A program made the position numbers and the translations under genes. From Mesaphorura yosii (taxonomy: Eukaryota; Arthropoda; Collembola; Poduromorpha; Tullbergiidae), in NCBI GenBank assembly GCA_009869945.1, contig WIXG01000082.1, forward strand, positions 186,001-250,000: a DNA stretch of 64,000 nucleotides, read 5' to 3'. Position 1 is the first letter of the stretch; each line of letters opens with the position of its first letter. Shown one piece after another: positions 1 through 64,000 of this stretch. Under the pieces are notes generated by a model. That model did not search any database, had not been told where the DNA came from, and saw only the letters and a list, made by a program, of their open reading frames with translations.

Positions 1-192
1 GTATAATGTCTGTTCTATTTCATGAAACGGCCGACGAAAGAGCATACGGTCCCAGAATGGTATGATTTTGTCGAAATCCATCAGTGCAACTCCGCGACTG
101 GGCCAATACTGTTTATTACCCGTGTAATATTTGTAAATTCCGAAAAGTACTAGCGGAATCCCCGCCAGGAGAACTGTCAATAGCCACCACAT
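1..192 (-). CDS. Cytochrome P450, N-terminal exon (partial)
   Basis: This is the first 64 codons of a minus-strand ORF that begins with ATG at 192 and runs off the left edge with no stop. The product opens with a hydrophobic anchor (MWWLLTVLLAGIPLVLFGIY), followed by a Tyr/Lys stretch and the segment YWPSRGVALMDF. A membrane anchor followed by a 'YW..RGV' linker is typical of microsomal P450s, especially the insect CYP3 clan (CYP6-like). The anchor holds the enzyme on the ER, where P450s oxidise lipophilic substrates using electrons from a reductase. The haem-binding Cys region lies outside the window, so the family call rests on the N-terminus alone. The subfamily cannot be assigned. It lies about 2.2 kb downstream of the neuroligin stop, on the same strand. 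Confidence 0.72.
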   Translation of the reverse strand, partial: MWWLLTVLLAGIPLVLFGIYKYYTGNKQYWPSRGVALMDFDKIIPFWDRMLFRRPFHEIEQTLY

Positions 193-2356
193 TTTGAGCC
201 CAACGAGTCTGGTCAAACCAACTGATCACTTTTATAATATTGTTGGGTACTGGTTAGTTTCCGACGAATGTCAATAAGAGAAGCAATCAACGCGCCTTTA
301 TAACTTTGCCCGTACGCCCAGAACGTCACAAACGTTGCAAACCACACTAAATTCAACTTCACTGTTATCTTAGTAAAACGCAACTCAGCAAACCACAACC
401 TATGACTCACTAATAAACTTTGTCAACAGATTCAATCTGACGAAACCAATATTTTACTTACGTCAGAGCCATAAGTCACAAGTTTCAGAACTGTTTAGCT
501 TTATGAACAGCAATATGAAATTGTGTTTTAATCATTCAGATTCACTCGCGTAACTCACGTTTCAGCACATACCAGCAAGAGTTGCTAAGTAATAAAGAGT
601 AATAAAGGGAGATTGCGCGTTCGTCATTTGAATGACCATGAACGGGAAGCATCTGTAAACTGGACAGGACACAACACGAGAGCGAGGATGCAGAGATTCT
701 TGTTACGCTGGACTTAATACACATTGAATGCCAAGGTGAACTTGACAAGAATGACGGACGCACTGGACGAACTCTATATTGATGAAGCATCAAATTGCAT
801 TATATTCATAACCTTGAAATCATATTTCGCAAAAACGCCTCGTATTGTCTTGTCTGTTATTGATGGTGCATGTTCGCCATAGTCCACAAACACACTCTCA
901 GTACAAAAAATGAAGTTGAACGATATCGCAGTCGAGGATATGAATGTCCAATACTGATTACTAGCTCATACGCAATATCTGTCCACTTTGTGACCTGTTA
1001 ACAAGATTATTCAAAGTTCAACGAATCATCTGGACTCGTGAACCTGGGTTGCACACTACGATAACGCCTTTCAACAACTACAACATAATTTTATGAATGA
1101 AGCTGGTGTAAAATGTAACTGAAAAACGAGACCAAAGTCAATCCTGCATTCACATTCTAACAAGGACTCGTCTGGAGAAAGCAACGAAATACGTCCGTTT
1201 GCCGGAAGAGCTTTTCACCAGTTCACTCTCCGCAGAATCCAGAGAGGGAAGCCCAAGGCCGAAGCTGGATGAAGCAGCTAGAGGTAAGTTGTGGACTCCG
1301 AACACGTACCCATTTAAGTAAAGATATGGGGATGAAAATTCTGTCGCCGACACTAAGCCTTTGATTTCAACAGAAAGATTGTTTGTCGATTATTATGCCG
1401 ATTCGATTGCCGTTTTTGCTCAATCTGGTTCGACCTCTCACAGGCCACGTATAATCCCTGAGGATCAATTTTAATTTGATTTTATGCGCACGTGAAACCT
1501 GAGATGCTCCCCAAATCTTGCCCAAATGCGATGCGTGTGTACAGGGCCCGGGCCCGTGCCGTTCTAAATTATGAATCGAGAGGAAAGAGACGATTTTATA
1601 TTCTCGTCGGCAGTTCGCACTCCATAAAATTTTAAGCACACTTATCTGCATTTTATGCCAATTAATTTATATGCTCTTTCTTTTACCTGAGAGAGTTTTT
1701 TTGTCTAATGTTGGAGTAAATTCATAAGAATAAGCTAATAAACTTCTTGGAAAATATCATTCTGCATTCATCGAAGCAAGTGAGCCGACTACTCAAGAGT
1801 CTTGCGCCAAGACTGTTCCTGTTTCTGTAACCGTGTGAAATGTGGACGAGGAGGATTAAAGAATTCGCCCACACTCTGATTATTGATTTTCCAAATAAAT
1901 TGCACAATCAAAATGCCCGATTCGACAAATTCTGAATTACCTAATCTGATCTCCAAATTCTCCTTCTCCTTGCACTCCAAATTGGAATTGTAACAAGAAA
2001 TGTCCAATCAGATTTAATGCTTGCGGTAAAAGTAAAAGTGTTTCCTTTCACGGGCCGGAAATCTCTGGCAGTCCGAATCGATAAATCTACATGATATTCG
2101 GATGAAAACAAAAGTTTATGCGAGCCACCGGATCAATACATCGTGTGTTTTCCAAATGGGTGTTTCAAGAATATTATTAGTGTTACAGTTATGACCTTTC
2201 CTGCTCCTGTTAACAACAAAATGTATTCGCGCAGCAAGCAAAAGCACAAGCAGCAAAAACACCGAGAACGGAAAAACTACGAAATGTAACATGCAAGAAT
2301 CCGTCGAAAGTGCACTATCGAAAGGTTCAATCAATTCAAAATTGATTCACTGGTTG
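193..2356. other. Intergenic, no gene recognised
   Basis: This stretch lies between the P450 start and the neuroligin polyadenylation signal. The open frames are short and have no recognisable motif or splice context. It presumably contains the P450 promoter near 193-600. I see no clear repeat or RNA gene. Confidence 0.4.
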
Positions 2357-2362
2357 TTTATT
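2357..2362 (-). terminator. Polyadenylation signal of neuroligin
   Basis: The plus strand reads TTTATT, which is AATAAA on the minus strand, about 86 bases downstream of the neuroligin stop codon. It is the nearest canonical signal after the stop and would give a very short 3' UTR. Alternative signals further on are possible. Confidence 0.5.
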
Positions 2363-2447
2363 ACACAATTTTACAAAAACAACTTGGCCCAACTGGCTTC
2401 ATTATAAACACAACACAATTTGAGTTGGTCACGACTTCAGCTACAAA

Positions 2448-2737
2448 CTAGACAGAAATTTCTTGAATTTGCACTCGTTTCTTGACGGTTGAGTTTGAGG
2501 ACCCCGATGCGTTGTGCCGCTTCAGGACACCCACAAGAGTCGTGTTTCCCGTGCTGGGACTTGGGTTTCCACCTGTGCCCATGTTGGGTGTTGTGGATAA
2601 TGAGGTTGTGGTGGCACCACCGGAACTCGACGGGCTCTGAATTGGGTTCATCTGCGTCCGTAGTCTACTTAAACTATTCGTATTACTGTAAAGGGTCCTT
2701 GGAAGAGAATTTGTGTTGCAGAGTGCCATCACGTCAC
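2448..2737 (-). CDS. Nlg: Neuroligin exon 11: C-terminus with PDZ ligand
   Basis: It encodes a Ser/Thr/Asn-rich tail that ends VKKRVQIQEISV followed by TAG (2448-2450). The last four residues E-I-S-V fit a hydrophobic-x-hydrophobic (class II) PDZ ligand. Vertebrate neuroligins end in a class I TTRV. The acceptor is TTTCAG, entering in phase 1. Confidence 0.9.
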
Positions 2738-5700
2738 CTGAAAAATCAAGAAACACACGTCCTCAACAATTTAGCATGGGAGGCAAGAATTCATAGAAAT
2801 AGTACGAGACAATTCAGTCTTCGCGCTTAAGTTTAGGCTAATAAAGTGCATTTGACATTTAAGATGCTTGGCACAGACTTAAGGTAGTGATGGAAGAGCG
2901 TTGGGAGAAGATAAATTCGCCAATTTATTCCGCACCGAGTGAGTCGGGCGAGGAGACATGCACTGACTATTAAAGCTCGACAAATCGCGACACTTTGCGC
3001 TTTACTACAAGCCACAATCTGTCTCTGGATTACAGCGAATGCTGCTCCACCACATGAGTTATGTGGTGGCATATGCGGCGTGTTGCAAGACTGAAGACAA
3101 TACAATTGTGAATAAAATATAACGAGCAACAACTGCGAATTCTCACAATTTGCCATCACCATCACATACCTGCACTCTGATTCATGTACAGTCGCATCGA
3201 TCCACTATCAGTAGCCGCCGCAGCATTGCAGCACGGACTGCTAAGACAAGTCTCTTGGAGGTGATGCTGCCGGTTCAACGTGGAATTGTTTGAACCGCAA
3301 TTCGGAATGGTCATTGGCATCGGGATTTGAACCTGAACGCGTTGATGATGATGTTGCTTTGAATGGCAGGGATTATCTACGGACTTGGGCTCGTGCTGTT
3401 GTGGCTGATGGTGTTGCTGCATCATGGCGGCAGCGGCCGCGGCTGCCATTACCATGAAGGGCGATGGAGGTCGTTCGTTCTCGTCGTCGTCCGAGTATTG
3501 AACGTAGTTGTTGGATCTCATTAACGTGGAAGAAGCCGAGTTGCAGCAATTCATTTGTGGAGGAGGGAGCTTGTTACTGTAATCCAGCTGAGAATAGCCA
3601 CCCATGTCAATCGCGTCTGGATGTTGATGGTGATATTGACTCATTGCAATGCTCTCTCCGGGGTAAGACAAACCGCACTCTTCCGACGGACTCCGGCGTC
3701 CAGGGATCGGCGAGCATGAAGTCCACTTGAAATCATTCTAGAAAATCATCACAAAAACAGAGGGATACAAGATACCATTCCACCGAAAGATTCGAAATGC
3801 ATACGGCGAAACGTAAATAAAGTTTGTCACGATCTTCATCGCGCATTAAATATAATAATTCACAAGTTGCACTGCCCACTCGCTAAAAATGTTGCGACAT
3901 GATCTCATTTTCTAAAAAGATGACCAGAGCCTGGCCCTTCCGTGCCCACTGTTTACTGTTTATAAATTATGTGTACACACTCATAAATAACCATTCTCGA
4001 CCGTGCAGGATGGGACGGAACGAGGAGGACGAAAGTAAAGCACAAAGGACCCAAAACTTAATAATACATCAAGTACGTACTCGACCGCTTGGCGCACTTT
4101 CATCCAGAAAAATGTAGCCATAAAGATAAACTTATGTACACGCATTCGTGGCGTTGCGGATGGAATGCAATATTATCACGAGGAAAGTATTATTTCTTTG
4201 CATCCTGGCAGAACGGAGAGAAGACGACAATGTGCCCAAGCACCATCCATTCGCAATTCCATTGCATCACAAAAGGGACCTTGCATTATTGTCCTGTCTC
4301 TATCCATTGTGCGCTGTCGCCTGCACTTTCTTTTCTATTTTAATAAATATGCTATGAAGATGATTCTTTTGGGTTGGTCACAACACAACACAAGCGGGAG
4401 TCGGTCTGGTAGAAGGTGATCTCGAGAGAGTTGAACTCGAGACTAACTTCGTGTCGTGAATACTCACATTATTTTCTCCGCTTTCTCTCTGCGACTCGAA
4501 TTACGGCACGAGTTCAGAAATAAAAAGTAAGCAAGCAACCGGCGCAAGTTACTGTCAAAAGGAAGCAAGTTGCAAAAATGAGGCTCTTTGTCATCAATAA
4601 GTTTTGTCTCTGGTGCCTTTCTCTTCCTGACTCGGACGCTAAATGAATAATGGAAAAGTCGGCTGTGAAAGGAAACCGACGATTATCATCATTTTAATTG
4701 GCTCACCAACACCGGTCGAAGAGGAAACGGCTCATTCGCTATCCTGTCAATCCATGAGCCTGCTATCTGTAGAAGTCACAGTAACTCCGATGTACATGAA
4801 GCCAAAGGCAAAGAACTGAATTTGGAAATGCAAATCTTCCTTCCCCTTCCGCATTAAACGAGATTGAGATTGGCTCACCACAAAGACCGAATACATAAAA
4901 ATGGTCGTAGTAATAGTAATAAAGATGAATATCTTGTTCCTGGCCTTGCTACTGTCTCTTCTTCGACATGAAGCTATAAAAATGTTACGACGCACTGGGA
5001 GTGGACCGAAATTGGAGTACGGGTTGCAATTTCTCATAAAATATTGCTCGTAGGTATGATAATAACAATATGAAATTGATAATAAGAATCCCAACCGAGC
5101 CAAGCTGAGCTGCAGGCTGCAGGACATTTTAAATCAGGTTGGGCTACGCTGAGCCACGCGTTGCGTTTGCGTAGGCAAAGCAGTGCCGAGTGCGTACCTT
5201 AAATGGCGACTTGAGTGGTGTCCCACCGGGTCCGTGACGACTCCCAGGAGATCCACTAGTGGACATTGATATGGTCTCCACACTCATCAGTCCACGTTTG
5301 CGATGACACATTATGGCGGAGAAGACAACCAGATTAAGCAGTATGAGGCAGACTCCTACCGTGACGGTAACGGTGAGCGCTGTCGTGTAGTCGTACTCGC
5401 CGTTGACCACTTCAAAACCACCATTGCCATGTGAATGCGATGATGATGAGTCCACATTCATGCGAACAGAGTCTTCTTCAACTTCAATTTGGCCCGGGCT
5501 GCAAAAGATACGGTTCATGTATTATTGGAATGAAGGGAATCATTTCACGGCGAGAATTAGTTCTGCCACATGCAATGCAACATGATTTTTCCTTCTTGTG
5601 ATAGTGATCCCTTGCTTTCGCGCTCGGAAACTCACTTGAAATAAATTGCACACTCTTCAGGTGCACTCGTACGAGTTGATTTGCAGCTTTGTAATCTATA

Positions 5701-8700
5701 TTGTAGTCTGTAGTGAGTTAATGTGAAATATTCACTTACTTCCCGTGAGGATCTGCTGTGGAGTCCAAGCACTCTGTGGATGTCGGCGATTGCAGTCCAG
5801 GTGACACTGTCACACCTCCCGTGTTCAACAGCCTTCCATCAGCTCCACTGTATGATTGGTGCTTTTGGAAGATATTGGACTCCACTCCCGGAATTTGATC
5901 ACGGAAGGAAAGCGGGTAGTGATGACGAATTGTGCCTGAAGCAGAACAGACAGACAAGAGTCACGGCCACGTGCACATGCTTGCAATTCAGCATTCTCTC
6001 TTTTACCGATGTAGAGTGCCGGATTGTCATCCGGAAACGTGTGATGGTTTAAGGCCACTTCATTTCCCCCTGACAAATGAATCTGAGGTATCAAATTCAG
6101 CCAAAGCGCCAACTTGTGCCCACGGTAATGACTCCTTAGTTTCGGCTTGATACCAGCGTTCAAGTACACTTGTGTACCGAACTCGAAAGGGTCCCAGTGA
6201 AGAGAGCGAGATCGTATTTTTTCTCTTGAGCCACCATTCCCGTTGCCATTCCCGTTGCCATTCCAGTCGTCACCTGACACAAAATGCTTCTGTTGTTGAT
6301 TAGAGAGAGCGGGGCTGACAGTTTCATCATTAATGTTGGGGTTCCTGTAAAGTCAAGAATTGAAGGTGCCTCATCACCTTTTGGAAATATTTCTGGCATT
6401 TAGGTTTCAGTACCCTCGGCCTCGAAACATGATTTTCGAATGCATCTCTTTTTCTTTCAAGAAACTTTACGCTCGGACGGACAGACAGCCGCAATAAACT
6501 TTAACGGTTTAAATTAAAACATTTTAGCACACTATCAAAAGCAGACGATTCACCACTGGCAAATCATTGACGAAAAATACTCACAAAATCACACGTCGAA
6601 AGATCAAATGGGTTAAAACCGCTAAGTTATCAAGAATTTCGATGTAGTTGAGTTTCCCATCACTCACACAGTGCCTTTTACTCAGAAATTAACCAAAGCC
6701 ACAACCACTCCGAGAACGAGCAGAGGTCGTTGTGTAGTCACTAGGGTCAACGAACCAGCGAGCCTGAAAATTCTGCGTGGAGCTACCGTCCCAGAGCTGT
6801 CTCAACTATTTTATCAAACAAATTACCCGTTCCTGACGAAGTTTGATAAGTAATGCACGAGAGTCTCGGAGACGACTGCATCTTGTTTGCTGAAATTGGC
6901 AATGCTTGACCATGGAGAGAGAAGCGGTTGTCCGCCGAATGGAGGAACATTATTAGTCACTGGAAGTCCCATCACATAAGGCACGACGTCACCTTCCAAG
7001 CTTCCCAGTCTCTGTGAACGAGAGTAAAAAGAAGGAAGAAAGAGTGTAAACACCGAGATATAAACACAATTCAAACAAAATTGCCCATTTCGAAAAGGTC
7101 TCGCCCGCTCATCTCCGAGTGCACTTGTTTACAAATTCACGTATCGGACGACTTTCTTCGCCCTTACCCGCGCCGGGTCCCAGTCGCAGAGATTGAGTCA
7201 GAGTCTCAATCTCATTTCGCATTTTGTTCTATTACCGCATAGGATCATCAACCGAGCCCCTTTCACTGATTCTTTCATTAACGTAATGGCACAGGTCTCA
7301 TGAATAATATACAAGGACTGCATGTAGGTCAAACCTCATGAACTTTCTTACACTCCACAGTGAATAAGTCAACAGGCAAGACTGTGCGCAAGGCGGCCCC
7401 TCGGCTGTACGGTTTGCTTTCACTTTGTAATACATCCACATAAAATTACTACAAACTGTAATAACACACCGCGTCGGCGGCCTGGCCTGCAAACCGTGCC
7501 GTGACAAGTACAAGACAAGCACATTGAAAATTGATCACTTTATGTGTACAGCGTGTACGCGAAATTCGGTGAATGCTGACTAGAGGTCCGGTCACAAAGA
7601 ATCGGCTGGCAGTAGCAGACAGTCTAACCCAGCCATTTATACAACAAATCAGAGTCAACAAACAAGAATGGAAGGCGGCATTCTTAAACACATTGAATCC
7701 ATTAACTTACAGTTGTACCAAAGTCACAAACTGAGACATTATACTATACGGATATGGACCCCGGGCTACGGCTACCCCATCGCGATAGTTTTACTGGCCA
7801 TCGGCTCTTGAAAGATTTGCTTTCAGTCGCGTCTTATTTTTCTAGAAAGCTTTTCTCAAACCAAATAGGCACGGACAAGCACGGCAACATTACGTAGCGT
7901 GAAAGGCAGGGCATGGCTCAGATTACAAGTTGTATGCGTGAAAGATGCAAGAAGAATTTGTAAAATAAGAAACAAAAAACCGAAGCCGAAAGTTTGGACA
8001 TACGCTTTACTTCAGGGATGAGATAATTTGTAAAGTGGAAGTCTGTTAGAATGTAAAACGTAAAGTTCATGCTTTGCTTGGGCTGAAAGAAACTCGCACT
8101 GCGCTGAATCTTGTTAGCTTTTCCTTTCGCTTTCACTTCCTTTTATTTCCACCTTTGCTTTGCTTAGTTCTGGGTGCTGCAAGTTGTAATAAAGTTAAAT
8201 GAGAATTTGAATGAAAAAGTAAGTAAAAATATGCATTCATTCCCATTTTAAGAACTCGACTTGGTCTGCAGCGGTACCAAACGCAATGAATTAAAGTTTA
8301 CTCCCGAGGTGACTTTCTCCTTCGAAAAAGGCTAGGCAGGCAGGCAGGATACGAATACGAGTACGACGATGGTGCATAATGATATTTAATTAAATTAACC
8401 TGCTAGAAAGCAGACGGGCAAAAAATGTAGACGTTTGTTTCCTGGAGCAAGCTTTAATTCGATGCACTGCAGTACTGCAGAGACGAAGAGGAAAAGAGAG
8501 AAAAGTTTGCATGAGTGAGCCGCAAGAAGGCTTAAAAACGGAATATGCAATTTTATAGAGCATTCTCTGCCAAATAAGAAACAAATCTCATTTTTGCCGT
8601 CATCACTCGAATAACGAATGCTTCTCGCTCTCATTTTCTGATGATTTCTTTCGTGGTCCTTGGACTCTTACACGGCCGGAATAATGAGACACCACTGTCG

Positions 8701-11700
8701 GCCGGCGACCTATACAATGGACGCATGAGTGGACAGTCATTGCTTCGAGCACATCATGCGCTTATGTCACCTCTCTGAATAATTAATGCAAACTACTTGC
8801 GTAACCTCAGAGTCCTTGGACTTCGTTTATTACTTGTGTAGCACTTGATAATATTTAAGGAGATGGTTTTTATTGAAAAACTTGAGAAAATTGTTTAACT
8901 TTTGCAGTACGCCGTAAATATTAAATGCGCCTTTTAAAGAAAGAGTTAACGAAAAACTTTCCAACGTCACCAGCAGTTTCTTGTATTGTGCATTGTGTCG
9001 CATTTTGTATGTACCACTCAAGCTATTAACTTAAGTGACAACGGCGACTTCTGTCAATTGACCAGTGACATGACATTGCGTGTTGTTTATCCAATTCTTC
9101 TTATTCTTATCGTGTTACCATAAACTGGTATGAGTGTAATTTGTATCGTGACTGGTAATCGAGTAATTGTTAGCCATAATTGAGTTCATAAATCGTTTGT
9201 GCAAAATTTATCGTTACTTGGTCCGTTCAAATCAAGCAGAGGCCTTTGTGAAAGAGAAGACTAGGCGCCTTTTTCACTGCCCCGCGAAAGAAAGGAAGAA
9301 ATTACGCTCATTTCCGCCGTCGTCGTCGATATCTGTGGCCTAATGTGCAGTAATGAGTTTTGTCTTTTGTCTGTCGTGGCTTCAGTCAATAATCCGTTGT
9401 AGTCTCGATCGTGCTCACTGCTGCGTGGTCGCCGTGCCGGAATCAATGAGGAGAATCCGAAAGGAAAATGATTGCATTGCATTTGGCCAAATTGAATGAG
9501 AAAGCACAAAAAACAAGAACATGCGACTGCGACTCGTACTCGACCAACTGCCAACTGCTACTGCAATGCAAGACATCTCGAATGATCTTTTGGCTTTCAA
9601 TGCTCGGCTTCGTTGTGTTGAAAAAAGAAACTCAAATAAAACGCACAAATACGCTTCTGAGCATACGGAACAACTTTGGATACACTCAATGTGAAGGTGA
9701 TTCTCGTTTATCGTGCTGTCTCTGGACTTTTCTCTTGTGCTTGATATCCGAGGAGTGCAAACAGAGGCAAAGGTCTGAAAAACATATTCTCAAGAGTCGA
9801 GACCAGCGCACTAATTGAACTTTGTTCATCATGAAGCGTGAAACGTAACCCTGAGACTATATCATTCCCTTGTTAACGAAACTCTCTTGGCTTGCACCCG
9901 GCGCGTAGTCTGAAACTGTAAATTACTCCACTTCATCATCAAGTGTCTGATGAAGGAAAGTGATAACAAAGTTAATATGTGAACGAAGTGAGGAATTGCA
10001 CTGCAGTTTTCTTTCTTTCTCACTCTGGACCAAAAGTCACACTGAAGTTTTCTTAATGAGCCGCGGCAACCAGAAAACTAAGAAATTATGGAAGGATACT
10101 CACCTCGTAAGGGGTAAAGTCAACTTCTCTTGACACATGTGAAAAATGAAGCACGTACGTAGATTTTGAATTTGCGGCACTCGAAGCCTTTGTGGAACCT
10201 TTCCACGAATGACTCAGGGCGAGCTGAATCGCTGGCGCAATCAGCAGGCAATCGCTGAGCGCCTCAATTGTTGCATCTCGAAGCGGTATTGGATGCAGAA
10301 TTGGTCGATCCCAATCGGTGTATTCGTTCCGCACGATGGAAAATATCTCCTGCTGATGATAGTTGAAGACATTGCGGACGAGCGTACGAAGAATTCTATC
10401 TCTGTGTTCAGATTCGAATCCATGTCGTAACTCATAGTCATTAAGCTCATGAACTCCTTCACTCGTGGTGAAGACGATAACAAGCTGAGCATTATGGAAC
10501 TGGTCATTAATAGCACTCTGCCTGCCCATCGAACTCTGGCCACCAGCACCTTTACTGTTGCTGTTCGCACCAGCAGCACTTGCACCCGTGAAACTCGGTC
10601 GTTCCATGACGAGCCGAGGGTTCGTCAGGAGAATATTGTCGATGTATGGTGCGAACGGGGAGAGAAACCGCGGACTGCTTGGCACAAACTCGAGGAGTTC
10701 GTTGAGGTGTTGTCGGCGAAGACACGGAGCCAAGTCACTCTCGGGATGCGACAGCGGAAGTCGCCCGATGCAGCCAAAGTGGATGGAAGCTTGGAAGGCT
10801 ATTTCTTCTGGATGCCATTGGAGAGCCCACGGAGAGAGCACGGAGCCGCTTATCAGAATGGCACGTTGAAATAAATCTGCAAAAATAAAACAGACGGTAT
10901 GTAAATGAGAAATGAACGATGGACAGAAATTGGACAATTTGAATCTCATCAGCATCAAATTGATGGGCATTAAGTGGAATGGGGCGTGAAAGCATTTATC
11001 ATTTTTCAATCGGGACTGTGACTCAAATGGGCAGACACGGCAGATTCGAAATTGAATCTCTTAAGCGTGTGGTAATATGACACGGCACAATTCGTAGTTT
11101 TACATACGCTTAGCGAGGTGAACCTCGTTTCCTGTTCCGACTGCCAACTTGACTACGAGCCGAGTTTGAAGTTATGACGTTCACTTTATGTGTCACACGC
11201 TACTTACCTTAACAAGGAACGACAGGGAAGGAAATTCGAGTGACAATGATCAATTTCTCGGGAAATTTCATGGAGAGACGCAACAGCAACAGGAGTTTAA
11301 AGGTTGCCGACTCCTGCTTTGAGCGATCAAGGTTTCCATCGTCATCTTGCTCTCTCCATGACTTCGGCGTCTGCTCCATGGTAAACATAGCACAGCACGC
11401 GCACGGCTCGTGGTTCACACTCACTTACTGTACGTACTTTAATAAACTTTCAAGTAGTTGTAGAAAGTAGAAATTTCACCTCTCTCGCATCATCTCCAAT
11501 AAAATGTAAATAACATAAACTTCCAGAATGTCAGAAGTCTGTCAGTATTTTTGACTTCCAACACATTTTCTCGCTCTTGCTCTGCAATCTTCAAGATAAT
11601 GGAATTAAGGTACTCGTCTTCACCTTCTACGACCTCCACGATGAGGTCTGCTTCATGCATTTACATATGCAATGCAACACAAGGCCTTTTTCGAGTACGA

Positions 11701-14700
11701 TGCATTGAACTCTTGATCGTAGTTGAGTAAGCAAATTTTAAGGTACGAAAAATCAAATTGGAAAAAATGTTGTTATTGAATTACCGTTCCGAATCGTGCG
11801 CTCGGCGCTTTACAGCGTACCCGTGTGAAAGAAGATAGAAATAAAGACATCGTGAATGCATGCCGTGAGGATGAGAAAGTGAAGGAATCTCACAGCTGAA
11901 AAAAACCGTTAGCAGAAAAGAATGAATTGATCTTGTTCGGTGAAAAATTTTCTTCACTTTCTTCTTCCTCTTTTCAAGGGAAAGGGTATTGAATGGAATG
12001 AATGTAAACGCGAGCGCGAGTGAATGAGAAGTAGCTCTTCATTCATTTCATTTACAAATTAATATGATCTCTAAACTTGCCAAGAAAGTGAGCCTTTGTG
12101 AACTTTGCATTTTGTCTGGTTTTAAAGGCTTAAACATACAAACCAGTGCCTAATGCGTATTCAGTTTACAGAATTGGTGACTGCGAAAGACATTCGACTG
12201 ATAAATGATTGAGATCACAAGCAGCAGAAGTGTGTCGTAAGAAACAAAATGCTTTCATGATTGCTTCTGGTGAATGATGATTCGCAAAGTGCAAACATCG
12301 AGCTCACGATTTTGATCAACTGATCGAGAGAGCAAGATTGATTTTGTGTAGTGCACAGAGTATGAAAGTGATGCGAGAAAGATTGGGTCGTAATATTCCA
12401 CAGGCGAAATATTCAATAGAAAATGTGCGAAAGAACTTTGAACTCAACTTTTTGGGGTTAAGCAGGGCAAGACTCGATGTGGGGATAAAGTGATAAAAAG
12501 AGATGTGAAAAATAGGATGAAAGTTTATGCACTGATTTTACACTTGACGCCGATCTTTATGCGTGGTCGTGCTGCATCGTCAAGCTCGGTACGCTTCAGC
12601 AGAGTCACTGACTACGCAACTCAAAGGAGACAAGTTGGAAAGTGTGAAAAGGCTAAAGACTCATTTGTCTTCGGCTACTCTTAAGATGTCGCCATTCTTC
12701 GGGTGACATATGTCATTCTCCGTGCTGGGATTTAGGCTTTCATTCCTCTCCTTCCCAGTTTGCCTATTTTCGTCCCATTTGGGACCCACAGACGATTTTT
12801 GCAAGTCTGTGTTTTGAGGGGACCCATCAAGATGAAAAAATATACGCTTCTTCCTCGCTACTAAAATTTCAAGAAAGAAATGCAATGTGAATGGGTAAAG
12901 TTAGAATACGCGCTATAAAATCGATTCCTGTTGACTTTCACCTTGGAAATTCGAGTGCGCTCACTGCTAATTACAAGAATTTGTGAATTCCACTTAAGAA
13001 ATTCTTCAACACTCATCATTGAGCTTTTAACTGTTCCAATTCCATTCCATCGAACAGCGATACAAAAATATAACGCGGTACTGGCAAAAGGGTGCCCTGC
13101 TGCACTAAAAGTACAGCTGAACATGTCATACTTTCATGACTAATGAGCTGCCATTCACATGCGACTTGACTCACACACAGCGCAGCATATGGAGCACGCA
13201 TTTTGATAAATAACAATAGCATGCCTTCTCATGTGATGAAAGTAAGGTGAAATATGTTTTCACAAATGATTTCATTTCTTCCGTAAAAGCAGTCAGTGCG
13301 CGTACTTTGTTCCGGATCTCATGATGAAAGTTTATTTCCTCTGCAGTGCTCTGCAATGTCGTGCAGTGCCTTCGTAGTGCAAATGGTGAAAACCGCAATT
13401 TAGCAGAGAATAAATATGACGGAAAGGGGCCAAAGAGCAGAAGAGGGGAAAGAGCAAACGATAAAAGTGAAAAATCTGAGTAATAGACCTCAAAGGACAA
13501 ATACCTTGCCTCCACTCCTCCACCGTTCCAAATCAACACGGGTAAATTGAAAAGAGAGAAGCATAGAAGCACGACCATTCTGCATAGGCAAAGGCATACA
13601 AACGGGCCAATGCAATGGCGAATAGCACAAGATTCAATCCACATACCATTTGAAATCAAATATATTACAGAGTTAGTATTTTAAGTAGTAATCTGACATA
13701 TGCGACCATAATTTATTGAAAAGCACCCAAGTGCAGAGGAATCTCATAGATTATCATTCCCCGACTTAACCGAAGAAACTGGAGAAAGATTTATTAAGTG
13801 TTATGTGAGTGCACGTACTGGACCAGACCAGCATGTAAATCTTGGTTTTCTTGTTAGGCTGGAGCATGGAGCTGGCGGAAAATTAAATCTTTGCATGCAT
13901 TTTTCAGGCTCGGTCCTTTTATTTCTTTCGCAGTAATAAAGGCGGCTTGGACGAATAAATTCAAATCTCATATAGAAAGACGTCGATAAACACATCTTGG
14001 TATCTTGCACATTCCAATACCTAAATGAAAGAGAGAGGAGGGCAGTTTATGTTCTCTTTCATTCAGAATTCAGAATCTACACGAGTAATAGTGAAATAGA
14101 AAAGGTAACTAAGGATTTAGGAAAAAGTTTCGTGCGTGTCTTTACAAAATCTCCCAGATGAGCTTTCACGCGTCTGTAAAATGCCCGAATTATTTTAAGC
14201 CACCGAGAACCAATATTAACTGTTCATTAGACAGTTCCGTCTTGCTGCATATCAATAAATAAGCCACATTATCAAGATATCGATTATGTCAGATTGTGCA
14301 TCATTTATCACAGTTCAGGATATGCACCTGGGAGCATCCCTCAATTCCTGTGCGTCAAGCCGTACTTGAATTTCAACGTTATATGCATTTCCGGGAATCC
14401 AGAAACCAGCCGCTTTATTTTTACCTTGGATTTTGGCTATACTACCCTGCAACCTGTGCTTGTGCCTGAGTACATACAAACTCAATAACTTTTTCCATCT
14501 CATCATGCGTGAATTGCTGACAGCAACGGAGGCGACGAACGAACGCCGGGCATGAATCATGTTCCAAGCTCCGTGGTTACACCTTGCACTTGCATTATCA
14601 GTTCTTTCCCAGTTTTGCATTTCCTGGACGAAACTGAGCTGGAAGCAGGAGCCGCTGCGAAGAAAAACGAAGGCATTCGTCTTGGTTGCTCTTTCGCTTT

Positions 14701-17700
14701 TTCCATTTACCTTCCACGTTTCCAGTTTTTTCCCTGAATAATCGCACGCGAAACACGAATATTATACATGCTGCCTGCAAACTGTTATCGTGTCTTCTTT
14801 CACTTTATGCGTTCAATGTAATTCTAATTTTGTGGGGATCGATCATAAATGCTCATGCATATTGCTGCTGTTTGTCACGCGCAAGATGATTGTCTTGTGC
14901 CTTTCATGCATCATAAAAGGTATCTCTCGACTTCAATCCAGTGCGGAGAAAGTCATATTATTAAATGTGGGCATTTCAAAAATGTGCGCCCCAGTACAAT
15001 GCAATAGTTCAGCAAGTGGAGGGAAAGCAAAATGACTGAAGTTGGGCCACTTTTTCGTGTTCCAACCCAAGTGGCGGAATGTGTTACATTTTGTCTCAAG
15101 ATAAGAGTAAGAAAGAGATCAAGATAGACGCAGAAAGACCATGCTGCCCTGATTATTATGATGAAGAAGACAGAACACAGGAATCTGGGACGAAACCTGC
15201 ACGGAATTTTAAATTTGACACGTAGCGAATACCAACACAGCCCGAAATCTCAACGCAGCAGTAAAAAGTGTGACACAATCAGCGACGAGCGACGAACAAT
15301 AAAGAAACGAGTACAACTCTTTCACTTTACTCTCTTTTCGTCCTCTCCGACGTGCCAGACAAATGAATGCGTGCAAATGATAATGCGATTTTTCGGATTT
15401 GCACAACGAGGCCGAAATTGTGTTAAAGAAAAAGAAACACAAGAGGCAGTAAGTTGGAGGTGGCGAAGAAGGTGTATAAATTTGCCGTGGAGGACAAGTT
15501 GATAAGAGTTAATGAAGATGAATGTGATCAGAGTCGTATCGTGAAAAAGAGCTTGTGCTTGTTGAGAATACAGATCACCAACTCAAAGTGGATACAATAC
15601 AATACAAAAATACGGTTCCAGTAAGTTTGCTTCAGTATGCGAGTACTCACCTTTGGCTATTTGCGCAACCAGAAGAAGATTAGCTATCACAGCTCCTGTT
15701 TTATACCCCAAAATGGTGATACGATTTCTATCGCCACCGAATGCCTCGCCATTCTCTCGCACCCAGTGCAAGGCGGCAATCACGTCGAGCAGGCCAAAGT
15801 TACCCTTTTGATTACTCGTCTTCAGGAAACCTGAGAATGAAGCAATAAATATTAGCATAGTGACTTCCGCATAAAGAAGGGGCTTACCATTCAAATCAAT
15901 TTGTGGCAAGATAAGGAACGAGATGAGAAAGGGAAAAGTATTCTGAAGTAAAGTCGTATAGTCAGGTGTCATTACTTCGGGCATTAGCACACAAATCCCT
16001 TTTTTATTGAAATATTCGGCACGCTGCACATCCAACGCAAGGCTTTGCATTTTGCATCGCAATTGACGGTGCAGAACGTTAGCATTATAACGGCTGGCCA
16101 CCTTTGAAGATTGCAGCACACAGTAAATTGTTATACGTGCAACGCAGAGCAACAATCCGGGATTAAGCCCGACGCGAGGAAAGTACATACGATTACAGCA
16201 AGAGGAAATCGCTGAGAAGAAAGTTTCCTCTTTTTCCGTGAACACTCTTCTGATAAACTGATTTCCTTCCCTGATTGCATCTTGAAAAAGTAATTCAATT
16301 AACTACTACACAACAATATTCAGAAAAAAAGTAGCGGTGTAAGGAAAGTAAATTGCCAATGCGAGACTGCACAATTCACCATTTAGCCCAAGACAATAAT
16401 GCAATTCGATATTGGATCACTTTATTAGTCACTTCTTCCATTGCAGCGCATAACTTACAATATACAAGCTTTTTTGTCCAAAATTTGCAACTTTTTCCTA
16501 AACATTCGAATACGAACGCTTTTGTACGAATATTTACTGTCATGTTTTGTAATATTTGTCAAATAAAATGTAATCCTTTCCTCTTAAGGCACAATTGAGG
16601 GAATTTATACTCCTGTATTTCATGCACTAATAAAGAATAATGTGCGCTGGGCCTATGACACAAGGCCGCCCATTGTATTCAATTCGGCTGTAATTTTACT
16701 GGGTCAGACATGGCAGATGGATAAAAATCCCTGAAGTTTACTTGCCAATAGAGAATTGAGGCTTGCCTTGGCCATAATTTAGGAATTGGCTTATTCAGCA
16801 GGGCAGGCCGAAAGTTCTAAAAATTCAATTCTGCATTCAGTCATTGTCTTGGTCCTCCACACGCCGCAGTTGCCATTGCCCTTCAGCATGGCGGGACTTG
16901 AAGGAAGACTAATAAGGTAAGTTTTCTTTCATTATTACTATTATTATTCTTGGAAGTGCTCCACGTCTGTCTGCGTCCGTCTACTTTTGGCGCTCCTGCC
17001 GCCTTGCCATCAGAGTGGGCAGAAGGCGAGGAGTGCCGTGAGTGGGAGCGGCGAGTTAAACTGACATATAATGTTATTTCTTTGGGAATTGAATCAAGTA
17101 AAATGAAATAAAATCAGACGTGGAGAGACGGAAAGAAGGATTGGCCAAGTGAGAGTACGTGAAGAGGAAAAATTCGGTTGTTGTTGTAACAGTAATCCGT
17201 ATATAACCCATGGTCTCGGCAGTGCCGCCGCTGCAGTGTGCAGTGTGCGAGGGTAAGCAAGCATGAAGGGTTTGGTGAAAGTGGGGCTCAATGAGCTCTC
17301 TGTAATAAATTCAATTTGATGGACCATTTTTCACTCAAATGGTCACCGATGGTGCTTCTCTCCTGCTAGATTTTCCCTGTTTCTTCATACTAATACTGTG
17401 AAAGCCTCTTAGTAGAGAGTGAGTGCTTATGTGCAAAATTTAACATGTCTGCGCCGGACTCGGCCCTTTTTGTAGGTATTAAGTAGTAACTTTCATATTC
17501 ACTGACGGAAAGTGACAAGCCTGGAAACATTGCACGATCGAATGAGCGCCGTAACATGATTCAGTGCTGTAATATCAACTAATGCATAAAGAGTGCAACC
17601 GGCAGGAACTCCCACCTGGCATTCAAATAGTATTTCTATAATTGAAATTCTAAAGTACGAGCATCATGTGTCAAGCATCAAGAATTTGAGGCGCATATTT

Positions 17701-20700
17701 GAGTTACTTCTAGACAACAAGAATCTCCGTGCCGCAGTCTCTTCTATGGTTTCTGTAAAGGTTCGCTCGGTTTTGGTTGACGCTGGTTGGAAGCAACAAT
17801 AATCCGAGCAGCCGTTTTGCTTTTACTAGAATTCCGACATCCACTTTACTTAATCTGGTGCAAATACATTTTATTGGATGAAAACTTTGTTCGAGCGAGT
17901 TGGACAAAAGTTGAGCCCCCGAACGAACTGCTGCACAATAACATCCAACAACGATAAACATGATACTTACAGGCGTTACTAACTTTTCTTTCCACACTTA
18001 CTTTACGATCTGAGATTTGCTTGGATGGCCAAGGCGGGCGAAATTAAACAGGGAATCCATGCATGCTCTCAGTCCTGGTTCGGTCCCATTAATGCGGCAA
18101 AGATTTTATGGCAACTTTTTCTGCTGTAACTTCTTTTCCTGACCTGGCTACTTTGCTCCGAACTCATAATAACTGTCAAGAGCTCCTTTCTTGTACGGTT
18201 TCCTGTTCGCCCTGACGGTTGCCCTCTCGAAGACCATTTCCTAGTCTGTACTTGCCGCGCTTCTTTAACCATGGCGAATACTCTTTATCGGTAATTTATG
18301 GCCTGCAGGAAACGAGCGCAGGAAAAGCTAAGGATTTTCACTTCCCGTGCTCGATAACAAGCCGGGCAGTGCAGGAAAGGATTTTATTTATGTTTATTGT
18401 TCTAATTTGCTTGCGCAAGTCCTTACCTAGAACACCTAATCGGTAATTTAATGTGACCACGATATGATTTCCAAGGCTGGCGAGAATTCCTCCATCAAAC
18501 TCATTCCCACTTCCCCACTCCCAAGATTCTCCGTGAATTACAAAGATGATAGCGAATTGGCCAGGACGAATTTGCTCTCCTGAAATCAAGAACAATCATG
18601 TCGTTCATTTTAGTTTAACATTTTAGTATGAAGTTGAGAGCGCCGTAGGATTATTAAAGAGCTTGCGTCAAGAGTCGAGCTTACGCTTAGCCGAGTGGCC
18701 TGTCAATGTGTCTCCGTCATGCTATTTTATATTTTATGAATGGTAACTTGATCGTTTTCTCCAATCCACCGGGCAAACAGTGAGAGCAAATATTTGTCGA
18801 TAAGTTGTGTTTAAATATTTGCCTTTACTCAAAGTCAAAACCCAAACTCTCCACAGCTCGATCATTGTTTTAGACAAATTCGAGTCGTTTTAGCTGCCAG
18901 GAAACTTTGCAATATATTTTTCAAGTTTGACAGATCAGGCTCCAGTACACGTAACTCCCGCACGAGCTGTCATACGCCTTCATGCAATCAAGCTTGTCAA
19001 AACGTCCTCCTTCTTGGCAAAAATTTACGCCTAGATTAATACAGCCCAGCGTACCAAACTTGAGATTGAACTCCAAGCCATGCGAGTGCGAACGAGTGCA
19101 ACGTGTTTACAGTACACGCGTTTGCATATAAATTAGTTTAAACACAGTTCTCCTCAATAAAACCAACGCCAATCGCCAATGCAAGCACAAGCACCACAGG
19201 TCAGATGGTAAGAGTACGGTTTAGGGAGTTCTACGAACATCTCTTGAAGTTATTCAAAAACCAAACCGCGGAGTGGCAGTGGGAGAGCAAGGCAAATGTC
19301 GAAGTCAGTGGATTCATTTTTGTTTGCTTACTTGTAACATGATTTAATAAATTTGATTTTATGATGAAATTCAATTACTCTCCCTACGTCAAATATGCAA
19401 AATGAGTTTCTTGGTTTTGTTTCCACAAACCAAAGGAAGTGCCAATGCCTATTCCATCTGTTTGCATAAAAACACTTGGCTTCCAACTATGCAAAATTAA
19501 TATCGACATCAAATCGACTATTGACAACAGCTGTTGAAATTCGTTGTGTCGAACACAAACGACTGTAACCATTAAGTCGGAAATTGACTCAGTAAAAAGG
19601 AACGTGACGTGGCTTGGCAATAATAAAGACATTGTCACACGATCTTTTATCACTTTAATAGCGCACTCACATCTCATTGTTTTGCGACACTTCATTTATC
19701 CAATTTCTTTCCTCGGTCTTAGCCATAAGCATAGAGCGTTTTGGCTAAACAATTTAGGCGTCTTTTCCTTCTCTCTTACCATGGCCAGCTGAGGAATTAG
19801 TCTTGCTTTCACTCTCTTCGATGAATGAGTGATAAATGAAACGAGAAAAGAATTGTGAGATGAACCAACAACTTACTTTCTCATCTTTTCTCTTTCTTTC
19901 TCCTCTTGCTGTAGTTGCTTCGAGATTTGCCTCAGATAAAGGAAGCTTTTCTTAAGGGGTGGCTGAACATCTTTTGACAAGATTTGAGTAATCAGAAAGG
20001 GAAGCGAGCACAAACAGAAATGGAAAGAGTAAAAGAACATCAAGCGACCGACCGGCGAGGATCAGCACAACACACGTTGTGCCTGTGTAAGCTTATATGC
20101 AGCCCAGAGCTACATGATGAAAAGGAATAAGAAACACAACAAAGAATCAATTTTCTAAATATAGTCCTTTCCATGAGACAGAGACATGGATTGTCGTGAG
20201 CGTTTGTTGTGCCTGTGCTACATAGATCACAAGAACGTTTCAAAGTGACTCTGAAATAATTGTCGTAATTAAATTCTTGGTTGTACAGCTATCAGCTCAG
20301 TCAAAAGTTTCGCACAAACACAACGGGATTTCAAAGTGGGCAGTAATTCCATCGACCAACACAAACACGGAAGCTGTACTTTGGAATTTATGATTAAAAT
20401 TCGCATTGGAACGAGACGACACAAGGTACAGCGCAAAATGGAGGAGGACGAATATACTTTTTCCAGAATTTCGCTTCTGAATCCTACCATTTCTATTTTA
20501 TAAATGCAGAAACTAGAAGTACACTAAACTGCTTCTTGTCCCGTTTGTCATCTCCGTCATTCGCCTTTGTTATCTTTGCACAATGCCTCCGCGCACTTGC
20601 TCACAGGAGCGTGTTCCGCTGTCGTATTTCACAGTGCTCCAATTTAAAACGAGACGTTACTGTAACATTGCATTGCAGCAAGCAGCTAGTTTTTATTTTT

Positions 20701-23191
20701 CTTTATGTTACGGTTCACGGATAAAAATAGAGATTGTCATACAAATCCTCTTTTCAATTCATTTGTGCTGTGCGGAGAAAGATGAACGAGAGCGCTGCTT
20801 CAGGGAGAAGTGAGTGAAAGCTCTAATTCACACTTATACTAGAAACAGAAAAGAAGAGGACGGAAAGGGACAGACGAGAAGTGGAAAATAGACTGGAAAT
20901 GGGAAGGAATTATTTGTTGCGAAGCACAAAAATAACTGGAGAATTCGATGGACATGGATTATTCCGTTCTCCAAGCCTATATTGCTTGTCTGAGGAATTA
21001 TCGTCAGCTTGCTCAGGTGATGACCTTCGAAATTGGAGGCTGTGCCTCCAATTAAAGGGTAAATTGCAAAAAGGGAAGGTACAAAATTGCAGCATTCCAA
21101 AGGCAGCATAGCAATACAAACTGAAAAGAACAAAGAGAATGAATGCACAAAGAAACTGAAATGTTTTGATAAAATATAAATGAAACTTTTAAGCATAAAG
21201 TAGCAGTGAAAGTCGCGGTTCTGTTGTCTGTTTTTCTATTTGTGTCATCCAAATATTCTAGAGGACATTGCCAAAGGCCTTGTAATTTAAACTAATTTAT
21301 CTTTTAGATCTCCAGTATTCAGTACCCAAAAGTCCTTTGCCAACTTACAGTCCACATGCTCTGTTTAATTATTAATTAAGAATCAAAATATGTGTCATAA
21401 AGTTGTCAGTCATGTTTACCAATTTCGCAATCCTACCTTTTCTGGGAAGACTTACATATAGCTACAAATAATCGACGTATCCGTTGACTTACCGGTTGGG
21501 ACGGTTGGCACGTAGAAATTCAAGTACAGACAGTCTTCGCTTTGGTTAGCTACGAATGGGATCAGTTTCTGGAGCAGGAGATATCTCTGGATCGTCATGG
21601 AATGCAGCGCTCGCGTTCGATTCGAGATGTCCGGGAACTTCTGCGGACAAGCTGGTGGAAGAGTGACAGCCAACCGCGTTCCCGGGCCCCAAGGAAGTGG
21701 CGCATGCGGGGGCATAAATCTGTATCCATTTGTTGGCGGAGAAGCGTAAGGAATCCCCAGATACGCCGAAATAGGATCTGCGAACCAAGACCAAGAATTA
21801 AAAAGGAGGAACTTTCCACCCAATAAAATTGGTGAGACACGACCGGCGATATTAAAAGTTGTGGTGCATTCAGTTATGAAATTTTATGATGAAAGTATGA
21901 TTTTGTAATGTGAAATAGTTTTACATCAGATAACCTTATTTCTTTCAATTCACAACCGCATCGGCATACTTTTTCCTTTTCCCCAAGTTTCCATTTCCAA
22001 AACGGTGAAGTTTCTGACAAATATATTTTATTAGTGAAATACAACGACCAAACTTTATTTTACGTCTTCACTCTTCGCTCAAGCTGTTGTCTCCGCCGGT
22101 GGCTGTACTGTGAAACTGGAATTTACAATTTATAGACTCGACACCCGAAGATGAATGCTAGTTCGATCTGATCCATTCTTTCCCAAGAATTTCAATTGTC
22201 ACCGCATCAGAAACTCAAACTTGAGAATAATTAGGTTTCAGCTCAAATTATAAAGAGATGGATTCTGTTATTGAACTCTGCTATTCGTGTTTCTGTTTAA
22301 AAATTGGGCAACAAAGGAATTTCGCAAGGCCTGGACCATTCTGCGTGAATACAACTTTTTTGTTTTGCAAAGTTTTCTTTTTGTTTCCAAATAAATGGTT
22401 CTGCAGCAGCGGTAACTTTAAACTCTGTAATATTAATGCTCATCCATCATCATAAAGGATGGGTCCGTTGCGCCCGACTCACGACCAGCACAAAGCGCAG
22501 TGGAGGTTGAATGCAGGGAGCAGAAACTAAACGAGCGAATGCGAACGTAGAACAAAAAGTTTTTGTACTCCAAAGTTTTTTCACAAATGCGAAATATTTT
22601 TATGGATTGCGCTGAGCATTTTACATTTTTGACTTTCTCCTTTGTTGGTTCCAGGAAAATGTTTTGCACTTGAGCGAAATGCGAATGCCAGTCACATCAG
22701 TCATTTGATTATGAACGTTCGCAGCACATTGGACGAATGAATGCTCAGAAAAACGAAAGCATGTTTCATTTTGAATGACCTTGTTCCCGTCCCAACTTAC
22801 CTAAATGTCTGGTTGAGCTTGAGCTGAATTGAACCCTCAACCCGCGCAGTGGACCGTATTTTGTGTTGACGGTGTGCGTAGTCACATGATGTGACGTTGA
22901 CGAGGGCGGAGGGGGTTGTGATGCTAAGCTGCTTGTGAATACGTTCAAGATCACCAGTAAAAAAATTAACCGAGCCCTCAGCTTGAGGAAGTTCACATTT
23001 GTCCAGTGTTTAGATACACCGTTACATTGGCACACACAGCATTGTTTCATGTGCTGCAGCAGGACTGCCCATTCCACGGCTGCAAATTGGGATTGGTAAT
23101 TATGTGGAGTGTGGTCAGGTTCCTGGCAGGAACTGGCGGTGGTGGTAATGTCGGTAGTTGAGCGACAACGTGAGCAACTCCATGAGACCAT
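2448..23191 (-). CDS. Nlg: Neuroligin (11 coding exons, about 1,215 aa)
   Basis: This is a postsynaptic adhesion receptor of the carboxylesterase-like superfamily; family members bind neurexins across the synaptic cleft. Exons (minus): 23191-22801, 21777-21493, 18579-18427, 15830-15651, 10876-10104, 7011-6827, 6344-6007, 5935-5740, 5498-5198, 3725-3170 and 2737-2448. All phases match and the sum is 3,648 nt. The order of parts is: signal peptide (core about residues 73-90), start of the esterase-like domain (VNTKYGPLRG), SEDCLYLN with the conserved Cys, IHGESWEWGSGN, the FGGD..RITILGYKTG elbow near 318-322, a membrane helix near 873-897, a basic stop-transfer CHRKR, and a tail of about 310 aa ending in EISV. 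The usual esterase nucleophile Ser is Lys (about residue 320), so no hydrolase activity is expected, as in other neuroligins. The tail has an acidic patch, an Ala run and His/Gln runs. The start could also be Met48 at 23050. Upstream non-coding exons are likely but not seen. Confidence 0.93.
3170..3725 (-). CDS. Nlg: Neuroligin exon 10: cytoplasmic low-complexity tail
   Basis: The acceptor TTTCAAG at 3726 places codons in phase 0 with the preceding AAG donor. The product is rich in Ser, Gln, His and Asn, with an acidic YSDDDENERPPSPF patch, a run of seven or more Ala, and His/Gln tracts. No gephyrin-type motif was recognised. The donor is G|GTATGT, phase 1. Confidence 0.85.
5198..5498 (-). 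CDS. Nlg: Neuroligin exon 9: transmembrane segment
   Basis: It encodes an acidic and Ser/His stretch, then DYTTALTVTVTVGVCLILLN and further hydrophobic residues up to CHRKR. This is the single-pass helix with a basic cytosolic flank. The TTALTVTV run resembles the STELSVTIAVGAS start of vertebrate neuroligin helices. The donor is AAG|GTACGC, phase 0. Confidence 0.92.
5740..5935 (-). CDS. Nlg: Neuroligin exon 8: juxtamembrane stalk
   Basis: It encodes a Ser/Pro/Gly-rich stalk with no fold motif, as expected between the esterase-like domain and the membrane. The acceptor is TTCAG and the donor AA|GTAAGT, phase 2. It keeps the reading frame from exon 7 to the membrane exon. Confidence 0.85.
6007..6344 (-). 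CDS. Nlg: Neuroligin exon 7 with Asn-Gly repeat
   Basis: It encodes the end of the esterase-like domain: VYLNAGIKPKLRSHYRGHKLALWLNLIPQ, cut here into recognisable pieces YLNAGIKP and HYRGHKLALWL. Upstream of these is an Asn-Gly run made by a 12-base repeat. The acceptor is TTACAG, the donor G|GTAAAA, phase 1. Confidence 0.92.
6234..6264 (-). repeat. 12-base coding minisatellite (Asn-Gly run)
   Basis: About two and a half copies of a CCGTTGCCATTC-type unit lie inside neuroligin exon 7 and produce NGNGNGNGNG. Unit length is a multiple of three, so copy changes keep the frame. Confidence 0.75.
6827..7011 (-). CDS. Nlg: Neuroligin exon 6
   Basis: It encodes EGDVVPYVMGLPV, equivalent to the HGDEVPYVFGIP segment that carries the third triad position in esterases, then ANFSKQDAVVSE and a helix ending in NFVRNG. 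Here the segment reads LEGDVVPY, so a His is absent at the HGDE position. The acceptor is CACAG and the donor GG|GTAATT, phase 2. Confidence 0.92.
8335..8349. repeat. (GGCA)n tetranucleotide microsatellite
   Basis: GGCAGGCAGGCAGGA is a short perfect tetranucleotide tract inside a neuroligin intron. Confidence 0.7.
10104..10876 (-). CDS. Nlg: Neuroligin exon 5: central ectodomain
   Basis: This is the largest exon at 773 nt. It opens with LFQRAILISGSVLSPWAL, equivalent to the LFQKAI..SG motif after the elbow, and later has EYTDWDRP and the strand STYVLHFSHVS. A Gly/Ala/Ser-rich insertion (about GASAAGANSNSKGAGG) interrupts the fold and looks lineage-specific. The donor is GAG|GTGAGT, phase 0. 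Confidence 0.92.
15651..15830 (-). CDS. Nlg: Neuroligin exon 4: nucleophile elbow (Ser replaced by Lys)
   Basis: It encodes KGNFGLLDVIAALHWV, FGGDRNRITILG and GYKTG. The esterase consensus at the elbow is G-x-S-x-G. Here the third position is Lys, whereas vertebrate neuroligins have Gly. The acceptor is CTCAG and the donor G|GTGAGT, symmetric phase 1. Confidence 0.92.
18427..18579 (-). CDS. Nlg: Neuroligin exon 3
   Basis: It encodes IIFVIHGESWEWGSGNEFDG and VVTLNYRLGVLG, matching the oxyanion-hole strand and turn of the cholinesterase-like fold. The acceptor is TTTCAG and the donor G|GTAAGG, with phase 1 on both sides. Confidence 0.92.
21493..21777 (-). CDS. Nlg: Neuroligin exon 2
   Basis: It encodes the esterase-fold segment with YLGIPYASPP, PPACPQKFP and SEDCLYLNFYVP, including Cys residues that form the conserved first disulphide loop of the family. 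A CAG acceptor and a G|GTAAGT donor give phase 1 at both ends, so the exon is symmetric. Confidence 0.92.
22801..23191 (-). CDS. Nlg: Neuroligin exon 1: signal peptide and domain start
   Basis: It encodes a hydrophobic core (ARLIFLLVILNVFTSSLAS) followed by a Pro-rich linker and VNTKYGPLRG, the usual beginning of a neuroligin ectodomain. The donor is GTAAGT (complement of 22795-22800), phase 1. The start is either Met1 at 23191 or Met48 at 23050. The latter places the hydrophobic core closer to the N-terminus and is a good alternative. Confidence 0.85.
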
Positions 23192-26100
23192 GTCAGAAAC
23201 ATTTTCTTACTTCGAAAGCACCATTTTCAGCATTGGCTTACATATGGAATGTGTCGACTCGGTCGCGGGCTGCAGCAGTGGTGAATTGACTGCCGCAATA
23301 AACCGCACTCTCACAATTCCGAGATGGAAATTGGATGGTGTCGTCTTCATCCGCGTCCGCTCTCATTTATTCAACCGCCGAGGGATATCATAAAGTACCG
23401 AATTTCTTCTTTGTATCGCTCACACTGCACCACCTATAAAGGAACAGATAAAAAGACGTATTCAGAAAAACTTATGTGACATGATGATATAGTAATCACA
23501 ACCTAGAAGAATGGTGTCTTATTCCTCCACCCGACACTGTGACTTCGGCGTCCTGCGCCCGGTATAAATATGAAGAAACAAAGCACTGGCAAGACAAGAG
23601 CAAAGTTCTTAAACAAAACAAGGCCAGCCGGATTCTGCTCTCTGCATGTGATATAAAACGAAGAAAGGCTTGCCAAAAATACAACTTTACAAATTCAAAT
23701 TATGTAATTTCTGCACTTTCACAAAGAAAATAAACCCGTTCCTCTCCTTTCTTCTTGGAAGGAAGAGAAACCTCAGAAATGTGAAGAATCCTTTCAGCAC
23801 CGGATGAAACACATCCTCGTGAAAGCGAGAAGGAAAGCAAGAGCAGCACCATCACATTATGAAAAGAAGATATGTGCCAGTGAAGTTATAATGAGCTTTG
23901 GTTTCTCGTTCGCGTTCGCAGTCTAGTTTATGAATTCCGAGAAAATTACGTGTTCGTCGCTCATTTTTCAATCGGACTCTCCCGAAAAGTTAAGCCTCGC
24001 AATTTAAGCACTTTCTCTCAGAATCTCCTTCATAACTTGGCTAACTTGGCTTGGCTCCTCGCCCTTATGACACACTTAGCAGTGAACCTTTCAGTAGAAA
24101 AATGCATTATTAATCGGCACTTCTCTCGGCATTCCAAACTTTCGTAGCGCGTTCGAGGATGGTTTCTGAGAACCGAATGGCGCACGGTGAAAGTTGTGCT
24201 GTGCTGCTGGCTCTCGTTTCACTTCGCATCGCATCACATTGAGGAGGAAGAGCAAAGAAGCAATTCATTCATTGTCTGTAATACAATTAAACTTGACTTG
24301 ACATCAACTGTAGATAAATGAATTTGCTGCTGCTCAGCTCTGCTCCATTTCTGGTTGCTGTCAACTTGCGACTCGAGCCGTTGTTTGAGGCGGCGTGCGC
24401 AACAGTAAACTACATTCGACGCCCGTTCATTTGAATTTAGATTTATTTCTGCTGTTTTGGCTGGTTGGACACATTACGAGGACAGTCCCTCGTGCATGTT
24501 GATTTTGCTCTGTTTCTAGTTTGCAATGCAATTACACAAGTTACTTAAGTGAGTAACGAAGTAATTTCAGTCCAACTCTACACAGCCTAGAAATCTCGGG
24601 TTTTGCTTCAGGCTCTGCCAAGCAGCAGGACGACTTTTGTATTTGCACAATCTCTCTTGAGTAATGTCATCATTTCCTCAAAATATGCACTCATATATGC
24701 ATAAACTTGGCACTTGGCTTGACTCTGCTTCCAGTGAAGATTGAAGCTCAGCTCAATTCTTAACTGCTGAGCGTACATCTTTTAAGAACTCGCTTAATTT
24801 GCAACAGTCGGACTCCGGAATCAAAATTCAACTCAGCATTTCATACCAACTCAGTTGCTTAGCTGGGTGTTTTGTCTTCTGCTCCAAAAACTAAATCAGT
24901 TTCAACTTTTCCTATTAAACAAACGAGCCAAGTGAATGTGCAATTTTAAATCGTTATGCTCGCTCCTAACAGCTTGTTTTTAGGGTTGCTCCTCATAATA
25001 AAAGACGCATGATTTAACTTTCACGCCAGGAAGCGCTGAAGTTCTGTTTCTGAGTTAACATTGGCACGAGTTGAGTATCGACATGAGTTAACATTGGCAT
25101 AACCTTTTTAGCATTAGTAACTAGGAATTCAGTTGACCAGGCATGAGTTGCTTGGATATGCTGCTTCTGCTAGCCTGGCCCGACAAAGACCGGTGCCTTG
25201 GTGGTGAAAGTTAAGGAATATGAAACTCTGGCCCCTCAACTGCAGCGGCTCGGATGCTTCATTTGAATTACAATGAACTGGCCTTATTTATATGTAGCTA
25301 GCTACAATACTCGAACTCATAATGGCTTGCTTCACACTAATGAGAAGAGGATTCTGATTTCGCAACCAAATGTGGGAAGAGTTTTCCGCTGGCTAGCGCA
25401 GAGTGGTCCCAGCCCTCGTGCTTATGCAGCAACACAAATGAATTGAAACAGCTGGACATTAGCATTGCCAAAATATACGTAATTAAAGCAACAGAGTCGC
25501 CGACGAATACGTAAATGTAAAACCAAATCCGAAGTAAAGCATAATGTTGCACTCGCAGAAGACTTGCACCCTAAAAGCCTTTCCAAATTATTCCCACGAC
25601 TTTCTTTTGTGGCGTGCCATTTGAAGCATTTAACCAGATTTATTTGCAAAGAGCCTTTTATATTTGCTAATGAATTCAAGTCATTAGAATAACATGCAAT
25701 GCACCGTGTACGAGATAAATATGAGAGTCAGAAGAATGAATAAGCGCAAATTACATCTACAACCAATTCATAAGTGTGCGAGCAAGCAAGTAGCGCACAT
25801 GCAAACGCAAATAGTATAGTCTCCAAATATTACTTTTTGTTTCTGCCTGTGTGTTGAGATTTAATTTTCAGTAATCACGTACAAACTCAAAAGGTAAAAC
25901 GCTAAACACATTTCCTGCCCACACGAGTCCTACAGTTTGGTGCGTAATTTGAATCTAATTCCGTCGCAAGAGGCTCGGCGAGAGAAACCGGCACGGCATT
26001 CCGAGTTTCACTTTGCTGTTGCTTCTGCATTAGGAAAATTATTACACAAACTTTCTCTCCGTCCTCGTAATGAATTGGGCTCGATGGATGGCTACGATGA

Positions 26101-29100
26101 TAATTGTTCTTTTCATGGAAGTACAGACGAACTCAGTCAAAGACTGTGAGAGGAGAGAGTCCTCCAACTCTTTCACATTATATGCACATTAATTTAAAAG
26201 GATGATGATAATTCTGTTCTGAACAACAATCTGCCATGTACTCGTGGTGTCCGCAATATTAGGCGTTGGATGCTTACAGCCTACCGCCTACACTATAATA
26301 CGTAGTAATAATTATTGTTTACTTTCTGAAATTGCTTTTCTATTCATCTTCATTGGTGGTAACACGAATGTGCCAACTTTGGATGAAATCCTGTGCAATT
26401 AATGAAAATTTGTGGAGGACGAGATTGTGAAACGCAATATAGAAAGTTTACTTATGTTCCGATGCTTGAGTGTTCTGCGAACACTACGAAAGCTGTATCA
26501 CAACGTAACAAGGCTTGAATCGGTATCAAACCAGCACTTTCACTTGCCTAATTATTATTCAACCGGAATCCTACCTGGTTACTTAATGTTTAACCTCGTG
26601 AAACCTCGTACCTCTCCTCAATGCACCTGTAGCGCAATGCGATTCTTGTGCCCTATCTGATATTCTATTAATAAAACCACATTTCACACTTCCTTGCATT
26701 CCGGACTCGCATGGAATTTATTCAGCCGACCGCACACCGTGTTCGCATTCGCATGTCGGCCTTATCCAATTCCAATCTTTTTGTCTCGTCGTGGAATCAC
26801 TAAAATTATAAAATTCCCGTGGCTTTCGCATCGCTATGGCTCAAGATGACACCATGAAAAATGTTGGCAGTCAGCAGTCTCCTGTGCAGTGAAGACAGAA
26901 CGCGAAAATTGATATTGCGCATATTATAAAACCATTTTTCTTTCTACTCCTGCTGGAATCCGAAATCCGCCTGCCTGAGAGTGTGACTTGTGATCTCAAT
27001 AATGTACAGTCGCGCAAATACCAACATTACATGCACATTACACATCATCACGATGACTTTTTTCATTTTCCACTTGGCATCTCATGTGTCACCAACTTCC
27101 TCTCGCGCTGTGTCTCAGTCTTAGAAAAGGGGAACCTAAGGTATTAAGAAGTATGGGCGGTGATGCGGAGAGCTGATGCAAAGCAAAGCACGGTCACGTA
27201 CGACGCAGACACGGACATAGAAGAGCATCACCTTGGGAAATCAATGAAGATTGAGAAATGAGAAGTATCGCCTTATTAACATACATTTTCAATTCTTTAT
27301 CCTTTTCCGGGAGAAAAGTGCACGTACAGAAAAACGCCACACTTTCGCCTTGTTCTTTGTCATCCTGTCTGCTGCTTTTGCTTTCTCATCATTTTGACAT
27401 AGCAAAGGCGAACTTGCAGGGCATTTTCACTCATTCATATGTACGCTACTGTCTGTTTAAAAATGGAAGACTTACATTTTCCTCCCTGAATGCAGTGCAA
27501 CCTGCAATTCTTGCCATTTCCTTTTAAAATGATGTATCACCGTCCGAGTGGAATAAATAATGATAATGTGCACAAAAGGTATTAAAAGTACAGACCCAAG
27601 AATCGGTTCCATTCTCTTTCGTTTCATCTTATTCATAACATTGGCGCATTCGCGCATTGGGATTGCACAAGCACAGCGACCATTATCTACCTATCAATTT
27701 TTCTATCATCGATTCGCGTGCTTTCAATACGGTAAGATCTGCTGTAAGTACAGCATGGATGTGCCGTGAAGGTAATTTCATTTTCTATTCAATTCGCATT
27801 CACTTGGCAAGTCCCTCGCCGCTGCCGTTGCTACATCGCGCGAGGTAGTGAAAGGAAAAGAAAACGCTGGTAATCGGAAATCTTTTTCAATAACTTGAGA
27901 AATGGTCATACAACGCAACGATACAAAGTACATTGTTCCCGTGCACCGTGCAGTAAGCATTTTGATTTTTCTCATCTTGGCAGATCTTCTTGCAATAGTT
28001 TCTTTAGTTTTCTCTCGCAGATCCCTCGCAGATTGGTTTTGGTTGGTCGTCGGCTGATGCCGAAGAAGGAATGCATTATTCTCGAGCGGTCTAGCGGTTA
28101 TTGAATTTGCGAGGAAATGCGTGATGTTAAAATTGAATTATGGGCATGGGAAAAGAGGACAAGTGAACAGCGATTAGAGCGGGTACTTTTTAAAAAAAAA
28201 AACTTTAAATTGTATTCATTGTTTCAAGCATTCAGATATTTAATAGCTTATACAGTATTGGAGTCACCTTCCTGTACCAGTAAACATTATTCTATAATTG
28301 CAGCTCTGATTTCATTTGCGTAAAATATGTCAAAGGTATGATGAATCAATTGGCGGTGATTGGCACTTGAATATTATAAGGCAGAGCGCCACGGCTTTTT
28401 GCTTCGGTTCAATGAATATTCGTCTGAAACACGGACGATAGGTTGGACCTGAAATTTATTTCGACACTGCTGTGCAAAGCCGCTCGGAGTTTGGTTTATT
28501 CGTATTTTGCAATTCGTTTAGGACCATTAAAATATTTATACTACCATCCTGTGCACGTACACTAGAGAGGGTGGGGGTACTCGAAATATTCAATTCATGC
28601 GAATTTCATTTCAGCATATACCTTGCACTTGACTTGAAGATGCTTGGTGAGTTGGACTGAGCAAATAAAAATAACGCTGCTGGGGTGAACTCTATTTCTC
28701 TATTCCTACAACCGAAGAATGCTACGGCTTGAAGGAGACAATTGCATCCGTACCTTGTCGAAGTGATGATATGAAGTCAAAAATAGTCGGTGACAGCCGA
28801 AAAGCCGAAGATTACTCCACGAGAGTTATTTTAATATAATAATACCGAAAGAAGAATAACAAGTTGACATTTTCCACCAAATGTACTCTGAGGGTTCACA
28901 GTAGCCTCGGATTGCGTTCACGGCTGGCTGGTTTGAGTTTGACGTTATTGGCATTCGGCATTCATCGCTTCCAAGTTTGACGACGGAGTTCGACATGCTT
29001 GCCTAAGAAGGTCGCGTAAAGAATGATCAAGTAAAAGGCAGCACAGAGATTCGCAACCTAGTTCAGGTTTCAATTCTTGGGAACAAGAAGAAGATAGAGA

Positions 29101-30342
29101 AACAAAAGCAGTATTCAAATGCAGAACTTCCGTTCCTGTTGCATTTATATGTGTCGAAATATTCTAACTCGACTTGAAACTTGACATGAAGTTTGTGTAT
29201 ATTTATTTAGCAAGCCCAAAGGAACGAGCGTGACCCCTATTCAAAAGTAAAAAAGCGTAATCTTTCGCTTCCATTACGTCCTGACTCGATTTCAGACAGT
29301 GATCGATTTCCGTTTAATTTTCGAGACAAAACTCTGTTGTTCCTGGTGGTTTCAATAAGTGATACACTTGGATTATTTCAGGGATATTTTCAATTATTTA
29401 ACCGGCGCGGAGCCTGCTGATTCTCGTTGTTTTACAGTGAGGAAGCAGAAATCGTCTCTTTCACCTTGGAGAAATATTCCACCTTGTTTCCCCGCTTTAT
29501 TTTATCTTTGGCCTCTTGAGACTTCTCCTTCATACTTGAGAGAATTCTTTTCTCCACCGCCATTGTTCGCTGGTGGTGGTTTATTTAAGACTTTACAGCG
29601 CTTTTACGGTACAGATCTGCGCTAGTCCACCAAAGAAACTCAAAACTTGTATATGGTTTGATGCAGGAAAATTTATGTGCAGGGAAAGTACAAAAGAATA
29701 ATCCCGACTACTTAGCACATCCCACAGAAATGCAAATACCGCACCGCGAAGGTAGGCGCAAGCACCAGCGTCGGGGTCGATGAGATAAAAGGAAGCGTGG
29801 ATACTAAATTAGTTCTAAACATGCACATTTTTATCCCACGCATAAACAAAAACAAAAAGGAAGAATTTGAATGGACCCGCATGAGCGAAACCGAAACTAA
29901 ACTAAACCCGGACTAAGTTTTAAATACTTTGATAACGGCGAAACAGAAGGCTGTAAAACCATCATGGTGGTCATCACGAGCCAGGAGCCTGAAAAAAGAC
30001 TCGCTAAAAGCTGAAACTGAAGCTCGTGTGGATGGGAATGCTGAAGCCATCAAACCAAACCAAGCCTGCAGCTGAGGGAAACATTACGATGATGAAATGA
30101 ATTATTATCTTGGCTCGCCAACTCCTTTCACTCACTCCCTCATCGTTCGTTCGTTCTTTCTCTCCTTTCATTCTCACCACGGCACTGCCGCTGCACTGCC
30201 AATCTTGCACCGCGCCGCGTCATAAGCAAAGAAATTAAATGAAGGAATGCGAACTCACATCACGTCACATGAACAAGTACAGACCACTGAGGAATAAAGC
30301 TGAGAGTATTCAATCTCGTCGGTTTATAACCAAATTCTGGAG

Positions 30343-30365
30343 ACTTGGACTTGGACTTGGACTTG
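30343..30365. repeat. (ACTTGG)n hexanucleotide repeat
   Basis: Almost four perfect tandem copies of ACTTGG lie in the gene-poor stretch. Confidence 0.8.
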
Positions 30366-31764
30366 AGATGCTGAGGTTTGCGCGAGTGAATGTCTTTTTA
30401 AGAGATTGCATAATTCTTACTTCCTCGCAGCTGAAATTTGAAATGTGAAATACATTTTTCCAGATTGCTCGTGAAAATGAATGGCATTTAGAAAGGAGAA
30501 ATTTACATATTTTAAGTAGGAATGGAATTTTGAATAACAATTTCTCTCCACACAAGCACAAGCTCATAGCTGCATTGCGAATGAAATGTGAAAGTATGGA
30601 GCTTAAAGTTCGCTTTTTATAATGAGAGAATATTATTATCATTATCATGCTAATCAAAATTTTCGAAAAATAAGTTTCAACTCATTTTCAATTTAATTTC
30701 AGATTTCCTTTCCCCACATTCTCAATGTTTGCTCCATGGATTCTAATTCACTTCAGTCCAACTAATCTTTGAGATTTGTGAGTACTTTTCAATATATTCA
30801 AATGGGGAATCGAGTCTGAAGGATTCAATTTTCTCTGAACGCAGAAAGTCATAGCACTGGAACTCGATAGTCGATTGCACCTTCTGTATCGTGGATAGCA
30901 GTAACTCAAATTTTAGTAATTATCCGTCTTCTTGGTACACTTTTGTGACCTCTGAATTATATGGCATATTGGTTCGTCAAAGAGCCCGAAACCATGTTCG
31001 ATGAACCCTCCTTCCACGAAGTGTTAATTGGGTGGAGCTAATTTTAAGAATCAGGACAGGTTAAAACCAAAGCTCTACTAGAATTCGCGGAAATCATTAA
31101 AACGTGAACAGAGCAGCACGCGGCACCATATCGGATGTTGCTTGGTGTAGATCATACGTAATGAGGCAATGGCCATGCATGCCCGCAGTTGGACCGGTGA
31201 TGACATGAAATATACTCTGGTTATCACTGTTTTCACTTAATGTTGGTTAAGCTTCGCCGACAGAGACCTTGCAACGTGGAAATGGAATTTTGCATCCACA
31301 ACCATCAAGCTTGATGAATTCTATTTCTGTTCCACCGCCACGAACACAATCCACAATGGTCATGCATTTGAGACATATTGGGTTGGATTTGGAAACAAAA
31401 AGAGCAAGCGAAGTGGTTGGTTACAGAAATGTTCAAGTGCGACTATTGAGAACCAGAAATATAGTACTCCACACACACCTACTACGCTCGCACACGACCA
31501 CTCCGTACATTATTCATAATACTACCGTATCAGGCTCATGCGTTTGTATAATTATATAATCAAAAGTGCGGTGGAAGCATCGCACAGCGACTGAAACCAT
31601 CAAATGGAGACGCTTGATTAATGCTCTCTCCAACTCGCCTGATAAATAATATTATTACATTTCCTCTGTGTGCAGATTCCATTTTAGTTAATTTCTCTCT
31701 TTCAAAACCTTTCTCTGATTCTCTGTAAAGTAATTCACTTGACTTTATCAAAAACCTCATTGTT

Positions 31765-31797
31765 TCGAACACACGCACACACGCGACGCGCGCACAA
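31765..31797. repeat. CA/CG-rich purine-pyrimidine alternating tract
   Basis: An alternating CACACG/CGCGCA tract lies between 31765 and 31797. Such tracts are ordinary microsatellites and can adopt Z-DNA. Confidence 0.5.
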
Positions 31798-34700
31798 GTG
31801 AAGTGGCTTTAAGTTCAATCTCCATTGCTTCTGAAAACTACCTTATGATTAATGGATTCCTTTGCGTAGGTTGAACTTAGAATAATTACATCTCTGCCTG
31901 CGGTCTGCGTGAGAGGAAAGCAGAGTTAATGAAAGATACCACAATCAAAGCCAAGAAAATTGTTTTTGATAATTTTAGAACGACACTTGTGCAAAACGGC
32001 AAATATGAGTATTCCACAATGAAGGCCCTTACCTTTGCTTTCCTGTTCACAGTTCGGCGTGGAAGGTTATTTATTGAACAAGCACTGCATGCGTGGCTTT
32101 GGAATCCTTAACAAAAAATCTTGAGAGAAAGTCACGTTCTTTCAACAATTCACACAGAACATACGTCAGACAGCAATGTGCACGCGACAAGTCAATGCCA
32201 CCAAATCATCGAACGAAACACGCCAAGTATAGCCAAGTGGAAAATATTCGAGCCTCAAGTGACAAAATCACCGCATGGAAACTATGAAGAATCTTTATTT
32301 GAATTCTGTTGGGCACTGGAAGCCGCCTGGCTTCATTTAAACCTTGGCGTATTTTCCTACGTGCGTAATCGCCTGGCCTACCTTCAACCACGTTTTGTCT
32401 CAATTGTCAACTCACGCTTGACGCACTTCACACAAGGTGAGAAACGGTTATTCGCGAGGACTTGCTCGTGACAAGAAGAGTAACGAACTGAATCGGTGCC
32501 TATAAAGTTCCAATATTAGGTTTGTTATGTTACCTTGAACGTTTCTCGAGTTTCTCTGCTCCGTTGTGTAACAAGTCTGAGGTTGCTCTCACCCGAAACA
32601 CAAGATAACAACTGAACCAAAGGAGAAAGCAGAAAGCAGAGGAAAGGTGAAGACGAAGCGAATGCATTGCAGAAGTTAGCGTGGAGCGTGAACCGTGAGC
32701 GTGCGAGAGAACTTTCTTTCCTTCTGCTACGTATTATTGTAAAACACGACAGGCCAGACCCACGCTACGCTCTACAATGCCAAACCGGGCCAAAAACTGA
32801 CACGGGCAAGTATTTGATATTGTGACTTTAGTCAACCTGAGCGCTGCCACTCATGCTCACACTTGACTACTGGTGGTCATGCCAGCATTATGCACACAGA
32901 ATACCAATACGCGTGGCGGCACGCATGCAAACTTGCAAACTACTGCAGAACAGAAACAAATCCATGAAATATAATATAATAATAATATTATTCAATTCAG
33001 TGACATTTTTCCCTTTCTTTTATTATGTTGAGCTTTCGACAGTTTCTCACTCATCGTCTCGTGCTGCCTACCGAATTTGCCATGTCTAACAAAAAGCAAT
33101 GAGCAAGGTGCGCACGCTTCACAACTGGTCGCTCCTCATTCGTTCGTTAGCAACAAAAAGCAAATATGCTCGAGGCTGGAATGGAAATCCTCCTACCAGA
33201 AGATACAACAACAAACGGCGAGAGCCACTACGAAGAATGGATTGCGTAAATCAAGGCGAAGGTCCGTGTACTACATCCTGGTGTCTTGGTGTCAGTCAGA
33301 GACAAATACCACGGCATCCGCAAGAGTCCGCAATTCACAGTTTCGACTTTGTAAGACTGAGCAGGTCTGCTTGTTTATTCCATGAATGTGGCTGGCAATG
33401 TTGTCGGCTTGCAGTTCACAGCGTCGCGTCCTGTTGCAACATGGCGAGAATTCTAAAATAAATAAACCAACTCTGACATGATTTCTTAATGGCGTGAGCG
33501 ACTACTGATTCGGGTTGACAGGATTCAGTCATTTGTGAACCCCTTTTTACACTCAAGCATTTAAAACAGCAAACATTAGCATAACACATTTTGCATTGGC
33601 AGCACGGTGTTGGGTTTCAATGTGAAAGCCCAATCACACGTATTTGTGCCACATCTAATTAGAAATCTGGAGCATTCGGCCTCGGAGGAATGATGGATGG
33701 AGGAGAAAATTTACGCGCCATCTTGAAAAACGGGCGACGGAGAAAGTAGGCGTCTTAATTCTTGTGTTTAGCGTTCTACCCCGCAATTATGCACGTACAA
33801 CGCATTAGACTTTGAAACTGTCGCGCATTTTAAATGCTGAATCTTGAGAAAACAAATAACTCTCGAATGCAAACAAAAGGGAACGGGCGGCGGAAGCAGA
33901 TGTCTCTTACCTTTTATTAATTGTGCTTGAGAGTGAGACAGTGCACTGCCGGGATAAGAGCATAGGAAAGTCTTAAATCACCCACGCATTTGTAATCCAG
34001 AAGCTGCTCAGTCATTCATTGCTCTCCGTATTTTATGGAGTTCGTGATTATGCGTTCCCAGGCTCAAGTTTGTTGAGAACGACGAAAATTAGAGAGTTTG
34101 AATTGAGTAGCAGAAATGAGAAAGTAGAAACAGGCAGGAACAGGAGTTCTCCGCGCTTCATTTGAGGACTGGGCTACACGGCAAAGGACGGACGGAAGAG
34201 TGCCTGCGAGTGTTGGGCTAAGAGAATATGAAAATATTATAATCATTCATAACGCATATACATCACCCGTCGTCCTCTTAACGAAGGCACATGCTCGGTG
34301 AAAGTGAAGTACCGCTGCCGGCTGCCAGCGCAGCGCTTCTTCTTGGTCCTAATTCTTAGTGCGTGTAATAAGAGTCCATCTAATAAATGTTATGGCAGAG
34401 GTTAAACTTCATCTGCCTTATGAGGGTACTATGTATTCATGTCGTGCACAATTTTACAGTTACTGCCAGTAAATACAGATTGTACCGGGCGTTGACGCCG
34501 CTGAAGCTGTGAAAGTCGACATACAACAGCAGCTTAAACTCCTATTTTCATTTCATAGTTTTGGTAATACTTTCCACCTCGCCTACACTCAGCGCACCGG
34601 AGAGATTCCACAATCACTATCATCTAATTTCAACTTTCACCATTGGAAGTCTCCAGAGACACTAGACGTGGCATAAGTAGTTCAGTTCAGCATCAAGCCA

Positions 34701-37700
34701 AGGCAAGGCAGCAAACATGACGAAGTAGCGGCAGTGCCACAAGAGTAGCAAACGGTGTAGTGAAATAAAGTTTGAAATGTAAACAATGATAATATTCCCT
34801 GCACTTCTTAGCGCGTATATTCACCCTCCTCTTGGCTAGCTGTCGCCGTCGCCTGCACCGCATCCTGATCTTCATCTCTCCTCGCCTTGATCCCGTGTTA
34901 AGATCCGACTTTTCAATGAATATTTTAATTTCAATGAATTAGATTAGGTTCATCAATATGAAACGATAAATGTCTACAACTACAAAGCACTACTGAGGCG
35001 GCCCAGGAATGACTTAGTTTAATCAGTGTTTGACCCAAAATCGCTCCTGGCCTCGTTTTCCCAATTTCAAATCAAATGGTAACAGAAACACGGCGTGTTT
35101 GCAAAATAGCCAATAACCGGAGGGATTTCGCTGTTGTGTGGCTCATACTTCCAGTTTGGATACGAAAATCTTCCCACTTACAACCAATAGGCTACCAATC
35201 TGCCAAGACGGACTACTGTCTTGATATTGAATGATAGTGCAGATACTTGTTTGCTAGTGGTTGCATGATTGATTGTGTAATCACGAATTGATGAATTGCA
35301 CTTCGCGCGCGTGCGTGTTGTGTATTCGAAGAAATTAGTCCGACCAGGTTAAGTTCCTTATGTTAAGATTGCACGGACTTCCTCTAAACAATTTGCACAA
35401 TTATAGTCAGAACTTTCTTTCTGCAAAAAAGCAAAATTTTGATTATACTGTATTTTGTCAAGTCAAGTACGCACGAAAAACATGTATTGTGAGATTTCTA
35501 ACCTCTGCCTCAGGTCATGTACTCTAAACTAAAGATTTCCTTTTAGTTTCAACGACTTCGACTTTACCACGACAAGACGCTTCACTTCGCAGAGCTCTAT
35601 GGGTAATGGTTTGATTGCGTTTTTCTGGTCATAAAATCCTAATCTTATTATGTCGAAGTAATTGCAATTCGTCTTACAAGTTGAACACGGAAAGTGCAAA
35701 TTACTACAAGCATGCGTACGAAGTGCAAAGTCGAAAACTCGAATGAGGACAAATGCGAATATGGTGTTTTAGTGCTTTCGTTTCCTTCAGCGGTGTAATT
35801 AAAAAATCAATTACAAATGAAGGAAATTTTACGAGTCTACACTTCAACTCCAGCTCACTCGCTCACTTTTTCAGCTTCATTGCGAATTCTCGTGCGCGTA
35901 AATCAGTAATTTTTAAAGTACACTCGCCGTAGCCGTCAGTCAGCTGAGTTTACCTTCTTCATTAACAGATTTCGTCTATATGTAGATGAAGACACATTGC
36001 GTAAGCCAGCGGAGCGGCGACGAATTCAGAAATTCACGCGAGCGAAAGAATTCACGATAAAGTTTCACGACTTAATTTGGAAGGTTATTGCAGCAGGCAG
36101 CCACCAACCTGGACTCACCCCTGACAAACGAGAAATGGCTGAAATTTTATTTGCTTGGCCAAGTAGAATTTACGAGTTTAAAAATCTAATTACCAACTTC
36201 TTTCAGCGGCTCTGCTTAATTTGCCTGTACTTTTACGTTCCGTGACTTCAACTCTCAAAGTTTAGCGTAATTGAAATCTATTTATTCACCTTTCTTAAAT
36301 TTCTTAACTCATGATAAATGTCTCATCATTTTAGAGTGTGCGCTGAAGTGGCGCAATCAGCGGAACGACGTTCGGAAGTTGTGAGATCCGGTGCTAAAGT
36401 GGCGTGAGTGAATTAAGGGATGCACTACGCTCCTATCTTGCCAGGCTAATGCATTCAAAGGAAATGTAAGAATAATAGATATTTTATACAGAGCCTGAGT
36501 AATAATCATAATATAATGATGCTTTCGCTTTAAGCCTACTCAATTAACTGAGATATATTGCCAGGCAACAATTCCTTTAGGAAATTATGAGTCTCGCAGC
36601 CGTGCCGCGAGAACAGCAACGAGCAAGACGAGATGAGGAATGTGTGAAAATAGTAATCTAGATTTACAGTGGAACAGAAAACTCAAACGTTTTTGCCGTA
36701 TCATTTTTATTACAGCGCGTTGCTGTAAACATATCGTGAACTGCTCGGTTCGACACTCAACTACAATGGAACGGAGCCTAATGTACGAGGGCAGGCAGCC
36801 GACCGGAGTACGTGAAAGGTGAGCAGCCTACGACCAGCAGGAGCACGGCGAGCGGCAGGCAGGAGTGAAAGTTAAGTAATTCACAAAAGATGCGAGATGA
36901 TAAGGATAAATTACATTGGGTTATTTTTGAAGGCACTTCACGTGGAGAGCATTAGTGAAAAACTCATCAAATAAATGCTTCCTTTTATACTCACACTCGC
37001 TCGTAGCTCATACACACGGTGGTTCAACGCACGGAGTTCCTTTGTGCACCTTTCACTCTCAACCGTGCATTTCACTTCCTTACTGTTCGCTCGCGTCGTG
37101 AATTAAGCAGTGAAAGGGTAATAATCACAATGATATACAAGAGCCATGAGTACACCAATATTCAGACATTCACCACTCTCTAAATTATGAATTCAGGGGT
37201 ACGCAAACGTAAGCATTACTTGAATATTTTCCTCAGCCAGGCCAAGCCAAGCTAGAACGTGCATCCTCAACTCTTAATAAGACCCGTAGGAAATGAAACA
37301 TCTTCCAGGACCCACTCGAGCAAACTTTGCCAGACCAGAATAATCAGTTTACCACGGGCGAAAATTTTATTCTTGGCAATGATTCATAACTTCAGTGTCT
37401 AAACCTTTGTGGAAATCAACACCCGCTAACGGCGCAGCATAAATCAGAATTGAATTATCGCCCTAACGAATTGGCCGGCGATCTTCCTTGTGACGACGGA
37501 TGAATTTGGACTATTGATTTGAATGTTAGATGACACATTTCAAAATTGTGCAGTCTCATTTAGTTTTCGGCCTTTTCGTGCTTTCTATGTGCAAAACACT
37601 TCAATCAGGTCAGCAACATCATCAACAATGCGGTGTTCTCTTCAAGCTATTGTATCCAATGAGATCTGAATTTATTCTCCCATGAAAGAGCAAAACTGGT

Positions 37701-40429
37701 GAAGTCAATTTGTTGCGCCGACTACAAAATGTGAAATCAGCGCATATTGAAGCACATGCACATTGAAATGCTTTCTACAGTATTGAAATCAGAGATGAAG
37801 ACATCGTCGGCAATACAACAGAAGCACGGACACACCCGTACTTCGTACGCACTGCAGTACCTGGGCGCTGGATTCAAGTTGGCGGAGATTCATTTTTGCT
37901 CGGAGCGAAAAAAAGCAGCGAATCGCATTGAAATGAAAGCATGTGAAAACTCAATTCTAGTCGGCAGTAAATGCAAGTCGGTTGGTTTGGTTGGATGCGT
38001 GGATTTCACAGCGTGTTTGTGGAGCCTGCCACACCGCACCGCACACACGCCGAGCAATATTTACGCCTCATTTCTTCCCCGCTTTCGCCGATTCGCTTTC
38101 CCTTGATATCACTTACTCTCTTTCATTTCCGACACATGGGATCACACGCAGACAAATAAAGAAACGCAACGCTGAGCAACGGTGGGCGCATCAAAAAGTG
38201 AAAAGGCAATCAGATTTATTCCGACGGGATGCAAAAGGGCTTAATTAAACCAATAAAAAAGTTCGATGAGTGCCGCCGCTCGAGGCAGGTGAACTGCGCC
38301 GCGTCGCCTGTCTACGAGTTTCGTGCAAAGTTTCTTGTCATTTCTGATCTAATCACTTTGACTTTTGATCAATTCCAGGCTCGAGACCTAAACCAGATAT
38401 TAGTTATGATTAACCTTGACAGTTTCCAACAACCTTTTCGTACCTCATCGCCGTCGAGTAGTTGCTGGTCGTAGTCGTCATCCCTGCACACCATTAATCA
38501 CATTGTACCAGAAGTGATTTTGATAATTTTAATGACTTGTAGCAGAGCTCAGCTCTTGCGCTGATACAACGCTGAAGTCTCAACATGTATTCATGATTTA
38601 TGCTTTAAAATGCATCTCACGTCATTCCCTCCTCTCCCGCAGGAAAATTAGATTCCGCTATCGTCATTTCCCGAAAATCGATGCGATATTTACGGCTTTT
38701 AAAATTACGTCTCAGAGCTATAGCCTGCTGTTCCTGTACAAAGCCCTTGGAATCAATTTTAATCAAAATGTCTTGTCAAGTTTTATTTGCGGAAGCATAA
38801 TACAGCAATAAATCCTGCGGTGCCGCGTACATCGTTGTGACATCAGTTTAAAGACAGGCTCACGTGAAAACACAGAGAGACTTGTTGATACGAAGAATCT
38901 CTACTTTGGCACGTGCTTCCCGTACAAGTCGGTCCAGGAACCCTCCTGAGCTTGCCTTGGTCTTGAACATGAAAAAGAGCAAAGAACACTCTCGTGTTTC
39001 GTTGTATTGCATTATGATCTCCATAATTAGATTGAATAAGAAATTCCAATCCGCTACTCAGCTAAGTCTAAAATCATGGGCGAAGGAGGAAATAACTTTA
39101 TTCCTACTTCCTTCCTCCGTCGTTTCACAGTGCAGTGCACTGCATAAGTAGTCGTAAAAAAGAAACCAGCTAGTAACTGCATAAAAACATACGTAATGCA
39201 TTCTGGCATCACGGAATTTGACAACACAATGTAGAATTTTACATATTTTATAAGTCTTATGCTAGAATTTGTAATAAATTCTATTCTCGCACTGTGCTGT
39301 ACTTTATCAGCCGGGATGATGAAATTCTACATTCTCGTCTCTCTGTTTAAAGGTCTACGAACGGCTAAGATGCTGCAGGACAGACGCCCGCCAAAGCAGA
39401 TGCACTCAACTCGTACTCCGGACTCAGCCAGGATGAATAAGTTCAATAATGCTAAAATATAAAAGTCAAGTTTCTCTGTGTTGGAGAAAATGAAACAGGG
39501 AAGGAGTGAGTGCGCGGGCATGAAGACTTACGATGTGATGTGAGCAAGAAGTGTAAATTCATGCTTCATGAACCATTCGAGGAGAAAGTTCAAGAGCTAC
39601 ATGGAGAAGACGTGAAAAGACCCTGCACATTGTGCGGAAAGTCGTAAAAAAGTTGTATAGAAGAGTTAAGTCTTTTGTATTTCATTAAGGATATGAAAAA
39701 GTGAGTAAGAGCCCGGAAAATAAGCAGAAAACAAGAGAAAAGAGTGAAAGGTTGGTTAAATAAACCTAAAGCCCACTGCACGTCGTTCCATTTTAATATT
39801 ACAAATTCAGCAAGGAATTACGAAACACAGTTTCGAGAGAGATGCACGCCAACGCGAATCGAGACTCCAAACTTTGTATTTTCCTGTTTATACATACTTC
39901 GCAATTTGAATTCGAATTCACTACACAAAGATTACACATTTCGCTAATCCTTTCTTATATTTAATGTTTTGTAAACAAATCCTTTCGTTTTCGTTAATTT
40001 CTGCGTGATGGAATATCGTGCTTGTATGTCCCACATCTAAGCTTACATCGAGCTCATCTCGAGTACGATTATGATGCAAAATTAGAACCAACCCGAGATC
40101 AGGGAGGGAGGGATTTGCCGATAGTCAACTCAAATTGAATGCGAGCGAATTGTCCTTTCACGTCATCCAAGACCAGTCCGATACACACCTAACTGATGTT
40201 ACATTCAAGGAGGATCTTAAGAGTTTTCTCCACGCCGAATTAGCACCAGAAGTAAGAATAAATTGCCACCCCTCTATGCTTGATGCAGAAATGAAACCTA
40301 CGCACAGACTCCACCTGACGTGTTCGAACCAAAGTTCTAGAACACGACCAGACATTTTCACTGCTCTATTCCTACATAGAGTTAAAGTCCTGCATGATTC
40401 TCATTCCTGACTCATAAAGGAACGAAGTG

Positions 40430-40435
40430 TTTATT
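40430..40435 (-). terminator. Candidate polyadenylation signal, METTL7-like gene
   Basis: TTTATT on plus is AATAAA on minus, about 80 bases after the METTL7-like stop. A second copy at 40504-40509 is only a few bases from the stop and seems too close. Confidence 0.45.
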
Positions 40436-40513
40436 GACGAAAGTACGACAGATTTCGCAACAAATGTGAGATGTGAGGAAGGAAATCAAATTGGTCTGGT
40501 CTGTTTATTAAAA

Positions 40514-40768
40514 CTATTTAATCTGGATGCCAGAAACATGAGGTTGAACAAACTTCCAGATCCAAAGTCCCGATGTGTCAATTTGCACATTCTTTTGTTC
40601 AATAGACGAGAATGGAGAATTGTCCGTGAGAATTTTGTCCAGTGCCTTGAAGCGACAGCCGTCAAAGAAATAGGGCCAAATGTGTAACTTATCGAGTATA
40701 TATTGCAGCATATTTAGCATTGTTCCGGATTCATCCAAAATATGTTCCACGTAGTAATATCGACCACC
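40514..40768 (-). CDS. METTL7: METTL7-like exon 5: C-terminal part
   Basis: It opens GGRYYYVEHI and holds WPYFFDGCRF and the end VQPHVSGIQIK before the stop at 40514-40516. The acceptor is TTTCAG, phase 0. Confidence 0.92.
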   Translation of the reverse strand, partial: GGRYYYVEHILDESGTMLNMLQYILDKLHIWPYFFDGCRFKALDKILTDNSPFSSIEQKNVQIDTSGLWIWKFVQPHVSGIQIK

Positions 40769-41688
40769 CTGAAATGATCAGATTATCTCACCTAAGATTA
40801 CAAACCGATTGATAAGGTGGCAACACTTACATGCGCAAGTACTCGATGTACTTCCTTCAGAACTCCTTTAAGGTCCAATATACTGCACAGGACAATAGTG
40901 CTGATGACAACATCGACGCTATCACTTGGGATAGAGGACATGTTTGCGGCAGATGTAATTTGGAAGTCTTCAAGAGTTATTCCAGGGTACTGCAGGATAA
41001 AAACAATTTTCATATAATTTTGGATAAACGTCATAAATAACATCGATTACTGGAACCTATAAATTAGTACAGTATTCTTGAAAATACAACTCACCGCTTT
41101 CAGCTTATCTTGGACGATCTTCACGAATGCCGTATTGTAATCAACAGCAATCAAGTTGCAATTCGCTGGATAGAATTGCAAATTCGCACCTGTTCAAACA
41201 AAAATACGGTGGGTTTCCTAACTGAAAAATAGGGGAGTCAATCGTGAATGCAAACAGATTTAGTGGGCTACGCTGATTTCTCGCTGCTAAATTATATGCA
41301 CGATGCTCCGGATTACCTCCTCCAATTCCGATCTCTAGAATCCGTATTTTCCCTTCAGCTCGAAGCTGTGGATCTTTAGATTGAAGGCGACCAAGGTCTT
41401 GGAAGAGCTTGATTTTTATGTCCTTCGTATTTTTGTTGTGCTCAATAGAAAATTCATCCACCATCAGACGACCAAACTGTCTGAAAGAGTTGGAGCATCA
41501 TTAAGCATGCTTCAAACTTGCCACATTGTTATCGGAATTAGCCCGGCTATTGAGACTTACTTTCGTCTGTACTCGGCTGCAGCCTCTCTCCCTTTTGTTA
41601 TCAAAAGTATGAATGCTTTGATTTCAATTGGAAGAAGAACCAATATGAAGAACTGCAAAGCACTCACACATGCTTGTGGGAGTGTCAT
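40514..41688 (-). CDS. METTL7: METTL7/TMT1-like thiol S-methyltransferase (5 exons, 266 aa)
   Basis: This is a SAM-dependent methyltransferase of the METTL7 family. Human members (TMT1A/B) sit on the ER or lipid droplets and methylate thiols. Exons (minus): 41688-41561, 41480-41317, 41189-41095, 40989-40831 and 40768-40514. All phases match and the total is 801 nt, close to the roughly 244 aa of human members. Visible parts are an N-terminal hydrophobic anchor (FFILVLLPIEIKAFILLI, residues about 13-30); SAM motif I LEIGIGGGANLQFYP, matching the family's LEVGCGTGANFKFYP; an acidic motif II (LIAVDYN); SVDVVISTIVLCS; GRYYYVEHI; FFDGCR; and a C-terminal VQPHVSGIQIK like the family's V.PHI.G.A.K. 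The start ATG reads straight into the anchor without an intron. The gene is divergent from the selenoprotein gene, with 931 bp between the two start codons. Shared regulation is inferred, not shown. Confidence 0.93.
40831..40989 (-). CDS. METTL7: METTL7-like exon 4
   Basis: It encodes SDSVDVVISTIVLCSI and a helix ending in LKEVHRVLAH, equivalent to the family's VDVVVCTLVLCS and CRVLRPG. It is phase 0 on both sides; the donor is GTAAGT. Confidence 0.92.
41095..41189 (-). CDS. METTL7: METTL7-like exon 3: SAM motif I end and motif II
   Basis: It encodes ANLQFYPANCNLIAVDYN, where Asp of the VD pair would bind the SAM ribose. The acceptor is AACAG and the donor GCG|GTGAGT, phase 0. Confidence 0.92.
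41317..41480 (-). CDS. METTL7: METTL7-like exon 2: SAM motif I, first half
   Basis: It encodes FGRLMVDEFSIEHN, a helix LFQDLGRL and the glycine-rich ILEIGIGGG. The donor G|GTAATC splits the motif, with the next exon beginning ANLQFYP. Confidence 0.92.
41561..41688 (-). CDS. METTL7: METTL7-like exon 1: membrane anchor
   Basis: It runs from the ATG at 41688 to an AA|GTAAGT donor, phase 2. It encodes the hydrophobic anchor and a basic flank (EYRRK). Confidence 0.85.
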
Positions 41689-42619
41689 GTTTGTACAAGC
41701 GCAAAGTTGATTTGAGGTCAACTGTGTCCAATCAATCTCTCAAAACTGAGCTAAACTATTAGGGCTTTTGGAACTGTTTTGAACTCTTGCCACTCTGAAT
41801 ACAAAATATTAAGATTATTTATGTTGTTTCTTGCCTTGCTCTTGTTTGCAGAGTCTGGGCTGGAATGCGAACAAACTGGCAGAAAGTGCGACTTATATGC
41901 AAATGAGAACAAAAATTATTGTCAGTGGTCATGGCCATGACTTAGTGTGCCGCAATGTTGCTGAGCTGATTTTATAGGATTCGCTTCAGTATCAACCGAT
42001 AAACGAACACTGTGCATGATTAACTGCATGTGGTCACGTATCTCACGTAACACCATGTGTAAATACGGTGTTTACACACTTAACTCCCGTAGCTATTTTC
42101 GATAAATTGAGACGGTGTTAAATATGTATTATGTAACTTCAGCATTTTAGAATAAAGTAGGCGAACTGGTAAACAACGTGCAATGTCGTTTGTACGTACA
42201 GGAGTACTGCACCTGAGGCAGGATTGTCTGCGCCGCACATTCAATGGATAGATACCAATAAAATTGTCAGATTTTGGCTAGAAATTAGATAATACAACCA
42301 ATTTATCCATCCATTGTTTATTTACCCAGTCACAACTATTAGGCTATAACATATGACCACATAATGAGATAATGATTCATAATAATAAATTCGGCCGTAT
42401 AAATTATTCAGACAGGGTGGAGTTGCTGAAAACCTGTTGTACATAAAAGCATATCAGACTCATGATCTCATGATGGTTTCAAGTAAGAAATGAGATTAGA
42501 ACTGAGAAACACACAGCTTGGTGAAGCAAAATTTGACTTCATCGCACTCCTTGTGCGACTGGTTATATGGGCAGCTCTGTTCCGAAATTAAAGTCATATT
42601 TCGAGCCTACCAGAAAAAA
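41689..42619. promoter_or_regulatory. Divergent intergenic region between METTL7-like and SelL
   Basis: This 931-bp stretch lies between two start codons that face away from each other, so promoters of both genes and any 5' UTR must lie here or in unseen upstream exons. It is AT-rich. I did not identify a clear TATA box or a named response element. Confidence 0.45.
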
Positions 42620-43129
42620 ATGGAGTACACGGCTGCCCTCAAAAACTTTGCCAAGAACGTTTCGACATTTCTTTCCGAGACTGAACCGGCATTTGATAAC
42701 ACTACCATGGAAGAATTTGTGGCGAGCTATGTCAAACCAGGAAAATTTTATCCACTCTTCGGATATTACACGGAGCTGCTGAACGCATTTGGTACAAGCG
42801 TCGGACAAGAGTTCGAATCAAGACTGAAGGAGGAATTTGCATGTAATGCAAGGAACGAAGAATTCATGGGTGCGGCCGAAGAATACAACCAAGCGGAGGC
42901 AAACTATTTGAAGTTCGTTGGGAAATTGGATTCAAAATTCGGTTCACTCAAATCTGGTAATGTTCAGGACTTACGGCTCGAATGTTTGGAAACGGAAGAA
43001 AAAGTGAGTTTACAAGAAATATTTCAACGAAAGGCTGCGTCGGGTGCCAAGTTCACATGGATGGTCTTTCTTCGGCATCTTGCTTGACCCGCGTGACGAA
43101 TCAATTTGACACACCTTGCGTCAGCCAAT
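42620..43129 (+). CDS. SelL: SelL exon 1, with both Sec codons
   Basis: It encodes the helical N-terminal region (starting MEYTAALKNF), then FTWMVFLRHLA, TGA, Pro-Ala, TGA, Arg and INLTHLASAN. The donor AAT|GTACGC is moderate; the 62-bp intron that follows is needed to restore the frame, because 62 is not a multiple of three. Confidence 0.85.
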
Positions 43130-43648
43130 GTACGCTCCTCAATTAGAGCTAGTGCATATGAATACGTTATTTCAATTGCACTGCATTTCAGGAAAACTTG
43201 GTCGCTGCAGGGTGTCAAGTGGCGCTTGTATCGTTCAGTCCAAAAGACGCGCTGAAGGAGTTTAAAAAGAGGGCAGCCGGTGAGTTCGACTGCTTCTGGG
43301 ACCCGACATGCTTAGTGTACAATCAGTTTGGAATGGGTCACTCGCTATCAAAAGTGAGACGGAGAAAAATGTTGGAATTTATGCTTGTTGTTGGTCAGTG
43401 CCTTACATGTTGACATTTTGTAGATTTTTGGTCTGAAGACCATTTATTGGTTTGTGGAGAACATCCCAACAGGAAAAGTGCACATGGAACGGGAAGGGCA
43501 CGTGCCGGACGATGATGTTCTTATGCTTGGCGGTGACATCATCTTCAACAATGCAACTGGAGAAATAGTGTACAGATTTCCACAAGAAAGTGCGATTGCA
43601 CGACCAGATATCAAGTCCGTATTGAATATCCTGAAGGAAAACGCTTAA
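42620..43648 (+). CDS. SelL: Selenoprotein L (SelL), Sec-x-x-Sec redox protein (3 exons, 298 aa)
   Basis: This is a peroxiredoxin-like thioredoxin-fold protein in which both redox Cys are replaced by selenocysteine. Exons: 42620-43129, 43192-43353 and 43424-43648, all phase 0. The frame contains TGA at 43085-43087 (Sec156) and at 43094-43096 (Sec159), within FLRHLA-Sec-PA-Sec-R. Related AhpC/TSA-like proteins have FLRHFGCPFCR at this spot, so both TGAs sit exactly on the CxxC. Codons after the TGAs keep matching the family: LVAAGCQVALVSF, FDCFWDPTCLVYNQFGMG, FGLKTIYW and DVLMLGGDIIFN. SelL is the known family with a UxxU diselenide motif, reported mainly from aquatic organisms. A type II SECIS lies in the 3' UTR. 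The N-terminal 150 residues are helical and charged. The ATG at 42620 has A at -3. A conventional gene finder would stop at 43087. Confidence 0.9.
43085..43087 (+). other. SelL: UGA recoded as selenocysteine (Sec156)
   Basis: TGA occupies the first Cys position of the redox motif, straight after FLRHLA. The reading frame continues with family-conserved residues after it. Confidence 0.88.
43094..43096 (+). other. SelL: UGA recoded as selenocysteine (Sec159)
   Basis: This second TGA lies three codons after the first, separated by CCC GCG (Pro-Ala), and is followed by CGA (Arg). It matches the second Cys of CPxCR and completes a Sec-x-x-Sec pair. Confidence 0.88.
43192..43353 (+). CDS. SelL: SelL exon 2
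   Basis: The acceptor TTTCAG leads into ENLVAAGCQVALVSFSP, then FKKRAAGEFDCFWDPT and YNQFGMGHSLSK. The donor AAA|GTGAGA is strong, phase 0. This matches the strand-helix-strand after the redox motif in AhpC/TSA-like proteins. Confidence 0.92.
43424..43648 (+). CDS. SelL: SelL exon 3 and stop
   Basis: After acceptor TTTTGTAG it encodes IFGLKTIYWFVENIP, GHVPDDDVLMLGGDIIFNN, TGEIVYRF and a final helix, ending at TAA 43646-43648. The true stop is TAA, so it cannot be confused with the two Sec codons. Confidence 0.92.
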   Translation: MFGLKTIYWFVENIPTGKVHMEREGHVPDDDVLMLGGDIIFNNATGEIVYRFPQESAIARPDIKSVLNILKENA

Positions 43649-43690
43649 ATTGTGCTTACCTGATACAGTTGAATCCTTGCTCTGCTTTCG

Positions 43691-43767
43691 TTTCTTAAAT
43701 ATCATGACGAGTCCTGGCGAAATTGTTAAAGCAAGGCCATGACTTTGATTTGCTTGATTTTAAGGTG
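43691..43767 (+). promoter_or_regulatory. SelL: SECIS element, type II, in SelL 3' UTR
   Basis: It lies 43 bases after the SelL stop. The quartet is ATGA at 43704-43707 opposite TGAT at 43746-43749, giving the tandem G.A pairs and a U.U. Helix II pairs GAGTC with GACTT (one G.U) and TGGC with GCCA, with one C.U mismatch between. Twelve bases after the quartet come the unpaired AA (43720-43721). A small extra helix TTG/CAA (43723-43725 with 43732-43734) closes the apical loop, which makes it type II. Helix I pairs CTTAAA (43694-43699) with TTTAAG (43759-43764). In eukaryotes SBP2 binds the quartet and directs Sec insertion at UGA. Spacing, quartet and AA all fit the consensus. Confidence 0.87.
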
Positions 43768-44153
43768 AAAGTCGGCTTGGGCTCAACTCAAATAAGCATG
43801 ACATAGGAAGGACAGCACAAGCATTATAAGTAGTCAATTAGTAATTCATTTGAAGGAATTGTGACTTGGCTAAATTGATCAGATCGTAGTGAGCTAAATT
43901 GTTCAATTCAATTCGATTAAAATTGTTGAGCATTAGGATGGTGTGGTGATAAATAGTGTTGCATGACAGCTAAATCGGAATTCATTCCACTAAAAGCTCA
44001 TTTACATCGCGGAGCAACGACTGCTTTCCTTTGTCACGAATCCGGGAAATAGAACAATCTCAGCCCACTAAAACACGGACTGATGACTTTGATTTCTGTT
44101 CAGTAACTGTTTCATGCTCGAAGTGTTCACGTCGTAGCCTGCAATCCGGCGTC

Positions 44154-44413
44154 ATGCTTGTCAATTTTGCGAACGAATACTTTCCCAAACTCCATGCGCA
44201 TATCTTGCCATCATTTTCCCATCGAAATGCCGTCGACTCAACCTTTCACAGTGATAGCATAAATCAAAATGGTGAAGAAGGCCTCCGCACTGATGACCAA
44301 GAAAACATTTGCTGGATTGAACCAAAGGATTCGATTTCAAGCGATTTTTGTCAAAACACGAGTTTACATGGACTCAAATATATCTCTCAGCCTAAACGCC
44401 ATTTGAGTGAAAG
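44154..44413 (+). CDS. DEG/ENaC exon 1: cytosolic N-terminus with HG motif
   Basis: It encodes about 86 residues ending TSLHGLKYISQPKRHLSE. The donor is AG|GTAATT, phase 2. The frame is open from 43974, so the exon may begin earlier without an in-frame ATG. Confidence 0.75.
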
Positions 44414-46934
44414 GTAATTTAATCTGAAACACCAGTTCTTTCTTCAGTTCATTTTTGAGAAACATGTGCGTTCTGCAGGCTATTTTGGTTGATAATGTTC
44501 ACCATCGGATCATCGGTAGCAGTGTACCTGATTTCGGACGTTTGGAAGAAATATAGCGAGTCGCCGATCATTGTCTCTTTCGACCCATTTGAAACAAGCG
44601 TTGACAACCTTCCGTTCCCTGCAATCACCATCTGCAACAACAACAGGATTCTCAAGTCGAAAGCTAAAGTTTTTGGTGACGAGTAAGTTAAAGGCTGACA
44701 ATTTTCGCTACGCTCAGAGTTAAGTCTTTAAGCCTCTTCTGTTTCACGCATGTTGATCCAAGTTGAAAGAAAATGATGACGATAAAGATGCATTGATGAA
44801 CTATTACTATCTGACAGCAGTCTGCCTTGCATCTAAAAGTTTCTCCAACAAATTCGAGTTTTCTTTGTTCGAAGTGAACGAGACATTGGCGGAGAAAGCG
44901 TACCACGAATTTTTAGGTGAAAACCGAATGGTGGACATACAATCGTTTCTCAGAGCTGTAAGCGAAAGAAAGCTGAACTGAGTCATTCTTCTTAGACGAC
45001 GTCAATGATCATGCTAAATATCCACAGAATTCACAGACATGCTTGGATCTGATTCGATTGTGCCTGTTTAAGGACGAAAACATTAACTGCGCGGACATAT
45101 TTAATCCTATCGTCACGGATTTTGGCAAATGTTGCACATTTAATATGATTCCGAACTTGCTACGAGATTTCAAGTAAAATGTTTCAAGATTTGAGCATTT
45201 TAATAGAATGATTGGTTAAAATTATACTCACGGCTTGACCAATTTGCATTCAGCAACACATTTCAGGTGTCCGATCAAGAATCGGCTGATTGGAACCAGG
45301 CAGAGCTGGAAAACAGTGGAATACTGGCAGATGGAGAGGAACGAACAAAGTATCCGCACAGACAAACCAGAGCAGGCAAATCTTATGGCTTATCAATTTT
45401 GTTGGATCCTGATTTGGACGAATATTTTTGCACCAACTCGGACTCTTACGGGTTTAAGGTTAGAAGCAGCACACGCGAAGCTTTAAATCATACTTATTGT
45501 CATCTTCTTCTTATTCGTTTGCTTTGCTATGAAGCTATCAATTCACTCTTCTGCGGAAATTCCAAATTCAATTGATTTTGGGTACGGGATTCAGCCGAAT
45601 TCCGAAATAGCAGTGGTTGTGCGGCCCGGAATTACAAAGGCAGATCCATCTGTCTATCGATATTCTTTGGTAAGCATTATTGCCTGCTTGACGCCTTGAC
45701 AAGCTTAAAGCATCTTATAAATTATGACACGTAGAGTAAGCGTCAGTGCTATTTAGACAACGAATACAATCTGACGTACTACAAATACTACACCGTATCA
45801 AATTGTATTGACGAGTGTGTCACAGAAGACGTTTACCAAAAGTGTGATTGCGTAAGATTTTACATGCCACGTAAGGACAGAAACTTTCAAAGAATTTATA
45901 ATCACATCACAGCTAATTGCCTTGACCATAGGGAATTTGTATATTTTTTTTTACATTTCAGGAAACTTCAGTCAGAGGCTTTGCCAGCCCACCCAGTTCA
46001 ACTGTATGGAAGAGGCAAAAGGTTAGCAAGCTTCCCCGCCATCGCATTACACAATTATATTTAAGAACACTAATGCCAATTCAAATTATGCCCGATATGG
46101 CAGAGAATTTCTCCCATTCTGCTGGCTTGAAAAGGAATTGTCCCCATTGCTTGTCACTTTGTTCCGAGATTAGCTTCACAACACAAATCTCGTCTTCTCC
46201 ACTGGCTATGACGAACCGAACCAAAAATATTTGGACCAGTTCGAGGAAAAATGTCTCATGGTAAGGAGAACTGCCATTTCAATTGGTTGACCGTGCCTTG
46301 TCCTGATTTATTATTTATCCTAATCACATCCGTCAGGGAGACCCACAAAGTTTCAATCGTGCATATTTACTACGACCAAGATTCAACCTATGCCCGCCTT
46401 CGAAAAGAGCTGTTTGGATTCACCGATTTAGTTGGTAATTAGCAAAACAACTTTCAAAGGGTGTACATTCACCTCAAATTGTATTACTACGATTTATAAT
46501 TCAAAGCGAATACTGGTGGTCTAATGGGCCTCTGCTTGGGCTTCTCCGCATTGTCTGGAGTTGAAGTAATTTACTTTTTGACTCTGCGCAATTTATGGGA
46601 ACGAAAGCGAAAACAATCCATTAAGTCGAGAGTGGCACAGCAGTTAATTCACAACAGAAAAAGAGGTCGTCAATTGAGCAAGTTCCAAAGTGCAATGAAA
46701 TCCATTAGTCGCCTACGTGGACATGGCAAAGCGTATCACGACGGCTTGGAAGGCTTGCGTGACAATGCCTTCATGGTCAGACCCAGCAGCAAAATGTTAA
46801 ATACTATCCAGCAGTTGCAGTACACACCGACTCACACTAATGATTTGTCCGTCATAGATTTATTGTCTACTAAAAATGTCTGTGATGCTAACAATTACTA
46901 CAACAGCAATGTTTGGAAGTCGGAATTTGATTAA
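44154..46934 (+). CDS. DEG/ENaC (pickpocket-like) sodium channel, 11 exons, about 669 aa
   Basis: This is a trimeric, typically amiloride-sensitive cation channel subunit of the plasma membrane. Exons: 44154-44413, 44479-44675, 44770-44957, 45028-45173, 45254-45458, 45535-45669, 45735-45870, 45962-46021, 46104-46260, 46337-46434 and 46507-46934. The total is 2,010 nt. Family landmarks in order are: the HG gating motif in SLHGLKYI; TM1 (LFWLIMFTIGSSVAVYLI); FPAITICNNNR; TDFGKCCTFN; Cys-rich extracellular exons with NCIDECV, KCDCVRFYMP and CPHCLSLCSEI; and TM2 with the G-x-S filter in GLCLGFSALSGVEVIYFLTLR (here GFS). A cytoplasmic tail of about 110 aa follows. Two points are uncertain. The start Met is the first in-frame ATG after an upstream stop, so a further 5' exon is possible. 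The exon 2/3 junction could also be 44668/44763. Subfamily and physiological role (mechanical, acid, osmotic or peptide gating) cannot be read from sequence. Confidence 0.92.
44479..44675 (+). CDS. DEG/ENaC exon 2: TM1 and FPAITICN
   Basis: The acceptor CTGCAG is followed by LFWLIMFTIGSSVAVYLI and, later, VDNLPFPAITICNNNR. The 3' end is ambiguous: G|GTGACG (44675) or AAA|GTTTTT (44668) keep the frame, while the stronger GTAAGT at 44683 does not. Confidence 0.8.
44770..44957 (+). CDS. DEG/ENaC exon 3
   Basis: It encodes an acidic ENDDDKDALMNYYYL and a helical stretch ending DIQSFLRA. The donor GCT|GTAAGC is phase 0. The start may instead be 44763 after CCAAG. Confidence 0.7.
45028..45173 (+). 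CDS. DEG/ENaC exon 4: CC.FN finger region
   Basis: It encodes TCLDLIRLCLF, NCADIFNPIVTDFGKCCTFN and NLLRDF. This matches the family's C...C.F...C...F....TD.G.CY.FN. The acceptor is CCACAG and the donor AA|GTAAAA, phase 2. Confidence 0.9.
45254..45458 (+). CDS. DEG/ENaC exon 5
   Basis: The acceptor CATTCAG at 45253, not the CAG at 45266, keeps the frame (NNTFQVSDQ). It encodes RAGKSYGLSILLDPDLDEYF, close to the family's GL.L.L......Y, ending YGFK. The donor is AAG|GTTAGA. Confidence 0.88.
45535..45669 (+). CDS. DEG/ENaC exon 6
   Basis: It encodes LSIHSSAEIPNSIDFGYGI and a beta-rich stretch, equivalent to GF.V.IH....P in the family. The acceptor is GAAG after a pyrimidine run, the donor TTG|GTAAGC, phase 0. 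Confidence 0.88.
45735..45870 (+). CDS. DEG/ENaC exon 7: cysteine-rich
   Basis: It encodes SKRQCYLDNEYNLTYY, then NCIDECVTED and KCDCVRFYMP, the thumb-domain cysteine pattern of the family. The donor is C|GTAAGG, phase 1. Confidence 0.9.
45962..46021 (+). CDS. DEG/ENaC exon 8: 60-base micro-exon
   Basis: Acceptor TTTCAG after a long T run; it encodes NFSQRLCQPTQFNCMEEAK with two of the conserved Cys. It is phase 1 on both ends and necessary to join exons 7 and 9 in frame. Confidence 0.82.
46104..46260 (+). CDS. DEG/ENaC exon 9: C.CLP-type motif
   Basis: It encodes NCPHCLSLCSEISFTTQISS, equivalent to the family's C.CLP.C.E..Y....S. The donor is TG|GTAAGG, phase 2. Confidence 0.88.
46337..46434 (+). 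CDS. DEG/ENaC exon 10
   Basis: It encodes VSIVHIYYDQDSTYARLRKE, the wrist-region strand before TM2. The acceptor is CGTCAG and the donor G|GTAATT, phase 1. Confidence 0.88.
46507..46934 (+). CDS. DEG/ENaC exon 11: TM2, selectivity filter and C-terminal tail
   Basis: It encodes NTGGLMGLCLGFSALSGVE and VIYFLTLR, then a basic, Gln/Ser-rich tail to TAA at 46932-46934. G-F-S fits the G-x-S selectivity filter. Confidence 0.92.
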
Positions 46935-47595
46935 ACTAATTGCCGATCCGTTTTGTCCTGCGGTAGTTAAATGAAATCGGCATTCAGGTCGAGGACAAAT
47001 CCGCATTGCTTGCCCACTTAATTTGTCACCCTAATGAGCATTGTTCTGACTTCTCCACCACGTTTTCTCCCAGTTCCAATCGTCCTTCCAGAAAAATAGT
47101 CAAGTGGAACCTGACGCTTCATGTAAATTTTTCGGTTAAACTGCTAGGGAAAACTGCAGGAGAAATATGGCAAGAAGATTAGCGTCGAAGAAAGCGAGAA
47201 GGCCAGGGGAAAGAAATGACGGATTCTTATACTTTAATCTCCTCTGATCTGATTGCCTGCGCATGGACACGTTTGCGAACAAATACTTGCCGAACAATCG
47301 TCGCTCGTTTCCGGCCGTCACATATTGGAATCGTGTCAAATCTGGTGATCGGGATTTTTATGTATCTTCTGTCAAGACTGCTGTCGACTTGTGTTTGAGA
47401 ATTTCTATTTACAATAAGAATTCAGAAACCATTAATCGTTTTTGCTTGTAGTTTGTGAGGCTCACGGGGGGATCGACGGGAGTTCTGAAGGAGTTATTTT
47501 GGCCCAGCTAACTTTCGCCGGGCTAGCTTCTTAAGCCTCGACAAGGCTTCTGAGCTGTGCTTTCGCAATAAATTTGCACTGTTTGTTAATTTCAC
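46935..47595. other. Convergent 3' region between channel and unknown gene
   Basis: It probably contains the channel's 3' UTR, with an AATAAA at 47567-47572 on plus, which lies only 24 bases from the stop of the opposite gene. A perfect 6-bp hairpin (AAGCCT, loop of 5, AGGCTT) sits at 47533-47549. No coding exon was recognised. Confidence 0.5.
47567..47572 (+). terminator. Candidate polyadenylation signal of the DEG/ENaC gene
   Basis: AATAAA is the first canonical signal noticed in sense after the channel stop, 632 bases away. If used, the transcript would end close to, or overlap, the convergent gene's 3' end. Confidence 0.4.
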
Positions 47596-47623
47596 TCACT
47601 TCTTGCTGACCGCTGACAGGAAC
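47596..47623 (-). CDS. Unknown gene, exon 5 (terminal, 28 bases)
   Basis: Acceptor TATTTCAG is followed by codons for FLSAVSKK and TGA at 47596-47598. Confidence 0.45.
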
Positions 47624-48719
47624 CTGAAATAGAAACGACATTGAACAATGGATGGTCCGTACCCATATCAATTTAGATTACCCTCTGAATTTTGAACTAG
47701 AAGCTGCAATTTTGAAGTTTTCGTTTTCATTGCCCTGTGGTTGCAGCTCCCGCTTTGAGTCTGGTTCCACTTCGATCCTCAGTTGCTTGCTCTCGTCGCT
47801 ACTGCTGGCTGAGGCTAAGATGTCCCGAACAAATATCATGAGAATTCACGACTTTACTTTAAAGCTTTGCTTTTACTATAGCGAATGTAAATCCGATGAC
47901 TTACCGGAGCTTTTCCCAGGCTCAATCGTATCCACAAGATCTTCAAGCATGGAGTTCGTTTTTCTCTCTTCTTTCTCTCGTTTCTCGTCTTCCTCTGTCC
48001 ATTCTGTTATGAAGCATGCTTGCATCGGCTCTTCTTCAGTATCCACATCCGAACAGTACTTGAACGGCTTGAAACTAGAATTAAGATCGAACTGCAGCTG
48101 ATTGGCCGCTGCCCTAGGGCCTTGACCGCTGGACAATTCTGAGCCGGCCAAGAAAGCAGTAATAATCGTTTGATCCACAGCTTGTCCATCGCCAAATAGT
48201 TCATAAAGGTCTCGCTTAAAATTCTCATTGAAAAACAAAAGTTCCAAGTTCGCAGACGGTGCTTCATGAGGCAACTCGCTTTCGCTTGCATCATTTTCAT
48301 CAGCTTTGGCATGTTTAGCCGTCCCTTTTGTCTCAATGCGCGAATTTCTTCTATACATTTTGGATCGTTTTGGGAATTGCGAACCTGCACGGAATTCTTC
48401 GCTCGGTGTGACGAGAAGTCATAAATATTTTCTCTTCCCGGCGAACTATGATCTTCCGTTTGTGGGTCCATACTTCTGACGCTGCTGGTAAATATGCCAT
48501 TCACTGGATTTAGAACATCGCCTAGATTTTCATAAACCCGAATCCCCCCAAATTGCGACGCTTGCTTCTTGGCACCACAACCGGGACACCAGAACTACAC
48601 CATTGGCCGGGTTTGCATGTCAACGTGACTGTAGGGCATCGATTTGATTGACATACTGGGAGAAGAACTGTGTGAAAGTCATCTCGAAAGATTCCTGTGT
48701 ACATCTTGGTCTTGGGCAT
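47596..48719 (-). CDS. Uncharacterised protein with single CxxC, 5 exons, 274 aa
   Basis: I do not recognise the family. Exons (minus): 48719-48657, 48594-48474, 48384-47905, 47814-47682 and 47623-47596. The introns are 62 to 90 bp, except the last at 58 bp, with GT-AG ends and all phases matching (825 nt). The protein begins MPKTKMYTGIFRDDFHTVLL, then FWCPGCGAKK with one Cys pair, a small-residue stretch, a basic patch (KRSKMYRRNSRIETKG), and an amphipathic stretch LELLFFNENFKRDLYELFGD. An acidic coiled segment (WTEEDEKREKEERK) and a Glu/Gln/Ser-rich tail ending in SAVSKK follow. Most of the protein is hydrophilic, with no membrane helix or signal peptide. The lone CxxC could be half of a zinc site or a redox pair; this is open. 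Further 5' exons are possible. It is convergent with the channel gene. Confidence 0.55.
47682..47814 (-). CDS. Unknown gene, exon 4
   Basis: Acceptor TCTTAG, donor GG|GTAATC. It encodes a Ser/Glu/Gln-rich stretch including RIEVEPDSKRELQPQGNE. Phase 1 in, phase 2 out. Confidence 0.55.
47905..48384 (-). CDS. Unknown gene, exon 3 (main)
   Basis: 480 nt from acceptor GTGCAG to the strong donor G|GTAAGT. It encodes the basic patch, the NLELLFFNENFKRDLYELF segment and the acidic coiled stretch. Confidence 0.6.
48474..48594 (-). CDS. Unknown gene, exon 2 (CxxC)
   Basis: After acceptor GTGTAG it encodes FWCPGCGAKKQASQFGGIRV and NGIFTSSVRS. Donor A|GTATGG, phase 1. Reading on without splicing is open for a while but loses the downstream charged frame. 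Confidence 0.5.
48657..48719 (-). CDS. Unknown gene, exon 1
   Basis: It runs from ATG (48719) to CCA|GTATGT and encodes 21 residues ending DDFHTVLLP, phase 0. The start is tentative because an upstream acceptor could also feed this frame. Confidence 0.45.
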
Positions 48720-51667
48720 TAGTCACAATTTATTTAGCCATGAATATGCGGTGGGCAGTGTCAGAAATGTAATTTGAAATACAATACACACTGTTGTGAA
48801 TAGCAAGATATCACAGATCGGTGTCAGCATTTCAAGTAAGATGATTTGGCAAAAGTGTAATTCACTCTGCTTTTTGTCAAAATTTCCCAATCTCCTATCA
48901 AGGTCGCCAGCGTTAAATTGCACATCTTTTCCATTGTCACGTTTATGAACAGTAAGAATCAAGTACAGTAAGAATTAAGCCAGCAATTTGTGCACAGCAT
49001 CAGCATCCTTCTGCTATAGTGTGGTACAATTATGTAATCCTTTCCCAGGCATTTGTCTTATTTGTTCGAGCGCATTCTCATAAGTACAATGCTCTTAAAG
49101 AATGTAGACTAACATGTTATATGGACTTATTATAGACAGCTCATCCTTCGTTTGATCACACCAACAAAATACTCATTAACTGTTCAAGGTTATCATGATT
49201 CGCAAAATCACCAGTTTCATTAATTAAACATTACGTACCACAAACTAACGTTAGCGATGAACGATGAACGATCGACCAGATAGACCGACCTCTGCTCAAC
49301 CACGTTAACTAACCGTCAAGAAACTGTGGCGGAGCGGTGGAAGCTCTAACTTATTATTCCACTTGTTCGCACTCGCAATTACGTTAACTCGTTAGAAGCC
49401 TGAGTGAGGAGCTAATACACACTCCCAATAGCTCTCAGCAGCGATGTCATAGATGATTTATTGGTAGGGTTTTCCGTTGTTCGAAGCTATCATGAATGCT
49501 GAAACTGAAGCTTGAAGACAAATCAATTAAATAGAACTTTGCAATAAAATTACTAATGGGAGGGACTGATTTGAGATCAATAGGCAGTAAAAAAAATTGT
49601 TACATCAAGCACAGTGCAGATTAATTTCACATCTTCAGCAAATTGTAACAAAGTAGAATTCTCAGCTTCTTATCATTCCATAGTCTCTCTGGGTTCCAGA
49701 GCATTTCGACTCAATAAAAAGTGCGCGAATGGAAGGCAAAAAGCAATCAACTCTTTGTCCACTTTTTGCCCTATTTTGCCCTTTGGTTCAAGTCCAATGG
49801 CAGATCTAATGAATTTTCATGGTAGCAAGTTTCATTTATACGCAAAGATGACCTTAATCACTAGTGTTTCTGTAGAGCAACAGCAAGGAATAGCTTCAAA
49901 AACGTGGAGTCATCATGACATTGAAAGTTCACACAGTAAAACCTCAGCCCCAGCCAACTTGCAAAGCGATTCCAGAAAAGAAGCTGCATTGCTTGACATT
50001 GAACCAAAATAGATCAGTGTTACATAAGACTCGCTGGAATTATTAACAACAAGACTGTGGACCACGACTCGTTTGACGCACTTGCACTGTGCATCTTGCC
50101 AACATTCTGCAGAAATCTCACTGACATTGCACGGATTAAGGCTTCTGCTGCATTTGATAAAGAGTGCGCATGCACTGAGAAATAAACTTGACATCGAATT
50201 GCAGATGTTCTTGATGTGTGTTGGCAATAGAATATGCATTAGGTCGATTTGTGTGAGAGTCTTGATAAAATTCCAATAACATTTCACCAGATATCATGTA
50301 CTAAGACGCTGAACAACATTTTCTGGAAGGTGATCAAGTGTTTTAATACTTCACCACTTGCAAGAAAGCGGATCTAACTTTACAACAAGCGAACAAATCG
50401 CCTTAACTTCCCTGCCAACGTCAGCGAGGTTTGCTTCTTCGTTACAGCATCTTTTCGCATTTGGGGCTGAGGTTTGCCTCATGACTCTCAATTAATGGAA
50501 TGGTCCTCCAAGATGTGAATGTGATGTGTGATGTGAAGGTGGAAATGCGAAAATTAATGCATTGTTCAATGTTCCTCGTGACTATCTGCTGCTGTCGGCA
50601 CAACCAGCATTTTTGATCACAAATCTTGGCTTGAATTTTCATTTCATGGTAGCTACATGTATTTGCTAAATGATTCTTTCTAATAAGGCAGTGAATGGAT
50701 TTCATGCTCGACTATCAGTATCTCCAGCCACGCCCGGTGCCGGGGCCAGAGAGCAGGGTTAAAATTAATAATTCCAATAATTCGTTTCGCCGTGTCATAC
50801 CCGAGCTTAGTGCTTTGTATAAAAATGTGCACTGCAAATTTGTCAAATTGTGCGCATTCGTATTCGTACATTCATTTGTGCATTCATATGATTTGATGAC
50901 ATCAGGTCAAAGTCAGTTCTCCCAAAGTCGATGAATTCTTTTTCAATTCAGCGAAGCATACAAAGAGACGAGGTACTGGAGTCCTGTCAGCGGCGACACA
51001 TTTGTGATTGAATGTTTTTCACGGTGAGAATTCCGCTCAAATCAAATGAAAGTAGTGCGATTGTTGCAATCTTCCACGCGTTTCGGTTGAAACAGGATCC
51101 CGCCATTGCTAGCAGCTAGTACCCACATTCCCTCGTTATATTAGAACATTAGAATAGGGCCAAAATGCAATGCACAATCGCAGAACTAGAGTCTAGATTT
51201 TGTGGCAAGGCAGGTAGGGCAAAGCTCCTTTTCGGAACAAATGCATGACTCATGACACACAGCAACTGCGTGCACACGAAAAGGAACCTGTTCCATGAAG
51301 TGTTTATGTCTCAAGCTCCAAGCCCAAAGCACATACATATACACAAAGAACAGCTTACGGAAAGATTCCACGTAAAAACCCGTCCCTGCGCAAACGCATC
51401 TTCGAATATTCTGCTACAACAGGATGGGATATTTCTGCGTCTCTATTCTATCGTCAACAAGACTCGTTGCCAAATATTTCTGCAAAATAATATTTATTAA
51501 TAATTTCGCGTCGGTGAGCACGACTGCGAACTTGTAATGATTTGACTAATATACACAACGATTCAATATCACCATTTTGTGCCAGGGGAATCTTAGATTC
51601 CAGCAATACAAATATTTTTCCAGTTCTGTCTAAGTAGCTTCAGAATACAGTTCGAGTAATCGTGATC
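48720..51667. other. Intergenic, no secure gene
   Basis: It holds several competing open frames on both strands of up to 132 codons. None has a clear family motif with matching splice sites. The most protein-like stretch is the Cys-containing plus-strand frame at 50018-50185, listed separately. Confidence 0.4.
50018..50185 (+). CDS. Possible cysteine-rich exon (tentative)
   Basis: This is a 55-codon frame after a weak acceptor (ATCAG) that ends in TAA. It has five Cys, two NxT glycosylation sites (NKT, NLT), and a DALALCILPTFCRN segment reminiscent of small disulphide-rich extracellular modules. No upstream partner exon or signal peptide was found, and longer frames overlap on the other strand. 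Could be chance. Confidence 0.18.
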   Translation, partial: CYIRLAGIINNKTVDHDSFDALALCILPTFCRNLTDIARIKASAAFDKECACTEK

Positions 51668-51864
51668 ATGGTCGACGTATTCGGAAGAAAGAAGAGTGAA
51701 TCATTCGACTCATGCTGCAGCGAATTGGACGAGCATTTGATCAAACACCACCGAAGCCATCCTCAACTCGCAGGGCTTGGTCATCATCAATTTGGTCCCA
51801 ACGTGGTCAATGGACTCGGAATGGGCAATAATGTGATCGGAAGCATTGCAGAAAACGCGACCAA
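51668..51864 (+). CDS. MID1IP1: MID1IP1-like alternative first exon A
   Basis: ATGG start with A at -3; encodes 65 residues beginning MVDVFGRKKSESFDSCCSEL, with a His-rich then Gly/Asn-rich remainder. The donor AA|GTAAGC is strong, phase 2. It could instead begin a separate gene whose later exons I cannot see. Confidence 0.5.
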
Positions 51865-54800
51865 GTAAGCAACCGCTTTAAATTACATGTTGTGACCAAA
51901 ATATTGATTCCTACGGGAAAGAGCAACAAACACAAATATCGATTATTTTTATTGTATTACAAAAATCTAAATTCACGCATTCGTCATCACAAAACAAAAT
52001 TGCTCCAACACCGTATTTTGTTTTCGTACAACAGAAAATTATTGGCTGTGTCGATAAACAGTAAACTTTGCATCTCGCTATACTTTAGTTTGGTGACTTC
52101 GCTATTTCAATCCTGCGGAATCGGCAATTATAATTACGGTTTTCATCAAGTTTAATGGAAATCAAACGAAGTATCTGAAGACGAAGGCCGCCGGTAGAGA
52201 AAAAACACTGACGCTGTGCCCATTCTTTGTTTTTGTTGTCAGTTAAAACTTTATTTATTTAGGCCATCAACATCGAATCATGCTATTATTTCACGAATAT
52301 TATTTAGAGCGTACAAACTGGAAATAACCAGTCTTACCAACACAATCCCAAAAGCCAAAGCTATTAATATTTGGGTGTATTATGCCCCATGTGAAATCAT
52401 GCACCAGCAACCAGGAAAGGTTCCAACGCACAACACTCGGTTCCTGACTCTTTAAAATGCTAAAGTATACGTGGCCGGAGGTACAGTAGTTACTAAGAGC
52501 ATGTAGCATGTTCCGAGCTCGTGATCACATGCGCAACATGGAAAGCCGCTTTGTCTGCAGCAGAATTTTGGCACTCGTAAACCGCATACGGTAACCAAGC
52601 GCTGGCAGCCAAGCGTCGACGTGGAACCAGGCTCTTGCTATGGTGCCCAGAGTATTACTAGCATTTTACAAAATTCGTACTAGGAAGTGTGCCACTAAAA
52701 TTAAGTTCACTATGTGGCCCGATTGAATGGCTTGAACTATAGTCAGGGTATGCGGGCAGGATCAAGAACCTCTGTAAAAACAACATGAATCAATAATCGA
52801 ACCGACTTGAAAAGAAATGAGTTCATGCTGGCACGAATTTGACAGTTTTTGATTTAATAATAATGTCCATGATCATTTGACTGAAAGGCTGACATCATGC
52901 GATTGTTTGACCTCGCCTTGAACTCATTTTATGGGTTACTGATAACGAGGATATGATGGAATTCTGCTATCACTCAATTGCACGTCACACGCTTGTGGTT
53001 CTTATCAAAGTATTCGCCCATGCAATTTATAAGGAAAAACTGCTTCGAATAATAATGTAATAACATAACACATGACATGACATGAAATCACTTTCACTAA
53101 AGATTAACAATTGCAGAGGCACTTGAAGCTAAGTGGCCTGGGGCTTGGCGATAACCTTTGCTTGGTGCAGCAAATGACGTATGCGCATTGTTTGTTTGAA
53201 CTTAGCACTGAATAAATCCCAATCCCTTGAGCAAAGGTGCTCTGAATTTAAAGGCGCAATGGACAATTGCATTCTGAAGGCTTCTTTCTGTATGCCTTTG
53301 AATAATGATCATGGAATCAAAATATTAAGATGGCCTCATAATTCTGGGACAAATGCGTAATTCAAAACAACACGTCCACAGAATTGGGTCGATTTATCCA
53401 CCTTGTGAGTGGGGAATGGGAGCAGCCTTTGTACTTTGCACTTCGAACCCAAGCATTAGTGCCCTCAATTGTTGTACCAAGTTTCCTTGAACATTGTCTT
53501 GTGCGTACTTTGAGTGGAATGTCCAGCCAGTCCAGGAATGAAGGCACAAGGCCCTGAAAGAAGGTGAAATTAGCCCCTTGAGCTTTGAAAAGAAAGGAAC
53601 ACTGTCCTTACAATTTTAGTTTGATCGTAACCTACAAAAATGAACCGGAGGATCATAACACATTTTCAAATATTTCCAAACCGAATCCTTCTTATGCAGA
53701 AGGATCAGCTCCAAAGGAATACGAGCATAAGTCACAAATTGAATTTACGACGACAAAATAGCAATGAATGAAGCGATCAGACCATAATTGACGGGTAGTG
53801 ATTAGTAAGCCAATTTTCGCCCAATAGCAATGACTCACGTGTCGTAGTGAATAGTGGTACTATTGGGAGCAAATACATAAAGAATCGTACGATTCACGAT
53901 CAGCAGACACAAGACCATGACATTTGGGTTAACAAAAAAAATGAAAGGAGCTCAAATGGTTAGTTAATCATTAAACATGACATTAAGCGTTTGTTTACTC
54001 TGTGCTGCGTGATTACGATACGAATTATTTCATAACAATGAATTGGCTAGAGTCCGACACAGCAGCACATTTCGTACGTGGCTCTTTCATAATTTCAAAA
54101 CCTGTACTTCTCGCGTTCTTTGCACATACGAACGCCGCTGTTTGAATGAACGGACACCCTTCCGACTGCGATCGCATTTACGGTTTATGACAAGACAACT
54201 TTGAAGTTCTTGAACCAGATCTAGGTTAGGCCATCATTGTCCAATCAATGGTTTTGCCATTCGCTACATGACCATCGGAAAAACCTGCAGCGACTTTGAA
54301 CTGTTGCTAACGATCGAAAGATAAATACATCAAGCATTAACCAATCTCAAATTGGAACGGGACTCGAGGTAAACGCTTGATGGGCGATGGGATTGAATTG
54401 CAGCATACAAGACCGACGACTCTGGCAAGGAAGATCATGCGATGGTTATATTTGGAGAAATTTCTAGATACAACGCTCGACGCATACGTGTATTAAGATC
54501 AATTCGACGGGATTTGAACGAGAGGTGATTCAGAGGACAAAGTAATACAAGTAGTTTGGGTAGTAACCAACGCGGTCGCGGCCGGGTTACAGAAAAGCGT
54601 ATTGCATGCTCGCCGTGATGTCATGTCTAAAACCAGAGCCCATTGGCTCAGAAGAAAGGTGGATCCGTGGTGGTGTGATCACTTTTTATATGGTGCAATG
54701 TTAACCACTTGCCAAAAACCAAGTCAAGCCTCTTGCCTTGCACGCTTTCCTCTTAGCACAAAGCCCTTTCCTTTCCTCGGCTCTTTCCTTCCTCTCTGCT

Positions 54801-57800
54801 TGTCTGGTTGCATTTACCCTGAATGCAAAACTTGTTATTCGCCGCATTCCAAAATTTAACATGTCATTAGGACTGTATTATTGGCGAATTTCTTTAAGAT
54901 TTGAATGGTGTGTTGGTTTCATTCTCGTCATAATAGCATGGATTTTGATTGGTCCGGGATAATTGCAAACATTTCGCATTCCCAGATTTGCGGTTTTTAC
55001 ACTTCTTCCTCCTTGCAGCGTATTTATATTTTAGCGTTTATTGATAAATCAGTCCGCATGTTACCTGATCACGACTTGATCATGGCACGCATGTAATTCA
55101 ATCATGACCGGTCTTTAGGTTCCCCTGACAAGTTATTGATTTCTTCCTTTGAATTTGAGTAGATAAATATACTACGTCACACATTTGCGAAGTTCCTGCT
55201 TGTTTTAGTCAAAATATTTACTACCACAACTCAAGGCAATCAACTTCGAGCGAAATTGTCCATGATCTAGGACACGTTCACACTGGAACTCCGGAAGTGC
55301 GGCGTTTGGTGTATTTCCACTGTTCGCCTGTAAACTGCGTTTTGCAGTTTCATTCAAGAAATAATCTTGCGATTCTTGTGACTCAATCTCAATGCATTAA
55401 GACTGGCCTGTGTGGCTCTCAACTCTTTGTTTCTGTGTTTGTGTACTTCTCAGAAATTCAACAATAGGCCAAGGAGTATAAATAGCTTTGTTGTTTGCTA
55501 AGTAGGCCTTAAGAGTCACCTTGATTTCGCTTTCATTCACTTTCAACTTGACACAAGATGAGGCATTGCGGAGGTGTACTCACGGCGTACAACGTATGTT
55601 TTGCCTGCCGTCCGAATCCTCGCACTCTGCATTTGTCCCACATTCAAGAGGGTTAAGGAATTTATAATTTGCATTTGGTTCCGTGTTGATTTAATCGTTT
55701 TATTTAGGTGTTTAAAATTCCACTCATGTCCGGCTACGATACAGCTGTAGCGTTTTTCTTGCTGTCTGCCAGCACTGTTGCATTATCATCGTCGCTAATC
55801 ATATTTCGTGTTATCATGACTCATGTGTCGTGTGATGTAGAAGTACGAAGTACTTGAACAAGTTGCTTTGATGTGTTGTGTACGCAGATTGCAAATCACA
55901 CAGTCACTTCCTTTATGATTCAGTCAACTAAACTACGCTAACGTGTATCTGTCTGGCACGGTAATTGGAATTCGTCATTCACGTTCAACATTGCAGGTGG
56001 GCGACTGAATGGAATGGATCAAAATAGGCCATGAAAGTTACGGGTTACGGGTTGTGACGCCACGACGTGATAGCGATGATGACTGACCGTGAATAATAGT
56101 CATAATCACAAGCTTTTCATTAGCCACTTGCTATTGCTATTTTTGTAGCAAAGCCCTCGACTTTTCGCAATAAAATTTATTGACCGGTGATGTGAACCCA
56201 CCACATATAGCCACAGCGTACTGGCGTATTGACATTTCATAATCGGTATGACTGCGCCTAAAGCTTCAAAAGCATAGAAATCCGGTATCGGTTTCTCGCG
56301 GTTTTAATTTAGTCTTTTGTGGTCTCATCGCCTGTATGCATGAATACTGCGTGCAATTCTCACTAAAATGTTGATTATGAAAATCCAATTCTGCCTTTCG
56401 TTCTTACGTTCTCGACTTCTTATCTTACAATAATTAGTCAACCAAGGAACCGCAACTATGCATCCACAGCTACAGCTCTAGAAACAGCTGACAATGAAAA
56501 AGCCAATGAAAAGCCAATGCTTCCAATGAAAAGTAGGGCCATTATAAATTGTATCGACTCTTGTGCTAGATTCGATTTTCGGTATAACGAAGCTAGCAAA
56601 ATAGGCACTAATACGGCAATAGGTGCCACGTGAAATTAAGCCAGGATACGGTTCGAGATGATAGAATAATATTGAGGGCATCATGTGTTGTCTACATGCA
56701 AATCGTTCGACGGACCCTTTATACTTTTCCGTCTTTGGTTTATTTAGTTCAATTAAAAATAGTGCCTAGCGGGTCTAGACACAAGTAAACAATCGAGTGA
56801 TTGTGAGTTAGTGCTTTTGTCACAACAGCATCGCCAAGAAGTAAAAAATGTCTATTCCTTCGTATTGCTGCCTTCAGACGCAAAATAATGGCAAGTGAGC
56901 TCATAGCTTGCAAGACCACACCAGTAACTAAATAGACAAATGGCAGTTTATTGTGTAGTTGTGGACAACAGTTACTTAGAAATCTTACGATCAGTTGATA
57001 AGGACGATACTTTTGTGTTGTTCTTGATAGGCAAGGGGAATTTAATTAAAGACAGTGGCAGTCCAAAATTTCGAAACGGGAAATGCGCACTTCGCTGTAA
57101 TTGTAATTGCGAACTTTTCCAGAACATAAACATTGTTAACGAGTGTGCTGATTAGCAGCAAGTAGCAAGTGTTCGCGTCTATCAACATCAACTAACGTCA
57201 ATCAGACTATTTTTACCGAATAAGTGGTGTGGTGGCGAAACCCGTCTCATCAAGAATGGATCAATCCACCGGTAGCTGTTTCAGTAAAGAATACAATTTC
57301 TTGTTTACGTACACTGCGCCAACATCCGCGGCTCATTGTCGGGAGGATTACTATTTCAATAGCCTCAGGTGATTGCAATTTATTTACTCAATAATGTTGC
57401 TTTGACAAGACACACTTGCACACTTGCCGGCAACTGCACCGCATTGGCATTGACTTTGGATTTCGTGATATTTGCTAAATATTTGCTTCTCGTTAAGACC
57501 TTGCTAGCCTTTCCTGCGAAATCGCGAACTTGTCAAGGCTAGTTCATCCCTCTTGACATGAAAGTCACCTTGTGCATATCATTTAGACGATTTTAGGATA
57601 GCAACTGGCGTTTCAGCAATTTAGTAATCTTTATCTCTATCGATTATTGTGTAACATGACTGTGAGAGTAGCGCATTGCTCATGATAATATTGTTGAATG
57701 GCCTACTTGGACTTCCATGACCTGGTACTTGGTAGAAGTGCGGACGTGCCAAGCAATTACACTTTAGTCTGATTGCGAAAGTCACTTGCTACAGATCTGG

Positions 57801-60800
57801 ATTTAGATAACCTCTATTAGTATAGCTTAAATTTATCTCAAACACTCACACTTTCATTCTCATCTTGTAATGGTAATGATACAGCCGAGCCGAAGTTGCC
57901 AAAGTCCAAAAGTTCCGTGTGAGCATTTTGTAATGGTAAATGTCAAAGTAATTGTCATTGCCTTGGGTTCATGCAGAATAGATTCATCTAACAGATCTTA
58001 ATGAGTGATAATGAAAACTCATAGAGGTTATTGTTTAACTGCATCAAACTCGTACACTCAGGAACCCTAAAGACAATCTATGCCCATGTGAAGTTAATTG
58101 CAATTTCGCAATTTGCAAAATGCTTCTGCATAATGCATGGATGGGAACGAGAAGCAGTGAATTCCATTTACGTACAAAGTACATTAATCGTTCATATATA
58201 CACTTGGCATGTTTTGAGGTTGAGGTTACAGAAAGGACGCTGCGCTGCGCTGCGTCGATAAATTCATTACCATTTCTTAAGACAAAGTGTTTGGCAAATG
58301 ATGATAAACATTTTCGACAAATCCAAAAATTTAAGAATGCACTGCTGCGTATGCGCGCCAGGGCGCAGGTTATTGCGAAACTTTAATTTAATTATGATTA
58401 AATGCATGGCGAGATATTGTACCACAAAAAGTGCACTCATGTACTAAACAAGTAATGAACAGAACGCGAGGAATTACTCGGCTGTTAAATATTTCTCGCG
58501 TTATTGCAGCAATTTTAGCAACGTCAGACACGAGGCGCGTTGCATTACTTAGAAATTGCCTTTTTACACTTGCCGTGCGATTTTGTCGGGGCTGTCCTAA
58601 ATGCAATCGCAATGGACCTCACGCAAAGAGCGTATGAGAGCGTTTCACATCTCATGTTAACACCTGCACGAACGAGTTCCATTGGCTTCACACCTGTGCG
58701 TTTATTTAATTATAAAAAAAATCGCATATTAAGCACTTAGAATCATCCAAAAGATACTGCCGCGCAATGTTATAAATGTCGTTTGTATGTGTCACTTGTC
58801 GCATCTCGTGCCGTAAGTATTTAGTTCATAAAACAAACACATACTGCACACCTCAAGGTAATTCCTCATTTCATGTTTCTTTCATTCAGGCTTCTTTGCA
58901 TGCTCAATGGAACTTGCTGGAACACCGGTACTTAATGTTTAACTCATAGCTGGAAATTACTTACTTAGGGCTGGAATTATTACTGAGATACAGCATTGTT
59001 ATTCTGCGTAATGGGAATTTCATGCCTCAGTTAATTAAAATTACCTGACCAGTTGAGTAACTATAATTTGCAGGGAATGATAAGCATTAACCACGATTGC
59101 AAAAAAATTTGACGTGTTGTGGCACGCTTCATTTTTCCTTAAATTAAGAAATGCGGCACGTTGAAGGATTTTTAGCACAAATTCACAGGCGCGATGCAAC
59201 AGAGAACATAGTAAACAAAACAATGTTTCTGTTGCTTAAAGTCCAAAGGTAAATAGATTGATTCTGTACTACAGCACACAATGCACAATGCATTTAAGGA
59301 ATGGGCATTTACTATGCCGAGTTGTATTAATTCGAAGAAGGGTATCTCGAATTATTGTACAAGAATTACCCCTTTCTGTCACACATCTTCATCATTGCGT
59401 CGATACCATGCACAGGCTGAGAGACTGAGACAGTCTCAGTTTAGTCAGCTTGGCTAAAGGAACCTGCTTCACTCACTCCACTTGTTCCTCATTGTCACAA
59501 TACATTGTAAAATCCTTGATTATTACTGTTATTTGCCTTTCACTTACACACACTGCTTGCTAAGTCAGCAGGTCCGCGTCTGCAAACACGGCAAGTCGCG
59601 AGTGTCATCAATTAGAATCACAAATACAAAAAATTCTTCAAATTCGTCATCAAACTATTGTGACAGCCAAGGTTAATACCACCATTGTGAAGTGCGTGCG
59701 ATTCACGCTCAGGAGGCTCAAGTGCCCAGCGTCCAGAAGTACCAAGATTAGGAAAATGTGAATGGACAGCATTCCCGCACGAGAAACTTCTTTTTGCAAA
59801 CTTAAATTTGCAAATTAACGTCTTGATATTGCAATACCTGAACCACGTTACGCGATACCGCATTTATACGAGCTAACGTTCCGAAAAGGATTTCGTGCAA
59901 AAAATATTCTCATCAAATTGGTGTAAACAGTATTTCCTTCTCACCGTCATCATTATTGCCTCCCAACGGACATGCTTAATGAGAAGGAGAGCAATCGCAG
60001 TGGCAAAATACTAACGCGTCTTGCATTGACTTGATATATAAAGATAAACTCCGTCTCGTGCAAATCAGATCATTGTTTGCATTCGAGCAGTGAACACAAC
60101 GGCAGCAGTCGCCCACCTGATTGTTTTAAATTGTGCCTGAGATTCGAGATTTGACAAAGTCACACTTTCCCCGGACGCATTGAGTTAAAACCAAAGAATT
60201 TCAGCAGGGTTTGATCGAATGATTCAATTTACCCTCAAAAGCAGTTCAGTTGTGAATTCCGCAATTTAACTTAAATTTAATAAAAAGTATCACACAAGTG
60301 CCTTCTGCTGCACGGCAAATGAGATACATTATTAGCATTATTAGGTCTTACATAAAGCAACGAGTGCAACACTTGCGGTTTGAACTTTAAAGTCTCATTA
60401 AGTATTGCATGCATGTCACCGTCTGCAGCGTTTCACAACAATCCTGCAAAACAATAGACTCTAATCTGTGCACTCACTCAATTGTAGCAGGCAAGATTGT
60501 ATGAAGAAGGTAGAAAAAAGTTGTATGACCAGACCAGACATTCTACTTTCTAAAAAGGTTCAAGTCGGTTAAAATACTACGTAGTGTGTTGAGCTTTTGC
60601 AATATCATCGTTATAAAGTAGACGTACGTTCTAAAAAGAGGCAACATTCTCAATATTGTATTTGTTGTGAAAATTAATTCGTGGTGCTCCTGTGTTGCGC
60701 GATTGTTTACATTCAGCGTACGCGTACGACTTCAGACTGTTTAGCTGTGATTCTGTGTAAGTCTCACTTCGAACGAGGTTTTCACCGCTTGAAACCGTTC

Positions 60801-62627
60801 TCTCGGCCCTCATCCTCCATAACACTGCGGTAAAGCCATGGATTACACGTGGATGTCATCAAAGGCTGTTTTATGGTACGTGCCCACAATGTAACACATT
60901 TTATCTCGATTGCAAATTGAAGCGTTTAGCGTTGCATCATTTTGGATAGCAGTAATTATGATCATGCACAGTTCAAGAGTCAATAAGTTAAAGTCTGTCT
61001 CAACAGGCACGCTTGTCCGGCGTGCCCCACGTGTTGACTCGTTCGGTGTTAATGTACAGAGTTTGAGAAAAGGTTGGAGATGTCAATATTTATGAAATTG
61101 GTCTTCGATCTTTACTCTTCGTGCTGACGCATCGTGAATGTCCGTAGACTTTGAAGTAGTAGTGAGATTAAAGGGGACAGCGGGTTCAACTCTTCCTGTC
61201 CGCTGCTATCCGCGTGAATTCTTAAACAAATCAGCACCAGCAGTCCAGCCAGTCCAGTCCGTCAGTTTTCTCGAATCGCTCTTAATCGCAGTGAACTTGA
61301 CACTTTAGAGTTCCAATAGTTGTGGCTGACCTCAAAGCGAGCAGCGAACGTGCCCAAACTTTAGGTTATGCTGAGTCTGAACTTGATATGACTTTGCATT
61401 TTGTGCATCCATTCAATTCGTGCGTGCAGCCACTGACTAGTAGCGCGGCCACTTCTCCGTTGCTTGCTCATTTGAAGTCATTCGCTAGCTGGTGTCGTAC
61501 CATACCACCACCATCATCACACCACACACTCAGCCTCAGCAGCAACGTCATATTCATAGTTTAAAATAGATAATTTAGCTTTAAAACATGTGCACTAAGC
61601 ATGATTTCATTCCGTAGGACGTGATGCTCAGTTGGCAACACTCGCCTCGCATAAAACCATACTGACAAACTCGTTTCAATTTCAGTTGCGATGAAGCTAT
61701 CGCAGGTTCTACTTCACGTTGACATATCCGCTTCCTCCGTCGCCTTCGTGTCTCACGACGCTCATTAATTGCACAGCATTGTAAAGTGGTTAATTCAACA
61801 TTTTGTAACTTTGTATACTGTTTAGTGTGCTCAGTGCTGTTAAGTAATTTATTCTCAATTGTTGCGGTTGGCATCCTCCGTCTTGTAATTATTTTGACCT
61901 GCCGGGTTGTAAAGTTTCCTGTGTGAAGTGAATTCCTATTTTCTCATACCTTATTCGCAATGGATCGTGAACCAGCTAAATACTGCTACACAAGTGCCCT
62001 TCTTCACTTTGACGAGAGGTTAGTTGGTGGCCATGGGCCGAATAAGGGCTCATACCTGAGCAGGCCTCCTGTTGTCGGCGTAGGAGTCGCGAAGTTCAAA
62101 TGAATGAATCAAATCTTGCCGTCCTTTTCGGAACAATTCACAGTTCTTCTTGCGAGATATAAGTTCGCAAAGAACCAGGGAATTGGCCTGGAAGTTTCTG
62201 AAGCCTCCAGCCTGGGAATCTGGACATTGTAAACAAAACAATAAATTAGTTTTCCACCTCATGTCCATATTCAACAATGTGCTAAAGCGAAGGGTTTGGA
62301 ACATTGTGTCAAATTCCCACGAGTTAGAATATGGCAATTATAAAATGAAAGCTTCGCAACTTTTTTGTTGCTCTTTGAACTTGGGACATTATATGTGAAA
62401 TTTCCGTTTACACCTGCCATTTACTAATTACTTGCATTATTTTCATTTCAGCACTTCAAATCGTTCCTCTACTGGCACGAGCTCATGCGGATCTCGACGC
62501 AAGGCGTCTCGCTGGGATCAGCCAGAGAACAATCACTCCAGTGGAAGCTTGCTGTCAACGATGCAAAGATTTGTTCAGACAGTTGACGACATGAACGAAA
62601 ATATTTTAGTTCCATGTCGACTAATGG
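51668..62627 (+). CDS. MID1IP1: MID1IP1/Spot14-like gene with alternative first exons (partial)
   Basis: The shared exon at 62452-62627 encodes SLLSTMQRFVQTVDDMNENI and LVPCRLM. Vertebrate MID1IP1 has a matching [20 protein letters not shown] near its start, so the family call rests on this helix and VP..L motif. In vertebrates these small proteins modulate lipogenesis through acetyl-CoA carboxylase, and MID1IP1 also binds the MID1 microtubule protein. Four candidate first exons lie upstream: 51668-51864, 57256-57368, 60838-60875 and 61960-62018. Each begins with a purine-NN-ATGG start and ends in a phase-2 donor, which fits the phase-2 acceptor of the shared exon. The remaining exons are beyond 64,000. 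Alternative promoter use is inferred from splice phase only. Confidence 0.7.
51865..57255. other. Intron-like stretch, nothing further recognised
   Basis: It lies between first exons A and B. The open frames have no motif and no consistent splice partners. Confidence 0.4.
57256..57368 (+). CDS. MID1IP1: MID1IP1-like alternative first exon B
   Basis: ATGG start with A at -3; 37 residues beginning MDQSTGSCFSKEYNFLF and ending YYFNSL. The donor is AG|GTGATT, phase 2. Splicing to the shared exon creates a Ser codon. Confidence 0.45.
57369..60837. other. Intron-like stretch between first exons B and D
   Basis: No domain was recognised. A short ATG frame at 59224 (MFLLLKVQ) also ends in a phase-2 AG|GTAAAT donor and could be one more first exon, but the evidence is thin. 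Confidence 0.35.
60838..60875 (+). CDS. MID1IP1: MID1IP1-like alternative first exon D
   Basis: ATGG start with G at -3; 12 residues MDYTWMSSKAVL and a split codon, donor TG|GTACGT, phase 2. It is very short, so the support is mainly phase and start context. Confidence 0.4.
60876..61959. other. Stretch upstream of first exon C
   Basis: Probably promoter and 5' UTR of exon C. A hairpin CAGCGG/CCGCTG lies near 61180-61207. No coding exon recognised. Confidence 0.4.
61960..62018 (+). CDS. MID1IP1: MID1IP1-like alternative first exon C (closest)
   Basis: ATGG start with G at -3; 19 residues MDREPAKYCYTSALLHFDE and a donor AG|GTTAGT, phase 2. It is 433 bp from the shared exon and the simplest first exon. 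Confidence 0.55.
62452..62627 (+). CDS. MID1IP1: MID1IP1-like shared exon
   Basis: Acceptor TTTCATTTCAG and donor ATGG|GTGAGT. It encodes a Ser/Thr-rich stretch (TSNRSSTGTSSCGSRRKASR), WDQPENNHSSGS and the conserved helix MQRFVQTVDDMNENILVPCR. Enters in phase 2, leaves in phase 1. Confidence 0.78.
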
Positions 62628-63036
62628 GTGAGTGGTGTGTAATCGTGAGTCTTAATTTTTAGAAAGTATCTAGAATCATTTTATTAAACCTTGTTCAACT
62701 TATTTGAGATAACTTTACGAACAGCATATATTACCATTTCTAACAGTACACTAGGCGTTTTGGCGGAGATTAGTGGTATGACATTTTCTTTTTGAATGTT
62801 AAATTTTCCGTAGAATTCTTGACCGACTCCATGATTGTAGGGGCAGTTTTCTGTAACAGACAGGAGTGGATGATTTGACCTGACCAATTTCTGTGCAAAA
62901 GTTAACGCTTTGGATGTCAAATTTTTAGCTACAGCATTTCCCATACTTTTGCTACAAAACTTCCATGGAATTGACGTAGATTAATCTTCTGAAGTACGAC
63001 GATAATCGGCTACAATCTGAAATTAGTGGTCCATTA
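62628..63036. other. Start of MID1IP1-like downstream intron
   Basis: AT-rich. It contains an 86-codon minus-strand frame (62684-62944) without a recognised motif, which might be a continuation of the antisense element below. Confidence 0.35.
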
Positions 63037-63570
63037 TTATTTATCAGGCATCAGATCATCATAATAATGAAGTAAAAGCAAACATACCGTCCCAAAGGCT
63101 TCTCCCAATTCCATTTCTTCTACTGTATTGTACTTACGACGGAACACTTCGAACGCGGCATTATCACTTGTCTCGCATAAATCAACAATAACGCTAGAAT
63201 TTCTTGATTTCGATGAATGGTGTTCAGCAATGTCGTGTGGTACTTCAGAATCATAGCCTATGTGTTTACCGACATAAACAAGAACTTCTTTCTTGGGGTT
63301 ATCCGACATACCACAAATGTAATCAATCACGTTATCGAAGTCGTTCGATTTCTTATCAACAATTAAAACGAAATAAGTCCAATAAGTGCATTCGCGTGTG
63401 TGCGCCAGTGATTGTCTGAGGGCCTCTGTTCTGCACAGCTCGTTTGAGGTGGTATTGTTTTGTGATTCCGGATTCTTATTTTGGGAGTCGGTCATTGGTT
63501 TGCGGGCGATTTGTTCTTGAAAGCTGAAGAAACTTCCTGCATACTTTTCAGCATTTCTGGAATGAAACAA
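63037..63570 (-). CDS. ORF with GIY-YIG-like stretch (tentative)
   Basis: 177 codons on the minus strand, antisense to the MID1IP1-like intron. It has Gln/Asn/Ser-rich N-terminal residues, then YWTYFVLIVDKKSNDF, VLVYVGKHIGYDSEVP, an AEHH pair and an NAAFEVFRRKY helix. A YxGK followed by a histidine and a later Glu in a helix is the layout of GIY-YIG nucleases such as the ANKLE1-type, but the first motif (GIY) is not clear. It overlaps the zinc-finger ORF in another frame by 79 bases, with no acceptable intron between (the only GT-AG pairs are 25 bp or less). It may be the frameshifted 3' part of that gene or a mobile-element remnant. Confidence 0.35.
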   Translation of the reverse strand: MFHSRNAEKYAGSFFSFQEQIARKPMTDSQNKNPESQNNTTSNELCRTEALRQSLAHTRECTYWTYFVLIVDKKSNDFDNVIDYICGMSDNPKKEVLVYVGKHIGYDSEVPHDIAEHHSSKSRNSSVIVDLCETSDNAAFEVFRRKYNTVEEMELGEAFGTVCLLLLHYYDDLMPDK

Positions 63571-63935
63571 TCGTGATTTACTTGAATATTCAAGTTGCCT
63601 TGAGTATTTTTTACTTTCCTCTTGTGAGTGGACTCATGTCTCTGCAGAAGTCGAGTAGTGTGATATGCCGCATCGCATCCCAGGAAAGTACATTTGTGAG
63701 CAAGTTTTAACCCAGAATTTCGCCCTTCTTGTTCAGTAATTGCTGTCCTTTTGTCATTATCTCTTGAATGCTGAAGGTAAACTTCGGTTTTACGTTTTCT
63801 GGATTCCATTTTAATCGCACGGTGAGCATCGGTTAACTCGGGATAACAGGAACGACAATGACAAAATCTTGCCATGACCCTTCTCGTCAATGATAATGAT
63901 ATTACATTTCTTACATGAGAAACTTTTTCTTCCAT
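63492..63935 (-). CDS. ORF with one C2H2 zinc finger (tentative)
   Basis: 147 codons on minus. It has a Cys cluster FCHCRSCYPEL, a basic region (KMESRKRKTEV) and one C2H2 finger (HKCTFLGCDAAY...LLQRHESTHKRK: C-x4-C-x12-H-x3-H). Single fingers of this form occur in host genes and in DNA-binding proteins of transposable elements. The ORF continues close to the right edge, where an upstream exon is possible. The position inside the intron of a gene on the other strand, together with the overlapping second ORF, favours an inserted or decayed element. Confidence 0.4.
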   Translation of the reverse strand: MEEKVSHVRNVISLSLTRRVMARFCHCRSCYPELTDAHRAIKMESRKRKTEVYLQHSRDNDKRTAITEQEGRNSGLKLAHKCTFLGCDAAYHTTRLLQRHESTHKRKVKNTQGNLNIQVNHDCFIPEMLKSMQEVSSAFKNKSPANQ

Positions 63936-64000
63936 GGTTCACGTAATGAGTCCTGACCTTTGGAGTCTTGTAACCCTGTAGCAAAGCAATTACTCATGTC

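Follow-up and report, generated by a model that had tools for sequence, protein, structure and literature searches.

The 64,000-nt stretch of the Mesaphorura yosii genome analyzed here (the window) contains a three-exon gene that very probably encodes an animal selenoprotein L (SelL). Both in-frame UGA codons would be read as selenocysteine (Sec) through one SECIS element, and the product would act as a diselenide peroxiredoxin-like (Prx-like) oxidoreductase or peroxidase; Sec insertion, the diselenide, the substrate and the partner are parts of this reading that we infer. The gene is a genuine SelL of a kind that is already known, and the less usual aspect is a small set of related copies in the same genome, including a decayed one and one that has lost both Sec codons. 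Several lines of evidence agree with the family assignment that a sequence-only reading of the window had put forward, namely a Prx-like domain, UxxU at the CxxC site, a SECIS element, Sec machinery in the genome, and a place in the tree beside proteins deposited under the name selenoprotein L and not beside the PRXL2B/SelU-like genes of this genome.

Gene structure, predicted fold and the SECIS element

The frame around the TGA pair reads FLRHLA-TGA-PA-TGA-RINLTHLASAN. The two TGAs of this frame, the 62-bp intron and the placement of U at residues 156 and 159, all proposed by the sequence-only reading, were confirmed in the joined 298-codon frame (Table 1), and three diverged loci likewise retain the TGA pair. 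The pair comprises the only in-frame stops ahead of the TAA, and the other two frames of the joined sequence contain 11 and 10 stops. Two random stops among 298 codons would hit exactly both redox sites with P = 2.3e-5. The segment 43085-43096, whose removal by splicing had been named as a possible objection, is 12 nt long, a small fraction of the 60-77 bp of the introns in the gene models. Among the SelL-like copies found elsewhere in the assembly, C82b, C23, and C1082 have a counterpart of intron 1 in the same place or close to it, and C1062 has none; a counterpart of intron 2 occurs at the matching site in C82b, C1062, and C23 and is absent from the C1082 model. The paralogues can be aligned with the window gene from near Met1.

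Table 1. Features of the SelL gene in the window (positions 1 to 64,000) and SelL-like copies elsewhere in the assembly.
Feature	Location	Strand	Remarks
SelL gene, three exons	42620-43648	+	298 residues and stop
Exon 1	42620-43129	+	start codon, N-terminal helical region, start of Prx-like domain, UxxU
N-terminal extension, residues 1-107	42620-42940	+	predicted five-helix bundle (AlphaFold2)
TGA, Sec156	43085-43087	+	first redox residue; same-site TGA in 3 other loci
TGA, Sec159	43094-43096	+	second redox residue; same-site TGA in 3 other loci
Intron 1	43130-43191	+	62 bp, GT-AG, phase 0
Exon 2	43192-43353	+	Prx-like domain; AhpC-TSA_2 match covers residues 166-279
Intron 2	43354-43423	+	70 bp, GT-AG, phase 0
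Exon 3	43424-43648	+	TAA stop at 43646-43648
Predicted SECIS element	43694-43764	+	Rfam RF00031, shuffles, covariation with 3 paralogous elements
ATTAAA, possible polyadenylation signal	43916-43921	+	pattern match only, downstream of the SECIS
C82b	contig of the window gene, about 109 kb away	opposite	FVRHLS-TGA-PP-TGA-Q; 52% protein identity to the window gene
C1062			FLRFLA-TGA-QP-TGA-Y; 36% protein identity to the window gene; SECIS by own scorer
C1082			YLRYFK-TGA-PP-TGA-H; 22% protein identity to the window gene; SECIS by own scorer
C95, decayed UxxU copy	G000:C95:214551-214841	-	shifted frame, TGA-LP-TGA, in-frame TAA
C23, Trp/Cys paralogue	G000:C23:89632-90401	-	TGG and TGT at the two Sec sites

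When Cys was put in place of the TGAs, the protein matched Pfam PF00578 (AhpC-TSA) over residues 127-222 (38 bits, cut-off 26) and PF13911 (AhpC-TSA_2) with 37.2 bits (cut-off 27), and the TGA pair aligned with the CxxC of the family. An AlphaFold2 model of 42620-43084 (mean pLDDT 77.8) contained helices at residues 2-26, 30-37, 44-56, 62-75, and 80-107. The model of a fish homologue (pLDDT 89.9), whose fold was matched to peroxiredoxins, is helical in its N-terminal region as well. The 50 structural matches listed for the fish model all lie within residues 120-305, and the helical N-terminal region is therefore covered by none of them. We know of no role assigned to this region of SelL, which is now delimited.

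The predicted SECIS element, of which the sequence-only reading made no mention, begins 45 nt beyond the TAA stop and contains ATGA at 43704-43707, an apical AAA 12 nt later (43720-43722), and TGAT at 43746-43749. In a scan of 42500-45000 it matched RF00031 (SECIS_1) with 21.3 bits (E = 0.69 over 4227 families), under the gathering score of 35. At the gathering threshold, Rfam detected no family in the whole window, and it found no SECIS beside C82b, C1062, or C1082. A scorer of our own searched the first 300 nt behind each stop for an ATGA-N12/13-AA...TGA hairpin and compared each result with 300 shuffles. It placed a hairpin at positions 47-65 behind the stop in all four TGA-x-x-TGA genes, with 1 (window gene), 0, 3, and 0 of the 300 shuffles being as good or better. 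Behind C23, C95, and the FG-TGA-LFC gene of C56 the same scorer found no hairpin; the hairpin behind a C56 Cys gene was weak (10/300 shuffles as good; one of two C56 Cys genes scored).

Covariation was apparent among the four elements. RNAalifold gave 12 pairs, and in eight of them one or more of the sequences carry compensatory changes on both sides. When the Rfam-derived structure was applied to these four sequences, the only ones behind the covariation, 88.5% of 52 cells were paired and 8 of 13 pairs were changed on both sides; none of 500 shuffles was as high, and sliding the structure gave at most 51.9% paired. A covariance model built from the four elements and run on 21 sources recovered all four, the C211 locus (L015; 31 bits), and a weak match in the window at 12264-12330, whose 16.6 bits (E = 0.34) are at chance level. 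It detected nothing in C23, C95, or C56, nor in the SelS and GPx loci having an Rfam SECIS; since the model misses elements that Rfam finds, its reach is narrow and the lack of a match counts for little. The window carries one strong match to the SECIS model, located in the predicted 3' UTR, which would fit the single SECIS of SelL.

Related copies, database relatives, and family placement

Copies were sought in the assembly (G000; 93 Mb, 1127 contigs), in which a PF13911 search gave 9 matches and a search with the window protein gave 12. The N-terminal region is present in all five non-broken copies. The decayed copy C95 lies on a contig of 230 kb and contains an additional TGA behind the second Sec codon. 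C23, on a contig of 421 kb, was modelled as three exons that join into an open frame of 340 residues, and no SECIS was found in the 939 nt behind its stop; the lack of TGAs in this copy thus goes together with the lack of a detected SECIS. C1062 and C1082 are located on contigs of 11 kb each, whose GC and tetranucleotide make-up is unlike the rest of the assembly and which may be foreign or belong to a second organism in the assembly. Their unsure origin does not weaken their worth as comparative evidence.

We consider the chances about even that SelL is here a multigene family with birth and death, consisting of two to four UxxU genes, a decayed copy, and the intact-looking gene C23, whose Sec pair would have been replaced by Trp and Cys and which has no detected SECIS. 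If this is true, Trp at the first redox site of C23 would point to a protein that once formed a diselenide and now works without Sec and in a non-peroxidatic way. The copies offer a natural test of what follows the loss of the Sec pair and the SECIS.

A profile of three copies retrieved six proteins (P0001-P0006). P0001-P0004 are short fragments from metagenomes. They begin 4, 8, or 21 residues past the second Sec site and continue without interruption through both intron sites (P0002 through the second site only); their starts would fit ORF callers beginning after the TGA on spliced transcripts. P0006 has CPHC and is without the N-terminal extension. The comparison with SelL and peroxiredoxin-like proteins that the sequence-only reading had proposed yielded full-length relatives named selenoprotein L: a wider profile (best 8000 candidates scored) gave 95 proteins, of which at least six carry that name, and the named proteins among the matches listed are from fishes. 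Among P0005-P0100 (n = 96), C..C was found at the two sites in 88, the site was missing in 7, and S..H occurred in 1; because the database or tools may write Sec as Cys, C..C is no proof of Cys genes. The expectation that homologues keep Cys or Sec at both positions was borne out in nearly all covering rows, which have Cys or TGA there, with the Trp/Cys paralogue and the Ser/His fragment as exceptions.

The N-terminal extension of about 150 residues, which the sequence-only reading had thought worth comparing with known SelL, is indeed present in this copy, but it is not special to it, as at least 144 residues precede the motif in 74 of the 89 database relatives that have a residue at the first site. 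The relatives deposited under the name selenoprotein L are full-length, and the extension is therefore normal for the family.

In a tree of 25 chosen rows, 9 of the 22 inner branches were well supported. The window gene grouped with P0001 (88/57, weak) and C82b with P0002 (98/93), and all four were joined at 100/98. These pairings suggest that the split between the window gene and C82b may predate the split from the animals behind P0001 and P0002. C1082, C23, and P0006 formed long branches with unsure places, and the extension-less P0006 fell inside the SelL-like rows. The SelL-like rows and three C56 genes that resemble PRXL2B (Prostamide/prostaglandin F synthase) or SelU were split at 100/100. 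Identity of the window gene with SelU or PRXL2B was rejected, since its motif is FLRHLAUPAUR and not of the FRRFGCxxC type and since the tree separates it from the genome's own PRXL2B-like clade. One of the three clustered C56 genes itself contains FLRRFG-TGA-LFC (UxxC; G000:C56:112888-113287), and a search of the 1.4 kb behind its stop gave no convincing SECIS.

Selenocysteine decoding in the genome

The sequence-only reading had made its interpretation depend on Sec machinery, naming SBP2, EFsec, and tRNA-Sec. The latter two were present, together with SepSecS, PSTK, and SPS2, and SBP2 was not found. tRNA-Sec was identified at C32 (74.6 bits, with a TCA anticodon; the remaining three matches were tRNA-Ser), SepSecS at C190 (above the cut-off), EFsec domain IV at C108 (64.3 bits, above the cut-off), SPS2 at C589 (active-site TGA in ELKG-TGA-GCKVP; 103 bits for the best exon vs. 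a cut-off of 125), and PSTK at C5 (128.5 bits vs. a cut-off of 382). The scores of SPS2 and PSTK below the NCBIfam cut-offs are as expected for exon-wise matching and are not proof. SBP2 was not recognized among seven matches to PF01248 (L7Ae) in five genes, which we take to be ribosomal or snoRNP; the L7Ae domain of SBP2 is divergent.

Other predicted selenoproteins were detected. Four GPx loci were found, with TGA at the catalytic site in C426 and C141 and Cys in the other two. C141 contained tandem SECIS-like matches at 2013-2079 (35.2 bits, above the gathering score) and 2164-2232 (26.3 bits), and no SECIS was found beside C426. A SelS-like gene at C322 ends in GG-TGA-G and has a SECIS of 35 bits, equal to the gathering score. 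Two TrxR-like genes end in GC-TGA-G (C36, Sec) and GCCG (C616, Cys). The presence of the machinery and of other TGA-containing selenoproteins indicates that decoding of UGA as Sec is in ordinary use here. SelW-like exons with SGA-TGA-GYGPRF were also observed at C211, accompanied by a SECIS match of 22.8 bits with Rfam and 31 bits with the SelL SECIS model.

Alternative readings, proposed function, and comparison with known SelL

Ka and Ks were calculated between the window gene and C82b over 296 codons, with TGA treated as sense. Ka was 0.34 and Ks 2.33 before the first TGA, and 0.36 and 1.54 after the second TGA; the resulting ratios (about 0.15 and 0.23) are rough, as synonymous sites are close to saturation. 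Between the window gene and C1062, Ka was 0.70 before and 0.66 after the TGAs, with Ks saturated before and 2.9 after. Constraint is thus about equal on the regions before and after the TGAs, and both TGAs are unchanged despite near-saturated synonymous sites.

These values bear on the possibility that the TGAs simply terminate translation and that a CxxC peroxiredoxin-like gene is decaying into a pseudogene at this locus. Such decay has precedent in this genome, since the frame of the relative C95 is shifted and this copy also contains an additional TGA and an in-frame TAA; however, the sole in-frame stops of the window gene are the two TGAs at the redox sites, Ka is much lower than Ks before as well as after them, the SECIS covaries, and the same TGA pair occurs in three other loci, all of which makes a pseudogene very improbable. 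Another reading is that the gene mainly or only yields a 155-residue N-terminal product ending at the first UGA, with termination serving as a selenium-dependent switch. The N-terminal part is under purifying selection of its own and was modelled as a separate helical bundle, and selenoprotein mRNAs usually show some termination at UGA, but the about equal conservation of the region behind the TGAs and the conservation of the SECIS leave very little credence for a dedicated short product. Readthrough of UGA as Trp, Cys, or Arg without selenium would agree with the TGG (Trp) and TGT (Cys) that C23 has at these sites, yet its probability is almost negligible in a genome with tRNA-Sec(TCA) and with TGA at the Sec sites of two GPx, SPS2, and TrxR; moreover, C23, which is without TGAs, is also without a detected SECIS.

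In the preferred SelL reading, Sec-tRNA(Sec) and EFsec would decode both UGAs under the direction of the one SECIS hairpin in the predicted 3' UTR. In the predicted protein, a helical bundle at the N-terminus precedes a thioredoxin fold of the peroxiredoxin-like type, and the models suggest that Sec156 and Sec159 are located where the first long helix of this fold begins. Judging from family knowledge and this anatomy, the Sec pair would cycle between selenols and a diselenide, and a reversible Sec156/Sec159 diselenide would make the protein most likely a thiol/selenol oxidoreductase or peroxidase. SelL has been described as forming a diselenide bond and as being found in aquatic organisms, and diselenides as having very low redox potentials (PMC2397514).

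The window gene resembles the SelL (SELENOL) of fishes and aquatic invertebrates in its Prx-like domain, in its place in the tree, and in an N-terminal region, which measures about 150-170 residues in most database relatives; two Sec residues located two residues apart and one SECIS for both have been described for SelL (PMC3316567). It differs in sequence, the identity to the fish relative P0005 being about 23%. SelL is recorded from fishes, a tunicate, a sponge, a placozoan, a cnidarian, an annelid, and amphioxus (PMC3316567; PMC3473315). Of the six invertebrate genomes in one survey, five are listed with a single SelL each and Lottia with none (PMC3473315, Table 1). Unlike these, the present assembly harbors two UxxU genes on one long contig, decayed and Trp/Cys copies, and two further UxxU genes on contigs of unsure origin. 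No multi-copy SelL was found in the limited set of literature searched. A prokaryotic Prx-like family with UxxC or UxxU, similar to the window protein in this respect, has also been described (PMC13188914). Searches by tblastn with two short peptide patterns per scan found no relative in genome_contigs or viral_contigs; scans limited to these patterns may overlook distant relatives. Fewer than 1% of vertebrate SELENOL genes (together with SELENOE and SELENOJ) are described as well annotated in Ensembl (PMC12822975). As diselenide proteins are rare and SelL genes poorly annotated, the gene model and its SECIS provide a well-supported animal case.

Among the 20 of 49 long reading frames of the window that were scanned, carboxylesterase exons were identified at 10089-21883 on the minus strand, and an exon of an amiloride-sensitive sodium channel (ASC) was located downstream of the SelL gene at 46500-46931 on the plus strand.
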